40,656 nucleotides of DNA from Desulfobacula sp. (GTDB taxonomy: Bacteria; Desulfobacterota; Desulfobacteria; Desulfobacterales; Desulfobacteraceae): contig NZ_JAQYWD010000045.1 of the NCBI RefSeq assembly GCF_030145145.1, positions 1 through 40,656 of the forward strand. The letters run 5' to 3'. The notes beneath the pieces were generated by a model. That model was not told where the DNA came from. It saw only the letters and a list, made by a program, of their open reading frames with translations, and ran no database searches. Both the position numbers and the translations under genes were made by a program. The first letter of the stretch is position 1; the number at the start of each line of letters is the position of its first letter. Shown piece after piece: positions 1-40,656 of the stretch.

Positions 1-2800
1 CAGGAACTTTCTCCTCTAATTTTTCAACGATGGATTTGAACTCATCTTGTTTATCATCCGGGAGAAATTCTTCAAAATTCATTTTTAATGCCTCGGATTC
101 AGTCCAGCCGTACATTTGCTGCGCCCCTTTGTTCCAGGCTAAAATATTTCCGTCCATGTCCAGAACGGTAACGGCATCATTGGAGTCTTCAAGAACCGCT
201 GCCAGCCTCCTTAATTTATCTGCCTGTTTAATCTTCTGCACATTAAAAAAGGTCATGACCACACCATCAATTATATTGGAGGTTGTCCGGTATGGAATAA
301 TCTTTAATGAATACCAGATGCCATCTTGTGACAGAATGTCCAATCCCACTGTATTCAGATCGTTGAGGACACTCTCGGCCATACTGACAAGATCGACACC
401 GGCAAAACGGGTTTTAAGGTCATTAAGCGGTCTGCCGATATCGGTCGAAATTAAATTGATGATTCCGGCAGCAGCAGGCGTATAGTTTTTTATGCGCAGG
501 TCAGTATCGATAAATATGGTTGCGATTTCAGTAGCAGCCAATAAGTTGTGCATATCATCACTGGCCTTGGCATATTCATCTACTTTATGTTGAAGCTCTG
601 AATTCACTGTGGCAAGTTCCTCATTGGTGGATTGCAGCTCCTCCTTGGAGGTCTCTAATTCTTCGTTGGTGCTCTGCATTTCTTCGTTGACCGATTGCAG
701 CTCTTCATTGGTTGACTTAAGTTCCTCATTGGATGTTTCCAGTTCCTCAATGGTTGCCTGGAGATATTCCCGGGTGGATTGCAGTTCCTGTTCAAGGCTT
801 TTCAAGGCGGAATTCTGTCGTTTGGGTTTACCAGTCCCGACCTTTTTTCCTTCTGAACCATCTGCAGTGGGTATATCCTCAAATGTCACGAGCATCAAAC
901 CCGAAGGCAGCTGTTTTCCGCTTAAAGGTCTGACCGATATATTGATAACACAAAAGGCGCCATTATATCTGACCCTCACCCCTGAGCAGCACATGTTCTT
1001 TTTTTCCCGAACCGATTTGTGAATGGCTACGGTCAGTTTGTTTTTGAGATCTTCACGGGCCATGTCAATCACGTTAAACTCAGGTTTTCCGGTGGGAGGT
1101 GTCAGGTATTTGTCTGTTTTACCCACAAAATGCAGAATTTCATATTTGTCATTGATCAGGACTCCCGCCGGGGCATATGCATCAAGAAGCGTTCTTTCAA
1201 TCGCAGCCTGTATATCGACCTTGACGGGCAGGCCGTCTTTTTCAGCCGTGATGATCGTTGTATGGGCGGGATCATAAATTTTATCAAGATACTCTTTTCC
1301 TTTGCCCGCAAGCGATGTTTTGCGCACAAAGATCTTCCATTTGGAATTGATCAGCCCGAAAAGATCCATATGCACCCCGATATTCTCGGATGTTCCCAGG
1401 AACAAAATTCCGCCCGGATTTAACGTATAATGAAACAGGGGGATGATTTTTTTTTGCAGGACATTTTCCATATAGATCATTAAATTCCGGCAACTCACCA
1501 TGTCCAGCTTGGAAAACGGCGGATCTTTAATAACGTTTTGCGTTGAAAAAACGATCATTTCCCGGATCTGCTTTTTAACATGGAAACCATCGGTTTTTTT
1601 TGTAAAAAATTGTTTTAATCGCTCCGCGGGAATATCAACGCCTATATTCTCTGGATAAATGCCCCGGCGGGCAACGGCTATGGCATCCGGATCAATATCC
1701 GTGGCAAAGATCTGGACGTTGAAGTAGTTTTTGATCCTGTCTTTTAATTCGGAAAGGATAATGGCAAGAGAATAGGCTTCTTCACCGGTTGAGCAGGCTG
1801 TCACCCAGATACGGATCATTGCATCAGGCCCTTTTTCTTTCAATAAGTTCGGCAGCACTTCCTGCTCAAGTATTTTATAGGCTTCCGGATCTCTGAAAAA
1901 GCTGGTTACCCCTATGACCAGGTCTTTAAAGAGCACGTTTATTTCAGCAGGATTTTTCTGGAGATATAGAACATAATCAGACAATGCTTTTATCTGGTGA
2001 ACAGCCAGGCGGCGCTCAATTCGACGCGAAATAGTAGTTTGTTTATAATGGGAAAAATCATGGCCGGTGGCGCTGCGAATCAGGCCAAAAATTTTCTGCA
2101 TCTGATTTTTAACTGGGGTGTCTGTGAGTTTGATCTGGCTCTGTAACTCAAGATATGGATGCTGTACATACCGGATTAAAGTGTCCGGCATTTTTTCAAC
2201 TGGAAGGATAAAATCGATCAGTCCGGTCTCGACAGCACTTCTGGGCATCCCATCGTATTTTGCCGTATCCGGCTGCTGGACCATCGCTATACCACCTTCA
2301 CCTTTAATCGCTTTAATCCCCAGCGTTCCATCCGATGCTGTTCCCGACAGGATGATACCAATGGCTTTTTCACTCTGGTCTTCTGATAGCGACCTGAAAA
2401 AAAAGTCAATCGGCATGTTAATGGCACTGCTTTTTATCGGTTTCAGCAGATGAAGGCTGCGATTGAAGACAGCCACATTCTTGCCCGGGGGATTAATGTA
2501 GACATGATTTGCCAAAAGTTTTGTACCATCTTCAATTTCCCGGACGACCATGCGGGTCTTTTTTTCCAGCAGGGATACCATGATGCTTTTATGGTTCGGA
2601 CTTAAATGCTGGATAATCACAAATGCAATATTACTGTCAGGCGGCATAATGGAAAAAAAAGCATTTAGGGTTTCTAATCCACCGGCTGAGGCACCGATAC
2701 CGACGATGGGGAAGCAGATACTTTTTTTGCGCTGTTTTTCTGGTTCACCCGGTTCTAAAATTTTTTTATCATTGGGTGACCCCTTTTTTTTTGCTGACAT
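1..2800 (-). CDS. CheB-CheR-PAS hybrid chemotaxis/sensor protein (3' end outside window)
   Basis: Open on the minus strand from an ATG at 2800 (AAAGGT-type ribosome site just upstream) to the window edge, about 933 codons, so the C-terminus is missing. The N-terminal CheB methylesterase domain (about residues 30-200) has the catalytic triad: S38 in GASAGG, H65 in IQHLSP and D157 in SGTASDGT. A CheR methyltransferase follows (about 225-500), with the SAM-binding stretch ACSTGEEAYSLAI near 330. Then come a PAS-like segment (about 530-635), a heptad coiled coil of repeated STNEEL-type units (about 668-747) and at least two PAS domains. This order is the known CheB/CheR/PAS hybrid architecture, often linked to a histidine kinase. 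No chemotaxis genes are visible beside it, so a signalling rather than flagellar role is an inference. The 230 bases upstream hold nothing I recognise. Confidence 0.93.
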   Translation of the reverse strand, partial: MSAKKKGSPNDKKILEPGEPEKQRKKSICFPIVGIGASAGGLETLNAFFSIMPPDSNIAFVIIQHLSPNHKSIMVSLLEKKTRMVVREIEDGTKLLANHVYINPPGKNVAVFNRSLHLLKPIKSSAINMPIDFFFRSLSEDQSEKAIGIILSGTASDGTLGIKAIKGEGGIAMVQQPDTAKYDGMPRSAVETGLIDFILPVEKMPDTLIRYVQHPYLELQSQIKLTDTPVKNQMQKIFGLIRSATGHDFSHYKQTTISRRIERRLAVHQIKALSDYVLYLQKNPAEINVLFKDLVIGVTSFFRDPEAYKILEQEVLPNLLKEKGPDAMIRIWVTACSTGEEAYSLAIILSELKDRIKNYFNVQIFATDIDPDAIAVARRGIYPENIGVDIPAERLKQFFTKKTDGFHVKKQIREMIVFSTQNVIKDPPFSKLDMVSCRNLMIYMENVLQKKIIPLFHYTLNPGGILFLGTSENIGVHMDLFGLINSKWKIFVRKTSLAGKGKEYLDKIYDPAHTTIITAEKDGLPVKVDIQAAIERTLLDAYAPAGVLINDKYEILHFVGKTDKYLTPPTGKPEFNVIDMAREDLKNKLTVAIHKSVREKKNMCCSGVRVRYNGAFCVINISVRPLSGKQLPSGLMLVTFEDIPTADGSEGKKVGTGKPKRQNSALKSLEQELQSTREYLQATIEELETSNEELKSTNEELQSVNEEMQSTNEELETSKEELQSTNEELATVNSELQHKVDEYAKASDDMHNLLAATEIATIFIDTDLRIKNYTPAAAGIINLISTDIGRPLNDLKTRFAGVDLVSMAESVLNDLNTVGLDILSQDGIWYSLKIIPYRTTSNIIDGVVMTFFNVQKIKQADKLRRLAAVLEDSNDAVTVLDMDGNILAWNKGAQQMYGWTESEALKMNFEEFLPDDKQDEFKSIVEKLEEKVP

Positions 2801-3032
2801 GGCCGTTACCTTTCTGCTTGACTGAACTTTTCCAATACCCAACCGTTCAAATGGTATCATTAAGATCTGTTTGGCAAAGGAGCGTGAAAGTCGGAAAACT
2901 CCAAGTCCCAAAGAAAAATGGTTCTTATTCCAGGTTGAAATATAATTTTTTGGGTAAGTTTATTTAAACAAGAATACAGTAAAAAACATTCCAATGCAAA
3001 ACAAATCGTCGGTCAGATTCTAATCGAATTAC

Positions 3033-3500
3033 TCGCGAGTCTTTATGGTATCATTAGTGACGAGTCAAACCAAACAAATTACTGAGCGCTTCATTCACCA
3101 GTCCGGGGTTTTTATAATTTGCCATGGTACAAGATACGGTATGGATAAATTTTTCAGTTTCAGATTTGAAATTACAATATATAGCCGGAACCAAAGTCAA
3201 ATAAACCAAGATCCTATTCAAGTTACTTGGAGATTCACTTTCCAGCAGTTCAAACCATGTAAAATATTTTCAAAATCAGCAGCTATAAATTTGTTATATT
3301 ATAAAAATTACAGTGCAAGGTTGGCTTTTCACAGTGGTTGAGGCTCATATAGTGGAATCAAAATTTCATAACTGAAAAATATTAAGATACCACATATTGG
3401 GGTTCCCGAATTTTGTCTTAACTGAGTCTTTAAAATGCCATTTGTCGCTGTAAGTTTCCAGCCGAAACCCCATATAGATAGACAAAATAAACGTCTCCAA
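3033..3500. repeat. Diverged direct repeat, copy A (left flank of LysE/XRE cassette)
   Basis: This noncoding stretch aligns along its whole length, with small indels, to 4825-5290. The best-conserved blocks are 3229-3257 (against 5019-5047) and 3276-3300 (against 5066-5091, sharing TATAAATTTGTTATATT). Blocks near 3340-3350, 3395-3430 and 3455-3500 also match. It ends a few bases from the LysE stop codon. A short minus-strand reading (YNKFI-AD-E) is similar in both copies, so the repeat may derive from a decayed gene. No terminal inverted repeats or open reading frame mark it as a known insertion sequence. Confidence 0.75.
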
Positions 3501-3510
3501 ATACCAAATT

Positions 3511-4116
3511 TTATAGAGTTGATATTATTCCTGAGAGATCCACAGCAGTGTATAAAAGTAACAAGGAGAGCAATATATTGATTTTTCTTCTGAATGGTTC
3601 ATTTTTTAGCTTGTTTTTTATAACCGAACCGCACAAAGCCCATGTTGATGTTGCAGCAAATGCCGTTAGCGCAAAAATAGTTGCAAAGAGCCCAAGGGTC
3701 TTCATTTGATTTGAAATTGAGGCAAGGAAAGTTGAAAATAAGGTCAATCCGTACACAGCAACCTTGGGATTGAATAGTTGCAGAATAAATCCTTTTAAAA
3801 ATGCTTTTGGTGCTTTACCCGTGTCGTCAAAAGAATTGCTGGAGCGGAGAATACCTATGGCAAGCCATACGATGTATAGGGCTCCAGCCCATCGTAAATA
3901 CTTCTCTGACATCGGTATAGTTGCCAAAATCGTACTGGAAAGATAAGCACAACCAATCATAACAACAAAGAAACCAGATGCTATCCCTAAAAGGAAGTAA
4001 ATAGTTTTTTTGTAACCATACATGATACCCATTGATGCACTTGCTATATTATTGGGTCCTGGCGTAAAGGTGGTGATAACCGCAAAGGAAATCAAAGGAA
4101 TGATTTCAATATTCAT
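3511..4116 (-). CDS. LysE/RhtB-family amino-acid exporter
   Basis: This 201-aa integral membrane protein has about six hydrophobic segments and the family signature TFTPGPNN near residues 17-24, followed by the glycine-rich first helix pair. The FNPKVAVYG motif near the middle is also typical. The family exports amino acids or derivatives (lysine, threonine, homoserine, cysteine/O-acetylserine) across the inner membrane; the exact substrate cannot be read from sequence. It is transcribed divergently from an XRE-cupin regulator, a common arrangement for this family, so substrate-responsive control by that neighbour is likely. The cassette is visibly AT-rich and bracketed by diverged repeats, which suggests it was acquired as a unit. 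Confidence 0.9.
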   Translation of the reverse strand: MNIEIIPLISFAVITTFTPGPNNIASASMGIMYGYKKTIYFLLGIASGFFVVMIGCAYLSSTILATIPMSEKYLRWAGALYIVWLAIGILRSSNSFDDTGKAPKAFLKGFILQLFNPKVAVYGLTLFSTFLASISNQMKTLGLFATIFALTAFAATSTWALCGSVIKNKLKNEPFRRKINILLSLLLLYTAVDLSGIISTL

Positions 4117-4216
4117 TTTGTACCTCTTGATAAAAATATAAATTCATCGTACTGTTTAACAACTTTATGATCGTTATATTAATAATCGTGCAATATATTG
4201 TCAAGGAGTTTGTTAT
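4117..4216. promoter_or_regulatory. Divergent promoter/operator region between exporter and XRE-cupin regulator
   Basis: These 100 AT-rich bases separate two divergent starts. They contain a perfect 10-base palindrome CAATATATTG at 4191-4200 and a TATTAATA palindrome about 15 bases to its left. The regulator has an AAGGAG ribosome site at 4204-4209. The palindromes are candidate operators for the XRE protein; this is inference from position and symmetry only. Confidence 0.45.
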
Positions 4217-4771
4217 ATGAAACAGTCAATTGATGCAATTGCAAACAATTTACAAACGATAAGAGAGGCCAGAAAACTCAGTTTAGATAAGTTATCAGGG
4301 CTTACAGGTGTTAGCAAAAGTATGCTCAGGCAGATTGAAACCGGGAAATCGAGCCCAACAATCGCAACTATTTGGAAGATCGCCAATGGATTGAAAGTTT
4401 CATTCACAAGCCTACTCAAAAAACCAGTTGTTGAAGCGGAAGTGAGGTCATTTAAAGATGGAAAACCGCTAACAGCAGAGTCTGAACACTATCGGCTTTT
4501 TCCTTTAATCCCATTTGAGCCGGAACAATCTTTTGAAACCTACTTCATCGAAATTGATCCTGATACAACTTTTTCAGGAGAACCGCATGAAGGCAATGTT
4601 TATGAATATGTATTCGTATTAAAAGGGCAGCTTGAAATAAGTGTTGATGGTAAAGGCTTTAAAATAAATGAAAATGAATTCCTTCAATTTAAAGCGAATT
4701 GCCCCCACGATTATAAATGTATCGGTAAAAAGATGGCATCGGCAATTATGCAGATCAGTTATCTTTCCTGA
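4217..4771 (+). CDS. XRE-family transcriptional regulator with C-terminal cupin domain
   Basis: A 184-aa protein. Residues about 8-65 form a Cro/CI-type helix-turn-helix (LDKLSGLTGVSKSMLRQIETG, then SPTIATIWKIANGL). Residues about 105-180 form a small cupin barrel (HEGNVYEYVFVLKGQLEI, then NENEFLQFKANCPHDYKC). The family binds DNA as dimers and uses the cupin to sense a small ligand, often an amino acid or amine. The ATG at 4217 is supported by AAGGAG seven bases upstream. It is divergent from the LysE-type exporter and most likely controls it. The next gene to the right lies beyond repeat copy B. Confidence 0.92.
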   Translation: MKQSIDAIANNLQTIREARKLSLDKLSGLTGVSKSMLRQIETGKSSPTIATIWKIANGLKVSFTSLLKKPVVEAEVRSFKDGKPLTAESEHYRLFPLIPFEPEQSFETYFIEIDPDTTFSGEPHEGNVYEYVFVLKGQLEISVDGKGFKINENEFLQFKANCPHDYKCIGKKMASAIMQISYLS

Positions 4772-4824
4772 CTCGATGATATGAATCAGAGAGGTTAGGA
4801 TTTATCTTTTACAACTGAAATGCC

Positions 4825-5290
4825 AGCGAGTATTAATGGTATTATGTGTCAGGAGTCAAATTCAACAATCTACCGAGCGCTTCTTTCGCCAGTCCGGGCT
4901 TTTCAAAAAAAGACAAATCACAACATCTGGTATTTTAATTTTTATTGCGCCTCAGTCATAAATTCCACTTTATGGGAGAGGCCAAAATAAAATATTCAAA
5001 TCTTCCATTATTGTATATTGGAGATTCATTTTACAGCAGTCAAACCCTGAAAAATATTTTTCCGAATCAGCAACTATAAATTTGTTATATTCTAAAAACC
5101 ACTGTGGGGAAATGGCCGGGTATGATGCTCATGGCTTATATAATTGAATAAAAATCACAAGGCTGAAAAAACCATCTATACCATATGTGGGGATGCCAAA
5201 ATTTCGTTAGGACTGAGTCTTTGATACGCCATTGAGCGCCATTATTTTTCAGCCAAAAATCAATATAAATAGAGACATAGTCGCCCTCAT
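4825..5290. repeat. Diverged direct repeat, copy B (right flank of LysE/XRE cassette)
   Basis: This is the partner of 3033-3500 in the same orientation. It starts about 50 bases after the XRE-cupin stop codon. Shared blocks include GAGCGCTTC followed by CCAGTCCGG near 4875-4898, GGAGATTCA near 5020, a long match at 5066-5091 and GACTGAGTCTTTGATACGCCATT at the right (ACTGAGTCTTT in both copies). The copies differ by many substitutions and indels, so the duplication is old. The remaining bases to 5465 hold nothing I recognise. Confidence 0.75.
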
Positions 5291-5465
5291 TTTGTTTGTT
5301 CTTCAGTCTAAAAATGGAAATTATTTCTTTTCAGAATGCTCAAACTTACAACGGATATTTTTAATTTTTTCAGGTTCAATGAAGGTCAAACACAAACATT
5401 GGATATTTATCCTCGATTCAGACCAACCGGCTATGCAAGTTAATATATTTATTTGTTTTATATAG

Positions 5466-5654
5466 CAAGAACTTGTAAAATTGAATTCCATAAATTTTTC
5501 TTTATCTGATAAGGATCAAGGGAAGAGAGTTGCAAAGGAAGGGTTGAACTCGATTCTAAAATGGAAAAAAATAGTTTTTAAAAAAATAGCAGAACAGAAT
5601 TGGGCCAGAGTGGAAGGATTTTCAGCAAAAAATACCAAATTTGAGTTCACGTAA
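5466..5654 (+). pseudogene. Short coding-like fragment without an ATG start
   Basis: This frame is open from a stop at 5463 to TAA at 5652 and contains no ATG; TTG at 5481 would give 57 residues. The composition looks protein-like and basic (GKRVAKEGLNSILKWKKI, then AEQNWARVEGFS) rather than random. It may be the C-terminal remnant of a gene lost during the rearrangement next to repeat copy B. I do not recognise the family. A translated small basic protein is the alternative, but there is no convincing ribosome site. Confidence 0.3.
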
Positions 5655-5681
5655 TTTAAAGAAAAATATCAAGCATTTAAT

Positions 5682-6365
5682 ATGAAAAACAGCAAAACAA
5701 CAAAAAAGCAAAATAATGATGTATCAGACCCGGCAGTTCAGAGCTTGGGAGAAGAAATTGCAAACAGTATTACACATGGAATCGGAGCAGCATTGAGTAT
5801 TGCCGCTCTCGCTATTTTGGTTGTTTCTGCTTCCGGGAATGGTGATACTCTGAGAGTCTTAAGCTTAAGTATATACGGGACCACACTGATTCTTCTGTAT
5901 TTATCATCCACCTTGTATCATAGCTTTTCCGATGAACGAATAAAACAATTTTTCAAAGTCATGGATCACTCGTCAATTTATTTGCTAATAGCTGGATCAT
6001 ATACTCCTATCGTTTTAGTTTCAATACGTGGGGCTTGGGGAATGACTGTTTTCGTGATTGTTTGGGCAATGGCTGTGGCTGGTATTATTGCAAAGATTTT
6101 CCTAACAGGGAAATACGACAAAATTTCTGTTTTATTTTATATTGCCATGGGGTGGCTCATTGTCTTTGCGATAAAGCCAATGTTTCAAACAGTCCCGTTG
6201 AAATTACTTATCTGGCTTCTTGTTGGCGGGATATCCTATACCTTCGGAATTATATTTTATGCATGGGAAAAAATGCCATATAATCATGCAGTTTGGCATC
6301 TTTTTGTTCTGGGAGGGAGTATTACACATTTTTTCGGGATTCTTTTTTATTTGACTGATGGATAA
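5682..6365 (+). CDS. Hemolysin III / PAQR-type integral membrane protein
   Basis: A 227-aa protein with seven hydrophobic segments. It shows the family signatures near the N-terminus (GEEIANSITHGIGAA), SSTLYHSF near residue 78, and the C-terminal FGHxxWH-like region, here NHAVWHLFVLGGSITHFFGI. The conserved Ser/His residues of this family are thought to coordinate a metal. Bacterial members (YqfA, HlyIII) sit in the inner membrane and their physiological role is unclear; the hemolysin name comes from a Bacillus protein. The ATG at 5682 lacks a strong ribosome site. It stands alone, with an unrelated fragment upstream and a pseudogene fragment downstream. Confidence 0.9.
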   Translation: MKNSKTTKKQNNDVSDPAVQSLGEEIANSITHGIGAALSIAALAILVVSASGNGDTLRVLSLSIYGTTLILLYLSSTLYHSFSDERIKQFFKVMDHSSIYLLIAGSYTPIVLVSIRGAWGMTVFVIVWAMAVAGIIAKIFLTGKYDKISVLFYIAMGWLIVFAIKPMFQTVPLKLLIWLLVGGISYTFGIIFYAWEKMPYNHAVWHLFVLGGSITHFFGILFYLTDG

Positions 6366-6556
6366 AATGTTATCATCCATCTTTAAATTTTTAATGCATC
6401 AATTGTCAAAGATTCTTGCCTTAAAGGTTAACATTCCCAACATTCAATGATTCAAACTGTATCTACAAAAGTTTCTAAAAATACCGCATATCAAAAATCT
6501 GTATATTGCAAAAAAAATTGATGATTACCAAACAATGGATACCACCTTTGAGAGTA

Positions 6557-6768
6557 CTAACTTGAAGGTAAATTGATGTGGTATCTTTCAAAAGCTCCCT
6601 GTTTGATCTGCTCAAGGTTAATATGTAGATCATTAACTGGCGACATGGCATTAAGTGAATAGCGCAGCAGCCGTTTTGCCAATTTTGTCGGGGAATAGAC
6701 TCGCAGAATGCCGGCGATCTGAATGTCTGCGTAATCTGCAAGTATATCCTCCTGGCCGATGGATTGAC
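6557..6768 (-). pseudogene. Truncated duplicate of the C-terminus of the 342-aa protein encoded at 12251-13279
   Basis: The minus-strand frame here reads about 66 residues from GQEDILADYADIQIAGI to HINLPSS and a TAG stop. It matches the last 66 residues of the gene at 12251-13279 with roughly a dozen substitutions. The nucleotide match continues past the stop to CCAAACAATGGAT (6528-6540 against 12222-12234) and breaks abruptly upstream after 6768. There is no start codon context, so it is a gene fragment. Both copies have the same orientation and they bracket the KamA/ligase/hydrolase block. The bases 6366-6527 hold nothing I recognise. Confidence 0.85.
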
Positions 6769-6824
6769 CCGCATGCAGGGTGTTGTGGGATTAAAACCCC
6801 CGGCTACCCGATTAAATGGTTTTA

Positions 6825-7220
6825 CTACTCTTTGTCAAAACTATCCACCACTATCGCCCCCATAGATGCTGGCATCGTAATGACAATGATACGTTTCAAA
6901 GAGATTATAGGGTCATCTATCAGTGGCAATTTGTTTAGACAAAACAATACCAAAGTGACAACTAATGCTGCCATGAGATAAGCAATAACTATACGAAAAA
7001 TAAATATGAAGATACGAGACCGAATATTTTTCTGAAAAACACTTTGATATGTAAACAAACTGAGAAATAACACAGATAAAACAAACAGCATTAGCAAGTT
7101 AGTATACGGCAATGTTTCACCTAACCGCCAAGCTTCTTCCAAGAAAGAGATTGGCACAGCTAAGGCAAAAGCACCTACAAACACCTGACTTGCATCTTCA
7201 ACATTGAAGCTAACTTTCAT
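6825..7220 (-). CDS. DUF2391-like small integral membrane protein
   Basis: A 131-aa protein with about four hydrophobic segments. The N-terminus (EDASQVFVGAFALAVPISF followed by LEEAW) resembles the DUF2391/TIGR02587 membrane family, whose function is unknown. Its ATG lies 10 bases after the stop codon of the KamA-family gene and has only a weak ribosome site, so translational coupling in the same operon is likely. Pairing with the KamA protein suggests, but does not show, a transport or membrane role in the same process. It ends in TAG. Confidence 0.65.
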   Translation of the reverse strand: MKVSFNVEDASQVFVGAFALAVPISFLEEAWRLGETLPYTNLLMLFVLSVLFLSLFTYQSVFQKNIRSRIFIFIFRIVIAYLMAALVVTLVLFCLNKLPLIDDPIISLKRIIVITMPASMGAIVVDSFDKE

Positions 7221-7230
7221 TGATTACTCG

Positions 7231-9438
7231 CTATTTCCGATTGCCATTTAACGAATTTTCAAGATCCAGGTTGGTTATTTTTCGTGTTGGGTCATAATCA
7301 TAGGCCGGATACTCAAAGATAGGCATTCTGGGTTCTGTTTCACTCAGGGAGTATCCGTAGATTGAAGCATATTCGGACACATCCTCTCCCATATTGTCAA
7401 GCTGCAGGAGATAATCATGGATGCTTTTTGATTCAATGATAATGATTTTTCCTATTTTTTCTATAATAGGGCTGTGTTCCCTTGTTGCGTCATGGTCAAA
7501 TTCAAGGATTCTTCTGCCTTCATTGGTAATGCCGATGGTTCTGAAGGTAAGGCTCTTGCCGACCCCCGGAAGGTTGAGGACATTCCGATCAGAGGCAATA
7601 AATGGGATGTCGGCATCCGTTCTCAATTGGGAAAGTTTCTCAGCTATATTTTCAGCATCCAGAGGCAGTTGCCTGATTCCCGGATGGAACTTCTCCTCCA
7701 GAAGGCCGATGCTCTTTTCTTCCATGCTTTCCTGAGCCAGCCGGGCATTGGGTGAAAACAGGCTGGAATTTTCCATATATCCTTTAACGGTAAACACATA
7801 ATAGGGAAGAATGCCGATATCATTGAGTACTTTTCGAAGTTTTGCCGTATGCCCCCTTCTTGATGCGGCAGATGTGAAAACCATCTGGTTGGTTACAATC
7901 CAGCCAGCTTTGTTCAGCTGGTCCACGCAGAATTTTGTTTCAGGGGTGATTTCCATGGGCGATTGAAAATGGGTTTGGAAAACAAATTGTTGAATACCTA
8001 CTTTGGACGCTTTTTCTTTGAATTCGGCAAGGATGTTCACAAGACCTGCCTGGATTCTCATGGGAAGATAAACCGGAAGCCTGGTTCCCAGTCTTACCCT
8101 TAGGATCTGTGCGTATTTTCCCCCCTCTTTTCTGTTTGCATTGGCTGCCAGTTTTCGTTTGGCCATCTTATAAACGCTTTGAAGAATTTTTCGAATGGTT
8201 TTGTTGTTGCTCATCAAAGCATCTCCGCCAGTGATGAGAATATCTCTTAATTGTGAGTCATGTTCAAAATAGGTGATCGAAGTTTCCAAGCGGTCTTCTA
8301 CTGAGGTCTTGGCTTGTAATTTTTCAAAGTCAAAATTCAAATCACCCTGTTGAAACCCGTACATTCTCTGGCAGATGGAACACAGCCCGCCACAGGCACG
8401 GCCCATACTTTTGGGCATTAAAATGGCGACATTGGGGTATCGTCTGTGAATGCAGTCGTCCGGAACGATCCAGCCAGCAGCATTGGGCTTTCCCGGTTCA
8501 ACAATATCCTCTTTTTCCCAGGCATTAATATTTCCGAATTCAGCAACCAGTTCCTTTGAATAGATAATATATTGCCGGATGGCAAGATCCGCTCCCAAAG
8601 AGATAGGCGAGGCTTGGGTATCCAGAAGCGACAGGTAATAGGGGTTGACAAAAAAGGGAATGCCGACTTGCTGGGCCTGTTTCAGGGTATCCATTGTTTC
8701 TCTGTCAAGGGAGAAATCAAGCATTTCATTCAGATCTTCAGGGGTTCTGACTGCAAATTTAAGATGAAATTTATGATCATTCCACCATGTTTTGGCAAGG
8801 GCCAATTTTTTTTGCCGGGACATTCCTTTTATAAAACAAAACCGCTTGCTTTTTACCCTTCGTTCATCAATCATTTGAATGATGCTTTTCAGTATCCGAA
8901 GCTTGTTTTTTTTCCGTTGCTCGATGACGGCAGGATCAAGGCCTGAGGAATATCGGTCCATCCAGGTTGAAATTTCAAGTTTCTTGGGATCTGGGTATAC
9001 ATGCCCTGAAAACTGCCTGAACAGGTGAATTATATCATAGAAATAGGCAGGTGTGCCTCCACCGGTTCCCTTGCGGGCACATTGCATGAGAATGGCAAAG
9101 GGATCATTTTCCACAATTTCGCCTTTGAGATTGGGATCCCTAAATTGCCTGCCCGAATGCTGGATATAATCCAGGATGCGAATGGCAGCATAGTCTTTGG
9201 ATCTCAACTTTTCAAGCTGGAGGTTACCGGTTTGTTTGCGCATATAATAGGCATATGCTGGTTTGTTTTCCCGAAGGACCTCCAGAGCCCAAATTTTTAA
9301 TTTTTTCTTGGCCTGGAGAATGGTTTTTGACGTGTCAATAATATCAAAAAGACCGGGGTTCTCTTTGAACAATTTCTGCATGAGCCTGTATGCTTTTACA
9401 TTGGGAAGTGTATGTTTTAATTCATTTAAAAACGGCAC
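7231..9438 (-). CDS. Long KamA-family radical SAM protein (lysine 2,3-aminomutase-like)
   Basis: A 735-aa protein starting at GTG (9438) behind an AAGGAA ribosome site. The radical SAM cluster motif CxxxCxxC is C349, C353 and C356 in RACGGLCSICQRMYGFQ. LITGGDALMS near residue 408 corresponds to the SGGDxL region of lysine 2,3-aminomutase. Classical aminomutases are about 400-470 aa, so this protein carries about 300 extra N-terminal residues that I cannot assign. KamA-family enzymes use SAM and PLP to move an alpha-amino group to the beta position of lysine, glutamate or other amino acids; the substrate here is unknown. It is followed closely by DUF2391 and preceded, across a transposase remnant, by a glutamine-synthetase-like ligase, suggesting beta-amino-acid metabolism. 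Confidence 0.85.
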   Translation of the reverse strand: MPFLNELKHTLPNVKAYRLMQKLFKENPGLFDIIDTSKTILQAKKKLKIWALEVLRENKPAYAYYMRKQTGNLQLEKLRSKDYAAIRILDYIQHSGRQFRDPNLKGEIVENDPFAILMQCARKGTGGGTPAYFYDIIHLFRQFSGHVYPDPKKLEISTWMDRYSSGLDPAVIEQRKKNKLRILKSIIQMIDERRVKSKRFCFIKGMSRQKKLALAKTWWNDHKFHLKFAVRTPEDLNEMLDFSLDRETMDTLKQAQQVGIPFFVNPYYLSLLDTQASPISLGADLAIRQYIIYSKELVAEFGNINAWEKEDIVEPGKPNAAGWIVPDDCIHRRYPNVAILMPKSMGRACGGLCSICQRMYGFQQGDLNFDFEKLQAKTSVEDRLETSITYFEHDSQLRDILITGGDALMSNNKTIRKILQSVYKMAKRKLAANANRKEGGKYAQILRVRLGTRLPVYLPMRIQAGLVNILAEFKEKASKVGIQQFVFQTHFQSPMEITPETKFCVDQLNKAGWIVTNQMVFTSAASRRGHTAKLRKVLNDIGILPYYVFTVKGYMENSSLFSPNARLAQESMEEKSIGLLEEKFHPGIRQLPLDAENIAEKLSQLRTDADIPFIASDRNVLNLPGVGKSLTFRTIGITNEGRRILEFDHDATREHSPIIEKIGKIIIIESKSIHDYLLQLDNMGEDVSEYASIYGYSLSETEPRMPIFEYPAYDYDPTRKITNLDLENSLNGNRK

Positions 9439-9451
9439 AATATTTCCTTAT

Positions 9452-9469
9452 TGCAGCAAAGTTGCTGCA
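9452..9469. promoter_or_regulatory. Perfect dyad immediately upstream of the KamA-family ribosome site
   Basis: The sequence TGCAGCAAAGTTGCTGCA is a perfect palindrome only a few bases from the AAGGAA of the KamA-family gene. It could form an RNA hairpin controlling translation, or be a DNA operator. No T-run follows, so it does not look like an intrinsic terminator. Confidence 0.4.
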
Positions 9470-9482
9470 TAAATTATTGCCA

Positions 9483-9640
9483 GGGACCAATACTAACATT
9501 CGATTTATTGAAGAAATTGAAATTATAGAAATGATTTTACGATATCTGGGGCTTTGAGAAATACGCATCCACAATATTCCTTCACCCAGACCGGTTTACC
9601 CTGAATTGGTTTATGAAGAGTGGGGGAAGGATACCATTTT
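9483..9640 (+). pseudogene. C-terminal remnant of an IS91-like transposase
   Basis: The plus-strand frame reads RFIEEIEIIEMILRYLGL, then TGA at 9555, then EIRIHNIPSPRPVYPE and continues to LVYEEWGKD. IS91-type transposases commonly end with an IEEPxVIxKILxHLGLWE-like helix and a Pro-rich tail, so the TGA replaces the usual Trp codon. The rest of the transposase is absent. It sits between the ligase and KamA-family genes on the opposite strand, so an element once inserted here and decayed. Family assignment is from memory of the motif. Confidence 0.55.
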
Positions 9641-9671
9641 CATGATCTCCCGCCCACTCCTGTTGGCTATC

Positions 9672-10982
9672 CTAAATATGAAAATTCATCTTGTGTTCGC
9701 GAGGAGTCACAAAGGTTCGATAGTTTTCCCACTCAGCGGTTTTCAGTGACATATATTGACAATAAAGCGGATCTCCCAGGAAGTCTTTAAGAAATGAACT
9801 GTTTTCGGCTTCCACCAGCGCTTCAAACATATTGCGGGGTAGAAAATTTGTGTCCATGAGGTGGGAAGCATTTTTTGTATCAGAGAGATTCCCAATATCA
9901 GGATCTCCACAATCGATTTTCTCTCGAATTCCCTGAAGTCCCATCCCGATTAAGGTTGCAATTTGAAGATAGATATTACCGGAAGGGTCTGGAGATCGAA
10001 TTTCAATTCTGGTGTCTTTTCCGCCTTCAGCATAAGGGACCCTGACCATGGAACTTCGGTTTTTGAGCCCCCACCCTCGGACAATGGGGGCTTCCTTGCC
10101 AATTACATAGGCCTTATACGAATTGAAAGTGGCAGCCATAATGATCGATGTTTCTCTTGCATACTTAATCATACCACCGATGAAAAAACGTGCGGTTTCA
10201 CTGAGGTTGTCAGATCCGCTCGGGTTGTAGAACAGGTGATTCCCGTCAAGGTCTTGGGCGGATATGTGAATGTGAAGCGCATTCCTATTAAAACCGTTAA
10301 ACGGTTTGGGCATAAACGTGGCATGTAAATCTTGCTCATTGGCCACTCGCTTGGTGATATAGGAAAATAAAACAGTTCGATCAGCAGTGGTTATAGGATC
10401 CAGGCAAGAAAGATTGATCTCATGCTGAGAAGGGGTAACTTCATGGTGCATTTTTTCAAATTGGATCCCGCACCGCTTTAAAACCGCCGCAATCTCCTTC
10501 TTGACCGACTCCCCCTTATCTCTTGGATCCGTATGGAAGTATCCAGCATTATCGGTATGGATATCTTTGCTGAATTCATCGCCCGTCAACAGGAAAAATT
10601 CATGCTCCGGGGCTGTCAGAAACCGAAAGCCAAACTCGGCCTCAGCTTGTTGGACGACCCGCTCCAATAAAGCCCTGGGATCCAATAGAGATCTTTCGCC
10701 ATACTCTTCATTGATCTTACCGATTAAAAAACCGAGATTTTCCTGGGCAAAGGGTACTTTTCTAAAGGTTTCCGGCAGGGGAATCAGGAGTTTATCGCTG
10801 TTGTCAACCGTCCCGTAACCCGGGACAGAGCTTCCATCAAAACCAACCCCCTTTTTAAAAAAAGATTCAACATTTCCTGCATGGACCTGAAGGCTAACTG
10901 AGCGACCGTTGAGGTCGGTTGTGAAAATCTGTAGCGCGTCAACATCATTGATTTTTTGTTCTAATTCTTTGAAATTTAACAT
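9672..10982 (-). CDS. Divergent type I glutamine-synthetase-like ligase
   Basis: A 436-aa protein of GSI length with N-terminal beta-grasp (GFDGSSVPGYGTV) and catalytic domains. ATP/metal motifs are preserved: APEHEFFLL near residue 129, HHEVTPSQHEI, NRSSMVRVP and RIEIRSPDPSGNIYLQ. Two regions deviate from GlnA. The usual PKPxxGDNGSGMHxH is replaced by PKPFNGFNRNALHIH, and NSYKR before the EAP loop is NSYKA, losing an Arg that helps bind glutamate in GSI. I see no adenylylation-site motif. It is therefore more likely a gamma-glutamyl-amine-type or other carboxylate-amine ligase than the housekeeping enzyme; this is inference. The ATG has AGGACT upstream. Confidence 0.85.
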   Translation of the reverse strand: MLNFKELEQKINDVDALQIFTTDLNGRSVSLQVHAGNVESFFKKGVGFDGSSVPGYGTVDNSDKLLIPLPETFRKVPFAQENLGFLIGKINEEYGERSLLDPRALLERVVQQAEAEFGFRFLTAPEHEFFLLTGDEFSKDIHTDNAGYFHTDPRDKGESVKKEIAAVLKRCGIQFEKMHHEVTPSQHEINLSCLDPITTADRTVLFSYITKRVANEQDLHATFMPKPFNGFNRNALHIHISAQDLDGNHLFYNPSGSDNLSETARFFIGGMIKYARETSIIMAATFNSYKAYVIGKEAPIVRGWGLKNRSSMVRVPYAEGGKDTRIEIRSPDPSGNIYLQIATLIGMGLQGIREKIDCGDPDIGNLSDTKNASHLMDTNFLPRNMFEALVEAENSSFLKDFLGDPLYCQYMSLKTAEWENYRTFVTPREHKMNFHI

Positions 10983-11291
10983 TTTAGTCCTGTATAGTTA
11001 GGCTTTCCCTAAAATCACCGAATTGAACTGAGATCTCTGATTGATGTCTATTACCAGTCAAGCACATCACAAATTAAATTTTGTGGTAAGGAAGAAGGAT
11101 CTCTTCGATTACAATCAATCAGAATGGAAAGGATATTTTTTCGTAATGCTGAACAGAGCATAACAGATTAAGGGCTTCAACACAAAGCATTTGTTCCGCA
11201 ATGAAAGGATACTATGCTTCAATATCACGTCAGAAGGGCGTATCAACAATAAAGCTATTCCCATATTGTTCAAAGAATGAGTCGGGTGAGG
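10983..11291. promoter_or_regulatory. Intergenic region with near-palindrome upstream of the GS-like gene
   Basis: These 309 noncoding bases lie between the hydrolase stop and the ligase start. The near-perfect palindrome CACAAATTAAATTTTGTG at 11068-11085 lies about 90 bases upstream of the ligase ATG and is a candidate operator. I see no sigma-54 motif, terminator or RNA gene here. A separate promoter for the ligase is plausible but not established. Confidence 0.35.
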
Positions 11292-12101
11292 TTAAATAAT
11301 GGGAGTGGGGATCGTGCTTCCGCCTGGTGTTAATTTGGTCCGATAATCTTCCAAATACCGATTCTCATCACGTGCCCAATATAAGGATTGAATATCAACG
11401 GCTCTTAACAGAACCTCTTCCCTGGCGTCAGAAGCCTCTGCCAGAATGTCACCCATTGGGCCAACCAGCTTGCTTTTTCCACAACTGTTATTACCAACAG
11501 TATTAACGCCCAAAATAAAGACAGTATTATCCAAGGCACGTGCTGGTAACTGGATATCCCAACGCCGCGATGCAGAGACACTCCATACGGAAGGGCAAAT
11601 AATCAGTTCCACGCCTTCCAATGCCAACAGCCGTGATGGTTCCGGAAATTCCATTTCATAACAGATCAACACCCCTATCTTGGCATGCTCTATTTCAAAA
11701 ATGGGGTATTTTATTTCACCTTTTTTAAAGATTTCGCTTTCTCGTCCCCATAAAAGGCTCTTGCGCACAACACCCAATATCTCTCCATTTTGATCGATAA
11801 TAACCGCTGAAATAAACAATTGATTTTCGGTATCTTTTTCCGCAAAAGAGCTGATCACAATCGCTTTTGCACGTCGAGCCTCTTCTCGGAGTTGATTAAT
11901 AGTAGGTCCATCTCTTGTTTCAGCCAACTGTTGAAAAGCCTGCTTGGACAGATAGTAACCCGTGGTCCAGAGTTCAGGAAAAACGATTAGATCAGCTTCC
12001 TGACCGAGCTTTCGCATAAACTGAATTCCTCGTTTTAAATTAGCCTGAACATCACCTAAAATCGGTGTGATCTGAATGGCAGCGACTTGAAACATTTCCA
12101 T
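11292..12101 (-). CDS. Carbon-nitrogen hydrolase (nitrilase superfamily amidase)
   Basis: A 269-aa protein. The catalytic triad is visible: E43 in VFPELWTTGY, K114 in VVRKSLLWGRE and C147 in GVLICYEMEFPE. I place the start at the ATG at 12101, behind AGAGGAGTA, rather than the longer upstream ATG at 12197; the resulting N-terminus MEMFQVAAIQITPI is canonical. The superfamily hydrolyses amides, carbamoyl groups or omega-amidated acids, or transfers acyl groups. Beside a GS-like ligase it may remove a gamma-glutamyl or amide group, or hydrolyse an amide intermediate. That role is inferred from context. Confidence 0.9.
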   Translation of the reverse strand: MEMFQVAAIQITPILGDVQANLKRGIQFMRKLGQEADLIVFPELWTTGYYLSKQAFQQLAETRDGPTINQLREEARRAKAIVISSFAEKDTENQLFISAVIIDQNGEILGVVRKSLLWGRESEIFKKGEIKYPIFEIEHAKIGVLICYEMEFPEPSRLLALEGVELIICPSVWSVSASRRWDIQLPARALDNTVFILGVNTVGNNSCGKSKLVGPMGDILAEASDAREEVLLRAVDIQSLYWARDENRYLEDYRTKLTPGGSTIPTPII

Positions 12102-12221
12102 TACTCCTCTTAGTCGAGCGGTTATAAAAATAGACAAATTGAACTCCATGCATTTTTTAATCTGCCGAATCCAAAAGTAGCGTAACATAGCCTCCAATTT
12201 AGTGGGGCGGGATCACATTTT

Positions 12222-12464
12222 CCAAACAATGGATCCCTCCTTTAAGATTATTAACTTGAAGGTAAATTGATGTGGTATCTTTCAAAAGCTTCCTGTTTGA
12301 TCTGCTCAAGGTCAATATATAGATCATTAACTGGCGATATGACATTAAGAGAATAGCGCTGCAGCCGTTTTCCCAGTTTTGTTGGGGAATAGACTCGCAG
12401 AATGCCTGCTATTTGCATGTTTCCGTATTCAGCAAGGACATCCTCCTGGCCGATGGATTGATCC
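12222..12464. repeat. Parent copy of the 240-bp direct repeat bracketing the KamA/ligase block
   Basis: This covers the 3' end of the 342-aa gene plus about 30 downstream bases, and is repeated at 6528-6768. Orientation is the same in both, so recombination between them would delete the 5.7 kb carrying DUF2391, KamA-family, ligase and hydrolase genes. Only this copy is joined to a full gene. Confidence 0.8.
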
Positions 12465-13279
12465 TTTCGTTTCAGTTCCCGTAACAGGGTCTTGTTGATC
12501 TGTTCAAATGAAATGGTGGCAAATTCACCAAATTTGCCAAAACCTATAAGTCTTGTCAGGCCGGTTAAATTATTTTCCTTGTAACGGGTATCATGGCAGA
12601 CGACCAGGCAGGGTTGATATAATATCTTTCCAGACAGAGATTTGACCGGATCTTGTGCAATATCAATTTGTTTTGCAAATGCTTCAAGCTGGATCCGGGT
12701 AAGGCTCAACTGAGTGCCGCAATAGGAGAAAAACATAGGCGGATCAATGAGACCGACTGCAGCACAGGTACTTATCCGGGTCCTGGCACCATATGGCTGG
12801 GGCATATAAGTAGGACAGTGGCTTCGGATAATATCACTGGCCATGACTTGGAAGTATTTTTGTGAGATGATCCTTTTTTTTCTTCGAAATGCTGCTTTTT
12901 TAAACATGAAAATTCGCCTGGCCGCCTTTGAAAAAAATCCGCTGTCCAGGTTGATACCGGTTGCAATACCGTCTGGGAACAACAGAGTGGCATTGTCGTA
13001 TTGCATGGCCTTTCGGATCTTCTCCCGGAAAATTTTTGACGACATCTTTTGTTGTCTGTTGTAACTTATAGGCACCTCATCGACATCCTGGTAAATAACG
13101 CCTCCAGGGATGAAGATACCTCCTTTATTGTCCAGCTTGCCCGTAGCTCCTTCTTCATAAGGCTCCGGCAATAAACCTTCTTTTCTCAGAGCCAACATTT
13201 TCCAGAGCGTATCCAGGCGGATGGAAATGATTTCCTTCACAAGCTCGGTTTGAATAAGTTTTTTTCCTAAATCAATCAT
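12251..13279 (-). CDS. Unknown 342-aa cytoplasmic protein, possible nucleotide-cyclase-like fold
   Basis: I do not recognise this family with certainty. There is no signal peptide and no clear membrane segment. Two stretches faintly recall the DisA_N (diadenylate cyclase) signatures: FPDGIATGINLDSGF near residues 102-116, and YGARTRISTCAAVGLID followed by SYCGTQLSL near 180-215 (compare DGA and GxRHRxA ... SEETGxISL). The match is weak and the catalytic residues cannot be confirmed, so treat it as a hypothesis. The C-terminus (IAGILRVYSPTKLGKRL) is duplicated at 6557-6768. The ribosome site is weak. It is the most upstream gene of the block with the hydrolase and ligase. Confidence 0.6.
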   Translation of the reverse strand: MIDLGKKLIQTELVKEIISIRLDTLWKMLALRKEGLLPEPYEEGATGKLDNKGGIFIPGGVIYQDVDEVPISYNRQQKMSSKIFREKIRKAMQYDNATLLFPDGIATGINLDSGFFSKAARRIFMFKKAAFRRKKRIISQKYFQVMASDIIRSHCPTYMPQPYGARTRISTCAAVGLIDPPMFFSYCGTQLSLTRIQLEAFAKQIDIAQDPVKSLSGKILYQPCLVVCHDTRYKENNLTGLTRLIGFGKFGEFATISFEQINKTLLRELKRKDQSIGQEDVLAEYGNMQIAGILRVYSPTKLGKRLQRYSLNVISPVNDLYIDLEQIKQEAFERYHINLPSS

Positions 13280-13306
13280 ATTGGTACTGAGCCTTAAACA
13301 TGATAG

Positions 13307-13477
13307 TCATCCTATCACTGTGGAGAGACACACGGCAAAGACCATGCGAACCTTATTACCCCGTGCGCCGCTAGACATCCCAAATATGAAAATCATCACA
13401 GCCAGCACAAGAGCAACGATACACACCGTATTATTAACCACCGGCCAGACAAAAGACGTAACATTTTCTGTCGACAT
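13307..13477 (-). CDS. Small single-span membrane protein (56 aa)
   Basis: A 56-codon frame starts at ATG 13477 behind a strong AGGAGGTGG ribosome site. One hydrophobic segment is visible (VCIVALVLAVMIFIFGM), followed by a basic stretch and a second short hydrophobic run (VRMVFAVCLSTVIG). I do not recognise the family. It lies at the distal end of the envelope-stress-like gene series and just ahead of the 342-aa gene on the same strand. Confidence 0.6.
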   Translation of the reverse strand: MSTENVTSFVWPVVNNTVCIVALVLAVMIFIFGMSSGARGNKVRMVFAVCLSTVIG

Positions 13478-13509
13478 AGTCCACCTCCTGAAAGTTTTTC
13501 TTGTGTAAT

Positions 13510-13600
13510 CTTTCTTTGTTCCTTCTTTGCACCGTGGACGTCACCCACAAGCTTGGTAGCCAATGCCTTAAACGATTAGGACAATAGCAATAATTTTCAT
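13510..13600 (-). pseudogene. Decayed DUF3185-like small membrane protein remnant
   Basis: From ATG 13600 the minus strand reads MKIIAIVLIV, then TAA, then GIGYQACG, a second stop and a basic tail. The DUF3185 family starts almost identically (MKIIGIxLIVLGIxxLxYQG). An AGGAGTTCAAC ribosome site at about 13632 precedes a nine-codon frame just upstream. The stops make it a likely pseudogene. DUF3185-type genes often sit in stress/envelope clusters like the one here. Confidence 0.35.
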
Positions 13601-13699
13601 TGTATTTCCCGTGAACCCATTGTCATGTTGAACTCCTATAGTTGAAAGAGATGAAATGTTTTAATATCACAGCCAACCTTCTTCGTTAGACGCTTGTTG

Positions 13700-13990
13700 T
13701 TATTTTTTAAACTTGGCTGCTGCGCCACTGAAAGCAGACCTCATCGAATCCCATGCGGTTTCCACGCCCTCTTTGATTGACTCCCATGAGTCTTCACTGG
13801 CGACCCGGATTTCAGCAAGCTTGGTCTTTCCCTCCTCAATCTTGCCTTCCAGAACTTCGATCTGCTTGTTCAACCCCAGTTGTGCGTCGGCGCTGGCCCC
13901 GGAGGCTCTTGCCTTAAACTTGTTTACTTCTGCTTTCCATTTGTCCAACTGAGCCTGTTTTTTTTGCTGAAACAGCTTTTTTTCGTTCAT
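13700..13990 (-). CDS. sll1863-like coiled-coil stress protein
   Basis: A 96-aa, highly charged, almost entirely helical protein (KKQAQLDKWKAEVNKFKARA, then LEGKIEEGKTKLAEIRVASE), ending in a short amphipathic helix SWESIKEGVETAWDSMRSAF. It resembles the small sll1863-type stress-response family of unknown mechanism. There is no signal peptide. An AGGAG site precedes the ATG, and it starts 13 bases after the LapA-like gene stops, so the two are likely co-transcribed. Confidence 0.65.
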   Translation of the reverse strand: MNEKKLFQQKKQAQLDKWKAEVNKFKARASGASADAQLGLNKQIEVLEGKIEEGKTKLAEIRVASEDSWESIKEGVETAWDSMRSAFSGAAAKFKK

Positions 13991-14003
13991 TGCTTTCTCC
14001 TAT

Positions 14004-14216
14004 TTATTGTTGTGATTTAGCTCCATGCTTCACCAGAAGCGTAGCGGTAATCCCCATGATAAATCCTGCGGCTGCGGTTAAAAGCATCAGGATGATTCCT
14101 GGCACTTCCCCGGTCAACCAGAGAAAATGGACCTGCAACGGTGCTTGATTCTGGAATACAACTGCCGCCAAAGAAACAACCAGCACCAGAAGCAACACCA
14201 GCTTGATTGATTTCAT
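14004..14216 (-). CDS. LapA/DUF1049-like inner-membrane protein
   Basis: A 70-aa protein with two membrane spans separated by a short loop (VVFQNQAPLQVHFLWLTGEV), the typical LapA_dom/DUF1049 pattern with NQxPVxVxFL. I place the start at 14216 behind GGAAAGGAGGAG; the in-frame ATG at 14279 has no ribosome site. In E. coli LapA helps tune lipopolysaccharide synthesis; many small homologues have no assigned role. It is followed by the sll1863-like gene. Confidence 0.8.
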   Translation of the reverse strand: MKSIKLVLLLVLVVSLAAVVFQNQAPLQVHFLWLTGEVPGIILMLLTAAAGFIMGITATLLVKHGAKSQQ

Positions 14217-14381
14217 CTCTCCTCCTTTCCGTTCGAACTTCGACCGAATGTCCATGCTGTTTAAATATTTTGTAAACAATCAATATTACACAATATGATA
14301 CTATTGTAATCACTCAGAAGAGGTCTCATCCCCAGTACCTCAATTCTGTTGCCTGTTTAGCCATAAAAAATTCTTATCTCC

Positions 14382-14401
14382 TTTACGCCCGGAAGCGTAA
14401 A
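14382..14401 (-). terminator. Hairpin downstream of the VWA-OmpA gene
   Basis: Arms TTTACGC and GCGTAAA (7 bp) enclose a 6-base loop, 51 bases past the VWA-OmpA stop codon. A six-T run follows only after about 12 bases on the minus strand, so this is a weak terminator candidate or a partial attenuator. Confidence 0.35.
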
Positions 14402-14452
14402 ATCAGAAGCAATCTCACCCCTTAAGACCATGAACTCCTTTTTAGATGGTTT

Positions 14453-15655
14453 TTATTTTACCGGATACATTTCAACACGCCGGTTCAACCTCCGGCCTTT
14501 TTCCGTTTCATTGGAAGCTGTGGGTTTGGAAAATCCAAATCCCTCGCAGGACATACGACTTTTATCAATCCCTTTGTCCATAAGATAGGTCTTTACGGCC
14601 TGGGCGCGTTGCAGGGAAAGGATATCGTTGTATGCTTTGGTTCCAACATTGTCAGTATGCCCCTGGATTTTAACAAAGACGCCGGGATTGCCTTTGAGAA
14701 ACTCGGCAATTTTATCAAGAAAATCAAAAGCGCCCGGTTTGACGACGACTTTATCAAAATCAAAATAGGCTTCATCAATGATCCAGGTTTCTCCCATGGG
14801 TGGGGCAACTGCCTTGGTTTTGATAACAGGAGGACATCCATCAACATTCACTTTGATACCTTGTGGTGTTCCCGGGCATTTATCAAGGTCATCGGTGACA
14901 CCATCGTTGTCACTGTCTTTGGGTGCCATGGGTTTTTGGGTAAGAAAAATTTTCCTGACAAAGGTTGCCATACCGCTACCGGTTAGAAGCGTATCCGCAT
15001 TTGAGGCAAAGCCGCATTCGCCAATCCCGGCGATTTCATCCATGAGGGTCCCGCCATTCTCATCATCTCCAACAGAGATTGGATAAAAGCAAAGTTCTGA
15101 TCCCAGTTGGTCTTTCAGCGTTTGGGCTGCTTCCAGAGTCACAGGAGATTCTAAACCGACCTGCTCTTGACCGTCAGTGATAATAATCACAGCTGTTTTT
15201 CCGGGAAAACCAACAAGATCCTGTCCGGCTTCGGTTAATGCCTTATGCATCGGACTGGTGCCACCGGGAGATGAAATCAGACGTGATTTTTCATTCAGAC
15301 CCGACTGGGTGAAGTTTTCCATGCCGTAAAAAAGAACCGTCTGTTTATCAGACACTTTCGGACTATGCCCGAAAGACCTGAGACCGGCATTTTGTCCCAG
15401 TTCCGGCAGAGTTTGACTCATGCGATTGACAATCTGGGTGGCAATCTTAAATTTTTTATTCCCCATGTAATTGGTATCCATTGAACTGGATGCGTCAAGG
15501 ATAATCAAAAAATTATCCACGGCAGAAACATAATCATTTGAATTAAACATGGTTGGGGTAAAATCAGCCATGGGCTGTGCCTGTTGCCGGACAGCACATC
15601 CGAATAAAAATAATGAAATGAGTGGTAAAACAACCATAATTCTGAAAAATTTCAT
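14453..15655 (-). CDS. VWA-TSP3-OmpA outer-membrane lipoprotein
   Basis: A 400-aa protein. It has a lipoprotein signal with Cys at about residue 20 (LISLFLFGC) and a von Willebrand A domain whose MIDAS motif DASSSMD begins at D54. A short calcium-binding thrombospondin-3-like linker (DSDNDGVTDDLDKCP) leads to a C-terminal OmpA peptidoglycan-binding domain (GHTDNVG, LSLQRAQAVKTYL and GRRLNRRVEM). The start at 15655 is chosen because AGGAGA lies just upstream; the ATG at 15673 overlaps that ribosome site. It is likely anchored in the outer membrane, with OmpA contacting the wall and VWA mediating protein contacts. It follows a BON lipoprotein by about 30 bases. Confidence 0.9.
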   Translation of the reverse strand: MKFFRIMVVLPLISLFLFGCAVRQQAQPMADFTPTMFNSNDYVSAVDNFLIILDASSSMDTNYMGNKKFKIATQIVNRMSQTLPELGQNAGLRSFGHSPKVSDKQTVLFYGMENFTQSGLNEKSRLISSPGGTSPMHKALTEAGQDLVGFPGKTAVIIITDGQEQVGLESPVTLEAAQTLKDQLGSELCFYPISVGDDENGGTLMDEIAGIGECGFASNADTLLTGSGMATFVRKIFLTQKPMAPKDSDNDGVTDDLDKCPGTPQGIKVNVDGCPPVIKTKAVAPPMGETWIIDEAYFDFDKVVVKPGAFDFLDKIAEFLKGNPGVFVKIQGHTDNVGTKAYNDILSLQRAQAVKTYLMDKGIDKSRMSCEGFGFSKPTASNETEKGRRLNRRVEMYPVK

Positions 15656-15686
15656 GCTCTTTCTCCTGTTCAATTTTTAATTTGAG

Positions 15687-16004
15687 TTACTTTTTTACGA
15701 TAAGACTGTTCTTAACAGATTTGACCCCTTTTACTTTTTTAGCCACTTCCACAGCTCTGGCAGAAGCCGTGGCAGAATTAACAAAACCACTTAACTGCAC
15801 TTCTCCCTTGAAAGTTTCAACAGTGATCTGGAGCACCTTGAGCATCGGGTCATCAAAAATTTGAGCCTTCACCTTGGTGGTTATAACAGAATCATCAACA
15901 TATTCTCCCGTGCTTTCCTTATGATGTGTTCCGGCACAACCGGCAACAAAGGTAAACAGAAAAACCCCAATAATAAAACAATTGATAAAATTTTTTGCTT
16001 TCAT
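15687..16004 (-). CDS. BON-domain (OsmY-like) lipoprotein
   Basis: A 105-aa protein with a lipobox ending at C23 (FVAGC) and one BON domain (DDSVITTKVKAQIF, then VETFKGEVQLSGFVNSATAS). BON domains bind phospholipid and occur in osmotic-shock periplasmic proteins such as OsmY. An AGAGGA ribosome site precedes the ATG. Its position ahead of the VWA-OmpA lipoprotein fits an envelope-maintenance operon. Confidence 0.9.
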   Translation of the reverse strand: MKAKNFINCFIIGVFLFTFVAGCAGTHHKESTGEYVDDSVITTKVKAQIFDDPMLKVLQITVETFKGEVQLSGFVNSATASARAVEVAKKVKGVKSVKNSLIVKK

Positions 16005-16033
16005 GATTTTTTCCTCTAAAGATGATAATTTTT

Positions 16034-16342
16034 TTATTCTACCCTCTGTGCTTTGGCCGTTTTGACTGCAAGCTCTTTACCCTTTGTAAACAGATGCCAC
16101 TTCATTTCTGATGAATGAATGGCGGCTTTTTTGTCCTGACCCCTGCTGTAGTAACATGATCCAAATCGTTCCACCGTAGAAAAGGGATGGTTTTCTGGGC
16201 AGAAATAACCGCAGGGCTTCTGCTCTTCAAAATAAACAGTTTCATCCGGATCATTGTCGTAAGATACATCTGTCGGCAATTCGATTTGTGATACATTTAT
16301 GCCATCAGCTATTTTTTGACTCAGCTATGTTGAAATTTTCAT
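16034..16342 (-). pseudogene. Unknown small Cys-containing protein with an in-frame TAG at codon 6
   Basis: The continuous frame from ATG 16342 reads MKIST, TAG (16325-16327), then about 96 open codons to the stop at 16034. The body has protein-like composition and a paired Cys motif (CGYFCPENHPFSTVERFG). Without readthrough, translation would need TTG near 16279, giving 81 residues. I do not recognise the family. A nonsense mutation, an alternative start and readthrough are all possible; decay is the simplest explanation. Confidence 0.4.
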
Positions 16343-16428
16343 TTGATTTTTTCTCTCTTTGCATCCCTTACTTACCGATACGAATTCCACGCAGGGAATC
16401 AAATACCCCGAATAGGTTACCCGGGGTA

Positions 16429-16602
16429 TCAGTTTGTGGCATCTTTTATCGTATCCCCTGCCTCTTCGATGGCTTCTCCTGCACTCTCAATGGCGTTGTC
16501 TATTTTTTCACCCGCATTTTCAACCGGACCCTTCTTTTCACATCCGGTCAGAGCTATTGTCCCTAAAAATAACAGCAATAAGATAAATTTTTTAAACTTC
16601 AT
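16429..16602 (-). CDS. Small lipoprotein with amphipathic helix
   Basis: A 57-aa protein. The signal peptide ends in the lipobox LTGC (Cys 21). The mature part is a short charged repeat of heptad-like units (ENAGEKIDNAIESAGEAIEE), resembling entericidin/YtxH-type stress lipoproteins. Start at 16602 behind AAGGAGATT; the upstream in-frame ATG at 16650 has no such site. It is downstream of the sigma-54 promoter at 17255-17270 and probably part of the same stress module. Confidence 0.75.
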   Translation of the reverse strand: MKFKKFILLLLFLGTIALTGCEKKGPVENAGEKIDNAIESAGEAIEEAGDTIKDATN

Positions 16603-16790
16603 GGTAATCTCCTTCTTGAATAAATCGTTGTTGACCGCACACGCCGCCAATTAATCATTAATACTTTGATTAACCCCCCGGCCTTTTTTTGAAATAAGTA
16701 TAATTGACCTATTACAACTACTTTGCCGCTCAGGGCAGCTTCGCTTCCACAACCCCTAATCGATGCGGATGGTCTCCTATATCCGGTAAT

Positions 16791-17150
16791 TCAGGATACA
16801 TTAACAATATATTCGTCATATGGGACTCCCTTGGTCCTCACCGCGTCAATGGCCGCCATTCCCTGGAGATGGGAAACTGTGTAAATCCTTATGTTCAAAG
16901 GTTCACTTAAAAGGGGTTTTGTTCCCAGCAGAACCCCGAACCTGTGAGATTTGAGATGCAGATCCAGGTTTTCACGAGTTTTCCACTCCTCGATCAGGCA
17001 AAAGCGGTTTTTGTCCTGGATATCACAGAAAACAGAAATGCCTTTGCACCCTTTTTCCCGAGCCACAGGCTCGATCAGCGAAACAAGGGTCTGCGTTATC
17101 TCCAACTGCTTCTCTGCAAGAACATTCAGAATAATTTTGACTACGATCAC
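16791..17150 (-). CDS. Antibiotic-biosynthesis-monooxygenase (ABM/YgiN-like) domain protein
   Basis: About 119 residues. The fold signature is IVVKIILNVLAEKQLEITQT, followed by a strand with KGISVFCDIQDKNRFCLIEEW and a helix LDLHLKSHRF. ABM-domain proteins are small dimeric alpha-beta barrels acting as quinol or heme-related monooxygenases. I choose GTG at 17150, behind AAGGTG, which gives the canonical N-terminus; GTG at 17204 would add 18 residues. The gene is directly downstream of a sigma-54 promoter and of the activator gene, so it is the first likely target of that activator. Confidence 0.7.
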   Translation of the reverse strand: MIVVKIILNVLAEKQLEITQTLVSLIEPVAREKGCKGISVFCDIQDKNRFCLIEEWKTRENLDLHLKSHRFGVLLGTKPLLSEPLNIRIYTVSHLQGMAAIDAVRTKGVPYDEYIVNVS

Positions 17151-17254
17151 TGTGATCACCTTTTTTTGAGCCTGGCAGTTTGTATGCGAAAGGATTTTGA
17201 CCACGACCCTGTTTTTGTTTTACCCAATGCAGCTTTTAATCAAAAAGAGTATAG

Positions 17255-17270
17255 AGCAACCTTCATGCCA
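17255..17270 (-). promoter_or_regulatory. Sigma-54 (-24/-12) promoter for the ABM gene
   Basis: The minus strand reads TGGCATGAAGGTTGCT, matching the TGGCAYG-N4-TTGCW consensus at every conserved position with exact spacing. It lies about 105 bases before the chosen ABM start and about 100 bases downstream of a large dyad, the usual geometry of a sigma-54 promoter with its activator site. Confidence 0.8.
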
Positions 17271-17371
17271 TAGCCTGCCCATGTTTTTTATACACAGCCT
17301 GTCCTGCTGATTTAATAGAAGAATCGGTCCTGAAAAAAATAAAGATGGTATTAAAAACAATGCAGTGTCAA

Positions 17372-17402
17372 GGCCACATATGACCTTTGGTCACATATGG
17401 CC
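17372..17402. promoter_or_regulatory. 31-bp dyad, probable upstream activator site
   Basis: Arms of 14 bases (GGCCACATATGACC and GGTCACATATGGCC, 12 of 14 complementary) flank TTT. It lies just beyond the stop of the sigma-54 activator gene and about 100 bases upstream of the -24 element, so it is a good candidate binding site for that activator's Fis-type domain. A terminator is less likely because no T-run follows. Confidence 0.6.
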
Positions 17403-17408
17403 CTGATT

Positions 17409-18872
17409 TTAAGGCTTGCGGATGTCCAACTTTCGCATACGGGCACGCAGAGTACTGCGGTTGAGACCGAGAATTTGAGCAGCGCTGTTTTTGCCGCTGA
17501 CTTTCCAATGGGTCTGTTCAAGCATACGGACAATATAGTCCCGCTCCACTGCCTCCAGTGTCTTCAGGCTCTTGCTTAAATATGCAAAGGGCTTGTTAAG
17601 ATCATCCACGAGATGCAGCTTGGGGCCTGACGAGTTAATCACCGCCCGCTCGAGAACATTTTCCAGTTCCCTGACGTTTCCCGGCCAGTGATAATTCTGT
17701 AGGGTATTCATTACGTTTTTGGGAATGATGCCGGTGTGCTTTCCCATCCGTTTGGCGATTTTTCTGATATAATATTCCACCAGCAGCGAGATGTCTTCTA
17801 TCCGGTCTCTTAAAGGCGGCATGGTAATGGGGAAAACATTGAGCCGGTACCAGAGATCATCCCGAAACCTTCCCTGCTGTACTTCTTCTTCAAGATTCCG
17901 GTTTGTGGCAGCAATAATCCTTGCATCCACCTTGATGGTGTGGGAACTGCCCAGCCGTTCAAATTCACCATCCTGGATAACCCGCAGCAGTTTGGACTGC
18001 AATTCCAGGGGCAGCTCTCCGATTTCATCTAAAAAAAGTGTGGCCCCGTCGGCAATCTCAAACCGTCCCAGTTGCCTTGAACTGGAACCTGTAAATGCCC
18101 CTTTTTCATGGCCGAACAATTCGCTTTCAATCAGGTTTGACGGCAATGCAGCACAGTTTACTTTTACAAGCGCCCTGTTTTTACGGTTACTGAAGCCGTG
18201 AATAGAACGAGCCACAAGCTCCTTACCGGTCCCGGTCTCACCTAAAACCAATACCGTGGTATCTGTTTGGGCGATCTGTTCCACTTTATACAACACATAT
18301 TTCAAGGCATCGCTTTTTCCGATGATGTTCTCATGGTTATGTTCCAGTTTGATTTCTTCTTTCAGGTAGGCTCTTTCCTGCTCCAACTGCTCTTTGAGAT
18401 TTTTTATTTCAAAAAGGGCTTCTTCTGCGGCCTGTTTTTGTTTTTCAGCCTCCTGCCTCGCGGTGACCAGTTCGGCAGTTCGGGATTCAACAATTTTTTC
18501 AAGATTTCTTTTAAAATATTCACGCTCGGTCACATCTTCAATGGCCAGAAGGATCAATTCTGTCTGGTTGGCCTCCCGGTAGATTCTCCGGGCGTTCAGA
18601 TGCATGATCTTAGACCCGATGGTTTCAAAATCATTATATATTGAGTTTTCCGGCAGGGCCTGTTCAAGCAGTTCTCTGAGTCTTGGGATATTCCACTGCC
18701 CATTGCCAAGATCATATATCAATGTTCCTTCGGTCTCCTGGGGGGTAACGTAGAATGTCTTGTAGAAAGAGGGATTGGCATCCACCACCTTAAGGTTGGC
18801 ATCAAGCACCACAAGCGGTTCTCTAACTGAACTCAGGATACTGCTGAAAATGTCCAAAAACGCTTTCTTCAC
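17409..18872 (-). CDS. Sigma-54-dependent activator (PAS-AAA+-Fis)
   Basis: About 487 residues. An N-terminal PAS domain (VREPLVVLDANLKVVDANPS) leads through a coiled coil (about residues 130-175) to a sigma-54 AAA+ module with Walker A GETGTGKE, the sigma-54 contact loop GAFTGSSS (the usual final Ala is Ser), Walker B LFLDEIGE and an Arg-finger region. The C-terminal Fis-type helix-turn-helix is NSAAQILGLNRSTLRARMRK. I prefer GTG at 18872, behind AAGGAT; an ATG at 18905 is possible. There is no receiver domain, so it senses a signal through PAS, perhaps redox or a ligand. The adjacent dyad and -24/-12 promoter point to the ABM and envelope genes downstream as targets. Confidence 0.92.
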   Translation of the reverse strand: MKKAFLDIFSSILSSVREPLVVLDANLKVVDANPSFYKTFYVTPQETEGTLIYDLGNGQWNIPRLRELLEQALPENSIYNDFETIGSKIMHLNARRIYREANQTELILLAIEDVTEREYFKRNLEKIVESRTAELVTARQEAEKQKQAAEEALFEIKNLKEQLEQERAYLKEEIKLEHNHENIIGKSDALKYVLYKVEQIAQTDTTVLVLGETGTGKELVARSIHGFSNRKNRALVKVNCAALPSNLIESELFGHEKGAFTGSSSRQLGRFEIADGATLFLDEIGELPLELQSKLLRVIQDGEFERLGSSHTIKVDARIIAATNRNLEEEVQQGRFRDDLWYRLNVFPITMPPLRDRIEDISLLVEYYIRKIAKRMGKHTGIIPKNVMNTLQNYHWPGNVRELENVLERAVINSSGPKLHLVDDLNKPFAYLSKSLKTLEAVERDYIVRMLEQTHWKVSGKNSAAQILGLNRSTLRARMRKLDIRKP

Positions 18873-19108
18873 AGACCATATCCTTATCTTAAAAAACATA
18901 AACACGGGAAAAACAAAAGAGTTAACTCAATCCTGGAACACAAAGTTAAACACCTGGTATAATAGATGGATTGTTGCTTTTTGTCAAAGGAAGGTTAAAA
19001 AATCATTTGATGCTTCTAAGGAGACATACCATATGAGAAAACGTTGATTCCCCTGAAAAATTTCAAGGAAAAAATCGATGACTCGGTCAAAATGTCAGGC
19101 TCATTTGT

Positions 19109-20068
19109 TTACAGCAGAAATTTCAAATCAACACCGGGTATGCGTCTAATTCTTCTGCCGTCATGAACAGGGTTTTGTTTAACCTGTTTTGAATAGGTCT
19201 TCTTGGAATAAATATCTTGGCACCACTCTTTTACATTGCCCGCCATATCATACAGCCCAAGTTCATTTGGGAAAAAACTGCCAACAGGTGCAGTTTCGCC
19301 ATGAAAATCGTCTGAATTACAGGTGCCGCAGTTCGCATCCGGGCGATAGGAATCATTGCCCCAGGAAAAAATCACTTTTTCCCCACCATTTCGACAGGTA
19401 TATTCCCATTGGGCTTCTGTGGGCAATGAAAATTTCCCAGTGCCTTTTGTGCTGAGAATTCGAATAAATTGTTGAATGTCATCAAAGGAAACATTTTCAA
19501 CAGGCCGGCTTGAATCACTGTTAAACCGAGAAGGATTTTTACCCATTAAATAGTGCTACTGTTTTTGGGTGACCTCATATTTTCCCATCCAGAATCCATC
19601 CAGGCAGACTTTATGATAAGGCGTTTCATCTTTGCTGCATTTTTCTTCTAAAGGGTTACACCCCATCTTAAAGCAGTCGTTTGGGATATAGACAAACTCC
19701 ATTCCAGTTACAGGTTCTGTAAAGCTATCTTTTCTGGAATATTTCGGTAAGGGCTCATCATCAAAAGATGTTTCACATTTTCCCGAGTATTTCCACAATT
19801 CCAGATCTTGCCAGATTTTTTCAGCCCGCAGAGAGCCGTTGTCATATGCTTTTTTAATCCAGCATTTGGCTTTGAATGGATCTTTCAGTGTTTCTTTTCC
19901 ATAAAAATAGGCCATCCCTGTATCGCACATGGCTTCAACATCCCCTTTTCTTGCCGCCTCAACCAGAGACCTAAGATTTGGCTGATCGTCTGCATGTGAA
20001 AAACCAATAAAGAGAAATACCAGAGAGACAAACCACAATATTTTTTTTATCTTCCCAGTGTTAATCAT
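19109..20068 (-). pseudogene. Sel1-repeat/formylglycine-generating-enzyme-like protein, broken by in-frame TAG
   Basis: One continuous frame of 320 codons has a TAG at codon 171 (19556-19558). Upstream are a signal peptide (ILWFVSLVFLFIGFSHA), one Sel1-like repeat (GDVEAMCDTGMAYFYGKE) and the start of an FGE-sulfatase domain (FVYIPNDCFKMGC, then MGKYEVTQKQ). Downstream it resumes HYLMGKNPSRF, with LPTEAQWEYTCR and LYDMAGNVKEWCQD. Family members usually read EVTQxQWxxVMGxNPS, so TAG replaces a Trp codon. The C-terminus lacks the usual RVxRGGSW...GFR block and ends in an odd basic tail, so the gene looks decayed. The alternative is a readthrough product. Confidence 0.75.
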
Positions 20069-20348
20069 TCTTGCAGTCTATTTGCCAGAAAAGCGCCTGT
20101 CAATAATAATTGCAAAAGGATCTTTCTTTTGTTTCTCCTGTGTTTTTGAGCCAACTATTTCAATGTTTTTTGATTATCGTTGATCATTTTAACGGTGTAA
20201 TTTTATGATAAAATAAAAATTTTAGAGGATGATAACTCTAAAATTTTGTTAATAAAATATCAAGGGCTATCCATAGCGAAATATGATTTTAGTATAAGGG
20301 GGGTGTCCACTTCGCTGGCGTAAATCAAAATTAAGGACCAGCCGTAAC

Positions 20349-20825
20349 TTATATTTCTTTACTTACAATCTCTCTGTATGTTGTTGGCGTTGAACAAAGA
20401 GCTTGTTCTAAAAGACGGTAGAAAAGCAATCCTCTTGCTGAGGCGGATCTTCTATTAAAACAAAAAGTATATTCATCGAGATAATAGTCCAGATGTTTTT
20501 CACTAACGGCCCCCTGATGGGTTCCGAGTAGCCATCTTTTCAATAATGAGGCAACTCTATGAACACCAGGCAAACTTAAATGTGCAGGATCACCACTATC
20601 CGAAAGATTTACTTTTTCATGGCTATAGCCAAATTTCTCAATTGTATCGTATCCTCTCCAGCTATCAGTAAGGATATTCGATTCAGGCTCAACAGAATTA
20701 CAGACAAATGGAACCAAACTATCAGCACTAGCATCAGGAATGCGTTGCATCCTAACTCGTCCGAAACCCATAGGTTCATGGATTTCAATAGCAATTACAA
20801 CTATGAAAATAGGCGATATTGCCAA
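20349..20825 (-). pseudogene. 5'-truncated IS1595/ISXO2-like transposase
   Basis: 158 residues match the C-terminal half of ISXO2-like DDE transposases: ILTDSWRGYD (second Asp), GVHRVASLLKRWLLGTHQGA, YLDEYTFCFNRR and RGLLFYRLLEQA. The zinc-ribbon N-terminus and first catalytic Asp region are missing, so it is inactive. A TGTCCACTTCGCTGGCG stretch at about 20306 resembles an element end but I cannot assign it. The 280 bases between this and the FGE-like gene are AT-rich with nothing else recognised. Confidence 0.8.
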
Positions 20826-20921
20826 TGCCGATACCTCACTAAGTCCTTTATATGATTACCAAGTCTCTATTTGAGAGTTGCATGATTTTCAAAGCTCAAA
20901 TCGAGACTTGACCCCTTTTGA

Positions 20922-21062
20922 TGGACTGTACCCGGACTGAATCTGCTGTACCTGGATTTTGATGCCGGCACCTCAGAAGTCAATATCAGAAACCGGCTGC
21001 ATTTCATGGTGGAGTCGGTGAAAGCCCGGTTTGAAGACCAGCACCGGTCAGTTTTGACGTAA
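20922..21062 (+). pseudogene. C-terminal fragment of an unknown gene
   Basis: The plus-strand frame reads VPGLNLLYLDFDAGTSEV followed by NIRNRLHFMVESVKARFEDQ and a TAA at 21060. It is open only from about 20922 and has no start. Its GC-rich codon use matches the adjacent TRAP genes, not the AT-rich IS remnant to its left. It looks like the tail of a gene cut off when the IS1595-like element or a deletion removed its 5' part. Family not recognised. Confidence 0.45.
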
Positions 21063-21081
21063 AGCCGTATCCGCGCCGGTT

Positions 21082-22398
21082 TCAATACAGCAGGTTGGGC
21101 AGAAACAAAATGATCTGTGGAAACAGGATCAGAATGATGACGCCCACAATCAATGCGGCCAGAAAAGGAATCACGCCCTTGAAGATTGTCTCCAGCGGAA
21201 TGGTTTGCCGGAACACGGTCTGGGCCACGCCATAAACCACGTACACGTTGATGCCTATGGGCGGGGTGATTACCCCCATCTGGGTGATCATGACAATCAT
21301 CACCCCGAACCAGACGGGATCATACCCCAACTGCTGGACCACGGGATAGAAAATGGGCACGGTCAGGGTGACAAATGCCAGGGCATCGATAAAACAGCCG
21401 CCGATGAGATAGATGATCAGAATCACGCTCATGACCAGCACGGCGGGAAGGTCCAGACCGGCCACCCATCCGGCGATTTCAAAGGGGATTCGTGTCACGG
21501 CCAGAAATTTGCTCAGGATCACGGCCCCCACGATCAGCATCATGACCATGCAGGAGGTGCGAAGGGCCTCCAGAACGGAATTTACAAATCCCTGCCAGGT
21601 GAGCTGCCGTCTGACCAAACCGATCAGCAGAACACCGAAGGCACCTATGGCTGCGGCTTCCGTGGGTGTGAACAAGCCTATGAAAATTCCCACAATCACC
21701 AGGGCAAAGACCGCCAGAGTTTCGCCTAAACCCATCAGGGATTTCAGCTTTTCCGTCCATGAAAAGGATTCACCCGGGGGACCCTGCTCCGGGGAAATGG
21801 TGCATCGGATATAAATGCACAAAATGAACAGCAGCGTGATCAGCAGGGCCGGAAAAATGCCGGCCACAAACAGCGCCCCGATGGACTGCTGGGTTAAAAT
21901 GCCGTATATGATCAGCACCACGGACGGGGGCATGATCATGCCGATGCTGCCCCCGGAGGCCACGGAACCGGTGGCCAGTTCATCGTCATAATTGTACCGC
22001 TTCATTTCCGGCAGCCCGATGGTGGCCATGGTGGCGGCAGTGGCCGGGCTGGATCCGCACACGGCTCCGAATGCGGTGCACGCGGCCACCGTGGCCATGG
22101 CCAGCCCGCCTCTGATATTGCCTAGAAATTTATACCCGGCGTCATACAGCCGTTTGCTGATACCTGAATTGAATCCCAGCTGGCCCATGAAAATGAACAA
22201 GGGAATGGTGGACAGGTCATAGGAAGCCAGGGTTTCATACACTTCTAGAGACAGCAGGGCCAGGCCGGCATCGATATTTATGACATAGGAGAATCCCACA
22301 TATCCCACCAGGGCCATGACAAATGCCACGGGCATTTGTGTCAGAAACAGTGCCAGCATGAAAACAATGCCGATAATACCGATGAGTGTCGGGCTCAT
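21082..22398 (-). CDS. dctM: TRAP transporter large permease (DctM family)
   Basis: A 438-aa protein with about 12 membrane segments. It has the DctM features IPLFIFMGQLGFNSGI, the strongly conserved CGSSPATAATMATIGLPEMK and PPSVVLIIYGILT. It forms the sodium-coupled translocation channel of a TRAP transporter with DctQ and DctP. Its ATG overlaps the DctQ stop by four bases (22395-22398), showing translational coupling. The ligand cannot be inferred reliably from the permease. Confidence 0.96.
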   Translation of the reverse strand: MSPTLIGIIGIVFMLALFLTQMPVAFVMALVGYVGFSYVINIDAGLALLSLEVYETLASYDLSTIPLFIFMGQLGFNSGISKRLYDAGYKFLGNIRGGLAMATVAACTAFGAVCGSSPATAATMATIGLPEMKRYNYDDELATGSVASGGSIGMIMPPSVVLIIYGILTQQSIGALFVAGIFPALLITLLFILCIYIRCTISPEQGPPGESFSWTEKLKSLMGLGETLAVFALVIVGIFIGLFTPTEAAAIGAFGVLLIGLVRRQLTWQGFVNSVLEALRTSCMVMMLIVGAVILSKFLAVTRIPFEIAGWVAGLDLPAVLVMSVILIIYLIGGCFIDALAFVTLTVPIFYPVVQQLGYDPVWFGVMIVMITQMGVITPPIGINVYVVYGVAQTVFRQTIPLETIFKGVIPFLAALIVGVIILILFPQIILFLPNLLY

Positions 22399-22889
22399 TT
22401 TGAATCTCCTTTCCGCAGTTCCACAATATCAAGACAAATGGTTTCCAGAATGGTGATGGAAAAAAGCAGTAACCCGAAACCCAGGATATAAGCGATATAA
22501 TAGGTGGGGAATTTCAAGCTCATGGATACTTCCCCCGTCTGTCTGAGTTCCGCCGCATGCAGAAACATCTGCCATGTGATCAGTCCGAACAGAAACAGTG
22601 TTAAAGTCCGTGTGATCAGCCCGACCCAGATTTGGGTTTTTCGGGAAAAGGTCTGCATCAGAATTTCAACGCCCACATGGCCGCCTATTTTGTATGTATA
22701 GGGCAGGACCCCTGCCACGATGATGGTTGCCAGAAACCCGACGATTTCAACCGATCCGAATATCGGGTGTTTGAAAAACCGCCCGATGACATCCACCACA
22801 GTCAACAGCATCATGCCGACCAGGGCGATGCCGCCGATAAGTTTCATGGCGTTGGATAGTTTGTTCAGTGCCAGAGCAATCTGTCTCAT
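22395..22889 (-). CDS. dctQ: TRAP transporter small permease (DctQ family)
   Basis: A 164-aa protein with four membrane segments and typical DctQ motifs: VVDVIGRFFKHPIFGSVEI, and GHVGVEIL near the second helix pair. It partners DctM in the membrane complex. An AGGAG site precedes the ATG; it lies 30 bases after the DctP stop and overlaps dctM. Confidence 0.94.
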   Translation of the reverse strand: MRQIALALNKLSNAMKLIGGIALVGMMLLTVVDVIGRFFKHPIFGSVEIVGFLATIIVAGVLPYTYKIGGHVGVEILMQTFSRKTQIWVGLITRTLTLFLFGLITWQMFLHAAELRQTGEVSMSLKFPTYYIAYILGFGLLLFSITILETICLDIVELRKGDSK

Positions 22890-22919
22890 TAAAAACTCCT
22901 GTATATTGGAAGATACGGG

Positions 22920-23924
22920 TTATGGCTGTTGCAGACGGGCTTGGATGAAATCCACAACCACTTTGCCGTCAATGCCTCTTTTTGCCACGGATTGAATATA
23001 GTTTTCTAACAGGACCGATGATTTTTCAGCCCAGCGTTTTGATTCCTCATTGGTCTGGGAAATCACGGTGCCGCCTTTGGACAGAAAAAACGCCATGCCT
23101 TTCTTGTCCGCCTCATCCCAAGCCTGTCCGTGTTTCAGTGCGTATTCTTTGTTGATGCGTGTGAAAATTTCCTGCTGTTTCGGGGTCAATTGATGCCATC
23201 TTTTCTGGTTCATGAACACGGCAAAGGTGGTGGTATATCCGCTGGAAAAGTTCTGGATCATATATTTGGCCACTTCTCCCAGTTTCCAGCCGTGGTTGGC
23301 TTCGACGGGATGGGCTGACCCGTCCACCACGCCTCGGTGGAGCATCTGATAGGTTTCCGCCATGGACTGGCCCACAGGCGTCCCGCCCAGGGCGGCGATG
23401 ACTTCCCCGCTGGTGCCGGTTCCCCGAATTTTCAGGCCTTTGAGATCCGCAAGGCTATGGATGGGTTTGTTCCGGGTATGAATGACACCGGGTCCGTGGG
23501 CATGCAGATACATTACTTCGGTATTGTGCAGCTCTTCCGGATCGAACCGTTCCAGCACCTGGTTGGCCACGGCAGTAGCCTGGACCCCGGAGGTGTATCC
23601 CATGGGCAGGTCAATGGCTTCCAGCACCGGAAACCGGCCCCGGGAATAGCCGATGGCCGTCATGCCGATGTCCGCCACCCCTTTTGCCACGGCAGTATAA
23701 GTCTGTTGGGGCCGGGTCAGGGTAGAGGCCGGAAAATAGTTGAATACAATCTCGCCGTGGGTCTGTTCTTCAATTTCTTTGCACCAGCGTTCCGCCAGTT
23801 GACTGTGAACATGGGTGGGCGGAAAAAAGTTGGAATAGGTCAGCCGCATCTGAGCCCCGGCCGGTTGGATCAGAAAAAAAGTGGCACAGAAAACCAGAAA
23901 CAATGGAACCGATTGTAAGCGCAT
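22920..23924 (-). CDS. dctP: TRAP transporter substrate-binding protein (DctP family)
   Basis: A 334-aa periplasmic protein with a signal peptide (LFLVFCATFFLIQPAGAQ). DctP signatures include FFPPTHVHSQLAERWCKEIE, the binding-pocket region LADLKGLKIRGTGTSGEV and GVVDGSAHPVEANHGWKL. These proteins bind organic acids, usually through a conserved Arg in LKGLKIR. GAGGAGG precedes the ATG at 23924. It is the first gene of dctPQM. The three genes are visibly GC-richer than their surroundings and lie between transposase remnants, suggesting transfer. Confidence 0.95.
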   Translation of the reverse strand: MRLQSVPLFLVFCATFFLIQPAGAQMRLTYSNFFPPTHVHSQLAERWCKEIEEQTHGEIVFNYFPASTLTRPQQTYTAVAKGVADIGMTAIGYSRGRFPVLEAIDLPMGYTSGVQATAVANQVLERFDPEELHNTEVMYLHAHGPGVIHTRNKPIHSLADLKGLKIRGTGTSGEVIAALGGTPVGQSMAETYQMLHRGVVDGSAHPVEANHGWKLGEVAKYMIQNFSSGYTTTFAVFMNQKRWHQLTPKQQEIFTRINKEYALKHGQAWDEADKKGMAFFLSKGGTVISQTNEESKRWAEKSSVLLENYIQSVAKRGIDGKVVVDFIQARLQQP

Positions 23925-24016
23925 TCAAAAACCTCCTCAAGTCAGGCGGCCGTCTGAACCAGGGTCATTTTCAGATGGCCGACTCCTGCTGTTTACATGT
24001 CTTCATTTTAGTATCA

Positions 24017-24051
24017 CAATGCAACTACATTGTAGCATCGATTAAATGCTA
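24017..24051. promoter_or_regulatory. Two adjacent dyads upstream of dctP
   Basis: CAATG (24017-24021) pairs with CATTG (24028-24032). Immediately beside it TAGCAT (24033-24038) pairs with ATGCTA (24046-24051). They lie about 95-125 bases upstream of the dctP start and are candidate operators, perhaps for a GntR- or LacI-type regulator not encoded in this window. Confidence 0.4.
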
Positions 24052-24190
24052 TAACGAATGAGCCTGCCGTTTGTCAATGAAAATCCGGATTTTTTTCGCA
24101 AAATTTTCTAAGGGTTTCGTTGATAAATCAACATTTATTTGATTGGGGCATTATATTGGGTCGCCGATTCGAAACCTTTTCACGAGTCAT

Positions 24191-24330
24191 CTATTCTTCC
24201 TCATATTCCCAATTTGGATATTGTTCAGGATTCTTTCCCTTTGACTCGATGACTCGAGGATAAATAACGCCAGGCTGGGCAATCTTGTCTTTGTGCCGGG
24301 TTTTATTTATTTGAAAACCCAATTATTACG
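24191..24330 (-). pseudogene. C-terminal fragment of an unknown gene
   Basis: The minus-strand frame reads LGFQINKTRHKDKIAQPG, then VIYPRVIESKGKNPEQYPNW, and ends EYEEE with a TAG at 24191. Two stops directly precede it, so there is no start. The composition is protein-like and the acidic tail looks like a genuine C-terminus. I do not recognise the family. With the neighbouring transposase remnants it marks a recombination-scarred boundary of the TRAP island. The rest of 24052-24429 holds nothing I recognise. Confidence 0.4.
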
Positions 24331-24429
24331 AAAATCAAATAGGTAAAAAAGTTTACAACCACTCGTATTTATTCGTCCTGACTGAAATTATTGACAATTT
24401 TTAAATCCCATGATTAAGTTGCCAGCATT

Positions 24430-25247
24430 ATGGAAGCGATATTTTTATCATTTTGTTTCATTTTTTTGATGATTGTAATGAATCGATATCTTGTCATCGA
24501 GAACCTTGCTCTTCGTCAACAACTGGCTATCGTGAAACAGCATGGCAACCGTCCAAAAATCAGAACTCGTGACAGAATTCTCTGGGTATTTCTTTGCAGG
24601 CTCTGGAAAGACTGGAAAAGTGCTTTAATCATTGTTCAGCCAGAAACGGTAATCCATTGGCACAGAAAAGGATTTAAACTGTTTTGGAAAGCTAAATCGA
24701 GGAAAAGACGGGTAGGGCGACCTTCTATTGATTCCGATATCCGTAAACTCATTGAAAGCATGGCCAGGGCAAATCCTCTTTGGCGTGCACCACGGATACA
24801 CGGAGAGTTTATGAAGTTGGGAATTGAAGTTCATGAAAGGACAGTTTCTAAAATCATAAAGAAGTTCAGAACCGGCAAACCCCCATCCCAGACGTGGAGA
24901 ACATTCATGAAAAATCAGATGTTCAATACCTTTGCCATTGATTTTTTTAAAGTGCCGACTGTAACCCCCCGCAAAATCCCTGGCAAAATCCTTATGGTGA
25001 AAGATTGATCGGCAGCGTGCGTCGTGATTGTCTGGATCACATGATTGTTTTGAATAAAAACCATTTGAGGCGAATATTAACAGCCTATTTGGGTTATTAT
25101 CATGATGACAAAACCCACCTTGGTCTTGATAAAGACACACCATCGGGACGATCAGTCCGGGAAAAGTGTCTGAAAAATTGTAAAGTGATTGCTTTGCCGC
25201 GTCTCGGAGGCCTTCACCATCGGTATGAATGGCGAAAATCTGCATGA
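24430..25247 (+). pseudogene. Integrase-core transposase with internal deletion
   Basis: The first part (24430-25008) has an N-terminal membrane-like helix typical of this group, ENLALRQQLAIVKQ, RRVGRPSIDSDIRKLIESM and the first catalytic Asp in NTFAIDFFKVPTVT. The second part (from about 25001, frame-shifted) starts at RLIGSVRRDCLDHMIVLN and ends GGLHHRYEWRKSA. The about 70 residues normally between, carrying the second Asp and the approach to the Glu, are missing and the frames no longer join. Full-length relatives read VERLIGSxRRECLDHxIVLN. It is a nonfunctional copy at the left of an IS-rich stretch. Confidence 0.85.
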
Positions 25248-25464
25248 AATGCAGGAGGGTCGCTTTAAAAAAATGATAATTACGATAGCTTTGACCTTTG
25301 CCAGTGCCTCACTGGCCACGCCACACTGGTCGGTGCTTTTTCAGTAAATTGCAGTCCTCTTTCAATAAAATAAATGGTTTTGACCTGGTGACAAAGCACC
25401 ACACGGCTGATCTTTTTACCCTTGAAAGGAACTTCAAATCCATGCCCTCTGACCCTGCTTGTAA

Positions 25465-25599
25465 TATAAGTTCAGATGGGCTTCAGAAGGCTTTGCTTAT
25501 TATGACGACTACTTTAACAAGCTTTGGGCGATATTGAATTTTGCCATACGCAAAAGATCAAAGAGGAGATATCGGTTTTTGCTTAAATTATGCAACTGA
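25465..25599 (+). pseudogene. C-terminal coding-like fragment, family unknown
   Basis: The frame reads WASEGFAYYDDYFNKLWAIL followed by NFAIRKRSKRRYRFLLKLCN and a TGA at 25597. It opens only after a stop at 25462. The aromatic and basic composition is protein-like, probably a gene or transposase tail. I do not recognise it. The bases 25248-25464 show no other convincing coding. Confidence 0.3.
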
Positions 25600-25924
25600 A
25601 ACCGTATAATCAAGATGTTCTTTTCTAAGCATGTCCTGGAATGCAAGTCTAAGCCAAAATTTTTCCGGCCCTCCTCCGGTCCTTTGCTTTCGATGGACTG
25701 TTCTTATTGTCCAGAGATTGCTTTGGGGGTAGGAGAAAATTTTTCATATTGCAATTGGGTTTCTGGGGGGTTTTGATCTTTTTTGGGTTGAGCCACCAAT
25801 TCCACCAAGCCCACCGGTTCCACTTTTATATTCATATCTCATCTTGAAAAAAAAATTGAGGCTCGCAAGCCTGTTCTCGCTAAGTTTGCATTTCTGTATG
25901 GAAAGGTGAGGTTTTTGCAAGTAA
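25600..25924. other. Noncoding stretch, nothing recognised
   Basis: No ORF, RNA gene or repeat that I can support. The T- and G-rich runs around 25725-25800 are of low complexity. Confidence 0.5.
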
Positions 25925-26284
25925 TCAAAACCTACTTAGAAGGTATTCATGTGTTGATATGATGCTGGATTTAAAACGGCCTTCCCATAAACTGCCTGAT
26001 GGCTTTGCAGTTTTATTAATATAGCGCGTCTGTCTTCCTGCGACACCCTTCATGAACTGGGAAAGTGCTGCTGGATCTTTGCCCGGATCAATGATGATCT
26101 GGACATGATTGGTCATCAGACAATACGCATATATTTTACACTCGGTTTTTTCTTTGAATTCTATCCGGTTGGTTTTGTGGTATTCAAAATCGTCATCCCC
26201 ATTGAATACAGTATCACGATTATGACCACGCCGCATGATGTGGTGCGGAGTTTTGGGTAATATGATCCTTCCTTGTCTCGGCAT
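25925..26284 (-). pseudogene. 3'-truncated REP-associated tyrosine (Y1) transposase
   Basis: 119 residues match the N-terminal half of RAYT/IS200-like transposases: MPRQGRIILPKTPHHIMRRG, then CLMTNHVQIIIDP and SLWEGRFKSSII. The usual metal-binding motif NHVH reads NHVQ, so the second His is Gln. The conserved tyrosine helix (TRYINK) is present. After EYLL the normal continuation is replaced by a stop, so roughly the last 80-100 residues are lost. A hairpin at 26353-26388 lies just upstream, as expected for a RAYT recognition element. Confidence 0.75.
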
Positions 26285-26352
26285 ATGCCTATTTGTTCAT
26301 ATATTGTTCAGAAAAACAATTAAAAAATAAATCTGTCCCCTTTTTCTCTTCA

Positions 26353-26388
26353 GGGACATAATACTATTTAAAAACGGTATTATGTCCC
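26353..26388. repeat. Inverted repeat beside the RAYT gene (REP-like hairpin)
   Basis: Perfect 12-base arms GGGACATAATAC and GTATTATGTCCC enclose 12 bases. It lies 69 bases upstream of the RAYT start and downstream of the dehydrogenase stop. RAYTs act on palindromic REP sequences, so this is a candidate recognition site. It could also serve as a bidirectional terminator, but no T-run follows on the minus strand. Confidence 0.55.
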
Positions 26389-26496
26389 CGGATTCATGAA
26401 CTTATATTGATACGTGATTCCAACCATTTATCTATATTATTGGCGAGACTATACAAAATTATCAGTTTCTGACCTTCAGGTTATGAAAGTTCAGGG

Positions 26497-27909
26497 TTAA
26501 ATTTTCACCATAATATGTCGAACCACTGTGTAATCTTCCAGCCCATACATGGAAAGATCTTTTCCATATCCAGACATTTTAAATCCCCCATGGGGCATCT
26601 CTGACGCATACATGAAATAAGTATTGATCCATGTTACACCAAACTGCAGCAGGGATGATACCTTGTGCGCCTTTTGAATATCCCTGGTCCAGATAGACGA
26701 AGCCAACCCGTATTTACAGTCATTGGCCCATTCAACCGCCTGATCCGTATTGCTGAACCGGGTGACGGAAACCACCGGCCCGAAGATCTCTTCCTGAACC
26801 ACCTCATCATCCTGAAGCGCATCAACAATCAGGGTCGGCTCATAATAGCACCCGCGATCAATCTTGTTGCCGCCGGCAGTAATATTAAGATGGGGAATTG
26901 TTTTAGTCCGTTCGACAAAGCCACTGACGGTTTCCCGCTGCTGCTCGGAAATCAACGGCCCGATGTCATTAACGTCAATCCCTTTTACCGACGCTGTCAG
27001 CTTTTCTACCACTTCCTGATAAATGTTGTCCTGAACATACAACCGGCAGGCTGCCGTACAATCCTGTCCGGCATTGTAATATCCCCATAATGTTATATTT
27101 TCAACCAGATCATCAACGTCACAATCATCAAATGCAATCACCGGCGCTTTACCCCCCAGTTCCAGATGGGTGCGTTTGACATTGGATGAGGCCGATGACA
27201 ACACCTGCTTTCCGGTGTTTACCGAACCGGTTACCGAAACCATTTGAACCTTATCATGGTCTGCAATTTGTTTTCCGACAGCACGTCCTGTTCCCGTGAC
27301 AATGTTGAGCACACCCGCAGGAAAAAGTTCGATCATATCGTCAGCCAGGGCCAGCATGGTCAATGGTGTATTTTCAGACGGCTTAAATACGACCGTATTA
27401 CCGGCAGCCAGAGCCGGGGCAATTTTCCAGGCTGCCATCATTAAAGGATAATTCCATGGGGCAATCTGTCCCACAACCCCCACCGGATCTCTTCTGATCA
27501 TACTGGTAAATCCCTCAAGGTATTCACCAGAAGCACTGCCGGACATACAGCGTGACGCACCTGCAAAGAATCTGAAATGGTCGGAAATGGCCGGTATCTC
27601 ATCCTCCAGCATCCGCTGATAGGGTTTACCGCAGTTGAGTGATTCCAGCTTTGCCAGGAACCCGGCTTTTTCATCAATCCGATCGGCCAGCTTGAACAAT
27701 CTGTCTGCCCGGTCTGCAAAAGATTTTCTTTTCCATCCGGGAAAAGCCGCATTGGCGGCTTCCACAGCCGCATCCACCTGATCCGCTGACGCCGATGGCA
27801 CGTCGATTATCAATTCATTATTTTCCGGACTGATTAGAGCGATTTTTTCAGACTCTCCCAGCACTTTTTTCCCGTTTATCAGAAGATGGGTATCTATTTT
27901 TTCTATCAC
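26497..27909 (-). CDS. Aldehyde dehydrogenase, gamma-aminobutyraldehyde/betaine-aldehyde type
   Basis: A 470-aa NAD(P)-dependent aldehyde dehydrogenase with catalytic C284 in GQDCTAACR and general base E250 in LELGGKAP. The signatures FFAGASR, MIRRDPVGVVGQIAPWNYPL and GYYNAGQDCTAACRLYVQ are closest to 4-aminobutyraldehyde dehydrogenase (PatD/YdcW) and related betaine-aldehyde enzymes. It would oxidise an omega-amino (or omega-trimethylamino) aldehyde to the acid in the cytoplasm. Its ATG overlaps the aminotransferase stop by four bases, and it is the last gene of the metK-to-ALDH unit. Substrate is inferred from family and context. Confidence 0.93.
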   Translation of the reverse strand: MIEKIDTHLLINGKKVLGESEKIALISPENNELIIDVPSASADQVDAAVEAANAAFPGWKRKSFADRADRLFKLADRIDEKAGFLAKLESLNCGKPYQRMLEDEIPAISDHFRFFAGASRCMSGSASGEYLEGFTSMIRRDPVGVVGQIAPWNYPLMMAAWKIAPALAAGNTVVFKPSENTPLTMLALADDMIELFPAGVLNIVTGTGRAVGKQIADHDKVQMVSVTGSVNTGKQVLSSASSNVKRTHLELGGKAPVIAFDDCDVDDLVENITLWGYYNAGQDCTAACRLYVQDNIYQEVVEKLTASVKGIDVNDIGPLISEQQRETVSGFVERTKTIPHLNITAGGNKIDRGCYYEPTLIVDALQDDEVVQEEIFGPVVSVTRFSNTDQAVEWANDCKYGLASSIWTRDIQKAHKVSSLLQFGVTWINTYFMYASEMPHGGFKMSGYGKDLSMYGLEDYTVVRHIMVKI

Positions 27910-29276
27910 TGGTTCTCCTTTTTTCTTTCATTCGTTGTCGCGATGATACTCTGCCTTAGAATATTGACAATCTGATCTACGCCTTCTTTTTCAATAATTA
28001 ACGGCGGCGACAATATACATAAGTTTTCATAGGGCCGGACAATGAGCCCATTTTCCTGGCAGAATTCATCCACTCTTTGGGCAACGGCGATATTCTCCTC
28101 TTCATTGTCTGAAACCACACACTCTACACACGCCATCAGACGGATCCCTCTGACATCGCCCACAATGGATAACTCACGTAAGGTTTCCAGGCGCTCCATG
28201 AAGTAGTCCCCCACTTCCCGTACATGCTCATTTATCTTTTCCCTCTCCATAATCTCAAGATATTTTAAGGCTGCCGCGCAGGTCACCGGATGGCCGGAAT
28301 AGGTGAATCCGTTTGTGTAATATGAATTTTCACTGGCCGACGGTCCGCTGATGCGATTCACCAGTTTTTCAGATATAATGGCAGCCCCCAGGGGCTGATA
28401 ACCGGAAGAAATGCCTTTGGCCACGGTAATAATATCCGGAACAATGTCAAAAACATTTTCAGACGCAAAATAATGCCCCAGTCTTCCAAACGCCGTCACC
28501 ACCTCGTCCGAGATATAGAGCACGTCATATTTTCTGCAGATCTCCAGGGTTTTTTTGTGATATCCCGGCGGCGGGACAATCACACCGCCGGACCCCATGA
28601 CAGGTTCTGCAATGAAACAGGCGGCATTTTCCGGCCCGAGCTGTAGAATCTTCTGCTCCAGTTCGCTGACCCGGAGGTCGCAGAACTCTTCGACACTCAT
28701 TCCCGCAGGCCGTTTAAACGGATTGGGATCAGGAATGGAATGAACCATATCTGTAATATAATTAAAATAGCTTCTGTCACATTTTTTACCGTTCAAGGAA
28801 GCGCTTAGATAAGTACTGCCGTGATAGGCGTTCTCGCGGTAAATAATATGCTTTTTTTCTGGCTTGCCCAGGCAGTTAAAATAGTAATGGGCAAACCGGA
28901 TGGCCGATTCAACCGCCGTGGAACCGCTGTTTGTAAATTGAAAGCAGTTCAGGTCACCGGGGGTTAACCGGCTCAACTTATCTGCCAGTTTGACCGAGGG
29001 AGGGCTTGTCATGGCCCCAAAGGGTGTGTAGTATGCCAGCTGAACACACTGGTCGGCAATCGCATTTGCCATTTCCCTGTTTCCATACCCCAGATTGACA
29101 CACCACATGCCTGAGATCGAATCAATATATTGATTGCCTGCATCGTCAAAGACATGAATCCCTTTGCCGGATTCAATCACCATGGATTCAGCATCACTTC
29201 CCAGATCCGACCACGGATGGATAATGTGCTTTTTGTCTTTTTGAGCAAGCGTCATATTCTCTTTTTTAAAATTCAT
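27906..29276 (-). CDS. Class III PLP aminotransferase (omega-amine/putrescine-type)
   Basis: A 456-aa fold-type I aminotransferase. The PLP lysine is K287 in TVAKGISSGYQPLGA, with ISDEVVTAFGRLG (PLP-binding Asp) and NSGSTAVESAIRFAHYY before it. Class III enzymes transfer terminal amino groups from diamines or omega-amino acids to pyruvate or 2-oxoglutarate. AAAGGCGG precedes the ATG at 29276. It lies 10 bases after the decarboxylase and overlaps the dehydrogenase, which fits a diamine to amino-aldehyde to amino-acid route. Confidence 0.93.
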   Translation of the reverse strand: MNFKKENMTLAQKDKKHIIHPWSDLGSDAESMVIESGKGIHVFDDAGNQYIDSISGMWCVNLGYGNREMANAIADQCVQLAYYTPFGAMTSPPSVKLADKLSRLTPGDLNCFQFTNSGSTAVESAIRFAHYYFNCLGKPEKKHIIYRENAYHGSTYLSASLNGKKCDRSYFNYITDMVHSIPDPNPFKRPAGMSVEEFCDLRVSELEQKILQLGPENAACFIAEPVMGSGGVIVPPPGYHKKTLEICRKYDVLYISDEVVTAFGRLGHYFASENVFDIVPDIITVAKGISSGYQPLGAAIISEKLVNRISGPSASENSYYTNGFTYSGHPVTCAAALKYLEIMEREKINEHVREVGDYFMERLETLRELSIVGDVRGIRLMACVECVVSDNEEENIAVAQRVDEFCQENGLIVRPYENLCILSPPLIIEKEGVDQIVNILRQSIIATTNERKKENQ

Positions 29277-29285
29277 AGCCGCCTT

Positions 29286-30494
29286 TTAAATTAATAGGTT
29301 TTCTGATACCACGCCCCGCATACAGTGATTCGACATCATGGACGACGCATATCCGCCGGCATTGATAAACACAAGCGGATCCCCTTCCTTTATCTGATCG
29401 GGCATGGGAAAATTGTCTTTCCATACATCCAGGGATTCGTTGATATTGCCGACAATGGTAACCGGTTTCATCAGATCTGTTTTCTGCCTGTGCACAACAG
29501 GTTCACAGGGCAGCCCATAGAACGTCGGCTCAATGGCCAGATTAAATCCGCCGTTCACACCGACAAAATCAGTATTCCGCTTTTTCTCGACGGTATTCAC
29601 CTCCAAAACCAGGATTCCACTGTCTTTAACAATATAATCCCCGGATTCAACACAGATGGTAATGCCTTTGCCATCAAAATGGGTATTGATAACAGACACC
29701 CAGGCATCCAGGTTTAACGCCTCGTCATCACAGTCATGGGGAACCCCCAGGCCGCCGCCAAGGTTAACGAACGCCAGATCCTTCACATTGTCCAGAAACC
29801 ACTGCGTGGCTTCTAAAATTTCACTGAATATTGACAATTGATTGTTCAGATATCCGCATCCGGTATGAAAATGGATGGTATCCACGATAAAGTGATTTTC
29901 TGCAGCCAGCTGGAGCGCCGCTTTAAACTGCTCCCTGTAAATGCCGAACTTGGTGGTTTTATCGCCGCTGTATTTTAGGGTCTCATTATCCCTGTATCCA
30001 ATCCCCATCGCCGGATTGACCCGGATGCCGATTTTCCGGTGGGAACAGAATTTGCCCAGCCTGCGAATAGTGCTTAACGAATCACAGTTTAAAACCACAT
30101 CCGGATTGTTGGCCAGCAGCTTCAGTTCCTCATCTGTCATGGAGTTGGCTGTATATGAAATCTCATTGGGTATAAAACCGCAGGAAAAGGCATGGAGCAG
30201 CTCGTTGGGAGAACAGACATCCACACCGCATCCACCCGTGTCTTTGATATGGGTCAAAAGCGGGGCAAACCGGTTGGCTTTTATGGCATAAAAAATCTTG
30301 TGAGATTCCAGTTGATCCAGAGCCGTATGGAGCCGCTCGATATTTTGTAATATCCTTTTTCCCGTATAAAAGAAAGCAGGGGTGCCGGTTAAACCGATCA
30401 AATCCGTCACTGATTCCCCGGAAAAAAACAGATGGCCGTCTTTATAGCAAAGATCCTCTCTTTCCCACCACAGACGCTCTTTTTGTGAGCTCAT
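29286..30494 (-). CDS. PLP-dependent basic-amino-acid decarboxylase (LysA/ODC, fold type III)
   Basis: A 402-aa alanine-racemase-fold decarboxylase. The PLP lysine is K72 in FYAIKANRFAPLL; other motifs are FHTGCGYLN, NLGGGLGVP, ESGDYIV and the C-terminal INAGGYASSMMSNHC. The family decarboxylates diaminopimelate, ornithine, lysine, arginine or carboxynorspermidine; the C-terminal loop differs from classical LysA (DAGAYxxSMxSNYN), so the substrate is uncertain. The start at 30494 overlaps the SET gene stop in ATGA and has GGAAGTG upstream; an ATG at 30569 lies inside the SET gene. Translational coupling to the SET protein suggests the two act together. Confidence 0.9.
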   Translation of the reverse strand: MSSQKERLWWEREDLCYKDGHLFFSGESVTDLIGLTGTPAFFYTGKRILQNIERLHTALDQLESHKIFYAIKANRFAPLLTHIKDTGGCGVDVCSPNELLHAFSCGFIPNEISYTANSMTDEELKLLANNPDVVLNCDSLSTIRRLGKFCSHRKIGIRVNPAMGIGYRDNETLKYSGDKTTKFGIYREQFKAALQLAAENHFIVDTIHFHTGCGYLNNQLSIFSEILEATQWFLDNVKDLAFVNLGGGLGVPHDCDDEALNLDAWVSVINTHFDGKGITICVESGDYIVKDSGILVLEVNTVEKKRNTDFVGVNGGFNLAIEPTFYGLPCEPVVHRQKTDLMKPVTIVGNINESLDVWKDNFPMPDQIKEGDPLVFINAGGYASSMMSNHCMRGVVSENLLI

Positions 30495-30967
30495 CCACAC
30501 TTCCTTTCCAGCTCCTGAAGATACTTCTGGCCCGAGGAATTGATCGATTCTTTTCGACCGGTCACCCATCCCCGGCAGTTAATCGCACCGCAGGCACAGG
30601 GAAATTGTTTGAACAATACGTCCTCGGTCTGGGCATAATCCATTGTCAGCGCCACCCCTTTTTCAATATCCTGCAATGCCCAGATTTCAAGTTTATTCAT
30701 ATCCAGAGAGACCAGCGGATCACATGAATGCAGTAAAAGCCCAGTAAAATGGGGATCATACAGTTGAAGAAACGGGTTAATCTGAAGGGTGTGCTGAAGA
30801 ATATACGGCACGGTTATCCCGGCCATCCTGGCCACCATCTCACCTTTTTTAAAACGTCGGTTCACATAAATCCCGCTGCCGGTTGTTTCACAATGGGTAA
30901 CCGTAAAATCTTCTTCATTTGGATAGTTTCGGCCCTCTTGCAATTCATATTCACAAGGGTAAATCAT
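30491..30967 (-). CDS. Small SET-domain methyltransferase with post-SET Cys motif
   Basis: A 158-aa protein. SET motifs are GSGIYVNRRFKKGEMVA (N-terminal), LLLHSCDP (position 80-83, replacing the usual NHSCxPN) and ALTMDYAQTED with the catalytic-type Y111. A post-SET cluster CxCx4C (C124, C126, C131 in PCACGAINCRGW) could bind zinc with a fourth Cys. SET enzymes transfer methyl groups from SAM to lysine side chains. It lies in an operon with SAM synthetase and homocysteine-forming genes and overlaps the decarboxylase gene. The substrate may be a protein lysine or, more speculatively, a small basic amino acid or amine. AGAGGTG precedes the ATG. Confidence 0.88.
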   Translation of the reverse strand: MIYPCEYELQEGRNYPNEEDFTVTHCETTGSGIYVNRRFKKGEMVARMAGITVPYILQHTLQINPFLQLYDPHFTGLLLHSCDPLVSLDMNKLEIWALQDIEKGVALTMDYAQTEDVLFKQFPCACGAINCRGWVTGRKESINSSGQKYLQELERKCG

Positions 30968-31067
30968 AACACCTCTCTTTAAATATTTAGATATTGTGGT
31001 GAATCATCACCATACAAATAATTTTTCTAACCATCTGTTTTTTATAATTAAAATTGCACTTATCATA

Positions 31068-31493
31068 TCAGAACATGGACGTGCAGGCGCCAAAAGGACA
31101 GCTTTCGATACAGCAGAGACACTCGATACATTTATCCCCATGGAAATCGATGGGTCTTGATCGATTATCCTTTACATAGAGTGCACCGGTGGGGCAGTGA
31201 GGAACACAATTGCCGCATCCGGTGCATTTATCTTTATTCCATAAAAGAGTGTTCATGGTCAGGTTCACATCAATCTCGAAAGAACGTATAAACTCCAGAC
31301 CGTCCTCTATTTGGGACTCTTCACCGATAATATCAATGGCAATATATCCTTTTTCATTCGGTGTAACCTGGGCTCTGTATATATTTACTTCAAGTTCATA
31401 TTCTCTGATCAGTTCGGTGATAATCGGCTGTCCGCCAATAAATCTGGGAAAGGTCAGTACGACTCTTCTCTTGACTTGTTCTATGGTATTCAT
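31068..31493 (-). CDS. NIL-domain ferredoxin of the direct homocysteine pathway
   Basis: A 141-aa protein. The N-terminal NIL domain (RRVVLTFPRFIGGQPIITEL, residues about 9-75) precedes two 4Fe-4S clusters, CTGCGNCVPHCP and CIECLCCIESCP. Paired NIL-ferredoxin and DUF39 proteins are needed for homocysteine formation from aspartate semialdehyde in Desulfovibrio and methanogens, where the ferredoxin presumably supplies electrons or handles sulfide. The ATG overlaps the DUF39 gene stop (31490-31493). A 100-base gap without features separates it from the SET gene. Confidence 0.92.
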   Translation of the reverse strand: MNTIEQVKRRVVLTFPRFIGGQPIITELIREYELEVNIYRAQVTPNEKGYIAIDIIGEESQIEDGLEFIRSFEIDVNLTMNTLLWNKDKCTGCGNCVPHCPTGALYVKDNRSRPIDFHGDKCIECLCCIESCPFGACTSMF

Positions 31494-32686
31494 CTTTTTT
31501 CTCCCTGGGTTTTTACATCAAGCGGAGACATTCTCTGGCTAACAGGAAGCCTCTGAAACGGCATGCTCAACAAAAAATCTCCTTTTTTAATTTCTTCTTT
31601 AAGCCGTTCGGATATCTCAAATGCTTTTGAATAGGAAGACAGCGACCCGGTTGTCACTTTCTTTCCATTCACTTCTACTCTTCCACTTCGCAGATCAGCG
31701 TAAGACTGCCTTCCGAGAATATCGCCATGCCTTTCCGGATATGCGGTGGAATAGTCAATGACTTCGGCAAATATTTCACTGTCGCGTACGGTACAATACC
31801 GAAGAATCTCTTTATCGAGTATGGGTATCGGGACACCGACCCCCAAGGCGAGGGATACGCCGTATCCTTTCAGGCTGACGCCCCGGACAAATTCGCTGTC
31901 CATCTCTTTCATGTCCCCGGTCAGTGCAAGTGTTCCGGCACCTTCCATCGGCACATCATTATCCCCTCTGAGGCAGTCCGACGCGTGCTGCGTCCCTGGG
32001 GCATACACATGACCGTGCGACCCTGCAAGCCAGACGCTGGTTCCCACCCCAATGGTTCTGTATAACGGGTCATTCAGCAGAGGAGAAAGCTGCCCTGCCG
32101 AACAATAGGTGAGGTTTTTCATCTTGGGTTTTAATTCACCCAGATAAGTATAAATCGGCTTATCACTGCAATTGATAGCCACATTATAGTTCTGGTAGCA
32201 GTTGCGGGGATTGGTCATAATGGCCTGATTCAGATCGTCTATTGTGAAATACGTTCGGATCTCTTTTAGTGGATATTCATCAGTGCCGTATGATCGGGCA
32301 GATAACTCCAGCTCTTCGCCTGCCACCAGTTTCTCCATCACATGTCCGCCGCCGAATAAAAAATCACCCGGATAATATTTATTGGCAGGATCATTCTGCT
32401 TTAACTGTGTTGCCCCAAGGTATACATCGACCGCAGCAATACCGCCGTAAGCCATTACATCATCAATCCAGGCTTCAGTCATCCGCATCTTCGGCTTGGA
32501 ATGGCCAAAGTTGAGAAAGCATCCTGAAGAACACATCGGACCGAAAGTGGCTGTTGTTACCACATCAACTTCAGCTGCGGCCTTATCAAGTCCCTTCTGA
32601 TCCACGTAGTCGATCACTTCATCTGCGGTTAGGACGACGGCCTTTCCCGATGCTATTTTACGGTTAATCTCTTCGTATGTTTTCAT
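31490..32686 (-). CDS. DUF39 homocysteine biosynthesis protein
   Basis: A 398-aa protein of the DUF39/HcyBio family, with conserved Cys in VVTTATFGPMCSSGCFLNFG, NPRNCYQNYNVAINCSD and GDNDVPMEGAGTLALTGDM. It converts aspartate semialdehyde plus sulfide to homocysteine with its NIL-ferredoxin partner in organisms lacking the canonical MetA/MetB route (known for the family). An AGGGGG site precedes the ATG. Located between metK and the NIL-ferredoxin gene, it would feed methionine and SAM supply. Confidence 0.92.
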   Translation of the reverse strand: MKTYEEINRKIASGKAVVLTADEVIDYVDQKGLDKAAAEVDVVTTATFGPMCSSGCFLNFGHSKPKMRMTEAWIDDVMAYGGIAAVDVYLGATQLKQNDPANKYYPGDFLFGGGHVMEKLVAGEELELSARSYGTDEYPLKEIRTYFTIDDLNQAIMTNPRNCYQNYNVAINCSDKPIYTYLGELKPKMKNLTYCSAGQLSPLLNDPLYRTIGVGTSVWLAGSHGHVYAPGTQHASDCLRGDNDVPMEGAGTLALTGDMKEMDSEFVRGVSLKGYGVSLALGVGVPIPILDKEILRYCTVRDSEIFAEVIDYSTAYPERHGDILGRQSYADLRSGRVEVNGKKVTTGSLSSYSKAFEISERLKEEIKKGDFLLSMPFQRLPVSQRMSPLDVKTQGEKR

Positions 32687-32799
32687 AAATCCGGCCCCCT
32701 GTAGTTACAGCTGTCTTTTTAGTGTCATAAGATTGGGCAAAACCACGCTTGCCATTAATTCTACACATCATCAAACTCCCACAAGCCCATCAAAATCGT

Positions 32800-33987
32800 T
32801 TATTCGCCAACCGCTTCCTTGAGGGCCTGGGCCTTGTCTGTCTTTTCCCAGGGGAATTGCTCCCGCCCGAAATGACCGAGGGCCGCCGTATCCTGATAGC
32901 TCCAGCCGTTGGGGCGTGTGAGATCAAGATCCCGGGTGATACCGGCCGGCCTGAAGTCGAATATCTCACCACTCTCCAGAACCTCCTGAATCCTCGAAGG
33001 TGCAACACTGGATGTTCCAAAACACGCCACATTAACACTCAGGGGTTTGGCAACACCGATGGCATAGGCCACCTGGATTTCACATTTATCTGCCAGGCCA
33101 GCACTCACAATATTTTTTGCTGCATATCGGGCATAATAGGCGGCTGAACGGTCTACCTTGGAAGGATCTTTGCCGCTGAATGCCCCGCCGCCATGGCAGC
33201 CGACACCGCCATAGGTGTCCACAATAATCTTTCTGCCGGTCAATCCGGCGTCTCCGTGGGGGCCGCCGATAACAAATTTGCCGGTTGGATTGATATAGTA
33301 TTGCGTATCATCATCAAGCAGTTCGGAAGGACCGAGCAGATCTTTGGAGACCTGGATCAGGTCGGCCCGAATCTTTTCCAGGGGAATGTCATCGGTCTGG
33401 TGCGAGATGACCACCGAAGTGATCCGTTTGGGCATGCCATTTTCATGGAGCACCGAGACCTGGGTTTTGGCATCAGGCCTGAGATATTTGATATCCCTCT
33501 CTTTACGAATCTTTTGAAGCCCGGCAAGAAGCTCATGGCTGTAATGGATGGGCGCCGGCATCAGCGAACTGGTGGCATTGGTTGCGTAACCGAACATCAT
33601 GCCCTGGTCACCCGCGCCCTGTTCCGAAAAGAGTCCTTCTCCCTCGCTGACCCCTTGGGAAATATCGGCAGACTGTGGATGAATCCGGCATAGATATTCA
33701 AAATCGTTACAGCAGAATTTGAGTTCTGCACGGTCGTATCCAATATCCCGGATGACCTTTCGGGCAACGGCTTCCGGAGATATTTCATCCCACCCACGGC
33801 ATGTAATCTCTCCAATATTGATCATGAAATCAGTTGTCACGGCCGTCTCACAGGCCACACGGCTGGCCGCATCTTTTTCCAGACAGGCATCTAAAATGGC
33901 ATCCGAGACCTGGTCACAGATCTTATCCGGATGGCCTTCGCTGACAGATTCGCTGGTAAATACATGATCGGTTTTCAGCTTGCTCAT
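32800..33987 (-). CDS. metK: S-adenosylmethionine synthetase
   Basis: A 395-aa MetK of normal length. ATP/methionine motifs are FTSESVSEGHPDKICDQVSD, GAGDQGMMFGYA near residue 120, KTQVSV, and the P-loop-like GGGAFSGKDPSKVDRSAAY. It makes SAM from methionine and ATP. AAGGAATAAAT precedes the ATG. A sigma-54-type promoter lies about 105-120 bases upstream and a sigma-54 activator gene is divergent, which is unusual control for metK. A second housekeeping metK elsewhere would be expected if this copy is pathway-specific. Confidence 0.97.
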   Translation of the reverse strand: MSKLKTDHVFTSESVSEGHPDKICDQVSDAILDACLEKDAASRVACETAVTTDFMINIGEITCRGWDEISPEAVARKVIRDIGYDRAELKFCCNDFEYLCRIHPQSADISQGVSEGEGLFSEQGAGDQGMMFGYATNATSSLMPAPIHYSHELLAGLQKIRKERDIKYLRPDAKTQVSVLHENGMPKRITSVVISHQTDDIPLEKIRADLIQVSKDLLGPSELLDDDTQYYINPTGKFVIGGPHGDAGLTGRKIIVDTYGGVGCHGGGAFSGKDPSKVDRSAAYYARYAAKNIVSAGLADKCEIQVAYAIGVAKPLSVNVACFGTSSVAPSRIQEVLESGEIFDFRPAGITRDLDLTRPNGWSYQDTAALGHFGREQFPWEKTDKAQALKEAVGE

Positions 33988-34089
33988 ATTTATTCCTTTT
34001 TTACTTGCTCAGGTTTATTATCATTGAACATTTTCTTTGACGGTTGTTTTTCCGGCAACGGTAATGCACACTAACTCCTGCCAGGGCTT

Positions 34090-34105
34090 TGCAACACCTG
34101 TACCA
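34090..34105 (-). promoter_or_regulatory. Sigma-54 (-24/-12) promoter ahead of metK operon
   Basis: The minus strand reads TGGTACAGGTGTTGCA. It keeps the essential GG and GC doublets at the right spacing and matches TGGCACG-N4-TTGCW except at two positions (T for C, A for G). It points toward metK and lies in the intergenic region shared with the divergent sigma-54 activator gene. The motif AGTGTGCAT also occurs between it and metK, at 34064-34072 on the minus strand. Confidence 0.65.
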
Positions 34106-34235
34106 GACACAGATACCCCTCAGGAAAACAACCGCATCTCATTGATTTCATACATCTTTAAAATAATTATAACGAACCGGGTGGAAAGGATTCGACCTGA
34201 TTACACCCTTTTTTATCCGAACATGGGCAAGAAGA

Positions 34236-34269
34236 GCACACTTCTGATATAAATCCAATATAAGTGTGC
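34236..34269. promoter_or_regulatory. Dyad, candidate activator site for the metK promoter
   Basis: Perfect 8-base arms GCACACTT (34236-34243) and AAGTGTGC (34262-34269) are centred about 150 bases upstream of the -24 element. The half-site AGTGTGCAT recurs at 34064-34072, and a related TTGTGCA dyad lies at 34417-34435. A run of six T follows the right arm, so a terminator cannot be fully excluded, but the position between divergent genes argues for an operator. Confidence 0.5.
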
Positions 34270-34416
34270 ATTTTTTACACAAACCTATTTTCTGCCCTAT
34301 CCCCTGGCAGTGTTAAAAAAAACCTTATCAAACACTTGCATTTCCCTATTTTAAATGATAGTTACGCTCAAAACATAATCGAGTTGAACAAGGAATATTT
34401 TATTCCCATGGTCAAA

Positions 34417-34435
34417 TTGTGCACATTATGCACAA
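34417..34435. promoter_or_regulatory. Perfect 19-bp dyad in the leader of the sigma-54 activator gene
   Basis: TTGTGCACATTATGCACAA has 7-base perfect arms and a 5-base centre. It lies 35 bases ahead of the chosen ATG at 34470. It shares the TGTGCA core with the dyad at 34236-34269, so it may be an autoregulatory site for the same activator. Confidence 0.5.
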
Positions 34436-34469
34436 GCCAACATTCATACATCCCGCAAGGAGCACCCCC

Positions 34470-35858
34470 ATGGAGGGCGAACACATACCTGCCAGAATTA
34501 TATGCGTTGACGACGGCAAAGTTCTGGCAGAACAAGTCAAAACCATTTTTGATAACGATGATGTAACCATCGCTTATGAACGAAATCTTGAAGCTGTGGT
34601 GGACCGGTTTGAACGGAACCGGTTTGACCTGATGCTCTTTTCCGGCGCTGTTGCCCGCAACCAGCAGGCCGATGCATTGGATGTACTGGAGCTGATCTCT
34701 GTTAAATGCCCCCAGACCCAGATTCTTCTATTTACGGCCCCCGGTTCTTTGAAATTTGCCAACCAGGGGCTAAGAGCCGGCGCCTACCACTACGCCACAC
34801 TGCCCATTACCAGCGAGGAACTCAAACTGCTTATCGGGTCGGCCATGGAGGCAAAACCCCTTCTGGGACCCAACATGCTGCTCAAGGCAGAGACCGAAAA
34901 AAATACGTTTGAACGAATGGTCGGCCGGTCCGCGGTGATGCAGGCGGCCTACCGCCTGATCCGCCAGGCAGCGGTTACAGACATCCCGGTTCTGATTTCA
35001 GGAGAAACCGGTACTGGAAAGGAACTGGCTGCACAAGCCATCCACCAACTGAGCGCGCGCAATGATGCGTCCTGTATCCCTGTCCACATCGCCTCTCTGC
35101 CTCCCGATCTTGTGGCCAGTGAATTGTTCGGCCATGTCAGCGGTGCATTTACCGGAGCAACAAAAATGCGGAAAGGTTGCTTTGAGATGGCTGACGGCGG
35201 CACGGTGTTTCTTGATGAGATCGGCACCATTGATCAGAAAATGCAGGTCAGCCTGCTCAGACTTTTGGAGACCAATGAATTCAGCCGGATCGGCAGCCAG
35301 GAAAATATGCCTGTCAATGTCCGTGTGATTGCCGCCACCAATGCCGATCTTGTCAATGAGATCCGGCTGGGCAATTTCAGAGAAGACCTTTACTACCGGC
35401 TGGACGTCCTCAATATCGTTATGCCGCCCTTAAGAGATCGGAGTGGTGACATCCCTCTCTTGGTGAGCCATTTCATAAAAGAGGCCAGCGAGGATTTTAA
35501 AAAGAAGATCAGAGGGCTCTCTTCGGATTTTATCAACTGTGTGGAATCCTATCCCTGGCCGGGGAATGTCAGGGAATTAAGAAACGTCATCCAGCGCGCT
35601 GTGGTCTCAGCAACTGAGGATATTCTACGAACCCGAAACCTGCCCAACCGGATCAGCCATTACCAGGACAGGGATAATCAGATGACCGTTAAAATAGGCA
35701 TGACCCTGGCCCAGGTTGAAAAAGGACTGATTATCAGGACCCTGGCCCATGCAGGGGATAACCGATCCCGTACCAGTGAAATCCTTGGAATATCCAGGCG
35801 GACCCTGTACAACAAGATGGAGCGGTACGGCATCTCTACTGTCAACTCATCAGGGTAG
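34470..35858 (+). CDS. NtrC-family sigma-54 activator with degenerate receiver
   Basis: About 462 residues. The start at 34470 is chosen because AAGGAG lies eight bases upstream; an ATG at 34419 has none. The N-terminal receiver keeps the acidic pair D14-D15, but the phosphoacceptor position aligns with S58 (FDLMLFSG for xDLVLLDxxMP) and the usual KP loop reads ATLPIT, so phosphorylation is unlikely. The AAA+ module has GETGTGKE, GAFTGATK and FLDEIGT; the C-terminal Fis-type helix-turn-helix is TSEILGISRRTLYNKMERYG. It is divergent from metK, which has a sigma-54 promoter, so it most likely controls that operon, perhaps by ligand or protein binding. Confidence 0.93.
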   Translation: MEGEHIPARIICVDDGKVLAEQVKTIFDNDDVTIAYERNLEAVVDRFERNRFDLMLFSGAVARNQQADALDVLELISVKCPQTQILLFTAPGSLKFANQGLRAGAYHYATLPITSEELKLLIGSAMEAKPLLGPNMLLKAETEKNTFERMVGRSAVMQAAYRLIRQAAVTDIPVLISGETGTGKELAAQAIHQLSARNDASCIPVHIASLPPDLVASELFGHVSGAFTGATKMRKGCFEMADGGTVFLDEIGTIDQKMQVSLLRLLETNEFSRIGSQENMPVNVRVIAATNADLVNEIRLGNFREDLYYRLDVLNIVMPPLRDRSGDIPLLVSHFIKEASEDFKKKIRGLSSDFINCVESYPWPGNVRELRNVIQRAVVSATEDILRTRNLPNRISHYQDRDNQMTVKIGMTLAQVEKGLIIRTLAHAGDNRSRTSEILGISRRTLYNKMERYGISTVNSSG

Positions 35859-35879
35859 TCCAAATCCACCGCCAAATTT

Positions 35880-36168
35880 TTTCATCATCCCAGTTTCCAC
35901 CTGTTTCACAGTATTTCAACAGGTCGTGCTGATATCCGGCCGTGTCTGATCTTAATTTTACTGTTTCCACATTATCCGGAAGACAGTCCAAGGCTCTCCG
36001 GACTTTACGCCTCAGACCGTGCATTTCTGATTGACGCAATATTTTATAAAACCCCTCATCTGCTTCCAGTATTTTTACGTGTGACCTTCAGGTTAAATCA
36101 TCAACACAATCCCCACCGGCAAGGTTGAGCAGCACCAAGGACCAAGCGTAAAGTTGCTCTTTTTTCAT
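35880..36168 (-). pseudogene. IS1380-family transposase remnant
   Basis: The minus strand from 36168 reads LLNLAGGDCVDDL, a stop, then VKILEADEGFYKIL, HGLRRKVRRALDCLP and VKLRSDTAGYQHDLLKYCE. These are consecutive IS1380 transposase motifs (LAGGDCxxDLxxLExDEGF and LRSDTAGYQxDLLRYC), with a stop and only about one fifth of the protein. Its 3' end abuts the sigma-54 activator stop. Confidence 0.8.
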
Positions 36169-36189
36169 ACGTTGGTTTTGAACAACCTT

Positions 36190-36609
36190 TTAGGTTAGAC
36201 CAAGCTTGTGTTTCTTTCTTTCAAGGGTTGCAAAAAAATCTCTGGAATTAACTATAAACCGTGTGTGAGTGCCCTCGGCTATCTTATCGACTGAGTCATG
36301 GGCTTCTATGTAATAGGTCAGCTTCCTCCCGTCTATGGCAGTTAATTGTGCTTTAGTTACAATTGTTGCGCCAATAGGTGATGCGGACAGGTGTTTCATG
36401 CTATTCGCTACTCCTACTGTCAGGTAGTTTTCAGGCAGGAATTCATGTACGAATATACAAGCGGTTTCCATAACGCCAACAAGGTGAGGTGTTCCTAAAA
36501 CTGGCATTCCTTTGTAGCCGACAGCCTCGGCGCTGTTTTCATTTGAGACAATAATACTTAGCGTATTTTCCATTCCGATTTTCAATCCTGAAAGGTCGAT
36601 TTTGCCCAT
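36190..36609 (-). CDS. FlK-like hotdog-fold thioesterase
   Basis: A 139-aa protein matching the fluoroacetyl-CoA-thioesterase-like family: MPVLGTPHLVGVMETACI (catalytic Thr/Glu region), TVGVANSMKHLSASPIG (His) and DSVDKIAEGTHTRFIV. Most members are general acyl-CoA thioesterases of unknown substrate; the fluoroacetyl specificity is confined to a few. The ATG has a weak GAGAAA site. It stands alone between the IS1380 remnant and a divergent Cys-cluster gene. Confidence 0.88.
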   Translation of the reverse strand: MGKIDLSGLKIGMENTLSIIVSNENSAEAVGYKGMPVLGTPHLVGVMETACIFVHEFLPENYLTVGVANSMKHLSASPIGATIVTKAQLTAIDGRKLTYYIEAHDSVDKIAEGTHTRFIVNSRDFFATLERKKHKLGLT

Positions 36610-36725
36610 TGGTTTTTCTCGCAGTTTAAATTGTTATAAAAGTATCTAAATAATAGAATAATTAGTTTGCTTTTACAATAAACGAAGATTAATATATTGC
36701 ATATAAAAAAAGAAGGAAAAATCAT

Positions 36726-37064
36726 ATGAAAATCAGCCCTTGCGAAACATGCGGTGCCTGTTGTGCCTTTTCCTTGGTTTCATTCCCAGACTTTGAGGTC
36801 GATAATATCATAAATGGTTTTGTCCCAGTTGATATGACCTCTCTCTTCAAAGACTCCAGAAGGTTCATGAAAGGTACTGACACCAGAAATCATCGCTGCA
36901 TTGCTCTGGAGGGCAAAGTGGGTTTCTGTGTAAAATGTCTCATTTATGAACACCGGCCCTCCACCTGTCGAGAATTCAATATTTCATGGGAAAATAATAT
37001 CGGCAACTTCCTGTGTGACAGGTCAAGAGAATTTTTTGGCCTCCAATCCTTTTCAAAGTATTAA
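36726..37064 (+). CDS. YkgJ-type Fe-S/zinc cysteine-cluster protein
   Basis: A 112-aa protein with the YkgJ/CxxCxxCC signature at the N-terminus (CETCGACCAF) and further conserved Cys in HRCIALEG, GFCVKCLIYEHRPSTCREF and FLCDRS. The family is predicted to bind zinc or an Fe-S cluster; function is unknown. AAGGAAAAATCAT precedes the ATG. Divergent from the thioesterase gene. Confidence 0.9.
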   Translation: MKISPCETCGACCAFSLVSFPDFEVDNIINGFVPVDMTSLFKDSRRFMKGTDTRNHRCIALEGKVGFCVKCLIYEHRPSTCREFNISWENNIGNFLCDRSREFFGLQSFSKY

Positions 37065-37450
37065 CGCTTTTCCCGTCTTTTTGGTTACAATTCCAAATGC
37101 CAGCCACAGGTATTGATACTATTTTTTTGATCCTCATTATGCTCTAAGATTATGTATCAGGCATTGCTCACGTGAAAAATTACCTGAACACGGAACTAAG
37201 ATCAACGCTGGAGGTGAATTTGCCCGGATCGGGGATTCCCATGAATATTGTTGGCCGCGGATCATAAAACGCAATCTCAGGTCCTGTAAAAAACTTGCTC
37301 TTTTTATGTATTTGGGTGTATTATTCAGAATAATTATCTGCTTTGACCTGACACATGAATCCATGTCAGTTCCAACTCTTCAGCCCAGCCTGCAATCCTC
37401 TTGTTCCGGTTCCATATCAATACGATAAACTATAAAAGGAGGTTTGTCCC
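37065..37450. other. Intergenic region with promoter for the Hcp-like gene
   Basis: 386 bases with no ORF, repeat or RNA that I can support. Its right end carries the strong ribosome site AAGGAGG (37437-37443) for the Hcp-like gene. Confidence 0.5.
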
Positions 37451-38044
37451 ATGAAAGCGATTTTAATTTTTTTTTCATTATTGCTGGTAACCGTGGCATT
37501 TCTATGCACTCCCCTGGCTGTTGAAGCAGCACTTGTTTCAAAGGTTCTCATTGAAGGTGAAACACAGGGTAAAATCGAAGGCAGTTGCGACTCCAGCTTT
37601 GACTGTGATGGATGGATAGCCGCATATTCGTTCGGGCATAACGTCTACATACCAAGAGACGCTCAAAATAACATTACAGGGAAGAGAGTACATACACCGT
37701 TAAAAATTCTAAAATCCTTCGACAAATCAACACCCAAGCTCTATCAGGCGCTCATCAACGGCGAACAACTAGAGATTACCATGCGGTTTTACAAAGTTGA
37801 CCCATCAGGAATTGAAGAAAACTATTTTACTATCACTCTAAAAAAAGCATTAATTATCAGCATCACACCAAGTTATCCGCCTGTTTTCCTACCCCAAAAC
37901 AACAGCTATCATCATATGGAAACCGTTGCCTTCATCTATCAATATATCAAGTGGACATGGGAAAGTGATGGGATAGAGTCAGAAGATTCAATAGGATCTT
38001 CCGAGCAAATGGCAACAGACAGGAATGCGCAGTTGAGGCAATAG
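37451..38044 (+). CDS. Hcp-like (T6SS tube family) protein with a Sec signal peptide
   Basis: A 197-aa protein. Residues 1-26 form a signal peptide (ILIFFSLLLVTVAFLCT, ending near VEAA). The rest follows the Hcp order: IEGETQGKIEGSC, IAAYSFGHNVYIPRD, KRVHTPLKILKSFDKSTP, ITMRFYKVDPSGIEENYFTI, HMETVAFIYQYIKWTW and the C-terminal ESEDS. Hcp normally forms the T6SS tube in the cytoplasm and has no signal peptide, and no other T6SS gene is in the window. It may therefore be an exported structural homologue. The next gene starts three bases after its stop, so they are probably co-transcribed. Confidence 0.85.
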   Translation: MKAILIFFSLLLVTVAFLCTPLAVEAALVSKVLIEGETQGKIEGSCDSSFDCDGWIAAYSFGHNVYIPRDAQNNITGKRVHTPLKILKSFDKSTPKLYQALINGEQLEITMRFYKVDPSGIEENYFTITLKKALIISITPSYPPVFLPQNNSYHHMETVAFIYQYIKWTWESDGIESEDSIGSSEQMATDRNAQLRQ

Positions 38045-38046
38045 CC

Positions 38047-39432
38047 ATGAAAACAATCAATCTGTTACTATTTTTTGTGGTGGTATCTTTGACCCTGCCA
38101 TTGGCGGAAAATTTTCATGCCGGGCAGGTCATGGTTTTTAAAGGCAATACCATCATCAATCAAGATATGGAGGGATTGATAACGCTTCCAGGAGGTGGTA
38201 TCGTAACCCTTGCGTCTTTACAGGTGGCAAGCTGGGGTATACATTACGAATCCGAGAGTCTTTTGGTTTACGAGATAGAGTCCATGATCCTGTCACTCTA
38301 TGCCGAGTCGTCCATATTATCGCTTCCTGATCCGGATGAAACCGTTGAAACAACAAATGGAACATCCGGAACGTTATGGGAAGTTCTTGAAACCGAACCG
38401 TTTGTGGTTTATTACCCGGATATCCGATGGATTGAGGCTGTCGATACTGGTTTCATCTTTGTACCGACGACTCAAGACTCAGAACTTGTAACGGACAAAG
38501 ACTCACTTCCGGTGACCGAAGGCAGGATTGCTGAAATCGGCGTAAAGCTGTCTTCTAAACCCGCATCCAATGTCAGCTTGATGGCTGCAAAAGTAAACGG
38601 AGACCCTGACCTTACAATTCAGTCCGGCGCCAGCCTTACCTTTACACCATTCGACTGGGATCAGTTTCAGACGGTAACGATTGCAGCAGCAGAGGATGCA
38701 GATACTGAGAACGGTTCGGCCGTGATTTTGCTGAGTACAGCATCAGGAGCAAAAAAAACCGTATCAGCAATAGAAATAGACAATGACGGCGATATTGATG
38801 GGGACGGAATGCCGGATAATTGGGAAGATTATTATACGGGATTGAACAAAAACGAGAAGGATGGAGGGATCGACCTTGATTCGGATGGATTAATTAATTT
38901 AGCCGAATATCAACACAACACAGATCCGTTTGATTACGACACCGACAATGATGATTTACCGGATGGATGGGAAGCCGATAACGGCCTTGATCCCACGAAT
39001 CGGAAAGACGCTGCCCAAGATTCGGATGGTGATGGAAACAGCAACTACCAGGAGTATGTCGATGAAACAGATCCTCAGGACAAAACCTCCTATACATTTC
39101 GGACAGCCACGGTTATGGGGACGATTTTTTCTACGGTCAACGGTTACGAAAGCGGAATCAAGAGTGCTTCAATTTTCTTGCAGGGAACGGATTTCCAGAC
39201 AACGACCGACCTGTCAGGCACTTTTTCCTTTGACAATATTCCCTATGGGAATTACTTGATTCAAGCCCAGGCCTCTTATTTCAAGCCTTATACGACTGAA
39301 ATTGTTGTAAATGACACGTTCATATATCTGCCGCACATTGAATTAAAGGTTCTAAGTGACATCAACAATGATGGTCTGATTGATTTAAAGGAGGCGATTG
39401 ATATTTTAAAGGCCCTTTCCGGGTTTAAATAG
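38047..39432 (+). CDS. Exported calcium-repeat protein with dockerin-like C-terminus
   Basis: A 461-aa protein. It has an N-terminal signal peptide (LLLFFVVVSLTLPLAENFHA), an unassigned beta-rich region and a Calx-beta-like segment (about 170-255). TSP3-type calcium loops follow (DGDIDGDGMPDNWEDY, DLDSDGLINLAEYQHNTDP, DYDTDNDDLPDGWE and DSDGDGNSNYQEY), then a carboxypeptidase-regulatory-like beta sandwich (about 353-432). It ends in a dockerin/EF-hand motif DINNDGLIDLKEAIDILKAL. It is probably a secreted or surface calcium-binding protein. It follows the Hcp-like gene by two bases and ends at a terminator. No sortase or PEP-CTERM anchor is seen. Confidence 0.85.
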   Translation: MKTINLLLFFVVVSLTLPLAENFHAGQVMVFKGNTIINQDMEGLITLPGGGIVTLASLQVASWGIHYESESLLVYEIESMILSLYAESSILSLPDPDETVETTNGTSGTLWEVLETEPFVVYYPDIRWIEAVDTGFIFVPTTQDSELVTDKDSLPVTEGRIAEIGVKLSSKPASNVSLMAAKVNGDPDLTIQSGASLTFTPFDWDQFQTVTIAAAEDADTENGSAVILLSTASGAKKTVSAIEIDNDGDIDGDGMPDNWEDYYTGLNKNEKDGGIDLDSDGLINLAEYQHNTDPFDYDTDNDDLPDGWEADNGLDPTNRKDAAQDSDGDGNSNYQEYVDETDPQDKTSYTFRTATVMGTIFSTVNGYESGIKSASIFLQGTDFQTTTDLSGTFSFDNIPYGNYLIQAQASYFKPYTTEIVVNDTFIYLPHIELKVLSDINNDGLIDLKEAIDILKALSGFK

Positions 39433-39452
39433 TGTCCTCTGAAAATTTTCAT

Positions 39453-39492
39453 AAAAGGGGGTTGTCGTGGTAATTATGGCAGCCCTTTTTTA
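39453..39492 (+). terminator. Intrinsic terminator after the Hcp-like/dockerin-like pair
   Basis: AAAAGGG pairs with CCCTTTTTT across an imperfect stem and loop, and ends in a T-run, 20 bases after the stop codon. It closes the two-gene unit. Confidence 0.6.
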
Positions 39493-39628
39493 TATTTCCC
39501 GGATTTATTGACACAGAATTTTGAATGCCCCCATATCCCTCTCCCATTGAGATTGTCTCTCAATCTACCAGCTCATTTAACCGGCACAACCCGTTTTTTT
39601 TCTAAGAACCCGAACTTGTCCCCCGAAC

Positions 39629-40549
39629 TCACCTGTTCCCTGTTATTTCCTGCATGACAAAGGGCAGGTCTTGAATTCCGATTTTTTGGTCTCCGCTGGT
39701 CTCCGCTTCCACATAAACATCTGATGCCGGCTGGGTTTTTTCACAGACCTGGATTTCCAAGGCTAAAATTACATCAGCTAGGTCGATATGCCCGCTGTCG
39801 TCAAAATCACCTTTGCGGACCGGCCTGGGGGCTATAGATATATTTACCATAACGTTTCCCAATAATTCGTTTGACAGCCAGTCGTAGGCTGGAATGGATT
39901 TATCGTCAAGCGCCGCAAGTTCGGGAGATACAGGATTGCGATTTGATGAAACAATGTGAATAGTTAAAACAAGCTTATTCTGTGAAATGGCCTGACGAAT
40001 CTCCTCCTCATGGGTCGGATGAATCAGATTTGAACCGAAGCTGCTCACGAGTGAGTCAATGGTGACAAATCGATATTCGCCTTCCTGATAGTCAATGTAA
40101 TGTTCGATATCTTCAGGCGTGAGGGTTTCGTCGGCAACGGAGAATTCAACAATCCTTACAGTTCCCTGATCCCGATAGGCAAGATCAACCCACTGCTCAG
40201 CAGCAGAAAACCCGAAAAGAGAAAAATTGTAAGACCACGGATTGCCCGTCGATTCCTTGAAGAGTTCTGTCTCTCTACCGTCATTGCCGACATAGATGGC
40301 GTTACCGTCGGGGCTGAAGGCGATGTGCGCGGGTAAGGTGAAATGTTCATCATTATGAGATTTGATCAACTCTCCGTTCACCCCGAACACCTGTATGCGG
40401 TAGCCGTAGGTATCGCAGACATACAGATTGCCGTCTACGCCTATGCCGATTCCCCGTGGGGAAAGGAACTGGCCATCATGATCGGAGCCGAGCGAGCCAA
40501 CCGACCAGACCCATTGTCCCTGGCTGTCGAATTTCAGAGCTCCTGACAT
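39629..40549 (-). CDS. NHL/beta-propeller protein with dockerin-like C-terminus
   Basis: A 306-aa protein. The N-terminal half has NHL-type repeats (FLSPRGIGIGVDGNLYVCDT, then HIAFSPDGNAIYVGND). The C-terminus has two dockerin/EF-hand-like motifs, KGDFDDSGHIDLADVILALE and SGDQKIGIQDLPFVMQEI, a tail common in Desulfobacteraceae exported proteins (inference). The ATG at 40549 has no ribosome site, no signal peptide follows it, and a stop codon lies two codons upstream. The gene may therefore be a 5'-truncated copy of a secreted protein. Confidence 0.7.
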   Translation of the reverse strand: MSGALKFDSQGQWVWSVGSLGSDHDGQFLSPRGIGIGVDGNLYVCDTYGYRIQVFGVNGELIKSHNDEHFTLPAHIAFSPDGNAIYVGNDGRETELFKESTGNPWSYNFSLFGFSAAEQWVDLAYRDQGTVRIVEFSVADETLTPEDIEHYIDYQEGEYRFVTIDSLVSSFGSNLIHPTHEEEIRQAISQNKLVLTIHIVSSNRNPVSPELAALDDKSIPAYDWLSNELLGNVMVNISIAPRPVRKGDFDDSGHIDLADVILALEIQVCEKTQPASDVYVEAETSGDQKIGIQDLPFVMQEITGNR

Positions 40550-40584
40550 TAAGCTTCAAAAAGCCTTATTTTAAAGGGTTTTAC

Positions 40585-40613
40585 TTGACTTTTGGGTAAA
40601 AATATCGTAGGTT
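40585..40613 (+). promoter_or_regulatory. Sigma-70-type promoter for the gene at the right edge
   Basis: TTGACT (40585-40590) and TAGGTT (40608-40613) are separated by 17 bases. The -35 box is good and the -10 box weak. An AAAGGAAA ribosome site and ATG follow at 40641. Confidence 0.4.
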
Positions 40614-40640
40614 AAGCGGCATCCAAAAAAGGAAAATATA

Positions 40641-40656
40641 ATGCTTCAAACCTACA
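40641..40656 (+). CDS. Start of an unidentified gene (runs off window)
   Basis: ATG at 40641 follows AAAAGGAAAATATA and encodes MLQTY before the window ends. The upstream promoter-like sequence supports a real start. Too short to identify. Confidence 0.4.

Follow-up and report, generated by a model that had tools for sequence, protein, structure and literature searches.

The window, by which we mean the whole analysed stretch of 40,656 nucleotides from a Desulfobacula genome, contains seven co-oriented genes on the minus strand in the order metK, DUF39, NIL-ferredoxin, SET, PLP decarboxylase, class III aminotransferase and aldehyde dehydrogenase, and a sigma-54-dependent activator gene that diverges from them. 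A sequence-only reading had pointed out this arrangement, with its four-base overlaps or short gaps, and both the sequence and the Pfam/NCBIfam assignments agree with the gene positions and family names. The features are as follows (DMSP, dimethylsulfoniopropionate; type-A, aminotransferase present).

34419-35858, plus strand: sigma-54-dependent activator (AAA+, Fis-type HTH, N-terminal receiver; PF00158, PF02954, PF00072), divergent from the operon
34090-34106, minus strand: candidate -24/-12 (sigma-54) element CTGGTACAGGTGTTGCA, a consensus match about 100 nt upstream of metK
32800-33987, minus strand: metK, SAM synthetase (TIGR01034, above cutoff), cluster-type paralogue
31490-32686, minus strand: DUF39/HcyBio homocysteine synthase, sulfur incorporation (PF01837, 472.5 bits)
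31068-31493, minus strand: NIL-domain two-cluster ferredoxin, partner of DUF39 (PF09383, PF00037)
30491-30967, minus strand: BurB-type SET protein, predicted methionine S-methyltransferase (match to BurB, PDB 9L4T, E 4.8e-43)
29286-30494, minus strand: fold-III PLP decarboxylase, predicted S-methylmethionine decarboxylase of the BurI/SMMDC type (PF02784/PF00278; below the lysA cutoff)
27906-29276, minus strand: class III aminotransferase, predicted DMSP-amine transaminase of the BurD type (NF005447, above cutoff; homologues in type-A clusters)
26497-27909, minus strand: aldehyde dehydrogenase, predicted DMSP-aldehyde dehydrogenase of the BurE type (NF010000, above cutoff, named aminobutyraldehyde dehydrogenase; homologues in 7/10 type-A loci)

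Gaps of 113, 100 and 9 nt separate metK from DUF39, NIL-ferredoxin from SET and the decarboxylase from the aminotransferase, respectively. The DUF39 and NIL-ferredoxin genes share a four-base ATGA (31490-31493), the aminotransferase and aldehyde dehydrogenase genes overlap by four bases (27906-27909), and a further four-base ATGA overlap (30491-30494) links SET to the decarboxylase, provided that the latter starts at the ATG at 30494. Its longest open reading frame begins at 30569, and that of one relative (L022) begins two codons upstream of the matching position; a start at 30494 is likely. The proposed promoter ahead of metK also held up. The element CTGGTACAGGTGTTGCA scores 20.5 of 22.5, a score equalled in 0.3% of 300 single-base shuffles, and in each of the 8 stretches examined from relatives the first gene is preceded by a same-sense element scoring 19.5-21.5, with shuffle fractions no higher than 0.007. 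No such element was found in two internal control gaps of the window, before DUF39 and before SET (shuffle fractions 0.74 and 0.80), and a weaker one (18.5) is present on the activator's strand and ahead of SET in loci L022 and L024 (0.017-0.030). Homologues of the activator lie near the cluster in relatives. Judged by eye from the translation, its receiver domain has Ser at the expected position of the phospho-acceptor Asp; a sigma-54 activator with such a pseudo-receiver would switch the unit on.

The best PDB match of the SET protein is BurB (9L4T, E 4.8e-43), with the next best at 5.6e-07, a similarity above that to histone methyltransferases; the two proteins are 50% identical over 150 residues. 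According to PMC12542666, BurB, whose structure is known, is a proven methionine S-methyltransferase with no activity on MTHB or MMPA. PMC7496086 reports that the main malleicyprols, which are made from DMSP, are lost in burB and burI mutants, and that S-methylmethionine (SMM) accumulates in the burI mutant. His72, His93 and Tyr124 of BurB are present in 81/81 aligned SET proteins, including ours, which also retains the three post-SET Cys residues. Arg133 of BurB is Lys in our protein and, as points against the assignment, Arg42 is Thr and His138 is Ala; since BurB is described as holding methionine by main chains (PMC12542666), methionine specificity is unreadable from side chains. A quick tree also speaks against it, placing the two proteins in different deep clades (97% SH-aLRT); its outgroup is the SET protein of locus L003, 35% identical over part of its length and judged to be another family. 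Some BurB relatives lack this decarboxylase as a neighbour, so the SET gene alone does not prove DMSP synthesis. Such loci number 20 of the 80 discussed below: 11 from Pseudomonas, 3 from Pandoraea (the one scanned adjoins a Cys/Met PLP enzyme), 3 in which SET adjoins or is fused to another decarboxylase, 2 from Burkholderia/Paraburkholderia, whose very long neighbouring ORFs look like NRPS by eye, and 1 at a contig end.

The SET gene is accompanied by its decarboxylase far beyond this genome. The two are adjacent in 19/19 relatives from the order. Two short peptide patterns picked out 113 loci in GTDB genomes, and 60 of the best 80 show the same adjacency. This argues for a pairing beyond chance and answers the call of the sequence-only reading for conserved co-occurrence; the two counts are not additive because the source collections partly share genomes. 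The distance between the genes is at most 257 nt by match ends, SET and decarboxylase distances correlate (r 0.83, with 0/999 permutations as high), and the pairing of SET with this one decarboxylase subfamily spans several phyla. As a two-gene module the pair occurs in Desulfoluna, Desulfobulbaceae (among them the cable bacterium Candidatus Electrothrix), Azospirillum/Niveispirillum, Myxococcota and gammaproteobacterial MAGs. Carriers of the cluster known by strain include Desulfobacter vibrioformis DSM 8776, Desulfatibacillum alkenivorans DSM 16219 and Desulforhopalus vacuolatus DSM 9700. Besides the 20 loci without the decarboxylase, the 80 comprise 10 type-A loci and 50 type-B loci, in which the pair lacks the aminotransferase; at least 2.5 kb is visible on both sides in 32 of the latter, and in the other 18 absent neighbours mean little because less than 2.5 kb is visible on one side. 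The type-A loci form two clades, with the aminotransferase and mostly the aldehyde dehydrogenase within the unit; near the cluster, no dehydrogenase turned up in 3/10 aminotransferase-bearing relatives or in 3/10 type-A loci. The distribution of the cluster is patchy: it was found in 0/25 other genomes of the genus and in 3/395 genomes of an even phylum draw, our own genome included.

The decarboxylase itself is a DAPDC-like fold-III PLP enzyme (PF02784/PF00278), the fold of SMM decarboxylases. Diaminopimelate decarboxylase (LysA) was rejected as an identification: the protein scores 212.5 bits against a TIGR01048 cutoff of 297.9 and is without the EPGR and GPxCE motifs. In their place Cys is changed to Asn and EPGR to ESGD (the window reads ESGD and GNINE), and because the Cys and Arg present in three aligned DAPDCs are missing, its chemistry is not a simple copy of theirs, which weighs against the assignment below. 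The DokD cutoff lies farther still (81.9 vs 700). We predict an enzyme of the BurI/SMMDC type from the DAPDC-like subfamily and the gene partners; PMC11464771 gives DAPDC as the closest of three plant candidates to SMMDC and BurI (27% and 24%). The partners are telling, as the subfamily accompanies methionine S-methyltransferases of either fold: SET in the 60 loci above, and MmtN on two plasmids. In Rhizobium lusitanum, a decarboxylase 44% identical to ours lies beside a methyltransferase matching MmtN (7VVV, E 3.9e-105). In Rhodovulum P5, another (42%) lies between an aminotransferase and an MmtN-like sequence in pieces (7VVV, 2.9e-78), and an aldehyde-dehydrogenase-like ORF follows this region. 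In addition, a bur-like NRPS/PKS region of Eleftheria terrae encodes a decarboxylase 50% identical to ours together with SET, aminotransferase and aldehyde dehydrogenase.

The metK and DUF39 genes appear to be dedicated copies. The host genome has a second metK (54% identical to that of the operon) and, elsewhere, a second DUF39 (52%), and in the MetK tree a branch with 100/100 support separates all 8 cluster MetKs, together with two extra copies, from the other 14. The DUF39 protein and its NIL/ferredoxin partner (PF01837; PF09383 with Fer4) form the pair reported in PMC5764234 to make homocysteine in Desulfovibrio and methanogens and to be needed for growth without methionine; ours is a second, cluster-bound copy of the same two families. 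COG2122, also required in D. vulgaris according to that paper, is absent from the operon. Desulfopila IMCC35008 (L049) has the same seven genes in a different order, and in Desulforhopalus vacuolatus (L051) metF joins the cluster. Such a dedicated supply of sulfur and SAM suggests bulk synthesis. The analysis supports the earlier view of one likely sigma-54 unit in which SAM and homocysteine are supplied to a SET enzyme that depends on SAM and has a small molecule as its substrate.

Taken together, the operon very probably represents a complete DMSP factory using the methionine-methylation route, all four genes of which, by predicted function, lie in one unit. DUF39 and the NIL-ferredoxin would add sulfide to aspartate semialdehyde to give homocysteine, which housekeeping enzymes would methylate to methionine, while the cluster's own MetK would make SAM. 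The SET protein would then transfer a methyl group from SAM to the sulfur atom of free methionine, the fold-III enzyme would decarboxylate the resulting SMM to DMSP-amine, the aminotransferase would convert this to DMSP-aldehyde, and the aldehyde dehydrogenase would oxidise the aldehyde to DMSP. What the analysis shows is the gene content, its conservation, the homology to enzymes of known function, the paralogy of MetK and DUF39 and a promoter-like element; the individual reactions in the Desulfobacula host, the regulation and a use of DMSP as compatible solute we infer. In the sequence-only reading the last three enzymes decarboxylate, transaminate and oxidise the substrate, with a betaine, perhaps an osmolyte, as product; such a scheme, ending in an onium acid, is supported, but the substrate is most likely derived from methionine rather than being a basic amino acid.

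That reading had the SET enzyme N-methylate free lysine or ornithine, or the diamine, on the way to 5-trimethylaminovalerate, gamma-butyrobetaine or a similar nitrogen betaine. The well-studied SET enzymes do act on lysine (PMC7496086), and a fold-III decarboxylase, a class III aminotransferase and an 'aminobutyraldehyde' dehydrogenase would by name suit diamine chemistry. This was the possibility considered first, and it was set aside because of the match to BurB, the closest characterised SET relative, which acts on the sulfur of methionine. Together with the decarboxylase subfamily that also partners MmtN, this makes N-methylation most likely wrong and points to methionine S-methylation and DMSP; moreover, the cluster's DUF39 and metF feed methionine, not lysine, and the decarboxylase lies far below the DokD and lysA cutoffs. 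We therefore regard lysine or ornithine as a very unlikely substrate, and among the literature matches listed, by title and abstract, none describes an operon combining a decarboxylase with a SET enzyme for free lysine or trimethyllysine. The idea that the SET protein methylates a protein, for instance a pathway enzyme, as a regulator follows the automatic annotation of such proteins ('SET domain-containing protein-lysine N-methyltransferase'). It is hardly credible given that the specific family match is to a small-molecule enzyme, that a single decarboxylase subfamily accompanies the SET gene across several phyla, and that in locus L057 a BurB-type SET domain is fused to a different fold-III decarboxylase.

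Two further alternatives accept methionine methylation. The unit might stop at SMM or DMSP-amine, with the last two enzymes belonging to ordinary amine catabolism; the 50 loci carrying the pair without the aminotransferase would fit, as would its absence, at 50% identity or more, from 11/11 searched genomes of this kind. We consider this improbable for the window, where, as in both type-A clades, the aminotransferase and mostly the aldehyde dehydrogenase share the unit. The pair-only loci do raise a possibility, of rather low probability, that SET and decarboxylase form a free-standing, widespread module ending at DMSP-amine instead of DMSP, the amine being a sulfonium polyamine analogue with a role of its own, and that our operon is an elaboration by sulfate reducers that turns respiratory sulfide into an osmolyte. 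DMSP-amine is a permanently charged sulfonium. A real, though lesser, chance also exists that the pathway reaches DMSP and that DMSP is a building block, or a signal or antioxidant, instead of an osmolyte: it feeds malleicyprol in B. thailandensis (PMC7496086), and the same genes lie within the Eleftheria region. Against this, no long NRPS/PKS-like gene was seen by eye in the window or in type-A loci L022, L023, L030 and L048-L051, and bulk synthesis is what the dedicated sulfur and SAM supply suggests.

The preferred reading, DMSP synthesis from methionine, relates the operon to several known systems. The Bur pathway of Burkholderia thailandensis has the same order of reactions, catalysed by a SET-type methionine S-methyltransferase (50% identical), a decarboxylase, an aminotransferase and a dehydrogenase. 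It feeds a secondary metabolite, whereas the window, with no NRPS seen, has a sigma-54 activator, its own MetK and its own sulfide-to-homocysteine genes, a SET protein from another deep clade and a host related to Desulfobacter. MmtN-type DMSP clusters, such as that of Novosphingobium sp. BW1, share the intermediate SMM, and those of Rhizobium lusitanum and Rhodovulum P5 the decarboxylase subfamily, but MmtN has a class I methyltransferase fold unrelated to SET. The enzyme of Streptomyces mobaraensis is placed differently by different papers, as MmtN in PMC9135737 and as a BurB homologue in PMC12542666, with 35% identity to BurB given in PMC7496086. The plant route of Spartina (PMC11464771) follows the same path from SMM through DMSP-amine, and is described there as using MMT, an ODC-related decarboxylase and a DMSP-amine oxidase in place of the transaminase.

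To call the system undescribed, as had been done, is too strong, because the four-step pathway has been published for BurB, BurI, BurD and BurE (PMC7496086, PMC12542666). This enzyme type has so far been reported from few bacteria, and the literature matches listed, mostly as titles and the start of abstracts and from outside subscription journals and preprints, include none that describes DMSP genes of the burB type from sulfate reducers. One of these papers, PMC9868349, uses broad Pfam domains to assign dsyB in coral-skeleton MAGs, and does so for about half of them, across 34 phyla that include Desulfobacterota. A sequence signature for candidate SMM decarboxylases (Asn for Cys, EPGD) is now available, and SET proteins currently annotated as protein-lysine methyltransferases gain a clear test. 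Since the host is related to sulfate-reducing Desulfobacter and its operon most likely makes the marine sulfur compound DMSP from sulfide and methionine, part of the DMSP in sediments may come from strict anaerobes, a source that would have been overlooked. Should relatives of Desulfobacter, Desulfosarcina, Desulfatibacillum and Desulfopila, as well as Thiorhodococcus, indeed make DMSP, in part from a dedicated sulfide-to-methionine supply, then surveys based on dsyB and mmtN overlook a class of producers, and sulfate respiration and the DMSP/DMS cycle would be joined in one cell.

The operon and its divergent activator occupy the following positions:

26497-33987, minus strand: aldehyde dehydrogenase, class III aminotransferase, fold-III PLP decarboxylase, SET protein, NIL-ferredoxin, DUF39/HcyBio and metK
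34419-35858, plus strand: sigma-54 activator

Read from the sequence, the gene junctions comprise three 4-base overlaps and gaps of 9, 100 and 113 nt, and a consensus match places a -24/-12 element about 100 nt ahead of metK. Gene calls, family profiles, junctions and this match together confirm the seven-gene arrangement, activator and promoter-like element described by the sequence-only reading. Same-sense -24/-12 elements precede the first cluster gene in all eight stretches tested from relatives; the two internal gaps of the window operon tested as controls contain none. By eye, Ser (FDLMLFSGA) occupies the site where the receiver domain of the activator (34419-35858) would normally be phosphorylated, as it does in the homologues in two relatives' loci, L043 (Desulfobacter vibrioformis) and L051, suggesting that the signal may be something other than phosphorylation. 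Just downstream of the operon, we also noted by eye remnants resembling integrase-type and REP/IS200-type transposases (24430-25245 and 25925-26284), which may bear on its acquisition, and past them a DctPQM-like TRAP transporter set (21082-23924). The host assembly (5.66 Mb, 89 contigs) belongs to the same family as Desulfobacter, and from this kinship we infer a sulfate reducer.

In Pfam, the SET protein has only a SET domain (25 bits), and NCBIfam assigns it no family. A PDB search returned BurB (9L4T), an enzyme of the Burkholderia thailandensis DMSP pathway, at 4.8e-43, with histone methyltransferases next, from 5.6e-07; identity to BurB is 50% across 150 residues. According to PMC12542666, BurB converts methionine and SAM to S-methylmethionine (SMM); neither MTHB nor MMPA is a substrate. 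Among 81 aligned SET proteins (the window's plus the best 80 of 113 loci from GTDB genomes), all retain His72, His93, Tyr124 and three post-SET Cys, 80 have Lys or Arg at the position of BurB Arg133, and Arg42 and His138 are variable. A quick tree places the window protein inside a seven-row Desulfobacterales clade (SH-aLRT 97); a branch of 97 separates it from BurB, which sits with Burkholderiaceae and Pseudomonas proteins. Since BurB lies across a supported branch and Arg42 and His138 vary, homology alone suggests methionine as the substrate, short of proof.

An argument independent of this homology comes from the decarboxylase, a fold-III enzyme of the diaminopimelate decarboxylase (DAPDC)/ODC type that scores below the lysA cutoff (212.5 vs 297.9) and below those of the other six NCBIfam families listed. 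With motifs taken from alignments to three DAPDCs, the GPxCE Cys, which we take to be catalytic, is Asn in 59 of 60 family members (one gap), and among the 58 of these displayed, EPGR has in every case become EPGD/T/E or ESGD, the window counted in both. The Asn/EPGD-type signature recurs in decarboxylases of four plasmid records. In Rhizobium lusitanum, the gene next to the subfamily decarboxylase matches at 3.9e-105 the MmtN structure 7VVV, which was deposited with PMC9135737. In Rhodovulum P5, an aminotransferase precedes the decarboxylase, which is followed by MmtN sequence in pieces (one at 2.9e-78 against 7VVV) and, by eye, an aldehyde-dehydrogenase-like ORF. The subfamily decarboxylase adjoins SET in Sphingomonas paeninsulae. 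In Eleftheria terrae, it is part of an NRPS/PKS region that also carries SET, TauD, aminotransferase, 'gamma-aminobutyraldehyde dehydrogenase' and fkbH genes and resembles the bur cluster. Because one subfamily pairs with two unrelated methionine S-methyltransferases, SET and MmtN, it is best explained as an SMM decarboxylase. Across 60 pairs, SET distances are correlated with those of the decarboxylases (r 0.83; 0/999 permutations), organismal history shared by the pairs still being included. The sequence-only reading had proposed N-methylation of lysine or ornithine towards a nitrogen betaine; the BurB match (4.8e-43) and the pairing of the decarboxylase with SET and MmtN point to methionine instead, and that chemistry was most likely misassigned.

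The SET protein occurs in 20 of 389 genomes of the order (E <= 1e-15; 8 of 150 genera) and in 3 of 395 from an even draw of the phylum, own genome included in both, and in none of 25 other genomes of the genus. The co-occurrence of SET and decarboxylase that had been proposed as a check is indeed conserved: the two adjoin in all 19 relatives within the order and in 60 of the best 80 of 113 loci from GTDB genomes, the decarboxylase being absent there in 20. Among the 19 relatives, an aminotransferase accompanies the pair in 10, an activator homologue in 8, aldehyde dehydrogenase in 7, and metK and DUF39 plus NIL-ferredoxin in 5 each; the pair stands alone in 8, and locus L026 breaks off at the decarboxylase.

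Loci combining SET, decarboxylase and aminotransferase (type A) make up 10 of the best 80 of 113, with metK in 6 and aldehyde dehydrogenase in 7. They form two clades in the SET quick tree, each at 97 and with differing gene orders, one of Desulfobacterales and the other of Desulfopila, Desulforhopalus, Desulfobulbus rhabdoformis and Thiorhodococcus; we take the carriers to be marine, estuarine or saline organisms. The order in Desulfopila IMCC35008 (metK-decarboxylase-SET-aminotransferase-aldehyde dehydrogenase-DUF39-NIL-ferredoxin) differs from that of the window, so the same seven genes recur there in another arrangement. Desulforhopalus vacuolatus has an extra metF (MTHFR, 261 bits) and a divergent activator homologue. 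A small class I methyltransferase lies ahead of metK in both (L049:2582-3223 in Desulfopila; L051:2205-2846 in Desulforhopalus, recognised by the likeness of its start).

SET-decarboxylase pairs without the aminotransferase (type B) account for 50 of the best 80 of 113 loci (L042 and 49 of L053-L120). In 32, the sequence extends 2.5 kb or more on each side; L042 and 17 others end at contig ends. They span Desulfobacterota, including Candidatus Electrothrix (L086), Alpha- and Gammaproteobacteria and Myxococcota. An aminotransferase at least 50% identical to the window's was found in none of the 11 type-B genomes searched (9 had no match at E <= 1e-80, two had matches at 38-41%) and, at 59-100%, in all three type-A genomes searched, own included. 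In type B, either other enzymes complete DMSP or the pair stops at DMSP-amine. Other neighbourhoods of BurB-type SET genes were also seen. A 558-aa fusion (L057:4837-6513) joins a SET domain to another fold-III decarboxylase, of the group keeping Cys and EPGR, and L106 and L111 hold similar neighbours, unfused. In Pandoraea communis (L073:6500-7654), a Cys/Met-metabolism PLP enzyme adjoins the SET gene, perhaps representing another fate of SMM; two more Pandoraea loci (L082, L115) carry such a SET gene. On Rhizobium bangladeshense plasmid p7 (L160, 3919-5831), a SET relative (47%) lies between asparagine-synthase-related and S-adenosylmethionine decarboxylase genes. Eleven Pseudomonas loci among the best 80 of 113, including L081, have no decarboxylase near the SET gene, and 10 of them share two neighbour families (F4, F5).

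The SAM synthetase and homocysteine synthase of the operon appear to belong to the pathway rather than to housekeeping, because second copies exist and the MetKs branch separately. The window genome carries one additional copy each of DUF39 (52%) and MetK (54%). Among 25 same-genus genomes, MetK matches occur in 19 (long ones at 52-55%) and DUF39 matches in 24 (at most 53%), none being an operon-type copy of either. Of 13 genomes searched, the 8 with a cluster metK each encode one or more other MetKs at 51-56% (a partial match in G343), and the 5 without it have a single MetK. In the MetK tree, a 100/100 branch sets the 8 cluster MetKs and two non-cluster copies (genomes G100 and G358) against the other 14 rows. 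The operon copy of the window falls among MetKs from Desulfosarcina-related genomes, Desulfopila and Desulforhopalus (99/97), and the additional copy of its genome among those from same-family genomes (99/99). The two cluster-type extra copies lie outside a SET cluster, at L133 (G100:C7) and L141 (G358:C485).

Homology and context, from which every step is inferred, suggest the following route. DUF39 and NIL-ferredoxin would form homocysteine from sulfide and aspartate semialdehyde; in D. vulgaris, COG2122 is also required, according to PMC5764234. Housekeeping enzymes would yield methionine, metF being present in one cluster, and MetK would convert methionine to SAM. The SET protein would then methylate methionine to SMM, the decarboxylase produce DMSP-amine, the aminotransferase DMSP-aldehyde and the aldehyde dehydrogenase DMSP. 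Mutants of B. thailandensis in burD and burE still make malleicyprols, in reduced amounts and possibly via housekeeping enzymes (PMC7496086); this persistence is consistent with the finding that the last pathway genes are variably present here. The operon most likely encodes a variant of the known DMSP pathway, its presence in this group being unreported in the literature searches made, and our guess is that DMSP serves as an osmolyte.
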